Shown: positions 1 to 64,000 of the stretch, one piece after another
Numbering within the stretch: position 1 is the first letter of the stretch
Layout: every line of letters begins with the position of its first letter
From: Neopararhizobium haloflavum
GTDB taxonomy: Bacteria > Pseudomonadota > Alphaproteobacteria > Rhizobiales > Rhizobiaceae
Direction: 5' to 3'
DNA length: 64,000 bases
NCBI RefSeq assembly: GCF_002750855.1
Contig: NZ_NWUC01000003.1
Location: 62,001-126,000, forward strand
Translations under genes and position numbers: made by a program
The notes under the pieces: generated by a model
Databases searched by the model: none
The model's input: only the letters and a program-made list of their open reading frames with translations
Told to the model about the DNA's origin: nothing

Positions 1-30
1 GACGTTAAAGCAGCTTCGCCTGCATGACAA

Positions 31-78
31 TACAAATATGAATTTTTGAATATGTCGGATATTTTCGAACATCCGCAC
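31..78. promoter_or_regulatory. AT-rich spacer left of soxW with candidate SoxR-type operator sites
   Basis: This AT-rich spacer lies just beyond the soxW stop. It carries GAATTTTT-N2-ATATG at 40-54 and an inverted repeat GGATATT-TTCG-AACATCC at 57-74 (one mismatch between arms). The same GAATTTTT-N2-ATATG element recurs at 1472-1486 in the soxV/soxS spacer, next to a related GATATTCGAA. Two sox spacers sharing these elements suggest a common regulator. In Paracoccus the ArsR-family SoxR is known to act at the soxS-soxV and soxW-soxX spacers. Operator function is inferred, and the gene to the left lies outside the window. Confidence 0.45.
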
Positions 79-663
79 TCATTCCTCGCCCTCCAGACGC
101 CCTTCTGCGCGCATCTCGTTTATGATCCGTGCATGATAGGTCTGGAAATGCTCGTCGCTCTCATACCCCTTTTCATTGACCCAGCGAAACATATTGAGGA
201 ACGTCCACTTGCCGAAGGCGCCTGGCATCGTCGCCACGGCCGCCTGTGAGACGCTGTCCTCTGAAACGTCATCCGGTAGGAAGACGATCGTGGGCGTAAA
301 AACGTAGCCCCATTTGCGGGCCGCCGTGCGCTCCGTCAATACCTCTCCGTCAAGATCGGTGACTTCCTCGTCACCGAACATGTTGAACTGCACGACCATG
401 AAGTTTTCCCGGATGTAATCGGCGACTTCAGGATCGGAAAGCAGGGTCTCGTGCATCTCGCGGCAATAGATGCAGCCGCGCTGCTCGAAGACATAGGCCA
501 AACGTTTGCCGGCCGCATTCGCCTCCTCGATGTCTTCAGCGACATCGCGAAACGTCAGCGAGAACCAGGGCTGCTTGTGCAGCCCATCATCGCCGATTTC
601 CACGGCATGCACCGGCACAACGATGGTCAGGAAAGTCAGAGCGAGAGCAAAGAGACGCGTCAT
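79..663 (-). CDS. soxW: SoxW-like periplasmic thioredoxin-family protein
   Basis: The 194-residue protein has an N-terminal hydrophobic signal peptide ending near VHA and a thioredoxin-like CIYC motif at about residues 64-67, then CREMH. It fits SoxW-type periplasmic thioredoxins, which receive electrons from the membrane protein SoxV to keep Sox carrier proteins reduced during thiosulfate oxidation. It lies 11 bases downstream of soxV on the same strand, the soxVW order of known sox loci. The ATG at 663 is preferred over an upstream in-frame GTG at 672 because AGGAG lies 8 bases before it. The rest of the sox structural genes, if present, would be left of the window. A generic thioredoxin-like protein is the alternative. 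Confidence 0.75.
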   Translation of the reverse strand: MTRLFALALTFLTIVVPVHAVEIGDDGLHKQPWFSLTFRDVAEDIEEANAAGKRLAYVFEQRGCIYCREMHETLLSDPEVADYIRENFMVVQFNMFGDEEVTDLDGEVLTERTAARKWGYVFTPTIVFLPDDVSEDSVSQAAVATMPGAFGKWTFLNMFRWVNEKGYESDEHFQTYHARIINEMRAEGRLEGEE

Positions 664-674
664 GAGGTCCACTC

Positions 675-1409
675 CTATCCTATGGTGGAAAAGATGGGAA
701 ACGTGTTCAGAAGCCAGAACGCGATATTCGCCATCTGGCCCGTCGCAAACAGAACTCCGGTGATCACGAGCAGCACGCCCATCGCGATCTCGACCTTGCG
801 CATGTGGCGGCGCATGCGGGCCGCCGCCGACAGGAACCGACTGGCGAAGAGCGCGGCCACGACGAAAGGAATGCCGATCCCGAGAGAGTAGGCGAAGAGA
901 AGTGCCGCGCCTCGCGCGATCGTATCCTCCGACCCCGCGATGAACAGGATGGCAGCGAGGACCGGGCCGACGCAGGGCGTCCAGCCGAATGCGAAGGCAA
1001 GTCCCATCAGATAGGCGCCGACAGGGCCGGCCGGCTTTCGCGCAACCTGCACCCTGGCCTCACGATACAAAAGACCGATCCGGAAGACCCCGATGAAGTG
1101 CAGACCCATCACGATGATGACGATGCCGGCGACCAGCGAAAGCGTGTCGAAATAGCGGGCCATCGACTGGCCGATGACGCTGGCCGTGGCGCCAAGGGCA
1201 ACGAAGACCGTGGTAAAGCCCAGCACGAAGGCAATTGCGGCCCAAACGATGCGGCGCGAAGCTTCGCGTCCCAGATCGTCCTGACGCAGCTGGTCGAAGC
1301 TCATTCCGGCAAGGTATGCCAGATAGGGGGGAACGATTGGCAAGACGCAGGGCGAAACGAACGAAAGCAAACCTGCCAGCAATGCGCCACCGATCGTTAC
1401 GTCCAGCAT
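675..1409 (-). CDS. soxV: CcdA/DsbD-type membrane electron transporter, SoxV-like
   Basis: The 244-residue protein is almost wholly hydrophobic, with about six membrane segments. It has the CcdA-family hallmark SFVSPCVLPIVPPYL near the N-terminus and a second cysteine in FGWTPCVGPVLAAILF. These two intramembrane cysteines carry reductant from cytoplasmic thioredoxin to periplasmic acceptors. The neighbouring soxW is the likely partner. The open frame extends further upstream, but the ATG at 1409 follows GGGGAGAG at good spacing and gives the usual family length. It is divergent from soxS across a spacer with candidate operator elements. A cytochrome c biogenesis role (CcdA proper) cannot be excluded from sequence alone. 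Confidence 0.82.
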   Translation of the reverse strand: MLDVTIGGALLAGLLSFVSPCVLPIVPPYLAYLAGMSFDQLRQDDLGREASRRIVWAAIAFVLGFTTVFVALGATASVIGQSMARYFDTLSLVAGIVIIVMGLHFIGVFRIGLLYREARVQVARKPAGPVGAYLMGLAFAFGWTPCVGPVLAAILFIAGSEDTIARGAALLFAYSLGIGIPFVVAALFASRFLSAAARMRRHMRKVEIAMGVLLVITGVLFATGQMANIAFWLLNTFPIFSTIG

Positions 1410-1464
1410 GATCTCTCCCCAACCGGCGTTTCGCATGCTGCGAACAGCAACGATCACGCTGGAA

Positions 1465-1486
1465 GATATTCGAATTTTTCTATATG
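1465..1486. promoter_or_regulatory. Candidate SoxR-type operator in the soxV/soxS spacer
   Basis: The divergent spacer between soxV and soxS carries GATATTCGAA at 1465-1474, containing the perfect 8-base palindrome ATTCGAAT (1468-1475), overlapping GAATTTTT-N2-ATATG at 1472-1486. Both elements have counterparts at 36-74 on the far side of soxW. ArsR-family sulfide/thiosulfate-responsive repressors (SoxR, SqrR, BigR) recognise AT-rich dyads of this kind. No promoter hexamers are asserted here; the regulatory role is inference from the duplicated motif. Confidence 0.45.
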
Positions 1487-1513
1487 TTGCAAACAAATTT
1501 GCGGAGTTTTGCG

Positions 1514-1930
1514 ATGTCCTGGCCGAAAACAGCCTCAAAGTCACGCACGGCAGGACTTGTTCTGGCGGTCGTCGGCCATGTCGCGCTGGGGCTTCCGGTA
1601 TCGGCGGCCGAGCTTGTCATGCTCGAACAGCCCGGATGCCCGTGGTGCGCGCGGTTCAACGAGGAGATCGCCCCGGGCTATTCAAAGAGCGAGGAAGGCG
1701 AGCAAGCGCCGTTGCGACGTGTGGATATCACCGAGCCCATCCCGCAGGACCTGCAGCATCTGACGATCGAACGCTTCACGCCCACCTTCATATTGATGGA
1801 TGATGGACGGGAGATCGACAGGCTGCGCGGATATCCGGGCGATGAATTCTTCTACGCGTTGATTGGCGAGATGCTGGAGGCACTTCCGCCGCAGATCGAA
1901 GAGGCATCGGACGTGCGCTCAAACGAATAA
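1514..1930 (+). CDS. soxS: SoxS-like exported thioredoxin-fold protein
   Basis: The 138-residue protein has an N-terminal signal peptide (hydrophobic stretch around residues 12-31) and a CPWC active site at about residues 42-45 within MLEQPGCPWCARF. A thioredoxin-fold cis-proline region (RFTPTF) follows. SoxS of known sox clusters is a periplasmic thioredoxin-like protein that reactivates the SoxYZ carrier. Position supports this: it diverges from soxVW and is followed 42 bases later by the soxT-type transporter, matching the soxS-R-T unit described in Pseudaminobacter, except that soxR is missing. An alternative start at 1484 lies in the promoter-like AT-rich spacer and is less likely. Confidence 0.72.
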   Translation: MSWPKTASKSRTAGLVLAVVGHVALGLPVSAAELVMLEQPGCPWCARFNEEIAPGYSKSEEGEQAPLRRVDITEPIPQDLQHLTIERFTPTFILMDDGREIDRLRGYPGDEFFYALIGEMLEALPPQIEEASDVRSNE

Positions 1931-1972
1931 AGGCAGAGCGAGGAGCATTGCTTTTGCCGGTGGGGAGGACAG

Positions 1973-3049
1973 ATGGATTCATTCCTTTGGTTGCCGCTTG
2001 CCGGGCTGGCCGCGGGTCTGCTGCTCGGCTACACGGCACGTCGAGCGCATTTCTGCACGCTGTCAGCACTGGAGCGGCATTGGTATGCCGGCGACAGCCG
2101 CGGGCTTAGAACATGGGTCCTGTCGGCCGCGCTGGCCATCGTCTTCACACAGTCGCTCGCGTCCGCCGGCGCGGTGGACCTATCGCAATCCTTCTATCTG
2201 TCCCCGAGCTTCGGCTGGCTCGGCGCGATTGCCGGAGGGCTCATGTTCGGCCTCGGCATGTCGCTGGTCGGCACCTGCGGCTTCGGCGCACTCATCCGCC
2301 TTGGCGGCGGTTCGCTGCGCGGCCTGATTGTGCTCATCGTCATCGCGCTGACGGGACTGGTGACGCAGAGGGGCGTCATCGCACCGCTGCGCCAGATCAT
2401 GGAAAGCACTGCCACGATCGACTTCACTCGCGCCGGAAGCCAGTCGATCGGAGCGATAGCGACCGCGGCGACTGGGATCGAACTCGGTGCTGCGGCAAGT
2501 ATCCTCACCGTGCTGGCTCTTGTTCTATGGGTGTTTACCGATGCGGATTACCGGGTTCATCGATCCGGGATCGCGGCAGCCGTGGCCATCGCCCTCGCCA
2601 TCGCGTTCGGGTGGCTCGCCACATCCATCGCTGCCGATCACAGCTTCTATCCTGTCCAGGTCGAATCCGCATCGTTCGTCACGCCCGTTGCCGATTTGGT
2701 GATGCTCTTCGGCATCCATACCGGCGGAGGCTTCCCAGACTATGGCGTCGGTGTCGTCTTCGGCACGGTTCTCGGCGCAGCCTTTGCGGCTTGGCGCAGC
2801 AACGACATGCGCTGGGAAGCCTGCGACGACGCGCGCGAGCTTGGTCGCCACCTTGGCGGCGCTGCATTGATGGGGATTGGCGGCGTCTTTGCCCTCGGCT
2901 GCACGATCGGGCAAGGAATCTCGGCCATGTCGACCCTGGCGGTCTCGGCCCCGATCGTCATGGTGTCGATCGGAGCCGGCGCACGTCTCGGCCTTGCCCA
3001 TCTGATTGAGGGATCAGCCCTGGCAGCCTTCGGGCGGCCAGCGGGCTGA
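1973..3049 (+). CDS. soxT: YeeE/YedE-family sulfur-compound transporter, SoxT-like
   Basis: The 358-residue integral membrane protein has about nine to ten hydrophobic segments. Cysteine-bearing motifs sit at RAHFCTL (C28), VGTCGFGALIRLG (C102) and LGCTIGQGISAMS (C310). The YeeE/YedE (TsuA) family imports thiosulfate, using three conserved cysteines along the path; these three look like the equivalents. Downstream of soxS it is expected to supply or sense thiosulfate for the sox system, as SoxT does in related bacteria. It ends 12 bases from a convergent metallo-hydrolase gene. Family assignment is firm; the exact substrate is inferred from context. Confidence 0.8.
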   Translation: MDSFLWLPLAGLAAGLLLGYTARRAHFCTLSALERHWYAGDSRGLRTWVLSAALAIVFTQSLASAGAVDLSQSFYLSPSFGWLGAIAGGLMFGLGMSLVGTCGFGALIRLGGGSLRGLIVLIVIALTGLVTQRGVIAPLRQIMESTATIDFTRAGSQSIGAIATAATGIELGAAASILTVLALVLWVFTDADYRVHRSGIAAAVAIALAIAFGWLATSIAADHSFYPVQVESASFVTPVADLVMLFGIHTGGGFPDYGVGVVFGTVLGAAFAAWRSNDMRWEACDDARELGRHLGGAALMGIGGVFALGCTIGQGISAMSTLAVSAPIVMVSIGAGARLGLAHLIEGSALAAFGRPAG

Positions 3050-3061
3050 AGTGTCCTTCGG

Positions 3062-4021
3062 CTATTCGCCCGCGACGAAGCGGTAGGCTTCACCGTCCCT
3101 TTCCACACGCCCATTGCCCGGTTCCGGCATATGGAAGCCGACAATCCGCATATTCTCAGCAGCCAATCGATCCAACAGCATCTTGCGTGTCTCGATCGCA
3201 CGGTCGGGGTTCTGATCGGTGCCGGAGCGCCAATCGGGACGCTGAAAGGAGACCACGTGATTGTTCAGCGCATCGCCGACGATCATCACCGGCTCGTCGC
3301 CGCCATGGATGACGAAGGACGTATGGCCGGGCGTATGCCCGCCGGTGTCCATGGCCTCCACGCCAGACAGGACCTCCGCGCCGGGTTTGAAGAGATTGAT
3401 CCGATCGGCGAGGACGTCCAGCCGGCTCTGGGCGCCGACGACGAAGCTCTGCGCTGCCTCAGGCGTCTTTTCCAGCGTATCGGGCGCCGTCCAATAGGCA
3501 TGTTCGGCCTCGGCCATGTGATAGGCCGCATCAGGGAACATCAGCTCATCGAAATCGTCGAGCAGGCCCCAGAGGTGATCGGGATGGGCGTGGGTGAACA
3601 CGACATCTGTCACCTCATCAATCGAAAAGCCAGCAGCTTCGAAATTCTGCAGGAATTCGCCGGCACTCGGCATGAAGTTCGCGCCGGCGCCCAGATCGAA
3701 GACGACGAGCCCGTTCGGCGTGCGCAGTACCGAGACATTGCAATCAGGCTCCAGACCATCGGCGGAAAGGCCGCTTGCCTCGAGCAACGCGATGAGCTCC
3801 TGCTGATCGACGTCGGGAAAGGCGAAGTCGAGCGGCAGCATCAGGTTGCCGTCGGAGACGGTGGTCAGTGTGTTCTCGCCGAGTGCCAGGGACATGTCCT
3901 GCGCCCGCGCTCGTATTGCTGCGAAGCCCGGTAGTGCGGCCGCGAGCGTGGTCAACGCCGAAAGTTGGACAAAGCGCCGCCGCGTCAGTCTGATCGTCCG
4001 GCTGGCCGTTTGGTTGCGCAT
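3062..4021 (-). CDS. Tat-exported metallo-beta-lactamase-fold hydrolase
   Basis: The 319-residue protein starts with a twin-arginine signal (LTRRRFVQLSALTTLAAALPG). It has the metallo-beta-lactamase zinc motif THAHPDHLWG (HxHxDH), a later TGGHTPGHTSFV histidine and VGDAL aspartate, so a binuclear metal site in the periplasm is expected. The ATG at 4021 is chosen because GGGAGG precedes it by six bases; longer in-frame starts would bury the Tat signal. Sox clusters often carry metallohydrolases of unknown role (SoxG/SoxH in Paracoccus), and the position beside soxT suggests a similar relationship, but similarity to SoxH in particular cannot be confirmed here. The substrate is unknown. Confidence 0.78.
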   Translation of the reverse strand: MRNQTASRTIRLTRRRFVQLSALTTLAAALPGFAAIRARAQDMSLALGENTLTTVSDGNLMLPLDFAFPDVDQQELIALLEASGLSADGLEPDCNVSVLRTPNGLVVFDLGAGANFMPSAGEFLQNFEAAGFSIDEVTDVVFTHAHPDHLWGLLDDFDELMFPDAAYHMAEAEHAYWTAPDTLEKTPEAAQSFVVGAQSRLDVLADRINLFKPGAEVLSGVEAMDTGGHTPGHTSFVIHGGDEPVMIVGDALNNHVVSFQRPDWRSGTDQNPDRAIETRKMLLDRLAAENMRIVGFHMPEPGNGRVERDGEAYRFVAGE

Positions 4022-4074
4022 GCGTGCCTCCCACATAGAATTTATTGAATATTTGCATCGCCGCAGCCATGCGG

Positions 4075-5598
4075 TCAATCGGGCGGCAGGTCCCAGCCCA
4101 AAAGCCGATCGATCGGCGCGAAATCATCGGTCATCACGATCGTGTCGCGTTGGAGCAACGCCTGCATCGATCGCGCCGGCATCCGGCTCATCAACCGGCC
4201 GAAGAGCGGATCGACGAAGGTCGGCTTCGGCGTCGGGTTCCCGCCTGCAAAGATCACGAACGTCACGCGATTGCCCGGGATGATCTCGGACTGTTCCGCC
4301 CATACCTCGACAACAGGAAACACCGCCTCGATCGTCGCAACCATCGAGGCGAGGGCATCGAGGCGATCGGTATGGTCGATGATGTTCATCATGAAGACGC
4401 CGTCATCGGCGAGCTTTGCGCGAACGAGCTCGACATAGTCCCTTGTTATCAAATGCTGTGGGGCGGCGATGTCGGTGAACGCATCGGCGACAATGGCATC
4501 GAAGCCGCCCTCTTCCCTGCTCAACGCCAGCCGCGCGTCTTCCTGGCGCACGGTGAAGCGAGCGCTCTCAGCCCAAAACTCGTCATCGGCAACCTCCAAA
4601 ACCTGCGGATCGATCTCGGACACGACAATGGATGCGGAGTCTTCCTGTCGCTCGGCCCAGGCGCGCGGTAGCGTGAAAGCGCCGCCGCCGACGAAGAACG
4701 CCCGGCGTGGGGCGTTGCCAAGATGAACATTCGCCAGATTGTCGATGATGGCGGCATAGGCGTGATAGAGCGCGGTCGGCTCCTCCAGATTGATGCCGTG
4801 ACCAAGATGATCCAGCACCATGAGGCGTGCCTCCTGTCCGGCCTCGGCGCTGTAGTCCATCGTGCGGATGCAGAAATACTGGCTCTCCACGTCGCATGGA
4901 CTGCGTCCAATCGTCAGGCCGGCGCCGGCGGTCGCGAGCAGCAGGAAGGCGGCAAGAAGCACGGACGCCAGGCCCATGGCAGGGCGCGACGCGCGCGAAG
5001 CAGCGAGATAGAAGGCGAGCGCCAGAGCGATTTCGATCGCTGCCACGGTCAGGAGCGTCGTGCGCGTCCCCCAGAACGGGATGAACAGGAATCCCGCCGC
5101 CACGGTGCCGCCAATGGCCCCGAGCGAGCCTGCCGCGAAGAGCGCGCCCAGCCAGGGGCCCGAACGCTCCCCCGTCAATCCGATCAAGAGCTTGGCGAAC
5201 GGCGCCGACGGCACGCTGACGGCCAGGCTCGGGACGAAAAAGATGATCGTGGCGAGCAGAACAATCGCGGTCAGGGCCGTGCCCGAAGCGCCGATGACGG
5301 GCTGGGCGACAGCTGCCAGCAGTTGTGGCGCGAAAGCGGTCGTCATGGCTGCCAGAGCCATGAAATGGCCCGTCAGCCGATAAATTTCCCCGGCGCTCCG
5401 ATCGGCGTAGTATCCACCGACGGCATGGCCGGCGGAAAAGCCTGCAAGAACCACGGCGATGACGGCCGTCCACGTGTAGATGGACATGCCGAGATACGGC
5501 GCGAGCATGCGCCCGCCGACGATCTCGACAACAAGGCCAGCCGCCGAAATGACGAGACTCGCCGCAACGATGAGCGTTGCCGTTTGCTTGCCAGACAC
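4075..5598 (-). CDS. Membrane-fused spermidine synthase-like protein
   Basis: This 507-residue two-part protein has an N-terminal half with about seven hydrophobic segments (starting TATLIVAASLVISAAGL). The C-terminal half resembles the spermidine synthase/methyltransferase fold, with the nucleotide-binding glycine stretch FFVGGGAFTLPRAW, the acidic strand end VVSEIDPQVLEVA and DAFTDIAAPQHL. Such fused polyamine-synthase-like membrane proteins are widespread in bacteria but their reaction is mostly untested, so polyamine synthesis should not be assumed. The start is GTG at 5598 with GGGGAGG about a dozen bases upstream. It lies 53 bases behind the metallo-hydrolase on the same strand and may be cotranscribed upstream of it. 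Confidence 0.75.
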   Translation of the reverse strand: MSGKQTATLIVAASLVISAAGLVVEIVGGRMLAPYLGMSIYTWTAVIAVVLAGFSAGHAVGGYYADRSAGEIYRLTGHFMALAAMTTAFAPQLLAAVAQPVIGASGTALTAIVLLATIIFFVPSLAVSVPSAPFAKLLIGLTGERSGPWLGALFAAGSLGAIGGTVAAGFLFIPFWGTRTTLLTVAAIEIALALAFYLAASRASRPAMGLASVLLAAFLLLATAGAGLTIGRSPCDVESQYFCIRTMDYSAEAGQEARLMVLDHLGHGINLEEPTALYHAYAAIIDNLANVHLGNAPRRAFFVGGGAFTLPRAWAERQEDSASIVVSEIDPQVLEVADDEFWAESARFTVRQEDARLALSREEGGFDAIVADAFTDIAAPQHLITRDYVELVRAKLADDGVFMMNIIDHTDRLDALASMVATIEAVFPVVEVWAEQSEIIPGNRVTFVIFAGGNPTPKPTFVDPLFGRLMSRMPARSMQALLQRDTIVMTDDFAPIDRLLGWDLPPD

Positions 5599-5705
5599 AG
5601 CTGCCAGTCGCCTCCCCTGCCATCGACAGACCGACTGCTAGCGCCATTCGGCAGGCTTTGCCATTCAAAACATAGGATAAAGCGAATATTAGTCCGTTGT
5701 GGCGT

Positions 5706-6104
5706 TCAAAGGACCGCTGTCGCCTCGATCTCGACGCGGGCGCGATCCTCGACCAGCGCCTTCACCTCGACCATCGTCATTGCCGGAAAATTCCGTCCCA
5801 TCACGTCGCGGTAAACCCGCCCGAGTTCCTTCAGCGTTTGGAGATAGGCACGCTTGTCGGTGACGAACCAGGTCAGCCGGACAAGATGCTCAGGACCCGC
5901 GCCACCCGCCTCGAGAACGGCACGCACGTTCTTGAGCGCCTGCTCGCACTGACCCACGAAGTCGTCGGTCTCGAACACCTGGTCGGCCGTCCAGCCGATC
6001 TGGCCGCCGACGAAGATCATGGTTCCCGTCGCCTTGACGCCGTTGGCATAACCCTTGGCCGGCGCCCACCCGTCCGGCTGTATCACTTCATTGGAATGCG
6101 TCAT
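5706..6104 (-). CDS. RidA/YjgF-family imine/enamine deaminase
   Basis: The 132-residue protein is of RidA family size. It contains the family regions YANGVKATGTMIFVGGQIGW, FVGQCEQALKNVRAVLEAG and FPAMTMVEVKALVEDRARVEIEA, where the late arginine in RARVEIE matches the substrate-carboxylate-binding arginine of active RidA proteins. RidA proteins hydrolyse reactive enamines/imines to ketones and ammonia. It is the last gene of the anthranilate-type operon, one base beyond the ligase stop, so a pathway-specific deaminase role is attractive: the dearomatised product of 2-aminobenzoyl-CoA monooxygenase/reductase is itself an enamine. The start ATG at 6104 is preceded by a GGGG-containing purine stretch. 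Confidence 0.85.
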   Translation of the reverse strand: MTHSNEVIQPDGWAPAKGYANGVKATGTMIFVGGQIGWTADQVFETDDFVGQCEQALKNVRAVLEAGGAGPEHLVRLTWFVTDKRAYLQTLKELGRVYRDVMGRNFPAMTMVEVKALVEDRARVEIEATAVL

Positions 6105-6105
6105 C

Positions 6106-7734
6106 TCATGCCCCTTCGCGCAGCTTGAATCGTTGGATTTTCCCTGTCTGGGTCTTCGGCAGCGCGTCGACGAAATGTATCTGACGGGGGTATTTGTAAG
6201 GCGCGATCGTCGCCTTGACGTGATCCTGCAATCTCTTGGCCATCGCATCCGAGGCCAGCGCCGGGTCGTTCAGGACGATGTGCGCGCAGACGATCTGTCC
6301 ACGTGCCTCGTCGTCAACACCGATGACGGCGCATTCGGCCACGTCGTCATGCGCAAGCAGAGCCGCCTCCACTTCCGGTCCGGCGATGTTGTATCCGGCG
6401 GAAATGATCATGTTGTCGGAGCGCGCGGCAAAATGGAATGCGCCGTCCTCGTCCTGAAAGAAACTGTCCCCTGTCAGGTTCCAGCCGTCGCGAACATAGT
6501 TGCTTTGCCTTGAATCGGCGAGATAGCGGCAGGCCGTCGGCCCCTTGACGGCAAGCTTGCCCACCGTGCCGCGCGGCACCTCCCGCATGTCGTCATCGAC
6601 GATGATTGCCCGATACCCATTGACCGGTGTGCCGGTGCAAGCGGGCCTGGCGTCGTCAAACCGGTTGGTGATGAAGATGTGGAGCATTTCCGTCGAGCCG
6701 ATCCCGTCGAGCATCGGCTTGCCGGTCTTTTTTGCCCAGGCTTCGAAGACCGGGCCGGGCAGCGTCTCGCCGGCCGACACCGCGGCGCGCAGCGAGGAAA
6801 GGTCGGCCCCCTCGTCCATCGCCGCCAACATTGCGCGGTAGGCCGTCGGCGCGGTGAAGCAGACCGTCGCGCGGTAGGTCTGGATGATCTCGATCATGTC
6901 GGGCGGCGTCGCCTTTTCGAGGAGCGTCGCCGCGGCTCCGAACCGCAAGGGGAAGACCGCCAGCCCACCTAAACCGAAGGTGAAGGCAAGCGGGGGCGAG
7001 CCGACGAAGACATCGTCCGGCGTGACGTTCAGGACTTCCCTGGCATAGCCATCGGCAATGACCAGGAGGTCCCGGTGAAAATGCATGGTCGCCTTGGGCT
7101 CTCCGGTCGTGCCCGAGGTGAAGCCGAGCAGCGCCACGTCGTCGCGGCCGGTTTTCACGGCATCGAATCGAACCGGCTTGTTGAGCGCGATCCGATCGAG
7201 CTCGGCATCGAAATTCGCGGTGCCGTCGAAACCGACGACCTTCTTGAGGAAGCGGCTGTCCTTGGCGCAGGCGACGAGTTCATCCATCAGCCGCGTGTCA
7301 CACAGCGCCAGCGAAATCTCCGCCTTGTCGACGATCTTGCCCAATTCGACGGCGCGCAGCATCGGCATGGTGTTGACGACAACTGCGCCAGCCTTGGTCG
7401 CGGCAAGCCAGCAGGCGACCATCGCCGGATTGTTGGCGGAGCGGATCAGAACGCGGTTGCCCGGCTTGACGCCGTAATCCTCCGTCAGCGCATGCGCCAG
7501 ACGGTTGGTCCAGTCCGACAGTTCCTTGTAGGTGCGACGGCGGCCATTGCCGATCAACGCCGTATTGTCGCCGTAGCCCTTCTCGACCAGCCTGTCGGTG
7601 AGCTCGACGCCCGCATTCAGATAGTCGGGGTAGTCGAACCCGGACAGGTCGATTTCAGGCCATTGGTCGAAGGGCGGCAAGTTGTCCCGCGCGAACGTGT
7701 CGACGTGACCCGTCGGTCCCAGCTGCATCGTCAT
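6106..7734 (-). CDS. Aryl-CoA ligase (2-aminobenzoate/benzoate-CoA ligase type)
   Basis: This 542-residue adenylate-forming enzyme has the phosphate loop [17 protein letters not shown] at about residues 205-221, the downstream ADP/ribose region [16 protein letters not shown] and the C-terminal catalytic lysine motif TGKIQRFKL. It resembles benzoate/2-aminobenzoate-CoA ligases, which activate the acid with ATP and CoA in the cytoplasm. The next enzymes in the operon act on CoA thioesters, and the two-domain monooxygenase/reductase points to 2-aminobenzoate as substrate; salicylate or benzoate remain possible. The start overlaps the acyl-CoA dehydrogenase stop by four bases (ATGA), so the two are translationally coupled. 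Confidence 0.85.
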
Positions 7735-8876
7735 CCTCCCATCACCTGGCGCGCGATCACGACCTTCTGGACGTCAGAGGCGCCCTCATAGATCCTCAGT
7801 GCGCGAATTTCGCGGTAAAGGCTTTCCACGATGGAGCCCTTGCGAACGCCGTCACCGCCATGAATCTGCACGGCTTTGTCGATGACCTGTTGTGCGCGGT
7901 CGGTGGCATAGAGCTTGGCCATCGCCGCTTCCCTCGTCACGCGCGGGGCGCCCATGTCCTTGGTCCAGGCCGCCCGGTAGACCAGAAGTGCGGCGGCATC
8001 GACATCGAGCGCCATGTCGGCGATATGCCCCTGGACCATCTGCAGGTCGCCGAGCGGGGCGCCGAAAAGCTCGCGATTGCGCGCGCGGTGGATCGTCTCG
8101 TCAAGCGCCCGGCGGGCAAAGCCCAGCGCCGCGGCGCCGACCGTGGAGCGAAAGACGTCAAGCACCGACATCGCGATCTTGAAGCCCTCGCCCGGCTTGC
8201 CGATCATGGCCGACGCCGGCACACGGCAGTCACGGAACGTCAGTCTGGCCAAAGGATGTGGGGCGATGACCTCGAGCCGCTCGGCGATTGCCAGTCCAGG
8301 TGTATCGGCCGCCACCAGAAAAACGGAAATGCCACGCGCCCCCGGCGCTTCGCCGGTGCGCGCGAAGACACAATAGAGATCGGCGATCCCGCCATTGGAT
8401 ATCCAGGTCTTCTCACCGGACAGTACATAGCTGTCGCCATCTCGTTCCGCGATCATCTCCATATTGGCGACGTCGGAGCCGGATTTGGGCTCCGACAGTG
8501 CGAAGGCAGAGATCGCTTCGCCAGCCCGCGTCCTTCTGAGCCATCCCCTTTGCTCGTCCGTGCCGAACAGCGATATCGCGCCGGTGCCGAGCCCCTGCAT
8601 GGCGAAGGCGAAATCGGCGAGACCGTCATGGCGCGCCAGGGTCTCGCGGATCAGTGCCAGCGAGCGCACGTCGAGCGGGCCGCCACCGTCCGGTTCGATC
8701 GCCGAATGTGAGAGGAAACCGGCCTTGCCCAGCGCCATGACAAGATCCCTGCAGGCGGCGTCGACGTCGCTGTGGTCGACAGGCAGGTGCGTTTTGCACC
8801 ATTCTTCCAGCTGTCCAGCAAGTGCGCGGTGGCGATCTTCGAAGAAGGGCCATTCCAGGAAGGAGCCGTCAGCCAT
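7731..8876 (-). CDS. Acyl-CoA dehydrogenase
   Basis: The 381-residue flavoprotein has the FAD/substrate motif [18 protein letters not shown], the segment [13 protein letters not shown] and the C-terminal catalytic region [19 protein letters not shown], whose glutamate is the likely base. Length and motifs are those of ordinary acyl-CoA dehydrogenases. In this operon it probably oxidises a ring-derived cyclohexane/cyclohexene-carboxyl-CoA or a ring-opened acyl-CoA after dearomatisation; the exact step is inferred. The start ATG at 8876 overlaps the enoyl-CoA hydratase stop by one base (TGATG), which decides it over a longer in-frame extension. Confidence 0.88.
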
Positions 8877-9688
8877 CAGTTGCCCTCGAAAACCGGCTTC
8901 TGCTTCGCCACGAATGCGTGGTAGGCGCGATGGAAATCCTGGGTCTGCATGCATATTGCCTGTGCCTGCGCCTCAGCCTCGATCGCCTGTTCCAGACCCA
9001 TCGACCATTCATGGTTGAGCTGGGTCTTGGTGATCGAATGGGCGAAGTTCGGACCGGCAGCGATGCGGCTGGCGATCTCCATGGCGTCCGTCTCAAGATC
9101 GTCGGCGTCCACAAGCCGATTGTAGTAACCCCAGCGCTCGCCTTCCTCGGCGCTCATCGAGCGGCCGGTATAGAGGAGTTCTGCGGCCCTTCCCTGCCCG
9201 ATCAATCGAGGCAGCATGGCGCAGGCGCCCATGTCGCAACCGGCAAGACCCACCTTTGTGAACAGAAACGCTGTCTTCGCGGCAGGCGTGGCAATCCGGA
9301 TGTCGGATGCCATGGTGATGATCGCGCCGGCACCGACGGCGACACCATCGACAGCCGAAATGATCGGCTTGCCGCAATTGAGCATGGCCTTGACGAGGTC
9401 GCCGGTCATACGCGTGAAGGACAAGAGGGCCTTCATGTCCATCCCCGTCAGCGGGCCAATGATGTCGTGCACATCGCCACCGGAGCAGAAATTGCCGCCA
9501 TTGGGGAGAAAAACCACCGCGTCGATATCGTCGGCATAATGGAGATCGCGAAAGGTGTCGCGAAGTTCGGCGTAGCTTTCGAAGGTCAGCGGATTCTTGC
9601 GGTCGGGACGGCTTAATCGAATGCGTGCGATCGATCCGTCGGTTTCCCATTCGAAATGTGTCGGCTTCAGACCCTTCATTGACGTCAT
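8876..9688 (-). CDS. Enoyl-CoA hydratase/isomerase (crotonase) family enzyme
   Basis: The 270-residue crotonase-fold protein has the oxyanion-hole segments [13 protein letters not shown] and [15 protein letters not shown]. The helix region [18 protein letters not shown] replaces the usual glutamate-bearing loop of classical hydratases, so chemistry other than simple hydration (isomerisation or C-C hydrolysis of a cyclic ketoacyl-CoA) is possible. The protein acts in the cytoplasm on CoA esters. The gene lies mid-operon and overlaps the MarR gene stop (TGATG at 9690-9686); the alternative ATG at 9691 would overlap by four bases. Confidence 0.85.
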
Positions 9689-10161
9689 CATTCGCGTTCC
9701 CGTTTCCTGTCGATCAATCCCAGCAGCGAAAGCAATTCGTCAGCGGTGCCGTCATCGACATCCTGCAACAATTCGCTGACCCAACCGCGGTGAACGGTCG
9801 CCATTGCCGCGAAGTCCGCCCGGCCCTTGTTGGTCAAGCGCACCAGCATGGCGCGGCGATCGCCCTTGACCGAAACGCGCACCACAAGGCCATCGGTGAC
9901 GAGACGCTCGACGATGCCGGTGACGTTGCCATTCGAGACCATCAGTTCGGCCGACAGCTCGCTCATCTTCATGCCCTTCTCGGCCCGATAGAGCGCCGCG
10001 AGCACATCGAAACGCGGCAGCGTGGTGCCGAACTCCAGACGAAGGCGCTCACGCAACTCCGCCTCGATGCCGCGCTGCGTCTTCAGTAGCTTGAGCCAGA
10101 CACGCAGGCGCTGCCGCGCGATGTCGGGACGCGCCAGATCCATTGGCTCGATGTCGCTCAT
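9688..10161 (-). CDS. MarR-family transcriptional regulator of the aromatic operon
   Basis: The 157-residue protein has a MarR winged helix: recognition region [27 protein letters not shown] and wing [18 protein letters not shown]. MarR proteins near CoA-dependent aromatic pathways commonly bind the aryl-CoA intermediate, which releases them from DNA. The gene is embedded in the operon it probably controls: its start overlaps the SDR stop by four bases (ATGA) and its stop overlaps the hydratase. GGGGGAG precedes the chosen ATG at 10161. A long palindrome upstream of the operon (13264-13289) is the likely target site. The ligand is inferred. Confidence 0.88.
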
Positions 10162-10922
10162 GTCTCCCCCCCGGAGATGGAGATTGCCTGTCCGGTGACG
10201 GATGCCGCACCTGTCCCGCAAAGCCAGAGCACCGTGTCGGCGATCTCGGAAGGCTGGATCAAACGTCCTTGGGGATTGTTGGCCGTCAAGGCGGCCTCGG
10301 CCTCCGGGCGGCTCTTTCCGGTCTTTTCGATGATGTTGTCGATCGAGCGCTCGAGCAGAGGCGTTTCGGTGAAGCCGGGGCAGATCGCGTTCACGGTGAT
10401 CCCGGTCCTGGCCGTTTCCAGCGCCAGCGCCCGCACGAGGCCGACGACCCCGTGCTTGGCAGCGCAATAATGGGCCACATAGGGATAGCCCTTCAGGCCG
10501 GCGGTGGAGGCTATGGCGATCAGGCGTCCATGTACTGCCGCGCGCATTGAAGGCAGCGCCACCCTGAACGTGCCGAAGACACCGGTCAGATTGACCGCAA
10601 GCATCGCCTGCCAGTCCGCCATTTCCATGCGGTGCAAGGGTGTGCTTTGCGCGGCACCCGCATTGGCAACGACGATGGAGGGCGCGCCGCGCGCCGCCGT
10701 CGCCTCGGCAAAGGCGCCTGCCAACGCACTTTCGTCGGTGACATCGGCTACGACCGGATGGATGCGATCGCTCGATCGCGCAACATCTTGCAACGCGTCG
10801 ATGCGCCGACCCAGGATAGTGACACTCGCGCCCGCGTCAGCGAGGGTCCGCGCGATCACAGCGCCGACACCGGAACCACCGCCCGTGATCAGGGCGTGAC
10901 GATCTGCAAGCCGATCCGTCAC
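10158..10922 (-). CDS. SDR-family oxidoreductase (3-hydroxyacyl-CoA dehydrogenase type)
   Basis: The 254-residue short-chain dehydrogenase has the cofactor motif [20 protein letters not shown] near the N-terminus, a VANAG segment, and the catalytic serine region IAIASTAG followed by [16 protein letters not shown] (YxxxK). It most likely oxidises a 3-hydroxyacyl-CoA made by the neighbouring crotonase-family enzyme. The GTG start at 10922 is chosen because it overlaps the stop of the monooxygenase/reductase by four bases (GTGA), giving translational coupling and putting [15 protein letters not shown] at the N-terminus; the upstream extension has no family similarity. Confidence 0.87.
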
Positions 10923-13213
10923 ACCGCACCACCTGTCTGGTCGGCCCGTTCGGCCAGACGATTGAGCTGGTCGCGTCCGGGCCAGTAAGGTGCGGGCCAA
11001 GCCTCTGCGCGGTCGCCGAGCTGCGCCGCCGCATGCAGCGTCCAGTAGGGATCGGCGAGATGGGGTCGGGCGAGACAGACCAGGTCAGCGCGTCCGGCCA
11101 TCAGGATCGAGTTGACATGATCCGGCTCGTAGATGTTGCCGACGGCCATGGTCGCCATGCCCGTTTCGTTGCGGATGCGGTCGGAAAAGGGCGTCTGGAA
11201 CATGCGGCCGTAAACAGGCTTCGCCCGCTTCGATGTCTGGCCGGCGGAGACATCGCAGATGTCGACCCCCGCCGCCTGCAGCATGCGCGCGATTTCCACC
11301 GCTTCGGCCGGCCCAACACCCTCGCCTTCGACCCAGTCATTGGCGGATATGCGCACGGAGATCGGCTTGCCTTCCGGCCAGACCTGGCGGACGGCGTGAA
11401 AGATCTCCAGCGGATATCGCATGCGATTTTCCAGGCTGCCGCCGTATTCGTCGGTGCGCCGGTTGGTCAGCGGCGTAATGAAGGCCGAGAGCAGATAGCC
11501 ATGCGCCATATGGATTTCGAGCATGTCGAAACCGCAGCGACGGGCCATTTCAGCGGCCGCGACGAACTGGTCGCGGACAAGGTCCATGTCGTCGCGGTCC
11601 ATCTCCTTCGGCGCAGAATTGCGATCCGACCACGGCACCACGGAGGGGGCGAGCAGTTGCCAGTTGCCCGTCTTCAAGGGGGCATCCATCTCCTGCCAAC
11701 CGAGCTGGGTCGAACCCTTGGCGCCTGAATGGCCAATCTGGGCACAGATCTTCGCATCGGTTTCGGTGTGAACGAAATCGACGATCCGCTTCCAGGCTGC
11801 CTCGTGCGCAGGGTCGTAGAAGCCTGGGCAGCCCGGCGTGATGCGGCCCTCGGGGGAAACGCAGGTCATTTCGGTATAGACGAGACCGGCGCCGCCCTTG
11901 GCGCGTTCGCCATAGTGGACCAGGTGCCAATCGGTCGGACAGCCGTCGACCGCCTTGTACTGCGCCATCGGCGAGACCACGATGCGGTTCTTCAGCTCCA
12001 GATCGCGCAATCGGAATGGCGTAAACATGGGACGGCGCACCGGCTCATTGCCGTTGAGACCGGCCTGGCTGCGGAACCAGCCCTCGGCGCTTTCCAACCA
12101 TTCGGCATCGCGCAGCCGCAGGTTCTCGTGACTGATCCGCTGCGAACGGGTGAGCAGCGAATAGTTGAACTGGACCGGATCGAGGTCGAGATAGCGCTCG
12201 ACGTCCTCGAACCAGGCCAGCGAATTCTTCGCCGCCGACTGGAGTCGCAGCACTTCGAGGCGCCGCGCGTCTTCATATTTGGTGAAGGCGGCCTCCAGCG
12301 TTGGTTCGGAATGAACGTAATCGGCCATGGCGATCGCACTTTCGAGCGCCAGCTTGGTGCCCGAACCGATGGAGAAATGTGCCGAAGCGGCCGCATCTCC
12401 CATCAAGGCAAGGTTTTCGTGAGACCAGCGCTCGCAAAGCACGCGCGGAAAATTGATCCAGGCCGAACCGCGGATATGGTTGGCATTGGTCATCAGCGAA
12501 TGACCGTCGAGATGGTCCTTGAATATCTCCTCGCAGACCGCGATCGACTCCTGCTGGCTCATCGCACCAAAGCCGAAATTGTCCCAGGTCTCTTGCGAGC
12601 ATTCGACGATGAAGGTCGCGGTGTCGGGATCGAACTGGTAGGCATGAGCCCAGACCCAGCCGTGCTTCGTCTTCTCGAATATGAAGGTGAAGGCGTCGTC
12701 GAATTTCTGATGGGTGCCGAGCCATACGAACTTGCATTCGCGCACGTCGATATCGGGCTTGAAGACCTCTTCGAACGTCTTGCGCGCCTTGGAGTTCAGG
12801 CCATCGGCCGCGATCACCAGATCGTACGCGTCCATATAGGACGTCACGTCTTCGATCTCGGTCTGGAATCTGAGATCGACCCCGAGTTCGCGGGCGCGCT
12901 CCTGGAGCAGCATCAGCAGTTTCTGGCGGCCGATGCCGCAAAATCCATGTCCGGTCGAGACTGTTCGCGTTCCCTTGTGGAAGACGGCGATGTCGTCCCA
13001 GTATGCAAAGTGGCCGCGGATCGCTTCGGCACTTTTCGCGTCGTTCGTCATCAGGTTGTCGAGTGTCTCATCCGACAGCACAACGCCCCAGCCGAATGTG
13101 TCGTCGGCCTTGTTCCGCTCGAAGACGACGACCTCGTGAGACGGGTCGCGCAATTTCATCGAGATCGCGAAATAAAGCCCTGCGGGTCCTCCGCCCAGAC
13201 ATGCAACACGCAT
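10919..13213 (-). CDS. 2-aminobenzoyl-CoA monooxygenase/reductase (two-domain flavoprotein)
   Basis: The 764-residue fusion is diagnostic for the operon. Residues 1 to about 390 are an FAD-dependent aromatic hydroxylase ([15 protein letters not shown] at the start, [10 protein letters not shown] near residue 134, [16 protein letters not shown]). From about residue 396 there is an Old Yellow Enzyme-type barrel ([59 protein letters not shown]). This architecture and length match the 2-aminobenzoyl-CoA monooxygenase/reductase of Azoarcus evansii, which hydroxylates and then reduces the ring to 2-amino-5-oxocyclohex-1-enecarboxyl-CoA. Databases also label such proteins salicylyl-CoA 5-hydroxylase; the RidA gene argues for the amino substrate. 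It is the first gene of the operon. Confidence 0.88.
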
Positions 13214-13263
13214 CGCGCTCGCTCCCTTTTGTCATCTCGACAATGGCAGAGCGGCAAAACAGT

Positions 13264-13289
13264 TTCAAGTATGAAATTTTAAGTTTGAA
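13264..13289. promoter_or_regulatory. Candidate MarR operator upstream of the aromatic operon
   Basis: In the 100-base spacer before the first operon gene there is a 26-base imperfect palindrome with arms TTCAA...TTGAA and a symmetric AAATTT core (13274-13279); 16 of 26 positions are symmetric. Within it two AAGT[AT]TGAA[AT]TT units also repeat directly 14 bases apart. The AT-rich dyad sits about 50 bases upstream of the start codon, where repressor binding would block transcription. MarR regulators bind such dyads, and one is encoded in the operon. The pairing is inferred. Confidence 0.5.
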
Positions 13290-13313
13290 TTTCTTCCGTG
13301 CGCTTCGATTTTC

Positions 13314-14168
13314 TCAGCCGGAATGGTTCACGGCGACATTGTCGATCAGGCGGATATCGGCAAACCAGGCTGCTACGAGAAGCCGCGCCGGGCGGTCTGC
13401 TTCCGGCAGCGGAGCAAGATCATGTGCAGCGCGCAGTTCGAGATATTCGAGCCGACATCCGGGAAGCGCTGCGATAGCGACCCGTGCCTCGTCCAGCGCC
13501 TTGGCGACCGGCACGCCTGCCTCGATATCGGTCTGCGCGGCGATCAGAGCCGCCGACAGACCGGCAGCAGCGCCGCGCGTATCATCAGGCAGACGCCGGT
13601 TGCGCGACGAAAGCGCCAGCCCGTCGCTTTCGCGCACTGTGGGACAACCAACCACCTCGATCGGGATATCCAGATCGCATGCCATGCGGCGCACCACGAG
13701 CAGTTGCTGATAATCCTTCTCGCCAAAGAAGGCGTAGTCCGCCGCGGTCTGAAGGAACAGCTTTGCCACAACCGTCGCGACACCGTCGAAGTGGCCAGGG
13801 CGGAACGCGCCGCACAGACCTTCGCTAACGCCCGTCACCGAAACGCTGGTCGCAAAACCGGGCGGATAGACCTCCTCGCCGTCCGGAACATACAGCAGAT
13901 GCGCGCCGAGCGGCGCCAGCTTCTCCGCGTCCTCGTGTTCCGTTCGCGGATAGGCGGCGAGATCGGCAGCGCTGTTGAACTGTCTGGGATTGACAAAGAG
14001 AGTAACGATCACCCGGTCGGCGCGCGCGAGCGCTGCGCGCACGAGACTGAGGTGACCCTCATGCAGCGCGCCCATCGTCGGCACCACGGCTATCTTGAGC
14101 CCGTCGCACTTCCAGCCTCGAACCCGATCGCGTAGTTCCTCGCGCGTTCGGCAGATTGCGATCCCCAT
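13314..14168 (-). CDS. panC: Pantothenate synthetase
   Basis: The 284-residue PanC joins pantoate and beta-alanine with ATP to make pantothenate, the CoA precursor. The nucleotide-binding VVPTMGALHEGHLSLVR segment (HxGH), FVNPRQF, FFGEKDYQQLLVV and the late LALSSRNRRL motif are all present. The ATG at 14168 has AGGGAGGG upstream and gives the usual N-terminus; an earlier in-frame ATG at 14189 lies in the ribosome-binding region. panB is not adjacent. It lies 85 bases behind the DapA-like gene and may be read through from the carnitine-type operon. Confidence 0.95.
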   Translation of the reverse strand: MGIAICRTREELRDRVRGWKCDGLKIAVVPTMGALHEGHLSLVRAALARADRVIVTLFVNPRQFNSAADLAAYPRTEHEDAEKLAPLGAHLLYVPDGEEVYPPGFATSVSVTGVSEGLCGAFRPGHFDGVATVVAKLFLQTAADYAFFGEKDYQQLLVVRRMACDLDIPIEVVGCPTVRESDGLALSSRNRRLPDDTRGAAAGLSAALIAAQTDIEAGVPVAKALDEARVAIAALPGCRLEYLELRAAHDLAPLPEADRPARLLVAAWFADIRLIDNVAVNHSG

Positions 14169-14253
14169 CGGGCCCTCCCTTTCTTGCAACGCAGCGCTTT
14201 TTGCACGGGTGGGCGCGAATGGAAATGGCGGGCCTGAGAGCGTCAGCTAGCCG

Positions 14254-15147
14254 CTAGAGTTCCGGCAACGCCGGACGCGTCTCCATGGCGGCGGTGATAA
14301 TGCGGTCGACCGCTTCGGAAAGCGGGCCGGAAAGCGGCTGACGCGGGGCGCGGACGCGATCGTTTGAACCGATCGCATGCACTTCGGCCCGCTTGATGTT
14401 CTGGACCAGATAGGAAGAGACGTCGAGATCGAGCAGCGGGCGGAACCAGCGATAAATTTCAAGCGCCTCCCTGGTACGGCCGGCCTGAACGAGTTTGTAG
14501 ATCGCCACCGTTTCCTTCGGGAATGCACAGACAAGGCCCGCCACCCAGCCGACCGCACCGACCGACAGCGCCTCGAAGGCAAGGTTGTCGACGCCGGTCA
14601 GGATCTTGTAGCGGTCTCCAAGCCGGTTGATGATCTCGGTAGTGCGACGAATGTCGTCCGACGATTCCTTGATCGCGACGAACCGCGCATCGCTGGCCAA
14701 CTCCTCCATCAGGTCAGGCGTGATATCGACCTTGTAGGCGACGCGGTTGGAATAGATCATCACGGGCAGATCGGCCGCCTCCGTCACCGCACGGAGCGTT
14801 GCCAGGGTTTCGGCCCTGTTGGTCTCGTAGACGAGGCTCGGGACCACCATCAGCCCATCGGCGCCGGCCTTCGCTGCCGCCTTGGCGAGCGCGACGGAAT
14901 CGCGTGTGGCCGCTGCGGCGACCGTCATCAGGACCGGCTTCCCGCCGGCTGCGTCCCGCGCAGTCTTCAAAAGGTCCAGCTTCTCCTCCAGCGACAGCAT
15001 CGGACCTTCGCCCAGCGATCCTGCGACGATGAGGCCGTCGCAGCCTGCATCCATCTGCAGCCCGTAGCAGCGGGCGTTCTCCGCATGGTCGAGCGTGTCG
15101 TCCGCCTTGAACTTGGTCGTGACGGCGGGGAGGATTCCGGTCCACAT
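14254..15147 (-). CDS. Dihydrodipicolinate synthase/N-acetylneuraminate lyase family protein
   Basis: The 297-residue class I aldolase-fold enzyme has the Schiff-base lysine in FVAIKESSDD, a catalytic-type tyrosine in MIYSNRVAY and the pyruvate-binding GSLGEGPML loop. It is not lysine-pathway DapA by context. Its pattern (VDITPDLM, AIKESSDDIRR, GVDNLAFEAL, RWFRPLLDLD) recalls the DapA-like enzymes of hydroxyproline catabolism that deaminate pyrroline-4-hydroxy-2-carboxylate, but no other hydroxyproline genes are here. It is cotranscribed with the carnitine dehydrogenase (40-base gap). The start at 15147 has AAGGA about 12 bases upstream. The substrate is unresolved. Confidence 0.8.
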   Translation of the reverse strand: MWTGILPAVTTKFKADDTLDHAENARCYGLQMDAGCDGLIVAGSLGEGPMLSLEEKLDLLKTARDAAGGKPVLMTVAAAATRDSVALAKAAAKAGADGLMVVPSLVYETNRAETLATLRAVTEAADLPVMIYSNRVAYKVDITPDLMEELASDARFVAIKESSDDIRRTTEIINRLGDRYKILTGVDNLAFEALSVGAVGWVAGLVCAFPKETVAIYKLVQAGRTREALEIYRWFRPLLDLDVSSYLVQNIKRAEVHAIGSNDRVRAPRQPLSGPLSEAVDRIITAAMETRPALPEL

Positions 15148-15187
15148 CGATCGTCTGTCCTTCTTGATGCTGAGATCTTTCAGGCGA

Positions 15188-16201
15188 CTATGGCACATCC
15201 TTTCGTCCGGCGCGAAGGCCGGCCTCGTATGCCTGCAAGAGCGCACCTGCGCCCCACCCAGCGCCGTCCTCGGCGCCCTTCAGCGCGTTGAGGATCGCGG
15301 TCAGATTGTCGTCGCGTATCGCTTCCAGTTGGCGCACCGAACGGCCCCTGGCCTGCGCGTCGGACTGCTCGGCGATGCGGCCGACAAGCGCCTCATCAAG
15401 ATCAGGAACATCGGTCAGATGCGTCCACGGCCATTTCAGCGCGGGGCCGAACTGGGCAAGGAAATGGGCCATACCGGCCCTTCCGCCCGCGATACGGTAG
15501 GTCTCGAAGATGCCCATCTGCGCAAAGCGCAGACCGAAACTGTAGCGGATGACATCGTCTAGCGTCTCGGTGTCACAAACCCCATCCTTGATCAACCACA
15601 GGGCCTCGCGCCAGAGCGCCTCCAAAAGCCGGTCGCCGATGAACGCATCGATCTCGCGCCGAACGAGGAGGCCCTTCATGCCGATGGCCGCAAGCGCGGT
15701 CCTGGCCTTTTCGATCGCCTCGGGGGCTGTCTTTTCGCCGGCCACCAACTCAACGCCGGGCAGCAGATAGACCGGGTTGTAGGGGTGGGCGACGAAGAAA
15801 CCAGACGCCGCCTGCCCGCTGCCGAACGCTTCGGCAAGCACGCTCGGGCGAAAGCCGGAGGTCGACGAGCCGATCAGCGTGTCCGGCCCCGCCGCCCTGC
15901 CGATCGAGCCTAGGACCTCGTGCTTCAAATCGAGGCGCTCCGGCACGCTCTCCTGTACCCAGTCGGCACCGGCAACGGCCTCTTCCAGGCTTGCGCAAAA
16001 GGTGACGCTGCCTTTTTCCGGCAGCGGTGCATCGGTGAGCCGGCGATAGGCCCGTTCGGCGTTCGCGAGGATTTCTCCGACCACGTTCTCGGCATCAGAC
16101 GCCGGATCGAAGACGGCAACGTCGATGCCATTCAGCGCGAAGCGGGCGACCCAGCCACCGCCGATCACACCACCCCCAATGGCTGCGGCCTTGTCGATCA
16201 T
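15188..16201 (-). CDS. lcdH: L-carnitine dehydrogenase (3-hydroxyacyl-CoA dehydrogenase family)
   Basis: This 337-residue NAD-dependent dehydrogenase begins AAIGGGVIGGGWVARFAL, a Rossmann fold at the very N-terminus, followed by VFDP. It has the catalytic-region HPYNPVYLLPGVELV and the C-terminal helical domain typical of the 3-hydroxyacyl-CoA dehydrogenase family. Sequence pattern and pairing with a BKACE enzyme point to carnitine 3-dehydrogenase, which converts L-carnitine to dehydrocarnitine. Many rhizobial homologues carry a fused C-terminal betainyl-CoA thioesterase domain; this one ends at 337 residues, so that domain is absent. It starts 10 bases after the BKACE stop. Confidence 0.8.
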   Translation of the reverse strand: MIDKAAAIGGGVIGGGWVARFALNGIDVAVFDPASDAENVVGEILANAERAYRRLTDAPLPEKGSVTFCASLEEAVAGADWVQESVPERLDLKHEVLGSIGRAAGPDTLIGSSTSGFRPSVLAEAFGSGQAASGFFVAHPYNPVYLLPGVELVAGEKTAPEAIEKARTALAAIGMKGLLVRREIDAFIGDRLLEALWREALWLIKDGVCDTETLDDVIRYSFGLRFAQMGIFETYRIAGGRAGMAHFLAQFGPALKWPWTHLTDVPDLDEALVGRIAEQSDAQARGRSVRQLEAIRDDNLTAILNALKGAEDGAGWGAGALLQAYEAGLRAGRKDVP

Positions 16202-16211
16202 CGTTCGTCTC

Positions 16212-17114
16212 CTATTGCTTTTTCAGCGCGAGGCGCCGGCGCACAGCATCCGGGCCGACGACGCTTGCGCCCATGCCCTCCACCACCTTCACCGCCTCTT
16301 CGACGAGGTCGGTATTGGTCGCCAACACACCTTTCCTGAGATAGAGATTGTCTTCCAATCCAACGCGCACATTGCCCCCGGCCAGGACAGCTGCCGCGGG
16401 ATAGGCGCGCGCGTTGCGGCCGATGGAGAAGGCCGAGAAAGTCCAGCCGTCCGGCACGTTCGCCACCATGGCGAGAAAGGTCGTCAGATCGTCGGGCGCA
16501 CCCCAGGGAATGCCCATGCACAGTTGCAGCAGCACCGGCGCCTCGATCAATCCTTCTTCGACGAGGCTCTTCGCAAGCCACAAATGTCCTGTGTCGAAAG
16601 CCTCGATCTCGGGACGTACGCCCAGATCGCGCATGCCGACGGCCATGGCGCGCAGCATGGCCGGCGTGTTGGTCATTACATAGTCGCCGGCCGAAAAATT
16701 CATTGTGCCGCAATCAAGCGTTGCGATCTCGGGGCGGCATTCGGCGATGTGTAAAAGCCTCTCGGCGGCGCCAGCCATGTCCGTGCCCGCGTCGTCGAGC
16801 GGCAGCGGATGCTCAGTCCCGCCAAGCACAAGGTCGCCGCCCATACCGGCTGTGAGGTTGAGCACAACATCGGTCTCGGCGTCACGGATGCGCTGCGTCA
16901 CCTCGCGAAAGAGTGCCGGATCGCGCGACGGCGCGCCGGTCTCGGGATCGCGAACATGGCAGTGGACAACCGCCGCACCGGCCTTGGCCGCATCGATGGC
17001 CGCCTCGGCGATCGCCTTCGGCGTCACCGGCACATGCGGCGACTTGCCGGCCGTGTCTGCCGAACCGGTGACGGCGCATGTGATGAAAACCTCGCGGTTG
17101 ATGGCTAGCGGCAT
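16212..17114 (-). CDS. BKACE (DUF849) beta-keto acid cleavage enzyme, probably dehydrocarnitine-specific
   Basis: The 300-residue protein is of the beta-keto acid cleavage enzyme family: TIM-barrel fold with the metal-binding VVHCHVRDPETG histidines, LTAGMGGDL, DCGTMNF and EAFDTGHLW. These enzymes condense a beta-keto acid with acetyl-CoA and split it to acetoacetate and a new CoA ester. Next to carnitine dehydrogenase the expected substrate is 3-dehydrocarnitine, giving betainyl-CoA and acetoacetate. It is first in the operon. The ATG at 17114 follows AGGGAG at good spacing, whereas longer in-frame starts lack family similarity. Substrate choice is from context. Confidence 0.85.
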   Translation of the reverse strand: MPLAINREVFITCAVTGSADTAGKSPHVPVTPKAIAEAAIDAAKAGAAVVHCHVRDPETGAPSRDPALFREVTQRIRDAETDVVLNLTAGMGGDLVLGGTEHPLPLDDAGTDMAGAAERLLHIAECRPEIATLDCGTMNFSAGDYVMTNTPAMLRAMAVGMRDLGVRPEIEAFDTGHLWLAKSLVEEGLIEAPVLLQLCMGIPWGAPDDLTTFLAMVANVPDGWTFSAFSIGRNARAYPAAAVLAGGNVRVGLEDNLYLRKGVLATNTDLVEEAVKVVEGMGASVVGPDAVRRRLALKKQ

Positions 17115-17386
17115 GACAGGCTCCCTGATCGGTCTCGCGCGGTCGAGCCATAAAGGCAAAAGCGGCCCGGCGAAAGGCGGACGGTCAAAGCCAGCCTGGT
17201 CGGTCCTTGCGCCCCCGTCAGGTTTGCCGCAACTGCAACGCGCAATGGACCTGAAATGTCGCTTTCGCTGCCATTTTCGACCTGGATTGCGTTGTCGCAT
17301 CCTTGGCGGCAGGGCATCCTTTTGCGGGGCGAAAGCCGCCTCGCGTCCAGGAACGGCGCAGTTGGCCGGCAAGGGGAGGCAAGACC

Positions 17387-17764
17387 ATGCAGCGCACGAA
17401 TGGTCCGTTGGGCGCACTTCTATTCATCGCCCTTGGGGCAGGTGCAAGCGCCAACGATCTGCATGTACCAATCATCGAACATGCCTCGGACGGCCAAATG
17501 GCCTCCTGCTCGTCCAGCATGGTCAGCGGGCTCGACCCGAACGGCGACGGCTTCCTTGCCGTGCGCGCCGGCCCCGGCAGCCATTACCCGAAGCTCGGTG
17601 AGCTCTACAATGGCGAAATTGTTCTCGTCTACGATCAGAAAGGCGAATGGGCCGGCGTCGTCTACCGTGGCAGCTTCGGCTGCGACTCGATCGTCACCCG
17701 CGAGGTAACGCATCCCAACCGGGGCTGGGTGCACACGAACTGGCTGCGGCACCATGCCGGCTGA
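17387..17764 (+). CDS. Exported SH3-domain protein
   Basis: The 125-residue protein has a signal peptide (GALLFIALGAGASA) followed by one bacterial SH3-like domain: FLAVRAGPGSHYPKLGELYNG, VLVYDQKGEWAGVVY and the ending GWVHTNWL. Three cysteines lie in the mature part, which suits an oxidising periplasm. Bacterial SH3 domains often bind cell-wall peptides, but no enzymatic domain is present here. The ATG at 17387 is preceded by GGGGAGG. It is divergent from the BKACE gene across 272 bases in which no promoter stands out. A second SH3 protein of different build is at 36117. Confidence 0.8.
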   Translation: MQRTNGPLGALLFIALGAGASANDLHVPIIEHASDGQMASCSSSMVSGLDPNGDGFLAVRAGPGSHYPKLGELYNGEIVLVYDQKGEWAGVVYRGSFGCDSIVTREVTHPNRGWVHTNWLRHHAG

Positions 17765-18138
17765 GGCCGCCCAACAGCGAACTGGCCGCACGAATCCGCT
17801 CGACGGTTTAGCAACATTTATACATTGCTGGCTTTATCGTATCGTCACATGTGGGGACCAAACCAAGCCGTCGAGCTAGGGCGCCGGACAACGTCGACGC
17901 CTCCCGAAATTCCACGGTTGTATATCGGATTTGGCATGGCGATCGTTGTTCGTCGCTTCAATTATTCCACATCACTGAATGAATAACCAATTGCGGCAGA
18001 ATCAGACATTATTGCTGCACCGCAGTATTTCTTTCCAATAGAGACGGTTTGACGGTTGCCCCTGGGACGCTTCCCGTCTAAGCAGTATAGTGACCTGAAT
18101 AGCCGTGTGGCTGCTGGTCTTGGGCAGGGAGCGGACAG
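17765..18138. other. 374-base intergenic region before the XRE gene
   Basis: No convincing gene or RNA is seen. The region is more AT-rich than its surroundings, with a short dyad (GCAA-N9-TTGC at about 17812-17830) and TTGACG at 18049-18054 but no well-spaced -10 partner; TATAGT at about 18086 is too far away. It probably holds the promoter and control sites of the XRE regulator at 18139, but these cannot be placed with confidence. Confidence 0.4.
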
Positions 18139-18465
18139 ATGTATGGTCATCCACAACACGGCATGGACACCGACGAGGTGACACGCCTTCGCCATCTGGG
18201 CGGGCGCTGGCTGCGGATACTGCGCGAGAACGCCAACCTGTCGCAGCGGGGATTGGCCGACCAGGTGGGGATCGAATATTATTCCTTCATCTCTCAGATC
18301 GAAACCGGGCGTGGCCGCATTCCACCGGAGCGCTACGTCGCCTTTGCCAAGGCCTTCAAGATCGACCCGCAGATTTTCGTCCGCGAGTTGATGCGCTACT
18401 ACGACCCGCTGACACACGAACTGCTGTTCGGCGAAGAGGACGGGCAGGACAAGACGCAACGCTAG
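18139..18465 (+). CDS. Small XRE-family helix-turn-helix regulator
   Basis: This 108-residue protein consists almost entirely of one Cro/C1-type helix-turn-helix: LRILRENANLSQRGLADQVG, then YYSFISQIETGRGRIPPERY for the recognition helix and following turn, and AFAKAFKIDPQIFVRELMRYY closing the domain. There is no ligand or toxin domain. AGGGAGC lies just upstream of the ATG. Its target is unknown; it precedes a potassium-channel-like gene by 128 bases on the same strand, so regulation of that gene is possible. A lone antitoxin is a less likely alternative, since no toxin-like gene adjoins. Confidence 0.85.
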   Translation: MYGHPQHGMDTDEVTRLRHLGGRWLRILRENANLSQRGLADQVGIEYYSFISQIETGRGRIPPERYVAFAKAFKIDPQIFVRELMRYYDPLTHELLFGEEDGQDKTQR

Positions 18466-18593
18466 CACCTTATGGTGTAGATCCCCCCGCCGCGCCATTT
18501 TCGAGAGGCATTCCAGTTCCAGAACCCCGGCTCCCCGAAAGGCGGAGGCACCGGCGGGTTCTGCTGCACGGTCGCGGAGACTAGAGTGGAACA

Positions 18594-19025
18594 ATGGAAT
18601 TCGTCGTCGCCATAGGCCTGTCGCTTCTCCTTACCGCGCTCTCGGTGCTCATGCACTACGAGACCTTGCGCATCACCGGACGGCTCATCAATGCCTTTCC
18701 GGCAATCCATCGCGGCCGCATCGGCATCGGCATGGCCGGCGTGCTGATCGCGCACATCCTTTCTGTGCTGCTTTACGCCTTCGCCTACGGGGTGGCTGAC
18801 GGACACCTCGGCACGATCGCCGGCAAGACCGAGGGCTATCCGCTCGATCCGCTGTATCTCTCGCTGATGAGCTTCACGACACTCGGCGTCGGCGACATAT
18901 ACCCGACCGGCAATCTGCGGCTCATCAGCGGATTCCAGGCGCTGAACGGCTTCGTCCTGATCGGCTGGTCCGCCTCTTTCACCTATGTCGCGACAAGGAT
19001 GGCCTGGGAGCCGGACCCAAGCTGA
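18594..19025 (+). CDS. Small two-helix potassium-channel-like membrane protein
   Basis: The 143-residue protein has an N-terminal membrane segment (residues 3-20), a second at about 45-65, a pore-helix/filter segment SLMSFTTLGVGDIYP near residue 99, and a final membrane helix (GFQALNGFVLIGWSASFTYVA). This is the Ion_trans_2 layout. The filter reads TLGVGD instead of the usual TVGYGD, so strict K+ selectivity is not assured. There is no regulatory cytoplasmic domain. It probably assembles as a tetramer in the inner membrane. It lies between the XRE regulator and tRNA-Arg. Confidence 0.8.
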   Translation: MEFVVAIGLSLLLTALSVLMHYETLRITGRLINAFPAIHRGRIGIGMAGVLIAHILSVLLYAFAYGVADGHLGTIAGKTEGYPLDPLYLSLMSFTTLGVGDIYPTGNLRLISGFQALNGFVLIGWSASFTYVATRMAWEPDPS

Positions 19026-19071
19026 CCCGCACGGATCGATCACGGGCAATACATTGATAATTTTAGGAAAA

Positions 19072-19148
19072 TGGCGCGCCCGAAAGGATTCGAACCTCTG
19101 ACCCCCAGATTCGTAGTCTGGTGCTCTATCCAGCTGAGCTACGGGCGC
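19072..19148 (-). tRNA. tRNA-Arg (anticodon ACG)
   Basis: On the minus strand the sequence folds as a complete cloverleaf: acceptor GCGCCCG/CGGGCGC, D arm GCTC-AGCTGGATA-GAGC, anticodon stem CCAGA/TCTGG with loop CTACGAA, and T arm with TTCGAAT. The anticodon ACG (read as inosine-CG after modification) decodes CGU, CGC and CGA arginine codons. The 3' CCA is encoded. The length is 77 nucleotides including CCA. No integrase or repeated attachment sequence adjoins it. Confidence 0.97.
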
Positions 19149-19246
19149 GTTGGCGGAGAAGACGTGGCGCTTCGTCCGCGAGGCCGTCTCCTATCGCCTC
19201 GGCGGGGGCATTGCAAGGCTTGAAGGCAAATTTTTCGCCGCAGCGC

Positions 19247-20770
19247 TCAGGGCAGACTGTGGCGACCGGAGTCGTCGCCGGGGTCCTTGCGGGCGCGGAA
19301 GGCGGACATGGAAACCGGCTGGTCGGGCAGCACGATGCGAAAGGCGGTGCCGGGGTCCGGCTTGTCGACCAGTTCGAGCGTGCCGCCATGTGCGGTGACC
19401 AGCTCGCGGGCGATCGCCAGACCGAGCCCCGTACCACCGGAGCGGGCCGACCCCTTGAAGGCGGTGAACAGGTTGGCGCGTGCTTCGGCCGGCATGCCTG
19501 GTCCCGTGTCGTCGACGAGGATGGTGACGACGCTGCCCGATCGGCGCGCGGTGAGCGTGATGCGGCGCACTAGGGCGCTGTCGCCTTCCATCGCCCGCAG
19601 CGCCTCGAACGCGTTGCGGACCAGATTGTGGATGACGCGGAAAAGCTGTTCGCTGTCGGCCTCTACCTCCAGGCCCGGCTCGACATCGACGACGAAAGCA
19701 ATATCGGGCTGCGGCTCGACCATGACGAGGTCGCGCACGTCCTCGACCAGCCGAGTGAGATCGACCCAACGGCGTTTCGGCTCGGCCTCGCGGGCGCGGC
19801 CATAGGCGAGCACCTCGCCCGAATAGGCGACCGCGCGATCGATGGTGCGCAGCAGCTTGGGCGCGAAGCGCTTGACGACGGGATCGTCGACGCCGGCCAG
19901 GCGGTCCGACATCAAATGGGCAGATGCCAGGATGTTGCGCATGTCATGGTTGATCTTGGAGACGGCGAGGCCAAGATCGGCCAGGTTCTTCTGCTGCTTC
20001 AAGGTGCGTTGGAGCTGGCGCTGCATGGCAGCCAGATGGTCTTCGGCTTCGCCCAGTTCGTCGTCGCTGCCGCGCGGGATGATGACGCGATCCGGGTTCT
20101 CGGGATGCTCGGCAAATGCTTCCATGCTTCGCGTCAGCCGACGGATCGGGCGTATCATCAGCCGATTGATGGCGAAGAAGACGAGGCCGGCGGTAATGAA
20201 GGAGATGATCAGCGACAGAAAAAGGACATTGCGGGCGTAGACGAGCATGGCGTCCCTCAGCGGACGCTCCTCCATCACCACCTCGATAACCATCTGGCTC
20301 TCACCGACCGGTCCAAAGACGCGGATCAGCCTGTCGCCGCCGAAGAAAAGCGTATCGAAGGCATCGATCATCGCACCCGCCGGCCCTACGGCGGCAAGGT
20401 CGTACTGCCCGTCCACCTCGGTCGGCATGTCGGCGCTGGCAATGAGGCGCGAGGCGCCGTCGCGCCTCAGCACGATCGCCTTGGTTCCGGTGCTCATGAG
20501 CGTTTCCGTCTCGACCGGTTCGGGCAAGTCCATTTCGTCGAAGCCCTCGATGACGAGGCTCGCCGACGCGGCGGTGGAGAGCTTGTCCTGCAGCCAACGC
20601 ATACGCATGTTGGCGACCGAGGGCACGAAGATCAGCACTTCGGCGATCATGACGAAGAGCACCGTCAACAAGAGCAGCTTGCCCGACAAGCCGCGTCCCG
20701 GTCGCGGACCCTGATGCGACCCCGTCACTGTCGCGCTCCCAGCTGCCGGCGGTGCTGTGCTTGCTGTCAT
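19247..20770 (-). CDS. Orphan membrane sensor histidine kinase
   Basis: The 507-residue kinase has a first membrane helix at about residues 31-53, a periplasmic sensing region of roughly 130 residues, a second helix at about 181-203, a HAMP-type linker (IRRLTRSMEAFAEHP), a dimerisation/phosphorylation helix SKINHDMRNILASAH with H275, and an ATPase domain (N-box HNLVRNAFEALRAM, G1 VDDTGPGMP, GGTGLGLAIARELVTAHGG). No response regulator is adjacent. It lies 39 bases behind a flavoprotein gene and a TVP38-like gene on the same strand, so it may sense something related to that pair. The start at 20770 has GGAGACGG upstream. Confidence 0.9.
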   Translation of the reverse strand: MTASTAPPAAGSATVTGSHQGPRPGRGLSGKLLLLTVLFVMIAEVLIFVPSVANMRMRWLQDKLSTAASASLVIEGFDEMDLPEPVETETLMSTGTKAIVLRRDGASRLIASADMPTEVDGQYDLAAVGPAGAMIDAFDTLFFGGDRLIRVFGPVGESQMVIEVVMEERPLRDAMLVYARNVLFLSLIISFITAGLVFFAINRLMIRPIRRLTRSMEAFAEHPENPDRVIIPRGSDDELGEAEDHLAAMQRQLQRTLKQQKNLADLGLAVSKINHDMRNILASAHLMSDRLAGVDDPVVKRFAPKLLRTIDRAVAYSGEVLAYGRAREAEPKRRWVDLTRLVEDVRDLVMVEPQPDIAFVVDVEPGLEVEADSEQLFRVIHNLVRNAFEALRAMEGDSALVRRITLTARRSGSVVTILVDDTGPGMPAEARANLFTAFKGSARSGGTGLGLAIARELVTAHGGTLELVDKPDPGTAFRIVLPDQPVSMSAFRARKDPGDDSGRHSLP

Positions 20771-20809
20771 TCCGTCTCCAGCCCTTGGCGACACGGCGCG
20801 CGGCCCGCC

Positions 20810-22237
20810 TCAGCCGAACCGCCGGAGAAAAGCGACGATCCTTCGCACGAACGGTTTGCGCGTCATCGGGGCATAATAGGAGATCGCGGCGCGCTTTCCT
20901 ATCTCGGCGATCGTCGGATAGGGCGCGATGACGGCGCGCATGTCGCCGAGTGTCATGCGCTTGGTCACGGCGAGCGTCCAGGCGCCGATCATCTCACCGG
21001 CGCCCGGCGCCATGATCGAGGCACCGAGGATACGGCCCTTGCGATCCGCGATCACCTTGATCTCGCCATCCAGCCGCCGCTCCGCCTGCGCCCGGTCGTT
21101 CTCCGCCACCGGCCAGCGAAGGACGGAAAGGCGGCGATGGGACCGGCGCGCTTCGGCCTCGCCAAGACCGACATGCGCGATTTCCGGATCGGTATAGGTA
21201 ACGCGTGGGACGAGGTGACGCTTCTCGCGTGCCGGAAGACGGAAGAGGATCTGCTGAACGACCAGTCCGGCATGGTAGTTGGCGACATGTGTGAACTGAA
21301 GCCCGCCGGCAACGGCATCGCCGATGGCGAAGACACGGCGGTTGCTCGTCTTGAGATTGGCGCCGACCTTCACACCCTTTTCGTTGAAGGCGATCTTCGC
21401 CGCCGCCAGGTCGAGACCGCCCAGTGCCGGCGTTCGACCGGTGGCAAGAAGAATGTCGCTGCCGCGCACCACGATCTCGTCATCGCCTTTGCGGCAAAGC
21501 ACAGCGATCCTGGTCTTGCCGCGACGCTCGACCCTTTTCACGGAGGCGGTTTCGATCAGCGTCACGCCTTCCCGTCGCAGGCAGTCGGCGATCTGGGACG
21601 CAAGCTCGGGATCTTCGCGCGCAAGCACCCGGTCTCCCTCGATCACCGTGACCTCGGCGCCGAGACGGCGATGAGCCTGCGCCATCTCCAATCCGATCGG
21701 TCCGCCGCCGATGACGATCAGGTGCTGCGGTTTGGTCGTCCGATCAAAAAGGGTCTCGTTTGTCAGGAACCCGGTTTCGGCAAGTCCCGGTATGTCAGGC
21801 ACGAACGGCGCCGAGCCGGTGGCGATCACGAAGCGGCGGGCACGGATCCGGTAGCCATCAGCCTCCACGGTGTGCGGGTCGGCAAAGCGGGCCTCGGCCT
21901 TGACGACCGTTACGCCCAGGGCAGTAAACCGCTCGACCGAATCGTTCGGGGCGATGGCGGCGATGACATTACGCACATGCCGGTTTACGCGGCCGAAATC
22001 GACTTTCGGTGCGCCGGCGCTGACGCCGAATGCCGGCGCCTCGCCGATGGCATGGGCATGCTTTGCTGCGGCGATGATGGCCTTCGACGGAACACATCCG
22101 AAATTCAGGCAGTCGCCGCCCATCGCACCCTTTTCCACGAGGACCACCTTGACGCCGAAAGCTGCCGCGGCGGCAGCCACGGTCAGGCCACCCGATCCGG
22201 CACCGATGACGCAAATGTCGGGTTTGAGCTCTTTCAT
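20810..22237 (-). CDS. Mercuric-reductase-like FAD-dependent pyridine nucleotide-disulfide oxidoreductase
   Basis: This 475-residue class I flavoprotein disulfide reductase has the FAD site CVIGAGSGGLTVAAAAA, redox-active disulfide GGDCLNFGCVPSKAII, NAD(P) site IVIGGGPIGLEMA, second FAD motif RRVFAIGDAV and a C-terminal dimerisation domain. There is no N-terminal metal-binding domain and no C-terminal cysteine pair, so true mercuric reduction is unlikely. Proteins of this type are often paired or fused with TVP38/DedA-like membrane proteins, as here. The ATG at 22237 follows AGGTCAGG. The substrate is unknown; a membrane-linked thiol or quinone redox role is speculative. Confidence 0.85.
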   Translation of the reverse strand: MKELKPDICVIGAGSGGLTVAAAAAAFGVKVVLVEKGAMGGDCLNFGCVPSKAIIAAAKHAHAIGEAPAFGVSAGAPKVDFGRVNRHVRNVIAAIAPNDSVERFTALGVTVVKAEARFADPHTVEADGYRIRARRFVIATGSAPFVPDIPGLAETGFLTNETLFDRTTKPQHLIVIGGGPIGLEMAQAHRRLGAEVTVIEGDRVLAREDPELASQIADCLRREGVTLIETASVKRVERRGKTRIAVLCRKGDDEIVVRGSDILLATGRTPALGGLDLAAAKIAFNEKGVKVGANLKTSNRRVFAIGDAVAGGLQFTHVANYHAGLVVQQILFRLPAREKRHLVPRVTYTDPEIAHVGLGEAEARRSHRRLSVLRWPVAENDRAQAERRLDGEIKVIADRKGRILGASIMAPGAGEMIGAWTLAVTKRMTLGDMRAVIAPYPTIAEIGKRAAISYYAPMTRKPFVRRIVAFLRRFG

Positions 22238-22333
22238 GGCCTGACCTTTCTGCCGCTCGCACGTTGCCTGGCGAAAGGCTCTATCACAGCGACGCAACCA
22301 GATCGTTTACGCGCACCGACACGCTCAGGATCG

Positions 22334-23101
22334 TCACGGGCGCTTGAGCAGGCGCAACTTCCGGATCACGACGGGCAGCGCGGCGACCGCGGCCAGAAGG
22401 AGAAAGGCGATGGTGATCTTCGGCGTGACGATATCGGCAAGCGTGACGGAGCGTCCGGCCTCGGCCGCCGCCGCCAGGACACTGTCGATGCCGGCGCCGA
22501 GATAGGCATAGGCGAACGTTCCGGGCAGGATGCCGAGCAGCGTCGCGGCCATATAGGTGCGTGTCCTCACGCCGAAAAAGGCTGGGGCGATATTGACCAG
22601 GAAGAAGGGGAAAACCGGCGCAAGCCGCAAAACCAGCAGATAGGAGAAGGCATCTTCGGAAAAGCCGCTGCGCAGTCGCTCCAGACGTGGACCGAGCTTG
22701 CGGCGCAGCAGGTCCGAGAGGGCCGAGCGCGCCGCGATGAACAGAACGGTGGCACCGAGGGTGGCGGCGAGTGCCGTCACGATGCCCCCGGTGAGCCAGC
22801 CGAAGAGAAACCCGCCGAAGATCGTCAGCACAGACGCGGCAGGAAATGCAAAGGCGACCGCCAACAGATAGACGACGAAATAGAGCGAGACGGCCAGAAG
22901 GCGGTTGGCCTCAACATAGCCAAGGAGCGCCAACCGGCGCTCTGCCAGCGCGTCCAGCGTTAGATATTGGTGAAGTCCGAGCAAATAGCCGATGGTCAGA
23001 CCGAACAGGATCACCATGATCGGCAGAAATTTCAGTGCCCGCGGCCACCCGTTCGGTCGTTCGTTCATCTGCGCCACGCTTCGTGCGCCTTGCCTGCTCA
23101 T
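22334..23101 (-). CDS. TVP38/TMEM64 (DedA-like) integral membrane protein
   Basis: The 255-residue protein has about six hydrophobic segments and the family's central block: FPAASVLTIFGGFLFGWLTG, a LGATVLFIAAR reentrant-type segment, and LVLRLAPVFPFFLVNIAPAFFG. The DedA/TVP38 (VTT domain) superfamily includes lipid scramblases and flippases; the role of this branch is not settled. It heads an operon with the flavoprotein (96-base gap) and histidine kinase. The start at 23101 has GAGGGCTGAG directly upstream; an in-frame ATG at 23068 is an alternative. It is divergent from rpmH. Confidence 0.85.
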   Translation of the reverse strand: MSRQGARSVAQMNERPNGWPRALKFLPIMVILFGLTIGYLLGLHQYLTLDALAERRLALLGYVEANRLLAVSLYFVVYLLAVAFAFPAASVLTIFGGFLFGWLTGGIVTALAATLGATVLFIAARSALSDLLRRKLGPRLERLRSGFSEDAFSYLLVLRLAPVFPFFLVNIAPAFFGVRTRTYMAATLLGILPGTFAYAYLGAGIDSVLAAAAEAGRSVTLADIVTPKITIAFLLLAAVAALPVVIRKLRLLKRP

Positions 23102-23279
23102 CTCAGCCCTCGCGAGGTCGGCGGTTCAACATACTCCCGGCCCAGGGACAGAACCCTAGCTATTTGGCGTGGCCGACGATAGGCAACGCGTAGCGCCTTG
23201 CGGCCTGCCTCACCAATGACGATCGCTCGCGGACGGGCACGTCTGCGTGAAAGCGCCTTGCCGCCAATCCCACCAATCA

Positions 23280-23309
23280 TTGACTTTGCCGGCCGACCTT
23301 GCCTATAAG
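23280..23309 (+). promoter_or_regulatory. Strong promoter for rpmH-rnpA-yidC
   Basis: A TTGACT -35 hexamer at 23280-23285 and a TATAAG -10 hexamer at 23304-23309 are separated by 18 bases, pointing to rpmH 124 bases downstream. The rest of the 331-base spacer (23102-23432) shows no gene; it must also hold the promoter of the divergent TVP38 operon, which I cannot place. Confidence 0.6.
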
Positions 23310-23432
23310 CCGGCCACGTCCGCGATCGGCAATGCCGATGACGGTCTCGATTGAGAGCCGGATGCGGGCGATATTCACACGCTCCTGTTTTCGACAGATC
23401 AAGAAGGGCCGCACCCCGCGGTATTCAAATAA

Positions 23433-23570
23433 ATGACGAAGCGTACATTCCAGCCTTCCAAACTCGTGCGCAAGCGCCGTCACGGCTTTCGCGCGCGCAT
23501 GGCAACCACCGGCGGCCGCAAGGTCCTCGCCGCACGCCGCGCACGCGGCCGCAAGCGTCTGTCGGCATAG
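23433..23570 (+). CDS. rpmH: 50S ribosomal protein L34
   Basis: The 45-residue, very basic protein reads [20 protein letters not shown] at the start and ends [12 protein letters not shown], the classic L34 sequence. One extra residue (Thr2) precedes the usual MKRT start. It is part of the large ribosomal subunit. It lies 20 bases before rnpA, the near-universal rpmH-rnpA pairing. No dnaA gene adjoins, as is usual in alphaproteobacteria. No good ribosome-binding site stands directly before the ATG. Confidence 0.97.
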
Positions 23571-23590
23571 TCGCGCGACAGAGACGGTCT

Positions 23591-23974
23591 ATGCGCAAGC
23601 CAACGCATTCAGGAAAGTCCGAGCGGCTCAAACGCCGCCCGGACTTTCTTGCCGTGCAAAAGGGCGAGCGGCGCAAAGGCCCGTTTTTTCTGCTGGAGGT
23701 CCTGCAGCGGCAGGCGCCAGCCGACACGACACCGGCACGCGTCGGCTTCACGGTCACACGGCGGCAGGGCAATGCCGTCGAGCGCAACCGCATGCGCCGA
23801 CGTCTGCGCGAAGCGGTGCGGGTGTCTGCGGAGCCGTGCCTGAAGGCGGGGCATGACTATGTTCTTGTCGCCCGCCGCGACACCTTGCGTGCGTCCTTTT
23901 CGCGCTTGACCTCATCACTCAAAGCCCGCATCGAAGGTCAGCGTGCCAACCGGCCACCGGGCGCGACCCGGTAG
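23591..23974 (+). CDS. rnpA: Ribonuclease P protein component
   Basis: The 127-residue basic protein is the RNase P cofactor that helps the catalytic RNA remove tRNA 5' leaders. It shows the family's opening [16 protein letters not shown], the central [28 protein letters not shown] block (RNR motif) and [11 protein letters not shown]. The ATG at 23591 directly follows the rpmH region and gives the family N-terminus; the open frame extends upstream through rpmH in another frame and is not coding there. Cotranscription with rpmH and yidC is expected. Confidence 0.95.
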
Positions 23975-24058
23975 ACGACCACCGCCTCGCCTTCCGTCGC
24001 CGATCGGCGGACACAGCCCGAGGGCGGCGAAGTCCAATGCCCAATCCAGGGAAACATG

Positions 24059-25858
24059 ATGGATAACAACCGCAACTACTTCGTGGCAATCGCACTTTCC
24101 GTGCTTGTGCTCGTGGTATGGCAGTTCTTCTACATCAATCCGCGCGTTGAAGACGAGCGTCGCGCCAACGAAGTCCAGCAGGAGCGCGTGTCACGCGATC
24201 CGAGCCCCGGCACCGAAGGCCAGCCGGCGCCCGAGGCCAACCTGCCGGAGGGTGCGCAACAGGAAACCGCAGCTCCCACGACTGTCAGCCGCGAGGCGGC
24301 GGTCGACGCCAGCGATCGCGTTCAGATCGATACACCGTCGTTGTCCGGCTCGATAAACCTCAGCGGAGCGCGGTTCGACGACCTCAGCCTCAAGGATTAC
24401 CGAGAGACCGTCGACGACGACAGCCCGATCATCACGCTCCTCTCGCCGGCCGCAATCGACACCGGCTACTTCGTAGAATTCGGTTTCATCGGGAACGAAG
24501 CATCCGGCACGGTGCCGGGACCGGATACGGTCTGGCAAGCACCGGAGGGCGCGACGCTTACCGACGACCAGCCCGTGACACTGACCTATGAGAACGAAGC
24601 GGGCCTCGTCTTCACGCGTACCATATCGGTCGACGACGACTTCATGTTCCAGGTCGACGACGCTGTCGAGAATACCGGCGAGGACGCCGTTTCGCTGTCG
24701 TCCTACGGGCGTTCGACCCGCTTTTCGAAACCGACGACACCGTCCATCTTCGTCCTTCACGAAGGCATGCTCGGCTATTTCGGCGAGGACGGCCTGCAGG
24801 AAGTTGACTACGGTGACATCGAAGAAGATGGCCGCATCGATGTCGCGACGGTCCCGGCAGGCTGGATGGGCATCACGGACAAATACTGGGCAACGGCGCT
24901 CATCCCGGATCAGGGGAATCCGTTCACCTCCCGCTTTGCCTATTTCGACGATGGACGTGCACGATATCAGACCGATTTTCGCTCCGAGCCGATTACGATC
25001 GGCGCCGGCGAGACCGGCGAGGTCAGCAATCTGATGTTTGCCGGCGCCAAGCAGGTGCCGATCATCGACGGCTACGAGGAACAGTTCCAGATTCCGAGCT
25101 TCGATCTGATGATAGACTGGGGCTGGTTCTATTTCATCACCAAGCCGCTCTTCTACGTGCTCGATTTCTTCTATCGCGTGCTCGGCAATTTCGGCGTGTC
25201 GATCCTGATCACGACGGTCATCATCAAGCTCATCTTCTTCCCGCTCGCCAACAAGAGCTACGTCTCCATGGCGAACATGAAGAAGGTTCAGCCGAAGATG
25301 GAGGAGATCAAGAAGAAGCACGGCGACGACCGGATGGCCATGCAGCAGGCCATGATGGAGCTCTACAAGAAGGAAAAGATCAATCCGATTGCCGGATGTT
25401 GGCCGGTCCTTCTCCAGATTCCCGTCTTCTTCGCGCTCTACAAGGTGATCTACGTCACGATCGAGATGCGCCACGCGCCGTTCTTCGGCTGGATCCAGGA
25501 TCTTTCCGCGCCGGACCCGACCTCGATCTTCAATCTGTTCGGGCTCCTGCCTTATGACGTGCCAGGCTTCCTGCTCATCGGCGTCTGGCCGCTGATCATG
25601 GGCGTCACGATGTTCATGCAGATGCGGATGAACCCGACGCCGCCGGATCCGACCCAGCAGATGATCTTCAACTGGATGCCGGTGGTCTTCACCTTCATGC
25701 TGGCGACCTTTCCTGCAGGTCTGGTCATCTATTGGGCATGGAACAATACCCTCTCGATCATCCAGCAGGGCTTCATCATGAAGCGCCAGGGTGCGAAGAT
25801 CGAGCTTTGGGACAATCTCAAGGGACTGTTCCGGAAGAAGCCGAAACCGGCGGAATAG
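24059..25858 (+). CDS. yidC: Membrane protein insertase YidC
   Basis: This 599-residue YidC/Oxa1 insertase of the Gram-negative long type has an N-terminal membrane anchor ([19 protein letters not shown]), a large periplasmic beta domain (about residues 60-340), then the conserved core of five membrane helices starting near [19 protein letters not shown], with [15 protein letters not shown] and a basic C-terminal tail. It inserts inner-membrane proteins alone or with Sec. ATG at 24056 or 24059 is possible; 24059 (MDNNRNYF) matches the usual N-terminus. A strong terminator follows the stop. Confidence 0.96.
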
Positions 25859-25873
25859 TTCGAGGAAAGCTGG

Positions 25874-25901
25874 GACCCCGGTCGAAGGATCGGGGTCTTT
25901 T
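25874..25901 (+). terminator. Rho-independent terminator after yidC
   Basis: A GACCCCG/CGGGGTC stem (25874-25880 and 25891-25897) with a ten-base loop is followed by TTTT at 25898-25901, 15 bases past the yidC stop. It separates the rpmH-rnpA-yidC unit from engB 41 bases later, so engB is either read-through or has its own start signal. Confidence 0.8.
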
Positions 25902-25941
25902 GCTTGCAACGACGCACCGCGAGCGGCCGGGCATACGAGAA

Positions 25942-26598
25942 ATGACCAACGACATGGCGATACCGAAAGACGGCAATTTCTTCCTGCGCCCCTGGGTCTT
26001 CATAAGGGGCGTTCCGGCGATGAAGTTCCTGCCGCCCGAGGGCCCGCCGGAAGTCGCCTTCGCCGGCCGGTCCAATGTCGGCAAATCATCTTTGATCAAT
26101 GCGCTCTTGGCCCAGAAAGGTCTGGCGCGCACCTCGAACACGCCCGGACGGACGCAGGAACTGAACTATTTCGTTCCCGACGGCCATACCGGTGAAGGCG
26201 AAGACCTGCCGGGGCTCGCCGTCGTCGACATGCCTGGCTACGGCTACGCCAAGGCGCCGAAGGCGCAGGTCGACCAGTGGACCAAGCTCGTGTTCGACTA
26301 CCTGAGGGGGCGCGCGACGCTGAAACGCGTCTATGTGCTGATCGATGCCCGGCACGGCATCAAGCCGAACGATATCGAGGTGCTTGAACTGCTCGACAAG
26401 GCAGCCGTCTCCTACCAGGTGGTGCTGACCAAGATCGACAAGATCAAGCAACCCGCGGTGGCCCGCCTGCTGAACGAAACGACTGATCGGATCGCCAAAC
26501 GGCCTGCGACGTTCCCAGAGATTTTGGCGACCTCGTCGGAAAAGGGGTCCGGCATCGTCGAAATGCGTGATGCCATCGTCACCGCTGTGCGGTCGTAG
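25942..26598 (+). CDS. engB: Ribosome biogenesis GTPase EngB/YsxC
   Basis: The 218-residue TRAFAC-class GTPase is required for large-subunit assembly. All G motifs are visible: G1 [17 protein letters not shown]2 [12 protein letters not shown]3 [13 protein letters not shown]4 LTKIDKIK and G5 [10 protein letters not shown]. The size is normal for EngB. The start at 25942 is chosen for the MTNDMAIP N-terminus. In related genomes engB is followed directly by argB; here about 2.7 kb of other genes intervene. Confidence 0.95.
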
Positions 26599-26616
26599 CG
26601 CGCCTGCGGCCGGCGC

Positions 26617-26988
26617 CTACTCGACGATCTTCCAGTAGGAGTCCTTGCGGACCACCTTGCCATCGCGAAACGTATAGAAGTCGCAGCCGCGCACTTTCTT
26701 GCGGGTGCCGTCCCGCGCGGTTCCCGTCAGGAGCCATTTCGACATGCCCGTCCTGGCCGCCTCGTCCGCGAAGTGCTCCTCGTCTGCGTAATGGACGTCG
26801 GGAAGGCCCTCAAAGCGTGTCAGGAGGGCGGCGCGCACGTCTCTCCGGCCCGTGAAGCGGGCGCCCCACGGCTTTTCGCCACGCGGCATCTCAAGGATAC
26901 AATCGTCGTGGAAGCATGCCATGATGCGATCGATGTCGTGCGCATTGAAGGCAGAACAGAGCTCCGCAAGCGTCGCTCGGATATCCAT
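26617..26988 (-). CDS. NTF2-like (SnoaL-type) small protein
   Basis: The 123-residue protein has the single-domain NTF2-like cone fold pattern: DIRATLAELCSAFNAHDIDRIMACFHDD at the start, GRRDVRAALLTRFEGLPDV, and a final beta strand pair CDFYTFRDGKVVRKDSYWKI. Such proteins are isomerases, cyclases or binding proteins; nothing here fixes a reaction. AGGAGA precedes the ATG at 26988. It is convergent with engB (18-base gap) and lies just downstream of msrB on the same strand. Confidence 0.75.
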   Translation of the reverse strand: MDIRATLAELCSAFNAHDIDRIMACFHDDCILEMPRGEKPWGARFTGRRDVRAALLTRFEGLPDVHYADEEHFADEAARTGMSKWLLTGTARDGTRKKVRGCDFYTFRDGKVVRKDSYWKIVE

Positions 26989-27071
26989 CACCCCGGTCTC
27001 CTGCAGCAGGGCGATTTTCGACCGCTTTGCCGTCCAAGACAAGCCGGCGACGGCAATGGCAGCGCAATGCG

Positions 27072-27587
27072 TCAGGCAGGTGTCGCCGCGCCCGGTTTGA
27101 AGGTCAGGGCGAGCCCGTTCAGGCAGTGGCGCTTGCCGGTCGGCGGCGGGCCATCATCGAAGATGTGGCCGAAATGGCCGCCGCATCGACGGCAATGGCA
27201 TTCGGTGCGGGTCATGAAGAGCGTGTTGTCGTCCTTCGTGCCGATTGCGTCCGGCAGCGATTCCCAGAAGCTGGGCCATCCGGTGCCACTGTCATACTTC
27301 GTCTCCGAGGAATAGACCGGCAGGTCACAGCCGGCACAGTGGAAGAGGCCGGCGCGCTTTTCCTCGTTTAAAGGACTTGTGAAGGCCCGCTCGGTGGCCT
27401 CGTTGCGCAGGACGTCGAACTGCTCGTCGCTGAGCAGTGCGCGCCACTCCGCTTCGCTCTTCGTCACTTCGAAGTCGCCTTCCGTTGCGGCGTGAGCGTC
27501 AAAGCGGCGCATCGACATGAGACCCACTCCCGTCACCGCAGCCAGTGCGGCACCGGACAAAAGAAAATCGCGTCGCTTGATCGTCAT
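27072..27587 (-). CDS. msrB: Tat-exported peptide-methionine (R)-S-oxide reductase
   Basis: The 171-residue MsrB has an N-terminal twin-arginine-type signal (TIKRRDFLLSGAALAAVTG), so it is probably periplasmic. The catalytic domain has both zinc cysteine pairs (CAGC and CRRC), the substrate region YDSGTGWPSFW and the catalytic RHCLNG cysteine. It reduces methionine-R-sulfoxide in oxidised envelope proteins. GGGAGAA precedes the ATG at 27587. It sits beside an ECF sigma/anti-sigma pair, which suggests an envelope oxidative-stress response. It has no fused MsrA. Confidence 0.92.
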   Translation of the reverse strand: MTIKRRDFLLSGAALAAVTGVGLMSMRRFDAHAATEGDFEVTKSEAEWRALLSDEQFDVLRNEATERAFTSPLNEEKRAGLFHCAGCDLPVYSSETKYDSGTGWPSFWESLPDAIGTKDDNTLFMTRTECHCRRCGGHFGHIFDDGPPPTGKRHCLNGLALTFKPGAATPA

Positions 27588-27891
27588 GGCGTTCTCCCGG
27601 CCAGCATTTCGGCTTCAAAAAGTCCTAGTATCGCTTCCACCAATCTAGGGCGATATCGGCTCACAGGCGAACCAAACCTTCTCACGCTCGCGTGTGGCCC
27701 GGAAAAAGGCCCCCTACCGTGTGTTTGGAGTGCGTTGGGGTGCTCACACGGCAGGAGGCACAGTTCGCGCCGCATCCGGACAGCGTGGCAGCGACGCGAG
27801 GTGAATTCATTTCTCGCGCATCAGTTACGGGGTCCGCCGCGAAGAAGTTTCACGGCGCCCCGAAAATGTTGAAATGGACCGTCTGGGACGT
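27588..27891. other. 304-base spacer between anti-sigma gene and msrB
   Basis: No gene is seen. Facing msrB, the region should hold its promoter, but no sigma-70 hexamers stand out, which would fit use by the nearby ECF sigma factor. A 7-base inverted repeat CCGTGTG/CACACGG (27717-27723 and 27745-27751) lies in the middle with no T-run. Confidence 0.4.
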
Positions 27892-28602
27892 TTACGGCCG
27901 GCGGGCCGCTCCCGATGCGACCACAGGCCCGGTTGGGGCCCCAGTCGGCGAGCCGCCCTCCGGTTCGAGGCTGAGCGCAAGGATCGCGCCCTCGGCCATC
28001 AGGGCGCGCACATCGTCTTGCACGACGATTGCCCCTCGGCCGGTCGGCGGTATCACGCCGAGCGACAACGGTGCCGCGCCCTCGTTTTCGATCAGCCAGA
28101 GCTCCAGAGACTGACGCTCCGGTGCACCGAAGGCAGCGGGCACGATTTCGATGGATCCACTTGCGGCATCGTAGTGCGCAACGAGATCGAACGCCGAATT
28201 CTCGGCGGTCAGCTCGGCCGTGAGCGTATCTCCGCCGCCCGGTCTGAAACCGACAGTGGCCGCCAGAAGGCCGATGGTGACGAGCAGCGAGGCGAAGGCC
28301 AGACCGCGCCATAGGGTGAGCGAATGCCAAAGCCCCGGCCGCGCGCGTTTTTCGTCCGGGAAAAGACGCTGTTCGATCCGTGTATAGAGGGCGCGCGGCG
28401 GCGCAACCGGCTCATAGGCAGCATCGAGCGGCTCCAGCCTCTCCTGCCATGCCGCAACAAGCTTTGCGAATACCGGATCGCGGGCGATGCGGATTTCCAC
28501 CGCTCGACGCACCTCGGCGTCCAGGACACCGAGCACATATTCGCCGGCGAGGACGTCGTCCCCGCCTTCGAACCTGCCATCATCCGGGCCAACGACACTC
28601 AT
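27892..28602 (-). CDS. RskA-type transmembrane anti-sigma factor
   Basis: The 236-residue protein has a cytoplasmic N-terminal anti-sigma region (LAGEYVLGVLDAEVRRAVEIR and FAKLVAAWQERLEPLDAAYE, the usual start of RskA-like proteins), a single membrane helix near residues 105-125 (GLAFASLLVTIGLLAATVGF) and a periplasmic beta-rich C-terminal domain (SLELWLIENEGAAPLSLG). It should bind and hold the ECF sigma factor encoded directly upstream; its start overlaps the sigma stop by four bases (ATGA). The signal and release mechanism are not visible. There is no zinc-binding HxxxCxxC motif, so it is not a ChrR/ZAS-type factor. Confidence 0.88.
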   Translation of the reverse strand: MSVVGPDDGRFEGGDDVLAGEYVLGVLDAEVRRAVEIRIARDPVFAKLVAAWQERLEPLDAAYEPVAPPRALYTRIEQRLFPDEKRARPGLWHSLTLWRGLAFASLLVTIGLLAATVGFRPGGGDTLTAELTAENSAFDLVAHYDAASGSIEIVPAAFGAPERQSLELWLIENEGAAPLSLGVIPPTGRGAIVVQDDVRALMAEGAILALSLEPEGGSPTGAPTGPVVASGAARRP

Positions 28603-29138
28603 CGTTCCAGACACTCTTTCAGCTTCATCAGGGACCGGCGAAGCCAGGTCCTCATGGTGTTCAACGGCACATCGTAGCGAGCAGCAAGCTCGTCATAGCT
28701 CAGCCCTTCCACATATGCCTTGACCACGGCTTCCGCCCTGGCCGGCTCCAACTCCTCCATGCACTTGGCGATGCGGCGCCCCTCTCCGCCCAGGACGGCC
28801 AGTTCCTCCGGATCATGCGCCGGGTCGGAGAGATGGTACGCCTCGTCAAGGTCGACAGATACGGCGCGACGCGCACGAATCCTGTCGATCGCATGATTGC
28901 GCGCGATCGCCGACAGCCAGGACAAACCGCTTGCCCTTCCAGAGGAAAATCGGTCGGCGCGCCGCCAGACCTTGACGAAAATCTCCTGCAGCGCCTCTTC
29001 CGCCTCGCCCCTTTCGCCAAGAATACGCAACGTTATGCCGAAAAGTTTCGCGCCTGACTTTGCATAGAGCGCCGAAAAGGCCTTTCGATCCTTCAGCGCC
29101 ACGCGGGCAAGCAGCTTGTCTATCTCTTCATCGGCCAT
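28599..29138 (-). CDS. ECF-family RNA polymerase sigma factor
   Basis: The 179-residue sigma factor has only regions 2 and 4: region 2 from KAFSALYAKSGAKLFGITLRIL through EALQEIFVKVWRRADRF and GLSWLSAIARNHAIDRIRARR; region 4 with AYVEGLSYDELAARYDVPLNTMRTWLRRSLMKLKECL. It directs transcription of an envelope-stress regulon and is held by the RskA-type anti-sigma encoded next, whose start it overlaps. The start at 29138 gives the usual family N-terminus; longer in-frame starts run antisense through argB and are rejected. The gene is divergent from argB. Confidence 0.92.
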   Translation of the reverse strand: MADEEIDKLLARVALKDRKAFSALYAKSGAKLFGITLRILGERGEAEEALQEIFVKVWRRADRFSSGRASGLSWLSAIARNHAIDRIRARRAVSVDLDEAYHLSDPAHDPEELAVLGGEGRRIAKCMEELEPARAEAVVKAYVEGLSYDELAARYDVPLNTMRTWLRRSLMKLKECLER

Positions 29139-29300
29139 GGTGCCGTCGCGTTCCGGGGCTCGCACTTCGCAGTGGATGTCGAGCGAACATAGCGTGGCAA
29201 CTGCAAATTGACACCCCACGTGACATTTCGGCCGGGCTTCAGGCGATTGCCCGGCGCCGACATTCCCGATAAGAACCCGCGTGATTTTCTCTCCGGGACG

Positions 29301-30206
29301 ATGCGGATGGCCGACAGCGACACAACGAACAACAGCGAGATCAAGGCGGAACTTCTTTCGCAGGCCCTGCCCTACATGCAGCGCTACGAGAACCGCACGG
29401 TCGTCGTCAAGTATGGCGGACATGCCATGGGTGACGCCGCACTCGGCCAGGCATTCGCCCGCGACATCGCGTTGTTGAAGCAATCGGGCGTCAACCCGAT
29501 CGTCGTGCATGGCGGCGGGCCGCAGATCGGCGCGATGCTGACGAAGATGGGCATTGAATCCAAATTCGAAGGCGGCCTGCGCGTCACCGATCAGAAGACG
29601 GTCGAGATCGTCGAGATGGTTCTGGCCGGATCGATCAACAAAGAGATCGTCGCCATGATCAACGCGGAGGGAGAGTGGGCCATAGGCCTGTGCGGCAAGG
29701 ACGGGAACATGGTCTTCGCCGAGAAGGCGAAAAAGACGATCATCGACGCCGACAGCAATATCGAGAAGGTGCTCGATCTCGGATTTGTCGGCGAGGTGGT
29801 GGAAGTCGACCGCACGCTGCTGGACCTGCTCGCACGCTCGGAAATGATCCCCGTGATCGCGCCGGTCGCGCCGGGCCGCGACGGGCATACCTACAACATC
29901 AATGCCGATACGTTCGCCGGCGCGATCGCAGGATCGCTGAATGCGACGCGACTCCTGTTTCTTACCGATGTGCCGGGTGTGCTCGACAAGTCTGGCGAAC
30001 TGATCAAGGAACTCTCCGTCAGGGAGGCCCGCGCCCTTATCGCCGACGGCACCATTTCGGGGGGAATGATCCCGAAGGTCGAGACCTGCATCGACGCGAT
30101 CGAGGCCGGCGTGGAAGGTGTCGTCATCCTCAACGGCAAGGTCGCCCACGCCGTATTGCTGGAACTCTATACCGAGCACGGCGCAGGAACGTTGATCGTC
30201 GGCTAG
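29301..30206 (+). CDS. argB: Acetylglutamate kinase
   Basis: The 301-residue amino acid kinase phosphorylates N-acetylglutamate in arginine biosynthesis. It shows [12 protein letters not shown] and [18 protein letters not shown] for ATP/substrate binding, the [15 protein letters not shown] segment, [10 protein letters not shown] and the KVETCIDAI region near the C-terminus. An N-terminal helix of about 25 residues precedes the core, as in arginine-sensitive hexameric enzymes, so feedback inhibition is possible. Start 29301 or the in-frame ATG at 29307 cannot be decided; neither has a strong ribosome-binding site. Confidence 0.95.
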
Positions 30207-30270
30207 CCGGACGCACATCGATGCTGCCGCACGCCTTGGTTTAGCCAGACGAAAGTCTGCGGCCACAAGT

Positions 30271-30298
30271 TTTACTTCTCAGAAATTCCGTGTATATT
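30271..30298 (+). promoter_or_regulatory. Probable promoter of the tandem LuxR genes
   Basis: A TATATT -10 element at 30293-30298 with TTTACT at 30271-30276 (16-base spacing) lies about 70 bases before the first LuxR-type gene. This argues that the upstream GTG at 30290, which falls on the -10 element, is not the start codon. Confidence 0.4.
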
Positions 30299-30364
30299 TT
30301 GCCGGTGGTGGACGCTCTACTCGCCCGCCGCACCGTTTGTTGTCTGACAGGGGGACAGACGACG

Positions 30365-31501
30365 GTGAAACGCTTTGACGAAGCAGAGATTAATCGTATC
30401 GGTGCCGCAGTCGGTGAGGCGATCGACTTGGCAGCGGTCGGCGCAGGCGATTGGGATGCCGTAACATCCCTTACCGCAAACAGCTTTCCCGGCTCCTACG
30501 CCGCCGTCATCAACGTGGACAGCAATGCGGATCGGCTCAATCATTACTCGGTCTGCAATATCCTTCCCGACTATCTGGACAGCTATCTGACCCACTACGC
30601 CTTCTGTAATCCTTGGCTCCCGGTCTTTGGGCGGCTTCCCTCCGGCGGTCTCTTGATCTCGGAAGAAATTGCACCGGCGCGCTCGTTTCTTGATACCGAA
30701 TTTTATCAGGATTGGCTTCGCCCTCAGCGCCATTACGACGCCGGAGCCGGAATGCGCATCCACGGTTCGCCGAAAGACATGATCTTCTGGGCAACGCATT
30801 TTTCGCCCGACTGGCAAGCGTCGTATGGCCCTGCCCTGGCTGCGTTCTATCGCCAGATACGCGGACCAATGAAGCGTGCGGTGCGGCTTGCGCGTCAGAT
30901 CAGCGATGCCCAGGAGCGTGGTGCTGGACGCGGCGCGGTGGTCGACCGGCTTGATCGGCTGGCGGTCGTGGTGGATGCCAATTTGGCGATCGTCGATGCG
31001 AACGAGGATGCGCTGGCGAGTTTCCAGGCCGCCGGTTTCATGCGCTCGCTGGCGGGCCGGCTGCATCTGCCCGCTGCAGCGGCCAATTCGGTGCTGGCCC
31101 AAAGCGTCAGGCAGATCGCGTTCGGCAAGGCCGTCGCTTTCGACAGTCTGCTCGTCACGCATGGTGAAACGCGCTTTCTCGTCCATCTCGCCTCGATCCG
31201 CGTTGACGCAGCGCCCGGCGCGGCCTTGATGCCCCCACGTCCGCTCGTTCTCATTCTGGCGCGTGACATCGACGATCCGCGTCATTCGACGGCACTCGAA
31301 CGCTTTTCGCGCCATCACCAGCTTACCCCGTCTGAACTGCGCTTTTGCGAGCGCCTCGCCGCGGGCGACAGCGTCAAGGCCGCCGCGGCGCATCTTGCAA
31401 TCAGCAAGAACACGGCACGTCAGCGTCTCAAGACCATCTTCCAGAAAACCGATACCAACCGCCAGGCGGAACTCATGCGCCGCATGCTGGCCTTTGGGTG
31501 A
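30365..31501 (+). CDS. LuxR-type HTH regulator with unknown N-terminal sensor domain (copy 1)
   Basis: This 378-residue protein has a C-terminal GerE/LuxR-type helix-turn-helix (LTPSELRFCERLAAGDS, AAHLAISKNTARQRLKTIF, then a short ending). The N-terminal region of about 300 residues is not a standard autoinducer-binding or receiver domain; it has a motif FLDTEFYQDWLRPQR and NPWLPVFGRLPSGG shared with the next gene. A GTG start at 30365, behind a GGGGGA stretch, makes it the same length as its neighbour, and is preferred. It is a tandem paralogue of the gene at 31506. Ligand and targets are unknown. Confidence 0.85.
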   Translation: MKRFDEAEINRIGAAVGEAIDLAAVGAGDWDAVTSLTANSFPGSYAAVINVDSNADRLNHYSVCNILPDYLDSYLTHYAFCNPWLPVFGRLPSGGLLISEEIAPARSFLDTEFYQDWLRPQRHYDAGAGMRIHGSPKDMIFWATHFSPDWQASYGPALAAFYRQIRGPMKRAVRLARQISDAQERGAGRGAVVDRLDRLAVVVDANLAIVDANEDALASFQAAGFMRSLAGRLHLPAAAANSVLAQSVRQIAFGKAVAFDSLLVTHGETRFLVHLASIRVDAAPGAALMPPRPLVLILARDIDDPRHSTALERFSRHHQLTPSELRFCERLAAGDSVKAAAAHLAISKNTARQRLKTIFQKTDTNRQAELMRRMLAFG

Positions 31502-31505
31502 GGCG

Positions 31506-32645
31506 ATGATGCGGGCCTATGACGACGATCGCATTGCCCGCATCAGCGCCGACGTGAGCGAGGCGATCGAACTGGCTGCATTGGGCCAGGCGGACTGGAG
31601 CGACGTTGCCGCCCGATTTGTCGACGGATTTCCCGCCGCCTTCTTCTCGATCATCAATCAGGACTTCACGAACGACAGGGTCAATTTCTTCGCCGAGTGC
31701 AATGTCGCGCCCGACTATCTCGCAAGCTACATGGAGCACTATGCCTACGTGAATCCGTGGGTGGACATCTGGGCGCGCACGCCCGCCGGCGTCGTGCTCG
31801 TGGCCGAGCAGCATTGTCCGGCGCGTGCCTTTCCAGATTCGGAATTCTACAATGACTGGGTGCTGCCGCAGCGAACGGTCGAGGCGGCGTCCGGCGTGAA
31901 GATCGACGGCGGGCTGCGCGACCTTGTCCACGTGCCCGTGCATTATCCCATGCATCTGCGCAAGGGCTACGATCCGGCGACATCGGCTGTCTTAAAACGT
32001 ATCGCCGGCCCCTTGCGGCGCGCCGTGCGCCTGGCCCGCCACCTCAGCGATGCGTGCCGCACTGCCGCCGCTGCCGGTGCCGTCGCCCAGCGCTTCGACC
32101 ACGCGGCTATCGTCTGCGATGCCCGAATGACGGTTATCGAGGCGAATGAACGGGCGCTGGCCCAATTTGGTTCAGGCCGGGTGATCCGATCGGTCGGCGG
32201 AAAGCTGTCGATGACAAACCCGGCCCACCACGGCGTTCTCGCGCGGCATGTCCATTCGTTGGTCGCGGGTCATGCGCCAGAGTGCGACGAATATTGTTTC
32301 GTCGCGGACGGCGACGTCCACCTTATGCAATTGTGCAGGATCCGGCTGCCCGCCAGCCGCGTCGGCGTGTTGTTTCCCTACCCGCCGCACGCGCTCATTC
32401 TTCTCAAGAATGTCACGCGAAGCACGTCAGGCGGTGCCGTGGCCCGCTTTGCCCGTCACCACCGCCTCACCCCGGCGGAGACAAGATTTTGCGAACGATT
32501 GCTCGCTGGAGACAGTCCCGTTGAGGCAGCCGGAAGGCTGGCCATCACCGAAAACACCGCCCGCCAACGCCTGAAGACGATCTTTCACAAAGCAGGTGTC
32601 GGTAGGCAGGCGGAGCTGGTGCGGACCATGCTCGCCTTCAAGTAA
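31506..32645 (+). CDS. LuxR-type HTH regulator, paralogous tandem copy 2
   Basis: The 379-residue protein is collinear with the preceding regulator: matching N-terminal blocks (SDVSEAIELAALGQADW; VNPWVDIWARTPAG; FPDSEFYNDWVLPQR), a RLARHLSDA linker and the C-terminal helix-turn-helix LTPAETRFCERLLAGDS with LAITENTARQRLKTIFHKAG. It starts four bases after the first copy stops, with GAGG before the ATG pair at 31506/31509, so both are cotranscribed. The pair may form homo- or heterodimers. The operon ends just before a palindrome and an RTX protein gene, the most likely target. Confidence 0.86.
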   Translation: MMRAYDDDRIARISADVSEAIELAALGQADWSDVAARFVDGFPAAFFSIINQDFTNDRVNFFAECNVAPDYLASYMEHYAYVNPWVDIWARTPAGVVLVAEQHCPARAFPDSEFYNDWVLPQRTVEAASGVKIDGGLRDLVHVPVHYPMHLRKGYDPATSAVLKRIAGPLRRAVRLARHLSDACRTAAAAGAVAQRFDHAAIVCDARMTVIEANERALAQFGSGRVIRSVGGKLSMTNPAHHGVLARHVHSLVAGHAPECDEYCFVADGDVHLMQLCRIRLPASRVGVLFPYPPHALILLKNVTRSTSGGAVARFARHHRLTPAETRFCERLLAGDSPVEAAGRLAITENTARQRLKTIFHKAGVGRQAELVRTMLAFK

Positions 32646-32659
32646 AACCCCCGGCATCC

Positions 32660-32669
32660 CCCATATGGG
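32660..32669. promoter_or_regulatory. Palindrome between LuxR copy 2 and the RTX gene
   Basis: A perfect 10-base palindrome CCCATATGGG lies 14 bases past the LuxR stop and about 155 bases upstream of the RTX protein start. It could be a regulator-binding site for the neighbouring LuxR pair. No well-spaced promoter hexamers can be named in the remainder of the 179-base spacer. Confidence 0.3.
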
Positions 32670-32824
32670 AGCCGACAAGTCACTTTAGCCTCCCCTACCA
32701 TCATTCCTGCAACGGGATTGCGCTCGTGAGGTCAAACGGCGCTTCGCCCGGTTGCATTGGGGACAACCGGTTTCGCGGTCAACGCTGAGATGGCCGCTGG
32801 ACCTCATCAGGGAGACTGAGGAAG

Positions 32825-34885
32825 ATGGCAACGATCCAGGGTATCTATATCGCGGTGCTCGGCCGCCCGGCCGATCCGGCGGGGCTCGTCTATTGGACGG
32901 AAGCGACGAATGGCGGACAGGACCTGTCCGTCATGCTCGCGGCCCTGTCCAACACCGCTGAGTATCAGGCGCGGTTCGCGGAAATGACGAACACGGAGAT
33001 CATCACCTCAGTGTATCAGTCGCTGTTCAATCGCGGACCGGACGATGCCGGGCTTGCCTATTTTCTCGACGCACTGGAGGACGGGACGCTCAACCTCGCA
33101 TCGATCGCGGTCGGCATCCTCGATGGCGCGCAGGGCGCGGATGCGACCACCGCCGCCAACAAGGAAGCAGCCGCCACCGCCTTCACCATGGCGCTCGATA
33201 GCAACGCCGAGATCGCCGCCTATCAGGGCCAGGCCGCCGCCGATGCAGCGGGCGCGCTGCTCGTGCCGGTAACTTCGGACCCGGCAAGCATTCCGAGCGA
33301 GGATGAGATCGACGCGGCGATCGACGAGATCGAGGCGATCGCAGGCGAGGACACCGATCCGCCGACGGCACCCGACATATTCGTGATCGAGAATGACGAT
33401 GGCACCTATTCGATTGGCGTGGTCGGGGAAGCCGGTTCGCGCATCGACATACTGCGTAATGGCGAAGCGTTTGCGTCCGTTACGCTGGATGGGCAGGGCA
33501 CTGGACAGATCGCGCTTGACACGCTGGACGCGTCCGCCCGTTTCACCGCAACCGCGATGGATGCCAGCGGAAACGAGAGCGGAATTCTTGGAACGCTCAT
33601 CGTCGGCACGGGTGATGGCGACGCAATCGACGCGACCGACCTGACCGAACCGGCGCGTCTCGTGGGGCTAGGTGGTGATGATGAACTCATCGCTGGCGAA
33701 GGCGACAGCGATCTGCTCGGGGGCGACGGGAATGATTTCCTTCTCGGCGGAGTCGGGGCGGATTTCCTGTCGGGCGGCGATAGCGAAGACGCCTTTATCG
33801 GTGGCGACGGGGCTGACCAAATGGACGGAGGCGCGGATTTTGATGAACTCATCTATGTCGAGGAGCAAGGCGGTGGCACCGTCCGTATAGACCTCAGCGA
33901 AAGGGTCGCCGGTAACGCCACCGACACTTATGGCAATCTTGATACCGTCTGGGATTTCGAAGGTTTCACACTGACGGATGGAAACGATGTTTTTGTCGGT
34001 CAGGACGGCCTGCTGCACATTATCCGTCCGCAACGCGGAGACGATACGATCGACGGTGGAGTCGGCGGTCTCAAGGAAATCAATTACGGCTCCGGCAATC
34101 TTTTCGCACGTGTGGAAGTCGACCTGACGACCGGCGAAGCGATCAAGTTCTACGACGATGAGAGCTTCAATACCGATACGCTCTCAAACATCGATCGCGT
34201 TCGCGGCTCGAACGGAGACGATTTGCTCCTCGGAGACAGCAACGACAACCGCTTTCGTGGATTGGATGGCGTTGACACGATTGACGGCGGTGCCGGTATC
34301 GATGAGGTCGACCACTCCACTGAGTCTGGTTCCGCGGGCGTTACCGTCGACATGCGCGCCGGAACGCATATCGACACCTACGGCAACATCGACGTCGTTT
34401 CGAACGTCGAGGTTGTGACCGGCTCAAGCATGGCAGACAAGATTCAGGGTTCGGATGATGGCGATCAAATCCGCGGCAATGGCGGCGACGATCGCATCAC
34501 CGGTCGCGGCGGAGCTGATACGATGTCAGGCGGCGACGGCATCGATACCTATATCTTCAATCGAACGCACACACTTGCTTCATCGACAGAGGACGACTCG
34601 GTGATTGACATCATCACCGATTTCGAAGTCGGCGTGGACCTTCTCGGTTTTGGCGCCGATGGCGGCGTGCCGGCCGTGCAATCGTCGGAAAACACCTCCT
34701 TCGGCGACGGTTCGGCCAGCTATGAAGACGCCTACGTCGCTGCCAATGCCGGATTTGGCGGACTGCGCTATTTCGCCGACGAAGTGAATGGCAGCACCTT
34801 CGTCTTCGTCGACCGCGATGGGGATGGCACGGCCGACGAAGTGGTCCAGCTGAGCGGCACGGCCCTCACCGATCTCATCGCCTGA
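32825..34885 (+). CDS. Secreted-type DUF4214/RTX calcium-binding repeat protein
   Basis: This 686-residue acidic protein has no classical signal peptide. Residues 1 to about 105 carry two DUF4214-type helical modules (IYIAVLGRPADPAGLVYW; VYQSLFNRGPDDAGLAYFLD). A linker and a beta-sandwich-like stretch (about 180-260) follow. Three clusters of RTX-type glycine/aspartate nonapeptides (GGDGNDFLLGG-like) come next at roughly 278-345, 460-500 and 538-580, and the C-terminal region ends in LSGTALTDLIA. RTX proteins leave through type I secretion and fold on binding external Ca2+. No type I exporter genes are in the window. An enzymatic domain is not evident, so an adhesin or surface-layer-like role is possible. 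GAGGAAG precedes the ATG. Confidence 0.88.
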   Translation: MATIQGIYIAVLGRPADPAGLVYWTEATNGGQDLSVMLAALSNTAEYQARFAEMTNTEIITSVYQSLFNRGPDDAGLAYFLDALEDGTLNLASIAVGILDGAQGADATTAANKEAAATAFTMALDSNAEIAAYQGQAAADAAGALLVPVTSDPASIPSEDEIDAAIDEIEAIAGEDTDPPTAPDIFVIENDDGTYSIGVVGEAGSRIDILRNGEAFASVTLDGQGTGQIALDTLDASARFTATAMDASGNESGILGTLIVGTGDGDAIDATDLTEPARLVGLGGDDELIAGEGDSDLLGGDGNDFLLGGVGADFLSGGDSEDAFIGGDGADQMDGGADFDELIYVEEQGGGTVRIDLSERVAGNATDTYGNLDTVWDFEGFTLTDGNDVFVGQDGLLHIIRPQRGDDTIDGGVGGLKEINYGSGNLFARVEVDLTTGEAIKFYDDESFNTDTLSNIDRVRGSNGDDLLLGDSNDNRFRGLDGVDTIDGGAGIDEVDHSTESGSAGVTVDMRAGTHIDTYGNIDVVSNVEVVTGSSMADKIQGSDDGDQIRGNGGDDRITGRGGADTMSGGDGIDTYIFNRTHTLASSTEDDSVIDIITDFEVGVDLLGFGADGGVPAVQSSENTSFGDGSASYEDAYVAANAGFGGLRYFADEVNGSTFVFVDRDGDGTADEVVQLSGTALTDLIA

Positions 34886-34904
34886 GGAACAGGCCAATTG
34901 CATT

Positions 34905-34931
34905 CGGACCGGCGCGATACGCGCCGATCCG
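34905..34931. terminator. Hairpin between convergent RTX and hydroxyacid dehydrogenase genes
   Basis: A strong stem CGGCGCG-ATA-CGCGCCG (34910-34926), extended by CGGA/TCCG across one mismatch, lies between two convergent genes. There is no T-run on either strand, so termination is plausible only from stem strength and position. Confidence 0.4.
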
Positions 34932-34936
34932 CCGCT

Positions 34937-35938
34937 CTAGAGCCGCCCCGGCAGCACTCTGTCGGGCGGCCGGTGGCCGTCGGCGAAGGTGCGGATGTTG
35001 ACGATGACCTTCTCGCCCATGTCGATCCGGCCTTCGACGGTTGCCGATCCCATATGCGGCAGGATCACCACCTTGCCCTCGTCGGCCAAGCGAACCAGCT
35101 TTGCATCGACGGCCGGTTCGTGCTCGAAGACGTCGAGGCCAGCGCCGGCGATGGCGCCATCGCGCAATGCCTGGATCAGCGCGGTTTCATCGATGATCCC
35201 GCCGCGTGCCGTGTTGACGATGTAAGCGCCCGGTTTCAACAGCGCCAGGCGGCGCGCGGACAAGAGATGGAAGGTCGCCGGCGTCGACGGGCAGTTGACC
35301 GAGACGATGTCGACCCGCGCGAGCATCTGGTCGAGGCTGTCCCAATAGGTCGCCTCCAGTTCGTCCTCGGTCCGCTGATCGACGCGCCGCCGGTTATGAT
35401 AGTGAATCGACAGGCCGAATGCCTTCGCACGACGGGCGACCGCCGTTCCGATCCGGCCCATGCCGACGATGCCGAGGCGCTTTCCCCAGATCCGATGGCC
35501 GAGCATCCATGTTGGCGACCAGCCCGGCCAGACGCCATCACCAGCGAGAATCCTCGCGCCTTCCGTCAGACGGCGCGGGACGGCGAGGATCAATGCCATC
35601 GTCATGTCCGCCGTATCTTCCGACAGGACGTTCGGCGTGTTGGTGACGGTGATGCCCTTCCTTGCCGCCGCATCGACATCGATGTTGTCGACACCATTGC
35701 CGAAATTGGCGATCAGTTTCAGGTCCGGCCCCGCCTGTTCGATCATCGCGGCATCGATCCGATCCGTCACGGTGGGCACCAGCACCTGAAAGTCGCGCAT
35801 GGCTGCAACGAGCTCGGGCTGCGTCAGCGGCTTGTCGTCGATGTTGAGCGTCGCATCGAACAGTTCGCGCATGCGCGTTTCGACCGGATCGGGAAGCTTG
35901 CGTGTGATGAAGACTTTCGGCTTCTTCCGGTTCGACAT
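34937..35938 (-). CDS. D-isomer-specific 2-hydroxyacid dehydrogenase (glyoxylate/hydroxypyruvate reductase type)
   Basis: This 333-residue NAD(P)-dependent enzyme of the GyaR class has NFGNGVDNIDVDAA, the nucleotide site GIVGMGRIGTAVARRAKAFG, NTARGGIIDE with the substrate/catalytic region, and the catalytic histidine in ILPHMGSAT. It reduces glyoxylate or hydroxypyruvate with NAD(P)H in the cytoplasm; the exact preference is not readable. The start at 35938 has GAGG upstream. It is convergent with the RTX gene and divergent from an SH3 protein gene. Confidence 0.88.
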   Translation of the reverse strand: MSNRKKPKVFITRKLPDPVETRMRELFDATLNIDDKPLTQPELVAAMRDFQVLVPTVTDRIDAAMIEQAGPDLKLIANFGNGVDNIDVDAAARKGITVTNTPNVLSEDTADMTMALILAVPRRLTEGARILAGDGVWPGWSPTWMLGHRIWGKRLGIVGMGRIGTAVARRAKAFGLSIHYHNRRRVDQRTEDELEATYWDSLDQMLARVDIVSVNCPSTPATFHLLSARRLALLKPGAYIVNTARGGIIDETALIQALRDGAIAGAGLDVFEHEPAVDAKLVRLADEGKVVILPHMGSATVEGRIDMGEKVIVNIRTFADGHRPPDRVLPGRL

Positions 35939-36116
35939 GGTGGCCTCGGTCCCTTTCGTTGAGAGCTCGTTAACCAAACTCAGCGACAATTCCCGTCAGT
36001 TCAAGCTTCTACCAGACCGCCCGGCGATGACAATCACATCTGGCAGCGCGCTGCGCGCGGTTGAGCGAAGTGCAAGCCGAACCAAGACACCAATGCCGGG
36101 ATTTTTCCTACCAGCC

Positions 36117-36659
36117 ATGCGTAAGCAACCATCGACACGCCTCACCGCTATCTTGCTTTCAGCATTCGTGTTGCTTGCCTCGCCCTCGCCGGCCGACGCG
36201 CAAAGTGGCGCGCGTGGTGCGAGCGGCCTGCCGCTGCCGCGATTCGTCAGCTTGAAGGCCGAGAAGGTCAACATGCGGATCGGTCCGGGGATCGACTATG
36301 CCATCGCCTGGCGATACATGCGCTCGGGCATTCCGATCGAGATCATCCAGGAGTATGACAACTGGCGGAAAGTCCGCGACGCAGAAGGCGCGGAAGGCTG
36401 GATCAATCAGGCATTGCTGTCCGGCGAGCGCACGGCCATGATCGCGCCCTGGCGGCGGGACCAGGCAGAGGCGGCGATGGTCTCCATGACAAGCCAGAAA
36501 GACGACCGGGGGCGCACTGTCGCCAGGCTTCAACCGGGTGTGGTCGTCCATATCATCGGCTGCGACGGCGAATTCTGCGAGACATCTGTTGACGGCGTCG
36601 AAGGATGGGTCGCGCAGAACGAGTTGTGGGGCGCTTATCCCGGCGAGGCTTTCCGCTGA
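36117..36659 (+). CDS. Exported protein with two SH3-like domains
   Basis: The 180-residue protein has a signal peptide (TAILLSAFVLLASPSPADA). A first SH3-like domain follows (SLKAEKVNMRIGPGIDYAIAWRYMRSG, IEIIQEYDNWRKVRDAEG, EGWINQALLSG), then a second, more divergent one (GVVVHIIGCDGEFCETSVDG, VEGWVAQNELWG). Proteins of this build are common in Rhizobiales next to irr or 2-hydroxyacid dehydrogenase genes and are thought to act at the cell wall. Starts at 36093 or 36117 are possible; 36117 gives a compact signal peptide. No strong ribosome-binding site is seen for either. Confidence 0.8.
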   Translation: MRKQPSTRLTAILLSAFVLLASPSPADAQSGARGASGLPLPRFVSLKAEKVNMRIGPGIDYAIAWRYMRSGIPIEIIQEYDNWRKVRDAEGAEGWINQALLSGERTAMIAPWRRDQAEAAMVSMTSQKDDRGRTVARLQPGVVVHIIGCDGEFCETSVDGVEGWVAQNELWGAYPGEAFR

Positions 36660-36702
36660 AGCGGAACTCACGCCAGGGCGGCCGGACAACGATCTGAAAA
36701 CG

Positions 36703-37143
36703 TCAGGATTTGCGACGCAGCCGGATGATGACGTCGACGTGGGCGATCTCCATCCCTTCCGGCGGCGCCGGCAGGTTACCCACCTCGACATCGCCGGTTT
36801 CGATGTCGCGCACCTCGTTCAATCCCTCGATGAAGAAATGGTGATGGTCCGAGGTGTTGGTGTCAAAATAGGTCTTTGCGGTTTCCACCGCCAAGACGCG
36901 CAGCATGCCAGCTTCCGTGAACTGGTGCAGCGTATTGTAGACCGTCGCCAGCGAGACCTGGACGCCGACCTTCACGGCCTCTTCATGCAGCTCTTCAGCC
37001 GTCAGATGCCGATCGCCCTTGGCAAACAGCAACCCGCCCAGGGCGACACGCTGGCGCGTCGGGCGAAGGCCCGCGGCACGCAGTCGCTCGTCGATCGTGC
37101 GCGTCGGGCAAAGGGCAGCATGGGTGTCGAGGTTATTGGTCAT
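36703..37143 (-). CDS. irr: Iron response regulator Irr (Fur family)
   Basis: The 146-residue Fur-family protein has the winged helix GLRPTRQRVALGGLLFAKGDRH and VSLATVYNTLHQFTEAGML, and the SDHHHFFIEGL histidine cluster that in Irr proteins binds haem. Rhizobial Irr acts under low iron to repress haem and iron-protein genes and activate uptake; haem triggers loss of activity. Its position close to fabA-fabB-fabI is typical of Rhizobiales and supports Irr over general Fur. It is convergent with the SH3 protein gene. Confidence 0.92.
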   Translation of the reverse strand: MTNNLDTHAALCPTRTIDERLRAAGLRPTRQRVALGGLLFAKGDRHLTAEELHEEAVKVGVQVSLATVYNTLHQFTEAGMLRVLAVETAKTYFDTNTSDHHHFFIEGLNEVRDIETGDVEVGNLPAPPEGMEIAHVDVIIRLRRKS

Positions 37144-37174
37144 CAGGTCACGTATTGGTCCAGAACTTGCTTCG

Positions 37175-37202
37175 ATATAACTTTTCCGCTGAACGCATGC
37201 AA
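37175..37202 (-). promoter_or_regulatory. Probable irr promoter
   Basis: On the minus strand TTGCAT (37197-37202) and TTATAT (37175-37180) are spaced by 16 bases, about 32 bases upstream of the irr ATG. No clear iron-box sequence was recognised beside it. Confidence 0.45.
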
Positions 37203-37351
37203 GAGAGCGGCGCGGCGAGACCAGTGACGGTCTCATCAGCGACCTTAGCGGAGATCAGCAATACAACCCGTTGGGGTCGGATCGATTCAGGCTTCCCTTT
37301 TTCAGCAAGGTGTCAATTATAGAGTAACTTGCGCACGGGTCTGGGGGGAAC

Positions 37352-39199
37352 ATGCCATTTCGTGAAACCGGGATTTTCGCGTCGATCGAGTCTTATGCCT
37401 TATCGGCTGACGGCCTCGCGCGAATGGACAATTTCAGGGTTTTCGATCTCGACGATGATGGCGACGATGATCTTGTCGCCTTGGGCGGAACGTTTCCCGG
37501 CCGCGAGGACGCGGCTGCGCGCCCGGGCTTCATCGTCTGGAACGACACAGACGGCTACCGCGTCGAGCAATTGGCCGGATTTGCGGCCTTCGCGACGCGG
37601 GATTTCGAGTTTGCCGACTTCAATGGCGATGGCCGGACGGATATCTTTCTGTCGGCTCATGGCTTCGACGACGAGGCAGCGGTCGGCGAACCGAACTTTC
37701 TCTTCCTTCAGGGCGACGGCGGCTTTGCCAACGCGTCGGATCGCCTGCCCCCGATCATCGACTTCGCACATGGCGCAGATCATGGCGACATCGATGGGGA
37801 CGGCGACCTCGATATCCTCGTCAATGCTCAGTACGGCAACAACAAGACAAGCCCTTATTTCCTCATCAATGACGGCCAGGGATACTTTCAGCTGGCGCGC
37901 GACCAAATGCCGGATTTGGCAATCGGCGATGAGACCTATGCCCATCAGCGCTTTCACTGGCTGGGATTGGCCGACGTCAATGGGGATGGGCTGGCAGACA
38001 TGATCTCCGGCAAGGAGCGCGACTTCTTCAACTCGACGGCCAGTCACGTGTTCTACAATGTCGGCGGCCGGTTTTCCGACACCACGCGCTCGGACCTTCC
38101 CCATCACGCCGATTTCGGAGCGAACAGCGTCATCGTCGAGATACTCGACGTGGATCTGGACGGGGATGGAGATCTCGACATTGCCATGCTCAGTCAGCGC
38201 GCCGATCCCTACGGTTCTGGCTGGGGGCTGCAATTGCTGGCGAATGACGGAGCGGGAAACTTCTCCGACGTTTCCAGCAGCTTCGTCGAAGGACCTCTGT
38301 CCAATCCCGATGGTGCCTGGATGGTCTATCTCACCGCCCGCGACCTCAACGATGACGGTCATATCGATCTCGTCGTGGAGGGACTCAGCGGCGGCATGGT
38401 GACGCTCGATACGCCGCTGGCCTGGTTCGGTGACGGAACCGGCCATTTCGTGCCCCTTCGCGCGGGCGACTTCCTTGGTCAGGACGATGGCTGGCTGCTG
38501 GGCTATTCCACCTTCGTGCGCGATGGCGATACGCTGAAATATGTCGGACTCGGCGCCGGGGATGGCCGGCTGGACGTGCACGAACGCGGCGCGATCGACC
38601 TGCCTCAGTTGCCGACGAGCGATCGCGACGATCGCATCCACGCTTCGAGCAGCGGCGCCACGATCGACGGTCGCGGCGGACTCGACTTTTTCATTATATC
38701 CGAGGCGCGATCGGATGTCGGTCTGGAGCGTGACGGATCTGAGATGACGTTGGCGCATCAATCCTCGATCCAGTCGGTCCACAATGTCGAGCGGATCGCG
38801 TTTATCGACGGAACGCTCGCTTTCGACTTCGCCGGCACGGCCGGCCAAGCCTACCGGGTCTACCAGGCCGCCTTCGATCGCGTTCCCGATGCAGCGGGGC
38901 TCGGTTACTGGATCGAGGCGATGGACAACGGCATGGACCTGCTTCGGGTCACCGGCGGCTTTCTGGACTCGGCCGAGTTCGAAGCGCGCTATGGCCGCGA
39001 TCTGTCCAACACCCAATTCGTCGAGAAGCTCTATGAGAATGTTCTGGGGCGGGACGGCGAACCGGCGGGAATCGCCTATTGGACCGGCGAACTGGAAGCA
39101 GGCGCGTCGCGCGCCCATGTCCTGGCCAGCATTGCGCAGAGCAACGAGAACATTACCGGCGTCGCGCCGATGATCGATGATGGCATCTGGTATCTCTGA
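37352..39199 (+). CDS. FG-GAP/VCBS repeat protein with C-terminal DUF4214 module
   Basis: This 615-residue acidic protein has at least six calcium-loop repeats of the FG-GAP/VCBS type spread over residues 30-340 (for example DLDDDGDDDL, DFNGDGRTDI, DIDGDGDLDI, DVNGDGLADM), consistent with a beta-propeller. A short beta region around 430-490 and two DUF4214-type helical modules (about 500-600: VYQAAFDRVPDAAGLGYW and LYENVLGRDGEPAGIAYW) follow. It has no N-terminal signal peptide; the C-terminus ends DDGIWYL, an acidic-hydrophobic end like type I secretion signals. It interrupts the irr-fabA neighbourhood. Surface or matrix protein is the likely role; no enzyme is identified. GGGGGG precedes the ATG. 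Confidence 0.85.
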   Translation: MPFRETGIFASIESYALSADGLARMDNFRVFDLDDDGDDDLVALGGTFPGREDAAARPGFIVWNDTDGYRVEQLAGFAAFATRDFEFADFNGDGRTDIFLSAHGFDDEAAVGEPNFLFLQGDGGFANASDRLPPIIDFAHGADHGDIDGDGDLDILVNAQYGNNKTSPYFLINDGQGYFQLARDQMPDLAIGDETYAHQRFHWLGLADVNGDGLADMISGKERDFFNSTASHVFYNVGGRFSDTTRSDLPHHADFGANSVIVEILDVDLDGDGDLDIAMLSQRADPYGSGWGLQLLANDGAGNFSDVSSSFVEGPLSNPDGAWMVYLTARDLNDDGHIDLVVEGLSGGMVTLDTPLAWFGDGTGHFVPLRAGDFLGQDDGWLLGYSTFVRDGDTLKYVGLGAGDGRLDVHERGAIDLPQLPTSDRDDRIHASSSGATIDGRGGLDFFIISEARSDVGLERDGSEMTLAHQSSIQSVHNVERIAFIDGTLAFDFAGTAGQAYRVYQAAFDRVPDAAGLGYWIEAMDNGMDLLRVTGGFLDSAEFEARYGRDLSNTQFVEKLYENVLGRDGEPAGIAYWTGELEAGASRAHVLASIAQSNENITGVAPMIDDGIWYL

Positions 39200-39307
39200 A
39201 CCTGCCTTCTCGATCGATGCGACGCATGGCGCGCGCTTGAATTCGGCCACGCATCTGGTGCTTGCCTGAAACATCGGTTAAGCGGTGTCGGCGAGAAAGG
39301 GCCGGTT

Positions 39308-39335
39308 TTGTCCGCCTGAACTGCTGTGATAGGTT
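39308..39335 (+). promoter_or_regulatory. Possible promoter of fabA-fabB-fabI
   Basis: TTGTCC at 39308-39313 and TAGGTT at 39330-39335 are 16 bases apart, about 70 bases before fabA. The match is weak, but position and direction fit the start of the fatty-acid operon. Confidence 0.35.
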
Positions 39336-39404
39336 GCGCGACCGCCGGCTGATGACCTAACGGAAGATTTCGAGTGGGCGGGCGTCAGGGAGAAGCGAGT
39401 CTTA

Positions 39405-39920
39405 ATGGACACGAGACAATCCAGTTTCAATTACGAAGAGATTCTGAAATGCGGTCGCGGTGAATTGTTCGGCCCGGGCAATGCCCAACTGCCGTTGCCA
39501 CCGATGCTCATGTTCAACCGCATCACCGAAATCTCCGAGACCGGCGGCGAACACGGCAAAGGCTACGTCCGCGCCGAATTCGACATCACCCCTGACCTTT
39601 GGTTCTTTCCCTGCCATTTCCAAGGCGATCCGGTGATGCCGGGGTGTCTCGGCCTTGATGCCATGTGGCAGCTCACCGGCTTTTTTCTCGGATGGCTCGG
39701 GGAACCCGGTCGCGGCCGGGCGATCTCGACCGGCGAGGTCAAGTTCACCGCGATGGTGACACCGGAAACGAAGCTCGTCGAATACGGCATCGATTTCAAA
39801 CGGGTCATGCGCGGCCGACTGGTCCTAGGCACTGCCGACGGCTGGCTGAAGGCCGATGGCGAGACGATCTACAAGGCCAGCGACCTCCGGGTCGGCCTGT
39901 TCAAGGACAAGACCGACTAG
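39405..39920 (+). CDS. fabA: 3-hydroxydecanoyl-[ACP] dehydratase/isomerase
   Basis: The 171-residue hot-dog-fold enzyme is of exact FabA length. The catalytic histidine lies in [14 protein letters not shown] and the aspartate in [18 protein letters not shown]. It dehydrates 3-hydroxydecanoyl-ACP and isomerises trans-2- to cis-3-decenoyl-ACP, which commits carbon to unsaturated fatty acids. fabB follows 76 bases later, the usual pair. GGGAGAAG precedes the ATG. Confidence 0.96.
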
Positions 39921-39996
39921 TGTCGCAAATCTGCGCGCAAATGCCCATGTCCGCAGCCGGACACCATCAAGCGAAAGAACGAAGAGGATGACCCGG

Positions 39997-41217
39997 ATGA
40001 GACGAGTGGTTGTCACTGGAATGGGGATCGTATCCTCCATCGGTAATGATACCAAGGAAGTGACGGCGTCGCTGCGCGATGCCCGTTCGGGCATTTCACG
40101 CTCGGAAGACTTTGCCGAACACGGATTCCGTTGCCAGGTTTGGGGCGCGCCCGACATCGACACCTCCGAGCTCGTCGACCGTCGCGCCATGCGTTTCCTC
40201 TCGCAGGGCGGCGCCTGGAACCACGTCGCCATGAAGCAGGCGATCGCCGATTCCGGGCTCGAAGAATCCGACATCACCAACGAGATGACGGGGATCGTCA
40301 TGGGCTCGGGGGGACCTTCCACCCGGACTATCGTCGAGGCCGCGGACACCACGCGCGAGAAGGGCAGCCCGAAGCGCATCGGACCGTTCGCGGTTCCGAA
40401 GGCGATGTCGTCCACCGCGTCGGCGACCCTGGCGACATGGTTCAAAATTCACGGCGTCAACTACTCGATCTCTTCGGCCTGTTCGACCTCCGCGCACTGC
40501 ATCGGCAATGCGGCGGAACTGATCCAGTGGGGCAAGCAGGACATCATGTTCGCCGGCGGTCATGAGGACCTGCATTGGTCGATGTCCAACCTGTTCGATG
40601 CCATGGGCGCCATGTCATCCGATTTCAATGAGATGCCCGAACGCGCATCGCGGGCTTATGATGCCAAGCGCGACGGGTTCGTCATCGCCGGCGGCGCCGG
40701 AGTACTGGTCCTTGAAGAGCTGGAGCATGCCAAGGCGCGCGGCGCGACAATCTATGGCGAACTCGTCGGCTATGGCGCGACCTCGGATGGCCATGACATG
40801 GTGGCGCCGTCGGGCGAAGGCGCTGTGCGCTGCATGCGCCAGGCGTTGAAGACCGTCGACGGCGATGTCGATTACATCAACACGCATGGCACCTCGACGC
40901 CGGTAGGCGATTCCAAGGAGATCGGTGCGATCCGAGAGGTGTTCGGTGAGAAAATGCCGCATATCGCCTCGACCAAGTCTCTGACGGGCCATTCGCTGGG
41001 CGCCGCCGGCGTTCAGGAAGCGATCTATTCCATCCTGATGATGAATGCCGGATTCATCGGAGAGAGCGCGCATATCGAGGAACTCGATCCGGAATTCGAA
41101 GGCGCGCCGATCGTCCGCAAGCGCATCGACGATGCTACGATCGACCGTGTTCTGTCGAACTCCTTCGGGTTCGGCGGAACGAACGCAACGCTGGTCTTCC
41201 AGCGCTATCAGGGCTGA
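39997..41217 (+). CDS. fabB: 3-oxoacyl-[ACP] synthase I
   Basis: The 406-residue condensing enzyme carries the Cys-His-His triad: nucleophile in [14 protein letters not shown], histidines in [11 protein letters not shown] and [15 protein letters not shown]. It elongates the cis-3-decenoyl-ACP made by FabA. The ATG at 39997 ([13 protein letters not shown]) is preferred over 39988 because GAAGAGG is then properly spaced and the canonical N-terminus results. It lies between fabA and fabI in one operon. Confidence 0.96.
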
Positions 41218-41234
41218 GACCGGGGCAAGATACG

Positions 41235-42068
41235 ATGACGGAACTGATGCAGGGAAAACGCGGCCTCATCATGGGGGTCGCCAACAACCACTCCATTGCC
41301 TGGGGCATTGCGAAGGCGTTGCGCGCGCAAGGAGCGGAGCTGGCCTTCACTTACCAGGGCGACGCATTCGGCAAGCGCGTGCGCCCGCTCGCCACGGAAC
41401 TGGGGTCGGATATCCTGCTGCCCTGCGATGTCGAGGACATCGAAACGGTGGATGCCGTTTTCGATACACTGAAGGAGAAGTGGGGCAAGCTCGACTTTAT
41501 CGTTCATGCCATCGGGTTCTCCAATCGCGGCGAACTGAAAGGGCTTTACGCCGACACCTCGCGCGAGAATTTCTCGCGGACCATGGTGATCTCATGCTTC
41601 TCCTTCACCGAGATCGCCAAGAGAGCGGCCGAGATGATGACCGACGGGGGTTCGATGCTGACATTGACCTACGCCGGCTCGACGCGCGTGATGCCCAACT
41701 ACAACGTCATGGGTGTCGCAAAGGCGGCTCTGGAAGCCAGTGTGCGCTATCTGGCGGCCGACTATGGCCCGAAGAAGATCCGCGTCAACGCCATATCTGC
41801 GGGCCCTGTGAGGACGCTTGCCGGCGCCGGCATAGCCGATGCGCGCGTGATGTTCAGCTACCAGGCCCGCAATTCGCCCATGCGGCGCACCGTCACGATC
41901 GACGACGTCGGCGGCTCGGCTCTCTATCTCCTGTCCGACCTGTCGCGCGGCGTGACCGGCGAAGTGCATTTCGTCGATTCGGGTTATCACATCACCTCGA
42001 TGCCGGTGCTCGAGGAGCTGAAGCGTCAGGATCCCGAAGAGGGCGAGGAGGCCGTGGCCGCCAAATAG
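41235..42068 (+). CDS. fabI: Enoyl-[ACP] reductase (NADH) FabI
   Basis: The 277-residue SDR-type enoyl-ACP reductase has the cofactor start GLIMGVANNHSIAWGIAKAL and the FabI active-site spacing Y-x6-K in NYNVMGVAKAALEASVRYLA. It performs the last step of each elongation cycle. It is the third gene of the operon, 17 bases after fabB. Rhizobiales commonly carry more than one FabI; this is the copy in the fabAB operon. Confidence 0.94.
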   Translation: MTELMQGKRGLIMGVANNHSIAWGIAKALRAQGAELAFTYQGDAFGKRVRPLATELGSDILLPCDVEDIETVDAVFDTLKEKWGKLDFIVHAIGFSNRGELKGLYADTSRENFSRTMVISCFSFTEIAKRAAEMMTDGGSMLTLTYAGSTRVMPNYNVMGVAKAALEASVRYLAADYGPKKIRVNAISAGPVRTLAGAGIADARVMFSYQARNSPMRRTVTIDDVGGSALYLLSDLSRGVTGEVHFVDSGYHITSMPVLEELKRQDPEEGEEAVAAK

Positions 42069-42089
42069 CGGCCGGGCCTGCCCTGCCGG

Positions 42090-42581
42090 TCAATCGTCGT
42101 CGCGGTCACGTCCCGGACCACGCCGTTCATTGCGGCTCTTGCGCTCCATCGCGTCGATGAGCGGCTGGGCTCCACGCACACAGGTCTCAATATCCGCGCT
42201 GCCGCATTTGACGTGCAGTTCGTCGTGTCGACCGGCCTTGAGATGGAACTCGGCGCCGCCCACCATCATGCGGTGGTGACCGCGCATATGATGGTAACCG
42301 CGCTCCTTCGGCCCATTTGCATGGTGGCGCGCCGGCCCTTCCCTTCGTTCTTCCCGCTCCATGCCAGGGCCTCCCGGACCCCTCCGGTCGTCTTGGCGCG
42401 CGCCGTCGGGTGCCGGTGGCGCAGGCATTTCGGCGGGAGCTTCCGGTGGTGCATCGACACCCGGAACGTCCATGGCCGGCGGCCGAGACGTGTCTGGCTC
42501 TGGCGATGGCGCGGTCTGGGCGAAAGCTGGAAAAGCCAAAAGCAGAGCGGCAGATGCAAGGAGCAGTGAGCGGCAGCGCAT
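42090..42581 (-). CDS. Exported histidine-rich hypothetical protein
   Basis: The 163-residue protein has a clear signal peptide (LLLASAALLLAFPAFAQ), a proline/acidic segment (residues 22-60), an Arg/Gly-rich stretch, and a His/Met-rich region (HHANGPKERGYHHMRGHHRM) followed by FHLKAGRHDELHVKCGS and a second cysteine (ETCVRG). The tail is highly charged. No family is recognised. Clustered histidines and methionines in an exported protein suggest metal binding, but this is untested. GGAGGAAC precedes the ATG. It lies 132 bases downstream of pnp, after the pnp terminator, and its stop is 22 bases from convergent fabI. Confidence 0.7.
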   Translation of the reverse strand: MRCRSLLLASAALLLAFPAFAQTAPSPEPDTSRPPAMDVPGVDAPPEAPAEMPAPPAPDGARQDDRRGPGGPGMEREERREGPARHHANGPKERGYHHMRGHHRMMVGGAEFHLKAGRHDELHVKCGSADIETCVRGAQPLIDAMERKSRNERRGPGRDRDDD

Positions 42582-42660
42582 GGTCTTGTTCCTCCATTGA
42601 CCTGCCGCAACAACATTAATCACCACGGACTGGTTCCGTCGTGAAGGGCTCTGCACGAAG

Positions 42661-42690
42661 AAAGCCCCGTGGCGGGGCCACGGGGCTTTC
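42661..42690 (-). terminator. Rho-independent terminator after pnp
   Basis: On the minus strand a long stem, AAAGCCCCGTGG pairing with CCACGGGGCTTT, lies 24 bases past the pnp stop and is followed by CTTCG with a modest T content. It is very strong in stem and well placed to end the rpsO-pnp transcript and to isolate the exported protein gene at 42090. Confidence 0.65.
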
Positions 42691-42713
42691 CAAAAATGCT
42701 CCGTCAGGAAAGA

Positions 42714-44837
42714 TCAGGCGTCCGCCTTTTCCTTCTCCTGACCGGTTTCCTGGTCGACGACCTTCATCGAAAGACGAACCTTGCCACGCTCGTCGAAGCC
42801 CATGAGCTTGACGTAGACCTTCTGGCCTTCCTTGACCACATCGCCCGTCTTGCCGACGCGCTCTTCCGCGAGCTGCGAGATGTGCACCAGGCCGTCACGC
42901 GGTCCGAAGAAGTTCACGAAGGCACCGAAATCGGCAATCTTGACGACCGTTCCCTCGTAGATGTGACCGACCTCTGGTTCATCCACGATCGAATGGATCC
43001 AACGCTTCGCCGCTTCGATTTCCTTGGCCGATGCCGAGGCGATCTTGATCGTACCGTCGTCCTCGATGTTGATCTTGGCGCCGGTCTTCTCGACGATCTC
43101 GCGAATGACCTTGCCGCCCGAGCCGATGACGTCACGGATCTTGTCGACCGCGATCTGCATCACCTCGATGCGCGGGGCATATTCGCCGAGCTCGTCACGG
43201 CTCGACGTGATCGCATTGGCCATCTCGCCGAGGATGTGGCGACGGCCATCGCGAGCCTGGCCGAGAGCGATCTGCATGATCTCCTCGGTGATGCCCTCGA
43301 TCTTGATATCCATCTGCAGGGACGTGACGCCATCTTCGGTGCCGGCGACCTTGAAGTCCATGTCGCCGAGGTGATCTTCGTCACCGAGGATGTCGGAGAG
43401 CACGGCAAAGCGCTCGTCTTCCTTGATCAGGCCCATCGCGATGCCAGCGACCGGCTTGGCGATCGGAACGCCCGCATCCATCAGCGCAAGCGATGTGCCG
43501 CAGACCGTCGCCATCGACGAGGATCCGTTCGATTCGGTGATCTCTGACACTACGCGCAGCGTGTAGGGGAACTGCTCGGGAGCCGGCAGCATGGGGCGGA
43601 TGGCGCGCCATGCCAGCTTTCCGTGACCGATCTCACGACGACCCGGCGAACCGATGCGGCCCGTCTCGCCGACAGAGAAGGGCGGGAAGTTGTAGTGCAG
43701 CAGGAACCGCTCTTTGTACATGCCGGTCAGCGCGTCGACATACTGCTCGTCTTCGCCCGTGCCGAGCGTGGCAACGACGATCGCCTGGGTTTCGCCGCGG
43801 GTGAAGACGGCCGAGCCGTGGGTACGCGGGAGAACCGAAACTTCCGAATTGATCGGGCGGACGGTTTCCAGGTCACGCCCATCGATACGGCTCTTGGTAT
43901 CGAGGATGTTCCAACGAACGATCTTCGCCTGCAGCGACTTGAAGACCGAACCGATCTGCTCTGGCGTGAAACGGGGCTCTTCGCCTTCAGCCGGCGCGAA
44001 GTGCGCCTTGACCTTTGCCTTCACATCATCGACCGCGGCGTAGCGCGTCGTCTTGTCCGTGTTCTTGTATGCTTCACGCAGATCGTTTTCTGCGAAGGAG
44101 AGCATTTCGCCTTCCAGTGCCGAGAGGTCTTCCGCAGCGAATTCACGTGGTTCCTTGGCTGCGACCTCTGCGAGCTTGATGATGGCATCGATGACCGGCT
44201 GGAAGTTCTTGTGGCCGAACATGACTGCGCCGAGCATCGTCTTTTCGTCGAGTTCCTTGGCTTCCGATTCCACCATGAGAACGGCGTCCTGCGTGCCGGC
44301 GACCACGAGGTCCAGGCTCGACTCGGGCATTTCGTCGACATGCGGGTTCAGAACGTATTCGCCGTTGATGTAGCCGACGCGCGCGCCACCGATCGGGCCC
44401 ATGAAGGGAACGCCGGAAAGCGTCAATGCCGCCGAGGTGGCGACCATCGCCAGCACGTCCGGATCATTCTCCATGTCATGCTGCATGACAGTGATGATGA
44501 CCTGGGTGTCGTTCTTGTAGCCATCCGGGAAAAGCGGCCGGATCGGACGGTCGATGAGGCGCGAGGTGAGCGTTTCCTTTTCGCTCGGACGCCCTTCACG
44601 CTTGAAGTAGCCACCGGGAACGCGGCCGGCCGCATAGGTCTTTTCCTGGTAGTTCACGGTCAGCGGGAAGAAGTCCTGGCCAGGCTTGGGCTCCTTGGCG
44701 GAGACGACGGTGGCGAGCACGACCGTCTCGCCATAGGTCGCCAGTACCGCGCCGTCGGCCTGACGTGCGACTTTGCCTGTTTCGAGGATGAGAGGGCGAC
44801 CGCCCCACTCGATTTCCACTTTGTGATGATCGAACAT
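42714..44837 (-). CDS. pnp: Polyribonucleotide nucleotidyltransferase (PNPase)
   Basis: The 707-residue 3'-5' phosphorolytic exoribonuclease has two RNase PH-like core domains (first with [18 protein letters not shown], second with [15 protein letters not shown] and the active-site [23 protein letters not shown] region), then a KH domain ([17 protein letters not shown]) and a C-terminal S1 domain ([28 protein letters not shown]). It degrades RNA and is a degradosome component. The ATG at 44837 has AAGGA upstream; the open frame extends further but is not conserved. It follows rpsO as in most proteobacteria. Confidence 0.97.
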
Positions 44838-45157
44838 GGATTGTCCTTGGGTTCTTTCGGGGATCGGGCGCGGCCGTTGTGCGGGCGCAGCACCGTTCCC
44901 TGCTGCGGTTTTCGACGCGCCACGGGCAAGACAACGGGAGGCTTGTTTGTCTGACAATGCGCGGGCGTTGCTGCCGTGCTCCGCGCTCTGACAAGCGTCC
45001 TGCAATCCTGCCCCATGACAGGTCGCGTTTTTGAGCCTTTGGGCTCTTGGGCGCCCCATTGCATCGCAAGGGAGCGTTTGGATGACGACGCCTGCAAGGC
45101 CTCGCCGAAACGAAGTCCGGCGGGCCACATCGCTGTCGGCCCGCCGGCATGAATGGC
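44838..45157. other. 320-base rpsO-pnp intergenic/leader region
   Basis: No gene is seen. On the rpsO side there is a strong stem-loop (listed separately). TCTGACAA occurs twice, in TTTGTCTGACAATG and in GCTCTGACAAGC, about 35 bases apart; whether this is a site or chance is not known. In other bacteria this leader is where PNPase and RNase III autoregulate pnp, but a matching structure cannot be shown by eye. Confidence 0.4.
45117..45147 (-). terminator. Stem-loop just after rpsO
   Basis: A perfect 10-base stem CCGGCGGGCC/GGCCCGCCGG with an 11-base loop begins 11 bases past the rpsO stop (minus strand). The following ACTTCGTTTCG has no clean T-run, so it may be a partial terminator or a processing hairpin between rpsO and pnp. 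Confidence 0.5.
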
Positions 45158-45427
45158 CTAGCGGCGAATGCCGAGGCTGGAGATCAGCGTCTTGTACCGG
45201 CCTTCGTCCTGCTTCTTCAGGTAGTCCAGAAGGGAACGACGGCTCGAAACGAGCTTGAGAAGACCACGGCGGGAGTGATTGTCCTTCTTGTGGTCCTTGA
45301 AGTGCTCGGTGAGGTTGATGATGCGCTCGGTAAGGATCGCAACCTGCACTTCGGCCGAGCCAGTGTCGCCCTCTTTCGTGGCGTACTGCTTCATGAGTTC
45401 TGCCTTGCGTTCAGCAGTGATCGACAT
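45158..45427 (-). CDS. rpsO: 30S ribosomal protein S15
   Basis: The 89-residue S15 has exact family length and contains [38 protein letters not shown] and the ending [17 protein letters not shown]. It binds 16S rRNA early in small-subunit assembly, and in many bacteria it represses its own mRNA. It has its own promoter and a structured leader here. GAAAGGATG lies before the ATG. It is normally preceded by truB; here a histidine kinase gene is inserted. Confidence 0.97.
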
Positions 45428-45510
45428 CGGGCATCCTTTCTTGTCTTGAGGATTTGTCGGGTCGCCTGCGGCCGGGATGTCGTCCAGCGGAGGCCATGCT
45501 TTCAAGGGCG

Positions 45511-45568
45511 CGCGGTCTGTGACCGCGAGCGCTGGCGTGGCTATAGGGGAAAATCGCGAGAATTGAAA
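45511..45568 (-). promoter_or_regulatory. rpsO promoter and leader hairpin
   Basis: On the minus strand TTTCAA (45563-45568) and TATAGC (45540-45545) are 17 bases apart, giving an rpsO leader of roughly 105 nucleotides. Early in the leader is a perfect hairpin CGCGGTC-ACA-GACCGCG (45511-45527). S15 is known to autoregulate through leader structures that differ between bacterial groups, so this hairpin is a candidate S15 target. Confidence 0.45.
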
Positions 45569-45615
45569 GGGGAAAGACGGTGCAGCGCCATTCGGCCGCC
45601 TGACCGGGGCAGTGT

Positions 45616-47343
45616 CTAGCTCTCGCCCTCGTCGGGCTCGGTGCGCAGCCGGTCGAGCGGAATGGCGAAGTGCCATTCGATGCCGTTGGCGTGCAGATTG
45701 CGCGTGATCTCCGCGTCCATCGTTCCGCCCATCATGCGCTCGAGCACCACCGATCCGAAACCCTTGCGGTCGGGCATCTGAGGCAATGTCCTGACATATT
45801 CGCGCCAGGTGAGCGACAGCATGCCCTCGCGTTTCCACCAGGTGATCTCCAGGCGGCTCTCCTCATCGGACAGCGCGCCGTATTTCGAAGCATTGGTCGC
45901 CAGCTCGTGGATGGCCATGCCGATCGTCTGGGCCGGCTGCGCGTCGACCTTGACCTTGGGGCCGAGCATGCGAACGCGCTCGGGATCGCTGGGCAGAAAC
46001 GGCTCCAGCTGGCTCTCCACCAATGCACGGAAATCGATGCCCCGCGCCGCATTGGCCAGCAGCAGGTCTGTCGATCGCGCCAGACCGCTGATCCGGCGGC
46101 GGAAGCTGTCGACGAATTCGTCCACGCTGACGGCGTTCTTGGCGGTCTGCCCGACCATCGCGTTGATAACGGTGAGCTGGTTCTTGGATCGGTGGGCCAC
46201 TTCCCGCATCAGCAGCCGAATTTCATTCTCGGATTCCTCACGATCGCTGGCCGCTTCCGTTAGCGCGGTGGACACAACTGCAAATTCAGAGATCGTGTGG
46301 TTCACCGGCTGGACCGGCTCACCGGCGCCGAGTTGCTTGGCGCTTTCGGAGAGACGCTTTGCAGAACGCGTGACACGGCGACCGACAAACCAGGCGGCGA
46401 TGGATGCGGCGACCCCGATCGTCAGACCGCCGATCAGCAGCAACATGATGGAACGGATAATGGGCGCCGAGATCGTCGTCATCGGTGTCCATGCCACAAC
46501 GGACCATTGCGTCAACGGCGATCGTTCACGGATGATCTGGTAGCTCTGCCCCCACATGTCGAGTTGCGTGATGCCACGGTCGAAACTGTCAGCGAAGGTG
46601 AAGGGCAGCGTCGCCCCGGGGTTGAGCCGGTCGTCGGACGACTCGATGACGTTTTGCGCCGCATCGACGATCGCCACCTGCCATGCGCCCGGCAATCGCC
46701 CATCCTCGACGGATTCGGACAGGGACGTTGCTTCTCGGGACAGAACAAGAAGAAGCGGGGGCGCATCTTCGCGGAAAACCGGCAGCGCCGCGTAGAAGAC
46801 CCAACTGAGGGACGTTTCGCTGAAGACGACGTTGGAAATCACCGGGGTCCGGTTTTCCAGCGCCCGACGCGGCGTAGTTCGATCGGATACGCCCGGTAGT
46901 GATTGCCCGAATTCGACGTCGGTATTCATGACCTGATTGAGTCCGGCGTCGAGCACGACGAGGCGCATGCTTCGTCCGACCAGCGCGCGCTGCGCGCGGC
47001 CGTGGAAAGCTTCAAGGTCGTTTGCGTGGAAGGTCGGGTCGGAGGAGAGCACGCGAAGCGTGGTCAACATGCCCGAAATTTCCTGCTCGACCACCTGAAC
47101 GATCGAACGGGTGTTGGATTGGAACAGCGTCTGCAGCCCCTCCTGCTGAACGTTATTCGTGCGCAGCAGCAGGTAGCCGGAAAAGATGAGCGAGGGAACG
47201 AGGCAAACGAGAACCAGGAACGACAAATAATGAGCGACGGGCCGGGATCGCGGCGCGGGCTTCTTGGTTGCTGCGACCGGCCCCGATGGCGCAGCCGCAT
47301 CCGGCGGCTCATGGACGTCCACGTCGGAACGAACATCGTTCAT
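45616..47343 (-). CDS. Membrane-bound HWE/HisKA_2-type sensor histidine kinase
   Basis: The 575-residue kinase has a first membrane helix at about residues 38-60 and an extracytoplasmic region of about 230 residues resembling a double-PAS/Cache sensor. A second helix lies near 300-325, then a HAMP-like linker, and the phosphorylation motif [21 protein letters not shown] with H384. Its ATPase part has the N-box [13 protein letters not shown] and LSLTWREY, the W-x-E-type pattern of HWE kinases. HWE kinases feed PhyR general-stress and other pathways in alphaproteobacteria, but no response regulator is adjacent. It sits between truB and rpsO, which usually adjoin. No good ribosome-binding site is seen before ATG 47343. 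Confidence 0.9.
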
Positions 47344-47346
47344 GCG

Positions 47347-47502
47347 TCAAGAATCCCGCAGCCCGCGTCGGCCCGGATCGGTCGTCGAGTCGATATCGGC
47401 AACCAGTTGGACATGACGCCGGCTCTTCAAACCTAATGAACGATGGCCCTCCATGGCACGTTTCACCGCGGAATTGGAGAGCACGTTTAAGTGTTTCTTC
47501 AT
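47347..47502 (-). CDS. Possible small protein upstream of the histidine kinase
   Basis: A 51-codon frame starts MKKHLNVLSNSAVKRAMEGH and ends three bases before the kinase ATG (TGA-CGC-ATG), so it could couple translation of the kinase. Third-position GC is about 60 percent by count, lower than in confident genes nearby, and no ribosome-binding site is seen. It does not resemble NepR. It may be chance; the 237-base spacer otherwise holds nothing recognised. Confidence 0.25.
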   Translation of the reverse strand: MKKHLNVLSNSAVKRAMEGHRSLGLKSRRHVQLVADIDSTTDPGRRGLRDS

Positions 47503-47580
47503 AAAGACGGGAATTTTCCGGCTCGCCCTCAAAGGCGGCCGGTTCGTTCTCATCACGCTAGGCAACGGAGCGGCGCCGAA

Positions 47581-48516
47581 TCAGTTCCCGAAGACTCGAC
47601 GCGGATGAAACTGGCCCTGGCCGATCGTTCCGATTGCAACCAGCTTGCCGCGCGCGGTGATCCATACGTCGGGCTCGTCAAGGGGCGCATCACGACCACG
47701 CAGCACGATCGGATTGCCCATCCGGATGCGCTGCGCCTGCTCGTCTGTCACGGCGAAATGTGGAAGGTTGGCGAGTGCGTCGCCGGTCTCGACCAGATAG
47801 CTGTCGAGCGCCTCCAGACGCTCTGTATCGTCCTGCATCTCCTCGAGTGCAGTCAAAGTGGAAAGCGGCACCATGTCGGAATCGGCGAAGGGAGCGACCG
47901 CGATCCTGCGCAGTCTCGCAATGTGGCCGAAGCAGCCGAGATCGCGGCCGAGGTCGCGCGCCAGCGAACGCACATACGTGCCTTTGCCGCATTCGACGAG
48001 AAACACCGCCTCATCGGCATTCGGGCACCCGATAAGGACGAGCCGATGAATGTCGACCTCACGAGCGGGAATATCGACGGCTTCGCCCTCGCGCGCCAGG
48101 TCATAGGCGCGATTACCCTCGATCTTGATCGCCGAGAACTGTGGCGGAATCTGCTCAATTCTGCCGGTATAGTGTGACAGCCGATCCTCGATATCGGGCT
48201 GAGACGGCCGCGCGTGCGAGGACGCGGTCACCTCGCCTTCAAGATCGTCGGTCGCGCGTTCCTCGCCCCACTTGACCGTGAATTCATAGATCTTCCGACC
48301 GTCCATCACATAAGGAACGGTCTTGGTCGCGTCGCCGAGCGCGATCGGCAGCATGCCGGAGGCGAGCGGGTCGAGCGTGCCGGCATGACCGGCCTTCTGC
48401 GCCTTGAAGAGCCACTTGATCTTGGAGACCGCCTCAGTGGATCCGAAATCCTCCGGCTTGTCGAGAATCAGCCAGCCGGAAACGGGTCGCCCCTTGTTCT
48501 TGCCTCTACGTCCCAT
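47581..48516 (-). CDS. truB: tRNA pseudouridine(55) synthase
   Basis: The 311-residue TruB isomerises U55 in the T loop of tRNAs. The catalytic-aspartate block [37 protein letters not shown] at the start, [19 protein letters not shown] and the [12 protein letters not shown] segment are all present, with a PUA-like C-terminal part. Its start overlaps the rbfA stop (TAATG), so the two are coupled. Confidence 0.96.
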
Positions 48517-48926
48517 TAGTCGCGACCGTCGCCGTCTTCGTTGTCGAGATCGCGAGCGACTTCGGGCGAGCGCAGGAGTTCGTCGATCTTCTGGTAGTTG
48601 TCAAAGCTGGTATCGTCGCGGAAACGCACATCCGGCATGTATTTCATCTGGCGCAGTGCCGGCGTGATGTACTTGCGAACGGCCTTGGCATTGCGGTTCA
48701 ACGCATCGACAAGCGCCGCGTGGTCACGCTCCCCGAGCGGCGTGACATAAGCCGTCGCATGCTTGAGATCCGGCGACATACGCACTTCGGAGATGGCGAT
48801 GACCGTGTTCTCGATCAGCGGATCGCGAATCTCGCCGCGCTGCAGGACCTGCGTGATCGCGGCGCGAACCTGTTCGCCGACGCGCAACATGCGCTGGGAA
48901 GGATCGGATGAAGAAGATCGGGCCAT
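48516..48926 (-). CDS. rbfA: 30S ribosome-binding factor A
   Basis: The 136-residue KH-fold assembly factor matures the 16S rRNA 5' end. It shows [26 protein letters not shown], the central [16 protein letters not shown] strand/helix and [21 protein letters not shown]. An acidic C-terminal tail is typical of alphaproteobacterial RbfA. It follows infB but is separated from it by a terminator; it overlaps truB by one base. Confidence 0.95.
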
Positions 48927-48991
48927 GGGTGTTCACACTTTCAGTGAATGAACCGCGCGCCTTCGCACTTGGCGGGCATTCAATAGATATG

Positions 48992-49016
48992 AAAACGGGC
49001 GCAACGCGGCGCCCGT
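48992..49016 (-). terminator. Intrinsic terminator between infB and rbfA
   Basis: On the minus strand ACGGGCGC-CGCGTT-GCGCCCGT forms an eight-base-pair stem; its last T begins a TTTTC run. It begins 26 bases after the infB stop. It would limit read-through from the nusA-infB operon into rbfA-truB. The opposite strand also has ATTTTA after the stem. Confidence 0.6.
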
Positions 49017-49041
49017 CATTTTAGGTGGCGAGCAGTGTGCG

Positions 49042-51627
49042 CTAGAGCGTGCGGGTCACATGCTCGACGCGGAAGCACTCGATGACATCGCCTGCGCGGA
49101 TGTCGTCGTAGTTCTCGAAAGCCATGCCGCATTCCTGTCCGACAGGAACTTCCGAAACCTCGTCCTTGAAGCGCTTGAGCGTCTTGAGCTTGCCTTCGTG
49201 GATGACGACGTCGTCGCGTACGAGACGCACGCCGGCGCCACGCTCGACCTTGCCTTCCGTGACCCGGCAGCCAGCGACCTTGCCGACCTTGGTGATGTTG
49301 AAGACCTCGAGAATCTCCGCATTGCCGAGGAAAGTCTCGCGGCGCTCCGGTGACAGCAGACCCGACATCGCCTTCTTCACGTCATCCACGAGATCGTAGA
49401 TGATGTTGTAGTAGCGGATTTCGATCCCGGCCTGTTCCGCGGCATCGCGAGCCTGCTTGTTGGCACGGACGTTGAAGCCGATGATCGCCGCATCGGAGGC
49501 TTCCGCCAGCGAAATATCCGACTCGGTAATGCCGCCGGCGCCGGAATGCACGATTCGTGCGCGGACTTCGTCCGTGCCGAGCTTGTCCAGCGCTCCGGCG
49601 ATCGCTTCGATCGAGCCCTGCACGTCGCCCTTGATGACCAGCGGAAACTCCTTGAGCCCGCTGTCCTGCAACTGCGTCATCATCTGCTCGAGCGAACCGC
49701 GCGAACCAGCCTGACGCGCCACCGCCTTTTCGCGGGCAAGCCGCTGACGATACTCGGAAATCTCGCGGGCACGCGCCTCGTTCTCGACGACGGCGAAGCG
49801 ATCGCCCGCCATAGGCGTTCCCGAGAGACCGAGAATCTCGACCGGCATGGAGGGGCCGGCCTCCTTCAGGTTGTCACCGCGATCATTGACGAGGGCGCGG
49901 ACCTTGCCCCACTCGTCGCCCGCGACGATGATTTCGCCGGGGTGCAGCGTGCCTTTCTGGATAAGCACGGTTGCCACGGCGCCGCGACCACGATCCAGCT
50001 GCGCCTCGACCACGATGCCTTCGGCTGTGCGATCGGCGTTGGCCTTGAGATCGAGGATTTCGGACTGGAGAAGGATCGCTTCAAGCAGCCTGTCGAGATT
50101 GGTCCCCTTGGTCGCGGATACCTCCACGTCGAGAACCTCACCGCCCATCGATTCCACGAAGACTTCGTGCTGGAGCAGTTCGGTGCGGACCTTGTTCGCG
50201 TCCGCGGAAGGCTTGTCGATCTTGTTGATCGCCACAATGATCGGGACGCCAGCGGCCTTCGCGTGATTGATCGACTCGATCGTCTGCGGCATCACGCTGT
50301 CGTCGGCGGCGACGACCAGGATGGCGATGTCCGTCGCCTGGGCGCCGCGTGCACGCATGGCGGTGAAGGCCGCGTGACCCGGCGTGTCGATGAAGGTGAT
50401 CTTCTGACCATCCTGCTCGACCTGATAGGCACCGATGTGCTGGGTGATGCCGCCTGCTTCGCCGGACACCACATTTGCGTGACGAATGGCATCGAGAAGC
50501 GACGTCTTGCCGTGATCGACGTGACCCATGATGGTGACGATCGGCGGGCGCGAACGCAGGTCGCCGTCCTCGTCCTTCACGTCGAAAATGCCTTCCTCGA
50601 CATCCGATTCGGAGACGCGCTTGACGGTGTGACCGAATTCGGTCGCGATCAGTTCGGCTAGGTCGGCATCGATGATGTCGCCGGGCTTCATCATCTGCCC
50701 TTCCTTCATCAGATACTTGATGACTTCGACCGACCGCTCGGCCATGCGCTGGGACAGCTCCTGAATGGTGATGGTTTCAGGCAGCGTCACCTCGCGCTGA
50801 ATCTTCTCCCGGCTTTCCTGCTGTTGAGCACGCTTGAACTTTTCCTGACGGCGGCGCATGGCCGACAGCGAGCGTCCACGCTGATTTCCGTCCTCATCGA
50901 GCGCCCCGGTCAAGGTCAGCTTGCCGCGACGACGCTCACCGTCGGTACGCGGGCGGGTCGGCTTGGGTGCCTCGACGCGGGCGCCTTTGGCCTTGGCGCC
51001 CCGATCGCGCGCATCGTCGTCCTCGCTCTCGGCCTTGCGTCCGCGCACGGGTGCCGGCTCTTCCTTCGGCGCCGGTGCACGCTTGGCACGGGGATCGTTT
51101 TCGGCGGAAATCGCCTGAGCTTCGGCGTCCGCCTGCTTCAGGGCCGCCTCTTCCGCCTCGGCGCGCTCGCGCTCGGCCTTTTCGGCGGCAAGGCGTTTTT
51201 CTTCCTCGGCGCGGCGCTTGGCGTCTTCCTCGGCCTGCTTGCGTTCTTCGACCTCACGCACACGCGCTTCCTCAAGCGCACGACGACGCGCGTCCATCTC
51301 TCCAGCCGAGAGGTTGCCGCCCGGCGATGGCCGGCGGGCCGGCTCCTGCGGGCGCGGCGGTTCGGGCTGGCGGGCCTGGACCGGCGGCGGCGTCGGGCGC
51401 GGCGTGGCAGCAGGGGCTACCGGTTCCTTGGCAACCGGAGCCGGCGCTGCCGGCTTGTCATCTTCGGGCTTGTGAATGCGGCGCTTGCGGGTCTCGACGA
51501 CAACCGCCTTCGACCGCCCGCGCCCCATGTCCTGACGCACCGTGCCCTGGCCCACGCCCGACCGCTTGAGGGTCAGGGTCGTCTTGCTCGAAACGCTCAG
51601 GGTCTTGTCGTCTTTGGTGTCGCTCAT
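49042..51627 (-). CDS. infB: Translation initiation factor IF-2
   Basis: The 861-residue IF-2 has a long low-complexity N-terminal region (charged, Ala/Glu/Arg-rich coiled part around 90-200), an IF2_N-like segment ([31 protein letters not shown]), the GTPase domain (G1 [16 protein letters not shown]3 [16 protein letters not shown]4 [11 protein letters not shown]), then domains II-IV ending in the C2 region. It brings initiator tRNA to the 30S subunit. It follows ylxR with a 139-base gap. The start at 51627 is conventional. Confidence 0.97.
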
Positions 51628-51766
51628 TCCGTATCCGTTTCCTTGAAACAGACGGTGCGCGACAGTTGGATCAGGCGCAGCGCTGTTTCTGCTTCATTGT
51701 CGTCGGCGCGGGCTCATGCCACAGCCACGTTTTCAATCCTGGTAGTCATACCGGTTCCCACGGTTT

Positions 51767-52399
51767 TCAGCTGCCAACCTGGCTTCGCCCCTCGATGTGG
51801 CGATAGCGCTGCAGCATCGTTGCGCGCTTCACTACACCTTCTCCGGCCTGTCCCGCAAGCGCCGCGGCGTGGATTAACGCGCCATCACCCAGATGAGTTG
51901 CCATCTCATCGGCATTGAAGAGATGGAAGGCAGGAATGTGGATGTCGGCACCCAGCGCCATCGCCTTGCGTGCCTGGTCGATCTTGCGAACACCATCCGC
52001 AGCCGCGTCGGATGCGTGGAAGACGGCGAGCGCCTCGCCCGTTCGAACCGCGATATCGACCTTCGTGGAGCCCGTCACGAACTGGCCGGCCTTGCGGGCC
52101 ATGGCCATCATTCCCAGCACCTGGTCCATCAGCAGCCGATCGACCATCTGAGGTAAGTCAGATGAGGGTTTAACGGCCGATTTCAAGGCTTTGGCGAACA
52201 TATTCTTCGCTACAGCCTTCTCCACGGCCGTATGGTCGACACTGACCCAACACCCGCGTCCCGGCAATTGTCTCTTGAGGTCCGGCACCACATCGCCGTT
52301 GGGTCCAGCGACGAAGCGGATCAGGTCATCCGCCTCGCCGGCGCGGCGGGTCACGATGCACATGCGATCGTTCATCGGATCCGCGCCGCCCGTCACCAC
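51767..52399 (-). CDS. ylxR: YlxR/DUF448 RNA-binding protein with L7Ae-like domain
   Basis: The 210-residue protein has an N-terminal DUF448/YlxR domain (RMCIVTRRAGEADDLIRFV, KRQLPGRGCWVSVD) and a C-terminal L7Ae/L30e-like RNA-binding domain (LLMDQVLGMMAMARKAGQFVTGSTKV, LAVFHASDAAADGVRKI). The fusion is usual in alphaproteobacteria. It lies between nusA and infB and probably acts in ribosome or RNA metabolism. GTG at 52399 has a GAGG seven bases away and is preferred; ATG at 52375 is the alternative. Confidence 0.9.
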   Translation of the reverse strand: MVTGGADPMNDRMCIVTRRAGEADDLIRFVAGPNGDVVPDLKRQLPGRGCWVSVDHTAVEKAVAKNMFAKALKSAVKPSSDLPQMVDRLLMDQVLGMMAMARKAGQFVTGSTKVDIAVRTGEALAVFHASDAAADGVRKIDQARKAMALGADIHIPAFHLFNADEMATHLGDGALIHAAALAGQAGEGVVKRATMLQRYRHIEGRSQVGS

Positions 52400-52405
52400 G
52401 TTGCC

Positions 52406-54022
52406 TCAGGCCTGTTCCTGCTCGTCAGCGCTTTCGGCTTCTTCATCCGCCTCTTCGGATTGGCTTTGAAGATCGGCTTCCGTAATCCAGCCAGCAGCCA
52501 GGCGCGCCTTGATGATCATCTCGTCGGCCTCGACCCGCGTCAGGCCGAAATCCATCAATATGCCGTCGAACCGCTTGGTCTCGCCATTCTTTCGTTCGGT
52601 CCAGCCCACCAGGTCGTCCGCCGCACATCCGGCAAAATCGTCAAGGGTCTTGATGTCGTTCTCGCCGAGGGCAACGAGCATCGGCGTCGTCAACGCCTCG
52701 ATCTGCTTGAGGTCGTCAGCCACGCCAAGTTCGACGCGCTTGGCTTCCATTTCAGCTTCCAGTTTTTCCAGGTGTTCGCGTGCGCGGGTCTGGAGTTCCT
52801 GGGCCGTATCCTCGTCAAAGCCCTCGATCGAGGCGATCTCGTCGAGGTCGACATAGGCAACTTCCTCGACCTGGCTGAAGCCTTCGGACGCCAGAACCTG
52901 CCCGACCATCTCGTCGACGTTGAGCGCATCCATGAAGAGGTTGGACCGCTCGACGAATTCCTTCTGCCGGCGCTGGGATTCCTCTTCCTCGGTGAGGATG
53001 TCGATGTCCCAGCCGGTCAGCTGGGAAGCGAGCCTGACATTCTGGCCACGACGGCCGATCGCCAGCGACAGCTGCTCGTCCGGAACGACGACCTCGATGC
53101 GCTCGGCATCCTCGTCCAGAACCACCTTGGCGACTTCCGCCGGCTGCAATGCGTTGACGATGAAGGATGCCGGATCATGGCTCCAGGGAATGATGTCGAT
53201 CTTCTCGCCCTGCAGCTCGCCGACCACCGCCTGGACGCGGCTGCCGCGCATACCAACGCACGCGCCGACCGGATCGATCGAGGAATCGTTGGAGATGACG
53301 GCGATCTTGGCGCGCGAGCCCGGATCGCGCGCGACCGAACGGATCTCGATGACGCCGTCGTAGATTTCCGGCACTTCCATCGTGAAGAGCTTGACCATGA
53401 ACTGCGGGTGGGTGCGCGACAGAAAGATCTGCGGGCCGCGCTGCTCGCGGCGCACATCGTAGACATAGGCGCGTACGCGGTCGCCGTAGCGGAAATTCTC
53501 GCGCGGGATCGTCTCGTCGCGGCGGATGATCGCCTCGCCGCGCCCAAGATCAACGATCACATTGCCGTATTCGACGCGCTTGACCGTGCCATTGACGATC
53601 TCGCCGATGCGATCCTTGTATTCGTCAAACTGCTTGTCCCGCTCGGCCTCGCGCACCTTCTGCACGATGACCTGCTTGGCCGACTGTGCGGCGATGCGTC
53701 CGAAATCCATCGGCGGCAGCGGATCTGTGATGTAATCGCCGAGCTGGATGTTCTCGTCACGGTCGCGTGCCAGTTCGAGCGCGATCTGCGTGGAATAATC
53801 GTCCACCTCATCGACCACCAGCAAGCGGCGCTGCAACTTGATCTCGCCGGTCTTGGGGTTGATGTCGGCGCGGATGTCCGTTTCCTGGCCGTAGCGCGAG
53901 CGCGCCGCCTTCTGGATCGCGTCGGCCATCGCATCGATGACGATCTCGCGATCGATCAGCTTTTCACGCGCGACCGCATCGGCGATCTGCAGAAGTTCGA
54001 GACGGTTTGCACTGACTGCCAT
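52406..54022 (-). CDS. nusA: Transcription termination/antitermination factor NusA
   Basis: The 538-residue NusA has an N-terminal RNA polymerase-binding domain ([20 protein letters not shown]), S1 domain ([23 protein letters not shown]), two KH domains ([37 protein letters not shown]) and a C-terminal region with acidic repeats, as in proteobacterial NusA. It modulates pausing and intrinsic termination. The ATG at 54022 follows GGAGAAG; a start at 54037 is less likely. It is the second gene of the rimP operon, which may be attenuated at a NusA-sensitive hairpin. Confidence 0.96.
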
Positions 54023-54082
54023 GGTCTTCTCCATCAAAGGGCGCCTGCGGCGGCCGCTTTTCTCGGCGCTCGGCCGTTTGAA

Positions 54083-54709
54083 TTATTCGATTTCGCCTTC
54101 CCCGCCGTCGATCGCGGGTTCGTTCTGGTTTGCCGCGCGGGCGGCCTTGGCTTCCTTGTCCGCTTTCAACGCATCGCGGATGAGATCGTCGGTCAGGATC
54201 AGCTTCGCATCGGCGATCGTCTCGAACGGGATCTTGACTGTCGGCTCATCGCCGTAACTCGCCTGGTCACGTGCCAGAACGAAGCCATCCTCGGAAACAC
54301 TTTCGATCGTACCACGAAACCGCTTGCGGTTCTCCACGAGAACGGACGTCTCGAGCTTCAGCAGATGGCCCTGCCACCGCTCGAAGTCGTGACGCCGCAC
54401 CATTGGTCTGTCGATGCCGGGGGACGAAACCTCGAGATGATAGGCCTTGTCGATGGGGTCATCGACGTCGAGCGCCGGCGAAACGGCACGCGACAGCGCC
54501 TCACAATCCTCCACGGTCATCATGCCGTCGCGTCGCTCGGCCATGATCTGAAGGGTCAGACCGTTCTGGCCGGACAGCCGCACGCGCACCAGGCGCATGT
54601 CGAGCGACGCCAGGACAGGCTCGACAATCGCGGCGATGCGCGCATCGGTACCGGTCTCGGTGACGAGACGTTCTTCATCGGGATCGAATGCGGGTGGTTT
54701 CTGCGTCAT
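54083..54709 (-). CDS. rimP: Ribosome maturation factor RimP
   Basis: The 208-residue RimP helps 30S assembly. It shows [23 protein letters not shown], the [19 protein letters not shown] segment, [23 protein letters not shown], and an extended Lys/Ala-rich C-terminal tail. GACAGGA is just before the ATG at 54709, which gives the family N-terminus; the open frame continues upstream through a terminator-like hairpin and is not translated there. It is the first gene of the rimP-nusA-ylxR-infB operon. Confidence 0.94.
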
Positions 54710-54771
54710 TCCTGTCCGTCGGTTCGGTGCGACCGGCAAAGCAGCACCGCTCCGCCCTGGCCGCAGGTAAT

Positions 54772-54807
54772 AAAAAAGAGCGGGTCCTCGCGGGCCCACC
54801 CTTGCTC
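54772..54807 (-). terminator. Terminator/attenuator hairpin before rimP-nusA-infB
   Basis: On the minus strand GAGC and GGGT pair with ACCC and GCTC around a GC-rich inner loop (54778-54807), followed directly by six Ts (54777-54772). It stands about 15 nucleotides downstream of the start expected from the promoter at 54830-54858 and about 60 bases before rimP, so it could end transcripts coming from trmB and also attenuate the rimP operon's own promoter. Confidence 0.75.
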
Positions 54808-54829
54808 ATATGACCAAGAATTTGCGGTT

Positions 54830-54858
54830 CATATACGCGGCGACGAGCACCTTTGCAA
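54830..54858 (-). promoter_or_regulatory. Promoter of the rimP-nusA-ylxR-infB operon
   Basis: On the minus strand TTGCAA (54853-54858) and TATATG (54830-54835) are separated by exactly 17 bases. The -35 lies just past the trmB stop. Transcription would start near 54823 and run straight into the terminator-like hairpin at 54807-54772. Confidence 0.6.
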
Positions 54859-54862
54859 GAGA

Positions 54863-55561
54863 TCAGATCCGCCGAAATCGAAGATAGGCGGGCGGGCGTC
54901 CTTCGCGGATCGCCTTTGCCTCGTATCTTGTTCCCGGCCAGCCTTCATAGGGCCTTTGCCAGTCGTCCGGTCCGTCAGCCAGCCATTCGAAAGCGGCATG
55001 CCGGTCACAATGGTTCAGCGTCCAGTCGACATAGGTGTCGATGTCGGAGGCGAAATGAAAGCGCGCGCCAGGCTTCAACACCCGCGCGAAACGGTCGAGA
55101 TTTACCTTCGACACGAAGCGGCGCTTGAAATGGCGCGGCTTCGGCCACGGATCGGGGTAAAGCAGATCGATCTGGTCGATCGACCCCGCCGGCAACCAGT
55201 CCAGAACGCGGGTGGCGTCGTCGTCATAGAGCCGGATATTGTCGAGGTCGGTCTGCCGCAACGCACGAACGAGCTTCGCCATGCCGTTGACGAAGGGTTC
55301 CACCCCGATAAAGCCATCTTGCGGCGCCTCGGCGGCGCGGCGCATCAGATGCTCACCGCCACCAAAGCCGATCTCCATGCGAACGCTTGACGGGCGACCA
55401 GGGAACAAGGTCGCCAGATCGGCGGGGGCGGCCTTGGAAAGATCGAGCCGCAAACGCGGCAGATCGGCATCAAGGCGCCCTGCCTGAGTCTCCGTCAAGG
55501 CCTTGCCGCGCCGGCGGCCGAAGAACGCTTCGGTCGCCCGCTGTCGTCGCTCGTGCATCAT
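54863..55561 (-). CDS. trmB: tRNA (guanine-N7-)-methyltransferase
   Basis: This 232-residue SAM-dependent enzyme makes m7G46 in tRNAs. It shows [19 protein letters not shown] (SAM site), [18 protein letters not shown] and the TrmB signature [17 protein letters not shown]. Start codons at 55561 and 55558 are adjacent; AGGTCGAG lies upstream. It lies 19 bases after metK, so the SAM-making and SAM-using genes are cotranscribed. Confidence 0.95.
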
Positions 55562-55580
55562 TGCTCGACCTGCCGCGCGC

Positions 55581-56828
55581 TCAGACCAGGGCCTTGACCG
55601 CATCCTTGAGCGTCTTGACGAGGTCCGTTCGCTCCCACGAGAACGAGCCGTCGCGCCCCGCCTTGCGACCGAAATGCCCGTAGGCAGCCGTCTTGGCGTA
55701 GATCGGCTTGTTCAGATCAAGATGCTTGCGGATTCCGGTCGGCGACAGGTCCATCACCTCGCGAAGCGCCTTTTCGACGACCTCCTCGGTGACCTTGCCG
55801 GTGCCGTGGAGGTCGACATAGACCGAAAGTGGCTGCGCCACGCCGATGGCATAGGACAGCTGGATGGTGCAGCGATCGGCGAGCTTGGCCGCAACGACGT
55901 TCTTGGCAAGGTAGCGCGCGGCATAGGCGGCGGACCGGTCGACCTTGGTCGTGTCCTTGCCGGAAAATGCGCCGCCGCCATGCGGCGCTGCACCGCCATA
56001 GGTGTCGACGATGATCTTGCGGCCCGTCAGCCCGGCGTCACCGTCGGGGCCGCCGATGACGAATTTGCCGGTGGGATTGATGTACCAATTGCAATCGTCC
56101 GCGATCTTCAGATCGCCGAGCGCTTCGCGAATATAGGGCTCGACGACGCTGCGAACCCTCTTGGAATCCCAGTCGGGATCATAATGCTGGGTCGAGAGCA
56201 CGATCTGCGTGGCTTCAGCAGGCATGCCGTTCTGATAGCGCACGGTGACCTGGCTCTTGGCGTCGGGACCAAGTCCCGCCACGTCACCTTCACCCTTCTT
56301 GCGGGCATTGGCGAGCGTTTCGAGGATTTTGTGCGAATAGTAGATCGGTGCCGGCATCAGCTCCGGCGTTTCGCGGCACGCGTAGCCGAACATGATGCCC
56401 TGATCGCCCGCACCCTCGAAACCCTGGTTGTCTGACGCGTTGTCGACGCCCTGCGCGATATCGGCGGATTGCGAGTGCAGCAGGACATCGATCTTCGCGC
56501 TTTTCCAGTGAAAGCCATCCTGCTCGTAACCGATATCCCTGATGGCGCGCCGTGCCGCAGAGCGGAAGCGGGACGGATTGATGACGGCATTGCCGTTCTT
56601 GTCCGTCTTCATCAAGGTCTCGGGAATGCGTACTTCGCCGGCGATGACGACACGGTTGGTGGTCGTCAGGGTCTCTGCCGCCACGCGAACGGTCCAGGGG
56701 TCGATGCCCGTCTTCTTGGCCTCCTTGTAGATGAGGTCTACGATCTCGTCGGATATACGGTCACAGACCTTGTCGGGGTGGCCTTCCGAGACGGATTCGC
56801 TGGTAAAGTAGTAATTTTCGCGGGACAT
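55581..56828 (-). CDS. metK: S-adenosylmethionine synthetase
   Basis: The 415-residue enzyme makes SAM from methionine and ATP. It shows [20 protein letters not shown] at the start, the ATP-binding [16 protein letters not shown] hexapeptide region, and the phosphate-binding [19 protein letters not shown] loop. It is slightly longer than the E. coli enzyme, with insertions typical of alphaproteobacteria. It has its own promoter, with an AT-rich dyad upstream; no SAM riboswitch was recognised in its 163-base leader. Confidence 0.97.
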
Positions 56829-56862
56829 TCAGGGACCCTTCCGAGGCGAGAAGTTCCCTCAT

Positions 56863-56891
56863 TTGATAGTGAAAGCGCCGCTCAAAGACAA
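56863..56891 (-). promoter_or_regulatory. metK promoter
   Basis: On the minus strand TTGTCT (56886-56891) and TATCAA (56863-56868) are separated by 17 bases, about 35 bases before the metK start codon. This gives a leader of only about 30 nucleotides, too short for a SAM-II riboswitch. Confidence 0.45.
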
Positions 56892-56902
56892 GCGTAGAAC
56901 GA

Positions 56903-56922
56903 CATAAATATATCTTGATATG
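56903..56922. promoter_or_regulatory. AT-rich dyad upstream of the metK promoter
   Basis: CATA and TATG flank a 12-base AT-rich core containing ATCAAGATAT (minus strand), directly upstream of the metK -35. In alphaproteobacteria ArsR-family regulators of SAM/SAH metabolism (SahR/SamR) bind AT-rich dyads near metK and ahcY; the resemblance is suggestive only. A GC palindrome GGCGAGGACTCGCC lies next to it at 56927-56940, possibly the end signal of the praR transcript. Confidence 0.35.
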
Positions 56923-56991
56923 ACGGGGCGAGGACTCGCCAAACGTCGACATGCCCTCTTGTCATAGCAATGCGTTGACGCGGCGTTGCCG

Positions 56992-57411
56992 TCAGTCGAC
57001 GTGCTCGTCGGCGGCCAGAGCCTTCGCGAGCTCAACGAGTTTGCGCCGGACCTTTGGATCCTCGATCCTTACGAATGCCCGGTTAAGTTGCAAGCCTTCC
57101 GACGAAGACAGAAAGTCGACGACGTAATTGGGGCTGGCCGATTCCGACATCCCGCCACGAGCCAGGCCGTCTTCGCCCGGCGCATCCTCGAAGAAGAACG
57201 ACACCGGAACACTGAGAATGGACGATATGTTCTGCAGCCGGCTGGCGCCGACCCGGTTGGTCCCCTTCTCGTATTTCTGGATCTGCTGGAAGGTGATGCC
57301 GAGGCTCTCGCCCAGCTTCTCCTGGCTCATCCCCATCATTGTCCGGCGGAGCCGGATGCGGCTACCGACATGAATGTCGATAGGATTTGGCTTCTTCTTG
57401 TTGACGATCAT
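56992..57411 (-). CDS. praR: XRE-family regulator of the PraR/PhrR type
   Basis: The 139-residue protein has an N-terminal helix-turn-helix: IDIHVGSRIRLRRTMMGMSQ, EKLGESLGITFQQIQKYEKG and NRVGASRLQNISSILSVPV, followed by SFFFEDAPGE and a C-terminal region of about 60 residues. The core is very close in pattern to rhizobial PraR/PhrR regulators, which control biofilm, quorum sensing or acid response and lie beside metK and lnt as here. AGAGGTAG precedes the ATG. The named role in this organism is inferred from family and position. Confidence 0.75.
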   Translation of the reverse strand: MIVNKKKPNPIDIHVGSRIRLRRTMMGMSQEKLGESLGITFQQIQKYEKGTNRVGASRLQNISSILSVPVSFFFEDAPGEDGLARGGMSESASPNYVVDFLSSSEGLQLNRAFVRIEDPKVRRKLVELAKALAADEHVD

Positions 57412-57573
57412 GACACTACCTCTGCGCGAACGCCCATCCCCGAAACTTTGAGACCTTCCCGATATAGTTGCGCAGGAGCGCCGACCCCTCCCATGGACCC
57501 AACAGCGGGATGCCGACTATACGCTAGAATGTCATCGCTAAGGACTATGCAATTTTAGGGGTTTTTGGTCAAT

Positions 57574-59172
57574 TCATTGCGTGTTGAAACTTGCACGGGA
57601 AACGATTGCAACGAACAAAATCATGCCGATCAGCAACCAGAGGTTCCGCATTCGCTCCGTCCTGTTCCAATTCGGCACAACACGCTCCGGGATTGGGGCA
57701 TCGATCACGCCAACGGCATTCAACGCAAGGCCGTCGACGATTCGTCCATAGCTGTCCGTGACGGCAGATATCCCATTGTTGGCTGCCCTGACCATGGGCG
57801 TGCGGGTTTCCAGCGCGCGGATCTGCGCCTGCCGAAAATGCTGGTAAGGGCCAGGCGTCGCGCCATACCAGGCGTCGTTGGTCACATTGAGAATGATGTC
57901 GGGCGGGCTCTCGATGGCGGCTAAGTCCAGGGGAAAAATCGCCTCGTAGCAGATGAGCGGCAACGCCGTGATTGTCTCGCCAATGTCGAGCAGCGTCCGT
58001 TCCGCCGCTGCGCTGAAGCCTTGCGGCGTCTCGGCGATAGCAGAAAGGCCGAGCGACGTCAGAAAATCCTCGAAGGGCAGGTATTCTCCAAAGGGCACCA
58101 AATGGACCTTGTCGGCCGCTGCGGTGATCTCGCCGCCGTCGCCGATCACCGTGATCGAGTTGTAATACCGGGTGCCGGCCGCCGGCCGGCTGTCGTCCAC
58201 CCGCACCGCACCGGCGGCCAGATGCTGTCCGTCATCGAGCGCTTCGGCGATCGCGCCCAGCGCGCGCGGCGCTTCCGTGAGGATATAGGGGACGGAGGTC
58301 TCCGGCCAGACAATCAGCGATGGCACCGCCCCTTCGACCTCCGGCGGTCGGTTGGTCAGTTCCAGATGGGCGTTGAAGATCGCATCGCGTTCGGCCGCGC
58401 TCCATTTCATTTCCTGGGGAATGGACGGCTGGACGATGCGCACGATAGCGGCGTTGGCGCCAGCGGCATCGCTTGCAGCCTGCGAGAGTTCATACGCACC
58501 GAAGCCGAGATGCGCGGCAACGATGACTGAAGCGCAGGAAAGGCCCTGGAAAAGCCCGCGCCGGGTCGCCACCAGGGCCGGCACGGAGAAAACAACAATG
58601 GCGAGGAGCGTGACGCCGATAAGACCGACCACCGTGACCGATTGCATGGCCAGCGGGACGGGCATGGCACCATAGCCTATCGTGTTCCAGGGAAAACCGG
58701 TGAAAGCAAAGCTTCGCAGCCATTCGGCAATCGTCAATCCGAAGGCAAGCGCCGCGATCCGACCGAATCCATCCGACCAGATCGCACGCGCCAGCGTCGT
58801 GCCCAATCCAAAGAAGATGGCGAGAAGAGCGGGCAGGCCGAGCACGGCCAGAGGTATGGCCCAGGCAAAGCTGTCGGCCTCCACGAGCAACGCCGCGCCG
58901 AGCCACCACAGCCCGGCAACGAAATAGCCGAAGCCGAACCACCAGCCGCAGGCGAAGGAGGGCCTGCAACGGCCGAGAAATCCTCGATCGGGATCGGGGC
59001 TCGCTCCGTCGAGGAGCCAGACCAGGACTGGAAACGATACGAACATCGCGGCAAAGAAATCGAAAGGTGGCAGCGCGAGCACCGCGAACGCACCTGCCAG
59101 AAAGGCGGTCAGCGCCCGACGCCAGCCCGATTGCAGCATGATCCGGCCGGCGAACCGCTCCAGCATCCCCAT
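57574..59172 (-). CDS. lnt: Apolipoprotein N-acyltransferase
   Basis: The 532-residue inner-membrane enzyme transfers a third acyl chain to lipoproteins. The N-terminal half has about six to seven membrane helices; the periplasmic nitrilase-like domain carries the Glu-Lys-Cys triad in VWPETSVPYIL, DKVHLVPFGEYLPFEDF and LPLICYEAIFP. A last membrane helix closes the protein (LWLLIGMILFVAIVS). AAGGTC lies upstream of the start. It is separated from corC by a strong terminator. Confidence 0.95.
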   Translation of the reverse strand: MGMLERFAGRIMLQSGWRRALTAFLAGAFAVLALPPFDFFAAMFVSFPVLVWLLDGASPDPDRGFLGRCRPSFACGWWFGFGYFVAGLWWLGAALLVEADSFAWAIPLAVLGLPALLAIFFGLGTTLARAIWSDGFGRIAALAFGLTIAEWLRSFAFTGFPWNTIGYGAMPVPLAMQSVTVVGLIGVTLLAIVVFSVPALVATRRGLFQGLSCASVIVAAHLGFGAYELSQAASDAAGANAAIVRIVQPSIPQEMKWSAAERDAIFNAHLELTNRPPEVEGAVPSLIVWPETSVPYILTEAPRALGAIAEALDDGQHLAAGAVRVDDSRPAAGTRYYNSITVIGDGGEITAAADKVHLVPFGEYLPFEDFLTSLGLSAIAETPQGFSAAAERTLLDIGETITALPLICYEAIFPLDLAAIESPPDIILNVTNDAWYGATPGPYQHFRQAQIRALETRTPMVRAANNGISAVTDSYGRIVDGLALNAVGVIDAPIPERVVPNWNRTERMRNLWLLIGMILFVAIVSRASFNTQ

Positions 59173-59215
59173 ATGTCTTGACCTTCAGCCCCGATTCGTC
59201 CGGCGCAATCCTTTC

Positions 59216-59251
59216 AAAAAAAACCGCCGCTGTCTCGACGACGCGGCGGTT
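59216..59251 (-). terminator. Strong Rho-independent terminator after corC
   Basis: On the minus strand AACCGCCGC pairs with GCGGCGGTT around a 12-base loop, followed by an uninterrupted run of eight Ts that includes the last two stem bases (complement of 59216-59223). It begins about 25 bases past the corC stop and ends the miaB-phoH-ybeY-corC transcript. Only 43 bases remain before lnt. Confidence 0.85.
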
Positions 59252-59275
59252 CTGGCAATGTATGCGGCTGCCGGA

Positions 59276-60475
59276 TCAAGCCCCGCCGGCGCGCTCGATC
59301 TGACGCGCGCTCTGCGAGGCATCGCCTGCAGCAGGGCCGTGCTCGCCGATCGAATGATCGGGCGCCGCCGGCGTGGTACTCTCTTCGACGTCCGGGCGGG
59401 CGGGGCGGCGTCGACGTTCGCCATGGCGGCGGCGCACCACGCGCACGCGCTTGATGCGGCGAGGGTCGGCGTCGAGAACATGGAACTCGAACCCCGGCAA
59501 GGCCTGGATCAATTCGCCACGCGCCGGAATCCGGCCGAGTTCGGAAAAGATGAGGCCCCCAAGAGTATCCACGTCCTCGATCTGCTCGCTGACGTCGAAA
59601 TCGGGCCCGACCGCTTCGGCGATGTCTTCGAGCTCGGCCTTGGCATCGATCACGAACACGTCGTCGGACGCCTTTGTGATCATCTTTTCCTCGTCGTCGT
59701 GCTCGTCCTCGATATCGCCGACGACCATCTCCACGATGTCCTCCAGCGAAACGAGACCATCGGTCCCGCCGTATTCATCGATGACCAACGCCATTTGTGT
59801 GCGCGTCGCCTGCATGCGCTCCATGAGGTTGGACGCCAGCATGGACGGCGGCACGAACAGCACCTTGCGGGTGATGCCCGCTTCCTGAACCGTCTTGGAC
59901 AGATCGACCCGGCCAAGATCGAAGGGCGCCGCGGGTTTTCTCGACGAAGCGCTGCCCGCACTGCCGTTGCCGTTGGCGGGCGATTTGGAGCCAGCGCGCC
60001 GCTTCGAGCGTGCCTGCTTGGTGATGTAGCCAAGAAGGTCGCGGATATGCACCATGCCGCGCGGGTCATCGAGATGATCGGAATAGACGGGCATGCGCGA
60101 GCGGCCGGATTCTTCGAACAGCACGATCAACTCGCCGATCGAGATCGACTGGTCGATCGCCTCGATGTCGGCGCGCGGAACCATCACGTCCTCCACCCGC
60201 ACTTCGCGCAGGCGCAAGATGTTGTGCAGCATGGCCCGCTCCTCAGGAGAAAAGGCCGTGCCGTTCTCCGCGTCCGTCAGGAGCGCGTCGGCGAAATTAT
60301 CGCGTAGATTGTTGGGATCCGAGGGCCTCATCCAGCGCGACACGCGTGACCACAATGTCGGCCTGACGCGATCTGACTTACGCTGCTGAGGCTTCGTACT
60401 CGGAGGTTTTGCGCCGTCCTCGCCGCTTTCTTCGGAAGCGGGAGACGGCATGGGCATTCGAACTGGATCGTTCAT
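59276..60475 (-). CDS. corC: CBS-domain protein of the CorC/HlyC family
   Basis: This 399-residue cytoplasmic protein has a variable N-terminus, then two CBS domains (VRVEDVMVPRADIEAID; GRSRMPVYSDHLDDPRGMVHIRDLLGYI; a second containing TQMALVIDEYGGTDGLVSLEDI) and a C-terminal CorC/HlyC transporter-associated domain (FDVSEQIEDVDTLGGLIFSELGRIP). A basic Ser/Gly-rich insert (about 155-190) and an Arg/Pro-rich tail are extra. CorC-type proteins affect Mg/Co handling; the precise role is not known. It is last in the miaB-phoH-ybeY-corC operon. Confidence 0.88.
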   Translation of the reverse strand: MNDPVRMPMPSPASEESGEDGAKPPSTKPQQRKSDRVRPTLWSRVSRWMRPSDPNNLRDNFADALLTDAENGTAFSPEERAMLHNILRLREVRVEDVMVPRADIEAIDQSISIGELIVLFEESGRSRMPVYSDHLDDPRGMVHIRDLLGYITKQARSKRRAGSKSPANGNGSAGSASSRKPAAPFDLGRVDLSKTVQEAGITRKVLFVPPSMLASNLMERMQATRTQMALVIDEYGGTDGLVSLEDIVEMVVGDIEDEHDDEEKMITKASDDVFVIDAKAELEDIAEAVGPDFDVSEQIEDVDTLGGLIFSELGRIPARGELIQALPGFEFHVLDADPRRIKRVRVVRRRHGERRRRPARPDVEESTTPAAPDHSIGEHGPAAGDASQSARQIERAGGA

Positions 60476-60489
60476 TGTCTCTTCAAAAG

Positions 60490-61008
60490 CTATCGGGGAT
60501 CACTGTCCCCATAAGGGTCTGATACGCCAAGCGTGGCAAGAATGCGAGTCTCATGGCATTCCATCAAATCCGCATCATCGGCATCGACATGGTCGTAACC
60601 GACAAGGTGAAGATAGCCATGGACAAGGAGATGCGCCAGATGATCGTCGAAACTTAGTCCCAAGTCCTTGGCTTCGCTGGCTATTGTTTGTCGAGCGAAC
60701 ACAATGTCGCCGAGCATGGGTCCGAGCGGCGCGCCGGGTTCGATGGGGAAAGCCGGAAAGGAAAGGACATTGGTGGCCTTGTCCTTGCCACGCCATTCCC
60801 CGTTGATCGCGCGCATCGCTTCATCATCGGTGAAGAGCAGCGAAAGCTCAGGCGGCGTTTCCGGCGCTTGCTGTCCCGTCTCCCTCTCCAGATAGACCGC
60901 CGCCGCGGCAAGAACCTTGTCACACAGGCGGCCGAGCTCTGCTTCCAACGGCCACCCTTCGCTCTCGATCGCGATCTGGATATCAATCCCGGTCGACGCG
61001 GCAGCCAT
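60490..61008 (-). CDS. ybeY: Endoribonuclease YbeY (rRNA maturation)
   Basis: The 172-residue zinc-dependent endoribonuclease acts in 16S rRNA 3' maturation and ribosome quality control. It shows the metal-binding histidine motif HLLVHGYLHLVGYDH (HGxLHLxGYDH) and the preceding GDIVFARQTI. The ATG at 61008 overlaps the phoH stop by one base (TGATG). The next gene, corC, begins 14 bases later, the standard order. Confidence 0.95.
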   Translation of the reverse strand: MAAASTGIDIQIAIESEGWPLEAELGRLCDKVLAAAAVYLERETGQQAPETPPELSLLFTDDEAMRAINGEWRGKDKATNVLSFPAFPIEPGAPLGPMLGDIVFARQTIASEAKDLGLSFDDHLAHLLVHGYLHLVGYDHVDADDADLMECHETRILATLGVSDPYGDSDPR

Positions 61009-62063
61009 CAGTCGCCAGGCTTGTGGCTGTCTTCGACCATCGTGTTGTCGGCATCGTAGGCGCGTACAATCCGGGCGACCAGCGGATGCCGCACGACATC
61101 GGTATCGCGGAAGCGGCATGTGACCACGCCTTCGACGCCCTTCAGGATGCGCAGTGCCTCGACGAGGCCCGACTTGACGCCACGCGGCAAGTCGATCTGG
61201 CTCGGATCGCCGGTGACGATCATGCGGGCGTTTTCGCCAAGACGCGTCAGGAACATCTTCATCTGCATCGACGTCGTGTTCTGCGCCTCGTCGAGAATGA
61301 CGGCGGCATTGGTCAAGGTGCGTCCCCGCATGAACGCCAGCGGCGCGATCTCGATCACGCCGGCAGTGATCGAGCGTTCGACCTTGTCGCCGGGGATCAT
61401 GTCGTAGAGCGCGTCATAGAGCGGCCGCAGATAAGGGTCGACCTTCTCCTTCATGTCGCCGGGCAGGAAGCCGAGCCGCTCGCCGGCTTCGACGGCGGGT
61501 CGTGACAGGATGATCTTGTCGATCGCTCCGCGTTCGAGCAACTGGGCGGCATAGGCCACGGCGAGATAGGTCTTGCCGGTGCCGGCCGGACCGATGCCGA
61601 AGGTCAACTCGCCGCGCTCCATGGCGCGGATATAGGCGTCCTGCGTCGGAGTGCGGGCGACGACGGTCTTCTTGCGCGTGGCGATCTGCGCGAAGGCGAG
61701 TTTGCCCTTGCGCTCCATGGTCGGCAGCGTCAGCTGGTCATCGGCTGCGATGGACATGCGAATGGCGCCCTCGACATCCGATGCCGCGATGTCGCTGCCG
61801 TTCTGCAGCCGGTCATAGAGAAAGTCGAGGGCACGGCGGGCCTGCGCTGTTGCGCCTTCGCCTCCACGGATGGAGACCTGGTTGCCGCGCGCCCTGGCAT
61901 CGACGCCGAGCTTCTGCTCGATCAATGCCAAATTCTGGTCGAACTGTCCGAAGAGTTCGCTGGCGAGCCTGTTGTTCTCGAATGTCAGCACGATGTGAGT
62001 GGTATCGGAGGCCCCCGAGGCCCGCGTTCCCGGCGATGTCATGACAGGATCGTGCGTTTGCAA
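61008..62063 (-). CDS. phoH: PhoH-like ATPase
   Basis: The 351-residue P-loop protein of the PhoH/YbeZ type has an N-terminal KH-like region (LALIEQKLGVDARARGNQV), Walker A GIGPAGTGKTYLAVAYA, Walker B NAAVILDEAQNTTSMQM and sensor-like TGDPSQIDLPRG. It works with YbeY in RNA/ribosome metabolism. The likely start is TTG at 62063, with AAAGGAG nine bases upstream; the first ATG (62042) has no ribosome-binding site. A TTG start would be unusual and is the reason to note it. Confidence 0.92.
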   Translation of the reverse strand: MQTHDPVMTSPGTRASGASDTTHIVLTFENNRLASELFGQFDQNLALIEQKLGVDARARGNQVSIRGGEGATAQARRALDFLYDRLQNGSDIAASDVEGAIRMSIAADDQLTLPTMERKGKLAFAQIATRKKTVVARTPTQDAYIRAMERGELTFGIGPAGTGKTYLAVAYAAQLLERGAIDKIILSRPAVEAGERLGFLPGDMKEKVDPYLRPLYDALYDMIPGDKVERSITAGVIEIAPLAFMRGRTLTNAAVILDEAQNTTSMQMKMFLTRLGENARMIVTGDPSQIDLPRGVKSGLVEALRILKGVEGVVTCRFRDTDVVRHPLVARIVRAYDADNTMVEDSHKPGD

Positions 62064-62105
62064 ACGATATGGCTCCTTTCAATGCCCCGAGGCATCGTAA
62101 CAGTC

Positions 62106-63500
62106 CTATAGCCGCTCGGCAAAGAGACTGTTGGCCTCGGTCCGGATAATTCGCACCTTTATTATGTCACCGATCTCAGCGCCTCTTGCATCAACAATTG
62201 TTGGCTGGAGCCACGGCGAACGGCCGACGGTCTGGTTTTCCCAGCGACCGGGCTTTTCGAGCAACAGGTCCACCTCGCGGCCAACGCATTGGCGCTGGAA
62301 TGCGAATTGCTGCTCGGTCAAGAGAGACTGCAGTCTTTCCAGCCGTTCGGCCTTGACCGGGTCGGGGACTTGATCACCGAACTCGGCCCCCGGCGTGCCC
62401 GGACGCTGCGAATATTTGAACGAATAGGCCTGCGCATAGCCGACCTCTTCGACCAGGCGCATCGTCGCGTCGAAATCGGCATCCGTCTCACCGGGAAACC
62501 CGACGATGAAGTCGCCCGATAGCGCAAGATCGGGTCGCGCCGTCCGAATCCGATCAATGAGGCGCAGATAATCTTCGGCCTTGTGCCGCCGGTTCATCGC
62601 CTTGAGGATCCGGTCCGACCCGGACTGAACGGGCAAATGGAGATAGGGCATCAGCTGGGGCAGATCGCGGTGTGCGGCGATCAGCGCGTCATCCATGTCG
62701 CGCGGGTGGCTCGTCGTATAGCGCAGCCGCTCCAGGCCATCGACCGCCGCAAGCCTGTGGAGCAGTTCGCCGAGCCCCCACTCTCGTCCGTCTTCGCCCT
62801 CTCCGTGCCAGGCGTTGACGTTCTGGCCGAGCAAGGTGATCTCGCGCACGCCGGCGTCGACGAGCTTTTTCGCCTCGCCGACAATCTGCGCCACCGAGCG
62901 CGAGACTTCCGAGCCGCGAGTGTACGGCACGACGCAGAAGGCGCAGAACTTGTCACAACCTTCCTGAACGGTCAGGAAAGCGCTGACCCCGCGGGCGCGG
63001 ACTGCCTTCTCCCTCGGTGGAGGCAGCTTGTCGAACTTGTCCTCCATGGCATAGTCGGTTTCCAGCACGCGCTCCCCGGCGCGCGCTCGCTCCACGGCAG
63101 CGGGCAGCCGGTGATAGGTCTGCGGGCCAACGACCAGGTCGACCACAGGCGAACGGTTGAAGATTTCCTCTCCTTCCGCCTGCGCCACACAGCCCGTCAC
63201 GCCGACGACGAAATCCTTGGCGCCAGCCGTTGCCCTGCGCTTCTGCTTTTGCAGCCGGCCGAGCTCGGAATAGACCTTCTCGGCAGCCTTTTCCCTGATG
63301 TGGCAGGTGTTGATGAGGTAAAGATCCGCCTCCTCCGGCGTCTCGACCCGTACATAGCCGTCAGAGGCCAGGGCGTCGGCCATCCGGTCGGAGTCGTAGA
63401 CGTTCATCTGGCAGCCATAGGTCTTCACATAGACCTTGCGCTGGCCCTCCTCGGCGGGCGCGGTCGCTCCTGTTTTCGTCAATGTCTGGTGCTGTGCCAT
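62106..63500 (-). CDS. miaB: tRNA-2-methylthio-N6-dimethylallyladenosine synthase
   Basis: The 464-residue radical-SAM methylthiotransferase has an N-terminal UPF0004 domain with cluster cysteines ([30 protein letters not shown]), the radical-SAM motif [15 protein letters not shown] (CxxxCxxC) and a C-terminal TRAM domain ([21 protein letters not shown]). It adds the 2-methylthio group to i6A37 in tRNAs. It heads the miaB-phoH-ybeY-corC string and follows an acyltransferase gene. Confidence 0.96.
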
Positions 63501-63558
63501 GGGCGGCTATGTAGTCGCAATCGCGCTGGAAGAAAATCCCCGATAACTGCGGCGCGTC

Positions 63559-64000
63559 TCAACCCTTGCGAAGGACATCGCTGAGCGACCGGCTGATCTC
63601 GCCATGAAGACCGCGCGTCACCGTCTTGCGGTCGCTTTCGGGAGAGAACGGGACCGGGCTACCAAAATGGATGTCGACGTCGATCGCCCCCTCCCTCAGA
63701 ACGGTCAGCAGATGCGGCAACAGGTCAACGTCCCCGGGCCATGTGGCAAGCGTTCGGTGGCGACGCCCCATCGGCAAGCCATGGATGCGCGTATAGGCGA
63801 TGGTTGCGGTCTGCAGGATGATTTCGCCATGCTCGCTGCGACCGGCGGCGTCGCGCGCAGCGCCGAACAGCGATGACTTGAAGTCCAGCACCCGGTTCCC
63901 GTCGGACGTGGTCCCCTCGGCAAACAATACCACGATCTCGCCGCGGTCCAGACGCTCGGCGATCGCTGCGATCTGGCTGCCGGCCGAACGGCGCCGATCG
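63559..64000 (-). CDS. 1-acyl-glycerol-3-phosphate acyltransferase (PlsC family), 3' part
   Basis: The C-terminal part (about 146 codons) of a lysophospholipid acyltransferase continues past the right edge of the window, where the catalytic HxxxxD motif must lie. The visible part has VVLFAEGTTSDGNRVLDFKSSLF, matching the family's FPEGTRS substrate-binding motif and the following conserved Phe/Lys stretch, then ATIAYTRIHGLPMG. Such enzymes make phosphatidic acid or acylate related lipids. The position before miaB is common in Rhizobiales. Confidence 0.85.
   Translation of the reverse strand, partial: DRRRSAGSQIAAIAERLDRGEIVVLFAEGTTSDGNRVLDFKSSLFGAARDAAGRSEHGEIILQTATIAYTRIHGLPMGRRHRTLATWPGDVDLLPHLLTVLREGAIDVDIHFGSPVPFSPESDRKTVTRGLHGEISRSLSDVLRKG

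Follow-up and report, generated by a model that had tools for sequence, protein, structure and literature searches.

The seven genes that run from position 13213 to 5706 on the minus strand of the window (the whole 64,000-nucleotide stretch of Neopararhizobium haloflavum DNA analysed here) add a member to a cluster type already described, that for 2-aminobenzoyl-CoA (abm), and represent no new pathway. The last of them encodes a Rid protein that has methionine in place of the RidA arginine. With a confidence somewhat above even, the operon is read as an alphaproteobacterial-type abm cluster for the aerobic breakdown of anthranilate via CoA esters, in which this Met-type Rid most likely releases ammonia from 2-amino-5-oxocyclohexene-carbonyl-CoA by hydrolysis, leaving a dioxo-CoA ester, the estimate covering both parts jointly.

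In an open reading frame check of the window, all seven genes were free of internal stops, and their junctions, taken from 13213 to 5706, are −4, −4, −4, −1, −4 and +1. Overlap at five of the six junctions bears out the preliminary description of an operon coupled by overlapping stop and start codons. The first gene (10919..13213) encodes a two-domain 2-aminobenzoyl-CoA monooxygenase/reductase of 764 residues, made up of an FAD monooxygenase (FAD_binding_3) and an OYE-type domain (Oxidored_FMN); it scores 1292 bits against NCBIfam NF006101 (cut-off 1078) and has 49% identity with its counterpart on pAL1 of Arthrobacter Rue61a. The established product of this enzyme family is 2-amino-5-oxocyclohex-1-ene-carbonyl-CoA. 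It is followed by an SDR dehydrogenase of 254 residues (10158..10922; adh_short, 169 bits), whose GTG start overlaps the stop of the preceding gene, and by a MarR-family regulator of 157 residues (9688..10161; PF12802/PF01047, scanned within the longer frame 9688-10467), which had previously gone unnamed. Then come a crotonase-fold enzyme that is a candidate for ring opening (8876..9691; ECH_1, NF006107), an acyl-CoA dehydrogenase of 381 residues with the YEG glutamate (7731..8876; Pfam), an aryl-CoA ligase of 542 residues (6106..7734) and the Rid protein of 132 residues (5706..6104; PF01042), a proposed enamine-CoA deaminase. The cluster thus has the ligase, crotonase, dehydrogenase, SDR, MarR and Rid genes all alongside the monooxygenase/reductase. 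Ruegeria pomeroyi DSS-3 carries the same genes together with a small cupin. The abm cluster of Azoarcus (Aromatoleum) evansii, from Schuehle et al. in 2001, reportedly shares with the window a ligase, a fused monooxygenase/reductase, beta-oxidation-type enzymes and a MarR regulator, and is said to list a "putative translation inhibitor", as Rid proteins used to be called; unlike the window, it is said to come in two copies and to include an ABC binding protein.

The ligase, probably a 2-aminobenzoate-CoA ligase, scores 364 bits against the benzoate-CoA ligase family TIGR02262, slightly under the cut-off of 375, and is 54% identical to the pAL1 ligase, for which the available portion of the Rue61a study reports activity on anthranilate (PMC3534580). 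Judged by identity to the Rue61a enzymes, the ligase and the monooxygenase probably act on 2-aminobenzoate and its CoA ester, respectively. The remaining enzymes had been taken for a complete set of beta-oxidation-type genes, which is an overstatement: a family-model scan finds no thiolase and no 3HCDH-type hydroxyacyl-CoA dehydrogenase among the seven genes, and at the threshold used the SDR is absent from 77 of 80 betaproteobacterial loci (present in 3/80), while other loci have it. A complete set is thereby ruled out, and the SDR is doubtful as a core step. The crotonase does lack the usual glutamates, as had been claimed. In PDB alignments neither catalytic glutamate of enoyl-CoA hydratase is present at the positions presumably equivalent to E144 and E164 in the rat numbering, which places the enzyme outside the Glu144/Glu164-type hydratases; an aspartate is invariant in the operon crotonases (59/59). 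The glutamate of the acyl-CoA dehydrogenase (YEG) is found in 53/53 homologues.

The small protein at the end of the operon belongs by sequence to the Rid (YjgF/YER057c/UK114) superfamily, scoring 79.6 bits against PF01042 (cut-off 27.3), and its monomer model predicts the Rid fold with a mean pLDDT of 94. It is not, as first thought, a RidA with its key arginine. Where HI0719 of H. influenzae reads FPARSCVEV, the protein in the window reads FPAMTMVEV, so that Met109 (codon ATG at 5778..5780, in FPAMTM) stands at the position of RidA Arg105, which rules out that identity; the residue is methionine in all 64 close relatives and arginine in 26 of 38 other Rids. The protein thus lacks the catalytic arginine of the RidA subfamily (and of Rid1-3 and RutC), and in the tree it does not group with the Arg-bearing Rids. 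The glutamate at the RidA Glu120 position is kept as Glu125 (64/64, 5/5 and 2/2), although it is not discriminating, since 37 of the 38 other Rids have it too. Among the close relatives Tyr19 is conserved in 63/64, and Trp38 is as invariant as Met109. Arg99, present in 59/64 and in 5/5 actinobacterial proteins, is a possible relocated charge.

In a midpoint-rooted tree based on few columns, a clade (99/95) unites the abm, actinobacterial and haloarchaeal Rids with a set of paralogs. The side of this tree that holds the clade, under the same root, has 44 rows, and none of the 11 other general Rids there has the arginine, which suggests that its loss may be older than the abm pathway, a point against the deaminase reading. 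The paralogs, putatively a Bradyrhizobium-like group (115-134 bits), have serine in three of four cases and no adjoining abm genes. The N. haloflavum genome itself has four other Rid genes and, as a source of anthranilate, genes for kynureninase and tryptophan dioxygenase.

How widely does this Rid accompany the two-domain enzyme? Across 398 phylum-wide genomes, the check suggested in the preliminary description shows the abm-type Rid in 69 of the 71 genomes with the monooxygenase/reductase and in 0 of the 327 without it (table 69/2/0/327; Fisher p about 1e-75, which overstates independence, the genomes being related). The figure for held-out genomes is 35/37. The abm Rid model drew on the window and on 34 sequences from the same 398 genomes, and its cut of 150 bits was chosen after a gap in the scores (163 to 134 bits) had been seen; at E <= 1e-15 the model matches 109/398 genomes, the 40 extra ones scoring no more than 72 bits. 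In a blind case, picked via the general Rid family alone (G400), the monooxygenase lies about 4 kb off. When abm-type Rids were fetched apart from the monooxygenase, 2 of 11 (L124 and L126) had no pathway genes around them, which counts against the deaminase reading.

Met-type Rids are also present in 5/5 actinobacterial plasmid clusters examined, among them pAL1. The pAL1 anthranilate cluster is like the window in having the ligase, the monooxygenase/reductase and the Met-type Rid, but differs in its FAH-family hydrolase, small cupin and thioesterase, with SDR, crotonase and acyl-CoA dehydrogenase unannotated in the 50 kb shown. Three of the five actinobacterial clusters (L108, L112 and L115) have the Rid but no annotated crotonase or acyl-CoA dehydrogenase in the part displayed; this links the Rid to what the monooxygenase makes and not to beta-oxidation. 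The FAH-family hydrolase of the actinobacterial Rid clusters, where gentisate dioxygenase is absent, recurs in gentisate-type clusters and counts against the deaminase reading. In Rue61a, according to the available part of the study, C7H8O4-CoA was detected only on anthranilate and the aminocyclohexenone-CoA was unseen (PMC3534580). C7H8O4-CoA has the formula of the proposed dioxo-CoA ester, although a formula is not a structure. Rue61a also carries chromosomal paralogs of the pathway genes, and the metabolite need not stem from the plasmid cluster.

Why would a deaminase dispense with its arginine? In the published work, as far as the available sections go, Arg105 of RidA binds the substrate carboxylate (PMC4960622), RutC needs Arg104 to deaminate 3-aminoacrylate, its R104A variant being inactive (PMC8113886), the Arg-less Salmonella Rid7 and Y3550 are both inactive, and the general rule is that Rids without Arg105 are inactive (PMC5619798, PMC8113886). 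By this rule no deaminase activity is predicted for the Rid of the window, and the sections examined describe no Arg-less Rid shown to deaminate. The explanation proposed here lies in the substrate. The ligase would yield 2-aminobenzoyl-CoA, from which the monooxygenase/reductase would form 2-amino-5-oxocyclohex-1-ene-carbonyl-CoA; every reaction beyond this point is a proposal. Hydrolysis of this beta-enamino thioester by the Rid would free ammonia and leave 2,5-dioxocyclohexane-carbonyl-CoA. Since the thioester hides the acid and offers no free carboxylate to salt-bridge, an invariant methionine could have taken the place of the arginine, with the glutamate close to the reacting carbon retained. 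3-Aminoacrylate would be the free-acid analogue of such a substrate. Ring opening would next fall to the crotonase that lacks the hydratase glutamates, through hydrolysis of the beta-keto thioester to 4-oxopimeloyl-CoA, by analogy with BadI, and the acyl-CoA dehydrogenase would take over after that. The earlier suggestion that the Rid frees the enamine nitrogen survives in part: the co-occurrence, the absence from gentisate-type clusters and the metabolite formula (PMC3534580) speak for it, and the missing arginine, with the inactivity predicted by the rule in the sections available, speaks against it. The CoA ester may also be too bulky for the usual RidA cleft, and deamination could be spontaneous or due to another enzyme.

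Could the operon serve salicylate instead, with a Rid unrelated to nitrogen? NF006101 is named salicylyl-CoA 5-hydroxylase/oxidoreductase, yet a salicylate/salicylyl-CoA pathway is very improbable and was rejected on the distribution of gentisate dioxygenase, which is absent from the window's cluster and from 82 of 86 loci, while the four loci that have it lack the Rid (0/4; for L111 and L119, in the opened stretches of about 10 kb per side, shorter for L119, and among the matches listed, 30 of 278). In both exceptions to the co-occurrence (G296, locus L058, and G349, locus L085), the monooxygenase gene lies next to genes for an FAH-family hydrolase and a homologue of gentisate dioxygenase. 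On the enzyme tree, three gains or losses are required to explain the dioxygenase linkage, and a sign test on independent pairs has only three pairs, too few for significance. Related clusters (L109, L113, L115, L117) have genes for tryptophan dioxygenase or kynureninase close by, and this, like the resemblance of the ligase to an anthranilate-active enzyme, also argues against salicylate.

Alternatively, the Rid might be an isomerase, tautomerase or ring hydrolase whose substrate is a tautomeric CoA intermediate or one further along the pathway, with the enamine hydrolysed spontaneously or by the crotonase. Such a role is unlikely but deserves some weight: by the arginine rule no deamination is expected, the invariant Trp38 and Met109 hint at a site of greater hydrophobicity, and Glu125 is a possible general acid/base. 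Against it, L108, L112 and L115 keep the Rid with crotonase and acyl-CoA dehydrogenase unseen in the opened stretch, and the gentisate dioxygenase loci are without it. The archetypal RidA acts in damage control (PMC4433059, as available in part), and 5-hydroxyanthraniloyl-CoA arises under NADH limitation (PMC3534580, likewise), so that the Rid might clear a reactive by-product, for example from this compound or from an imine, and perform no pathway step. This is rather unlikely for a clade-specific Rid with near-obligate co-occurrence, although the N. haloflavum genome has four others. The lost arginine, and published Arg-less Rids that have no known activity in the excerpts available, would also fit a non-catalytic ligand-binding or regulatory subunit, but the conserved glutamate and tyrosine positions and the MarR regulator already in the operon make this improbable.

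Nor would a dedicated catabolic Rid be a new role for the family, as had been proposed: the available sections already describe 2-aminomuconate deaminase (AmnE; PMC6742747) and RutC (PMC8113886) as catabolic, which rules out that novelty. Both act on free acids and have the arginine (conserved Arg117 in AmnE, the required Arg104 in RutC), whereas the proposed substrate here is a CoA ester. The Rid4-Rid7 subfamilies, like the Rid of the window, miss the arginine and retain the glutamate, but in the published excerpts the position is Trp in Rid4 and Rid7 and variable in Rid5 and Rid6, and an invariant methionine with abm linkage is undescribed there. In the parts of the literature examined, mainly open-licence (PMC4539516, PMC3534580, PMC8879955, PMC8388817), no Rid was found assigned to the 2-aminobenzoyl-CoA pathway, and the lower aerobic pathway is given only as beta-oxidation, with the fate of the nitrogen unassigned there.

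The comparison thus names one candidate gene for the nitrogen-release step of the aerobic 2-aminobenzoyl-CoA pathway. It also indicates that the one NCBI family name of the monooxygenase covers two sorts of cluster, those with the Rid and the gentisate-type ones without it. Under the proposal, the arginine by which Rids are judged active or inactive should serve to read a carboxylate and lie outside the hydrolytic machinery. If true, the function of other Rid proteins that lack it would again be open to question.

This operon adds a member to an already known type of cluster, the one for aerobic anthranilate breakdown via 2-aminobenzoyl-CoA (abm); a 2001 abstract on Azoarcus evansii reportedly has a putative translation inhibitor among the cluster genes. 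Its seven genes, every frame open, run on the minus strand from 13213 to 5706 in the order two-domain monooxygenase/reductase (10919..13213), SDR, MarR regulator, crotonase, acyl-CoA dehydrogenase, aryl-CoA ligase and Rid protein (5706..6104), with successive junctions of -4, -4, -4, -1, -4 and +1 bases. The coordinates of the preliminary description do hold these genes, with the MarR gene left unnamed, but its "complete set of beta-oxidation-type genes" is incomplete, since there is no thiolase among the seven. NCBIfam NF006101 matches the monooxygenase/reductase at 1292 bits. Plasmid pAL1 of Arthrobacter sp. Rue61a encodes a counterpart with 49% identity to it, adjoined by a ligase gene whose product shares 54% identity with the operon's ligase. 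This AMP-binding gene is taken by its position as ARUE_113p00220 (the locus tags of paper and record differ); anthranilate-CoA ligase activity is reported for ARUE_113p00220 (PMC3534580). Tryptophan dioxygenase and kynureninase genes are both present in the window's own genome, on other contigs. Upstream of the first operon gene, an imperfect inverted repeat, TTCAA...TTGAA (13263-13289), is a possible MarR operator, going by its sequence. Further out lie consecutive genes (14254-17417, minus) for a beta-keto acid cleavage enzyme (BKACE), a 3-hydroxyacyl-CoA dehydrogenase-type enzyme and a DHDPS-family aldolase, a row that resembles an L-carnitine breakdown operon. At the other end (3062-5598, minus), a fused MFS/spermidine-synthase-type protein (NF037959, 597 bits) adjoins a metallo-beta-lactamase-fold hydrolase with a below-cut-off match to AidB lactonase.

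How closely does the Rid accompany the monooxygenase? Among 398 phylum-wide genomes, the monooxygenase/reductase family (E <= 1e-150) occurs in 71 and the abm Rid (at least 150 bits) in 69, all among those 71: 69 genomes have both, two the monooxygenase only, none the Rid only and 327 neither. The Rid is present in 35 of the 37 monooxygenase-bearing genomes that contributed no row to the Rid model. A genome drawn by the general Rid family only (G400) has an abm-type Rid with the monooxygenase about 4 kb away. When the species collection was surveyed from the Rid side (best 80 of at least 542 loci), the monooxygenase lay within the stored DNA in 69 of the 80; for the other 11, five genomes were searched and all five have it elsewhere. 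Eleven abm-type Rids were fetched because they were separated from the monooxygenase or on a different contig; nine of them (loci L125, L127, L128 and L134-L139) have at least one cluster gene (ligase, crotonase, dehydrogenase or MarR) beside them; L124 and L126 stand alone, with no pathway genes adjoining.

The two genomes with only the monooxygenase are G296 (locus L058) and G349 (L085). In both loci, a gentisate 1,2-dioxygenase homologue and a FAH-family hydrolase adjoin the monooxygenase gene. The same pair is found at L111, from the haloarchaeon Natrinema salinisoli, and at the second monooxygenase copy of G225 (L055). The Rid of G225 is separated by about 13 kb from the other monooxygenase copy. 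Against NCBIfam gentisate 1,2-dioxygenase, the L058, L055 and L111 proteins score 306, 320 and 208 bits, all below the cut-off of 442; the L085 protein was identified through the hits it gives to those of L055 (653 bits) and L058 (597 bits). The dioxygenase occurs in four of 86 scanned loci, and the Rid in none of those four. On the monooxygenase tree, which contains long branches, starred branches force three changes in the dioxygenase linkage, each of which may be a gain or a loss. Apparently, these four loci belong to a separate pathway that shares the family name salicylyl-CoA 5-hydroxylase. (L055, L058 and L085 also carry a nitrilase-family gene.)

The pAL1 cluster (L108) has a Met-type Rid, and no SDR, crotonase or acyl-CoA dehydrogenase is annotated within the 50 kb shown. 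No crotonase or acyl-CoA dehydrogenase is annotated in the stretches shown of L112 and L115; an SDR lies at a greater distance in L112, as do an SDR and an acyl-CoA dehydrogenase in L113, and the L116 record carries no annotation. Since pAL1, L112 and L115 lack annotated crotonase and acyl-CoA dehydrogenase yet have the Rid, its presence appears to go with the monooxygenase product and not with beta-oxidation. FAH hydrolase, small cupin and acyl-CoA thioesterase genes adjoin the Rid in the actinobacterial loci L108 (22136-29049), L112, L113 and L115, and perhaps encode a second lower route. Of six haloarchaeal plasmid records, four have the Rid; in the stretches covered it is absent from L111 and from L119 (Halostagnicola), the latter also showing no gentisate dioxygenase. 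In the haloarchaeal abm-like clusters L109, L110, L118 and L173, the monooxygenase adjoins an LLM-class flavin oxidoreductase, with a Rid in the stretch. Some Rid-bearing clusters lie near tryptophan-breakdown genes (kynU in L109 and L115, tryptophan dioxygenase in L113 and L117); L109 has trpB along with kynureninase.

What kind of Rid is this? In a midpoint-rooted tree of 71 Rids, built on few columns and with the close relatives evenly thinned from 64 to 22, one starred clade (99/95) holds the abm Rids, those of the actinobacterial and haloarchaeal clusters and four paralogs. It sits on the 44-row side, where the other Rids (11 of 11) are without the RidA arginine, and loss of this residue may be older than the abm Rid clade. 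The 22 abm rows form one side of a branch that is not starred (87/90). By the published scheme, the abm Rid belongs to the Arg-less side (Rid4-7), not RidA (PMC4433059). Residue 99 (window 5808-5810) is Arg in 59 of 64 abm, five of five actinobacterial and four of 38 other Rids, and might represent a charge that has moved to suit the CoA ester. Rid paralogs L120-L123 (115-134 bits), from same-order genera g12 and g21, have Ser in three cases and Met in one at the arginine position; no abm genes were found beside L120 and L122, whose neighbours were scanned, and L122 sits among ABC transporter genes.

Catabolic Rids are already known, so a dedicated one is not the new role that had been proposed. 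In the accessible open-licence literature, no Rid was found assigned to the 2-aminobenzoyl-CoA pathway, and no Arg-less Rid tied to any CoA pathway. Published tests, in which Rids without the arginine showed no deaminase activity, speak against deamination by the abm Rid; the residue is called necessary and sufficient to predict such activity (PMC5619798, PMC8113886, PMC7221256, PMC4433059). CoA esters were not among the substrates of the tests described there, which were aminoacrylates and amino-acid-derived imines. Deamination of the enamine-CoA might be non-enzymatic. More probably, the Rid carries it out; the substrate would be the product given for the monooxygenase family, 2-amino-5-oxocyclohex-1-ene-carbonyl-CoA (PMC4539516, PMC3534580). 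This is a beta-enamino thioester, which the Rid would hydrolyse to ammonia and 2,5-dioxocyclohexane-carbonyl-CoA, a beta-keto thioester (acid C7H8O4). In Rue61a, a C7H8O4 acid was detected as its CoA ester only in anthranilate-grown cells, with the amino compound undetected; cyclohexanedione-carboxyl-CoA was the authors' suggestion (PMC3534580). The strain carries chromosomal paralogs of the pathway genes as well. C7H8O4 is a formula, not a structure.

Neither hydratase glutamate is present in the operon crotonase, whose invariant Asp (59 of 59) aligns with an Asp in PDB relatives such as 1,2-epoxyphenylacetyl-CoA isomerase (4fzw). The crotonase would open the ring by hydrolysing the beta-keto thioester. 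BadI catalyzes just such a hydrolytic ring opening, and by this analogy a BadI-like role is plausible; the FAH hydrolase of the actinobacterial clusters could be an alternative ring opener. The acyl-CoA dehydrogenase keeps its glutamate in 53 of 53. In the solved Rid complexes, the ligand carboxylate is held by the arginine in a bidentate salt bridge, with the glutamate next to the reacting carbonyl (PMC4960622). Since a thioester offers no carboxylate, loss of the arginine and retention of the glutamate are what one would expect of an acyl-CoA version. The substrate of RutC, 3-aminoacrylate, is a small beta-enamine in free-acid form, and RutC depends on its arginine (PMC8113886). The abm Rid, with Met109 in place of the arginine (RidA Arg105) and Glu125 kept, would be adapted to an acyl-CoA substrate.
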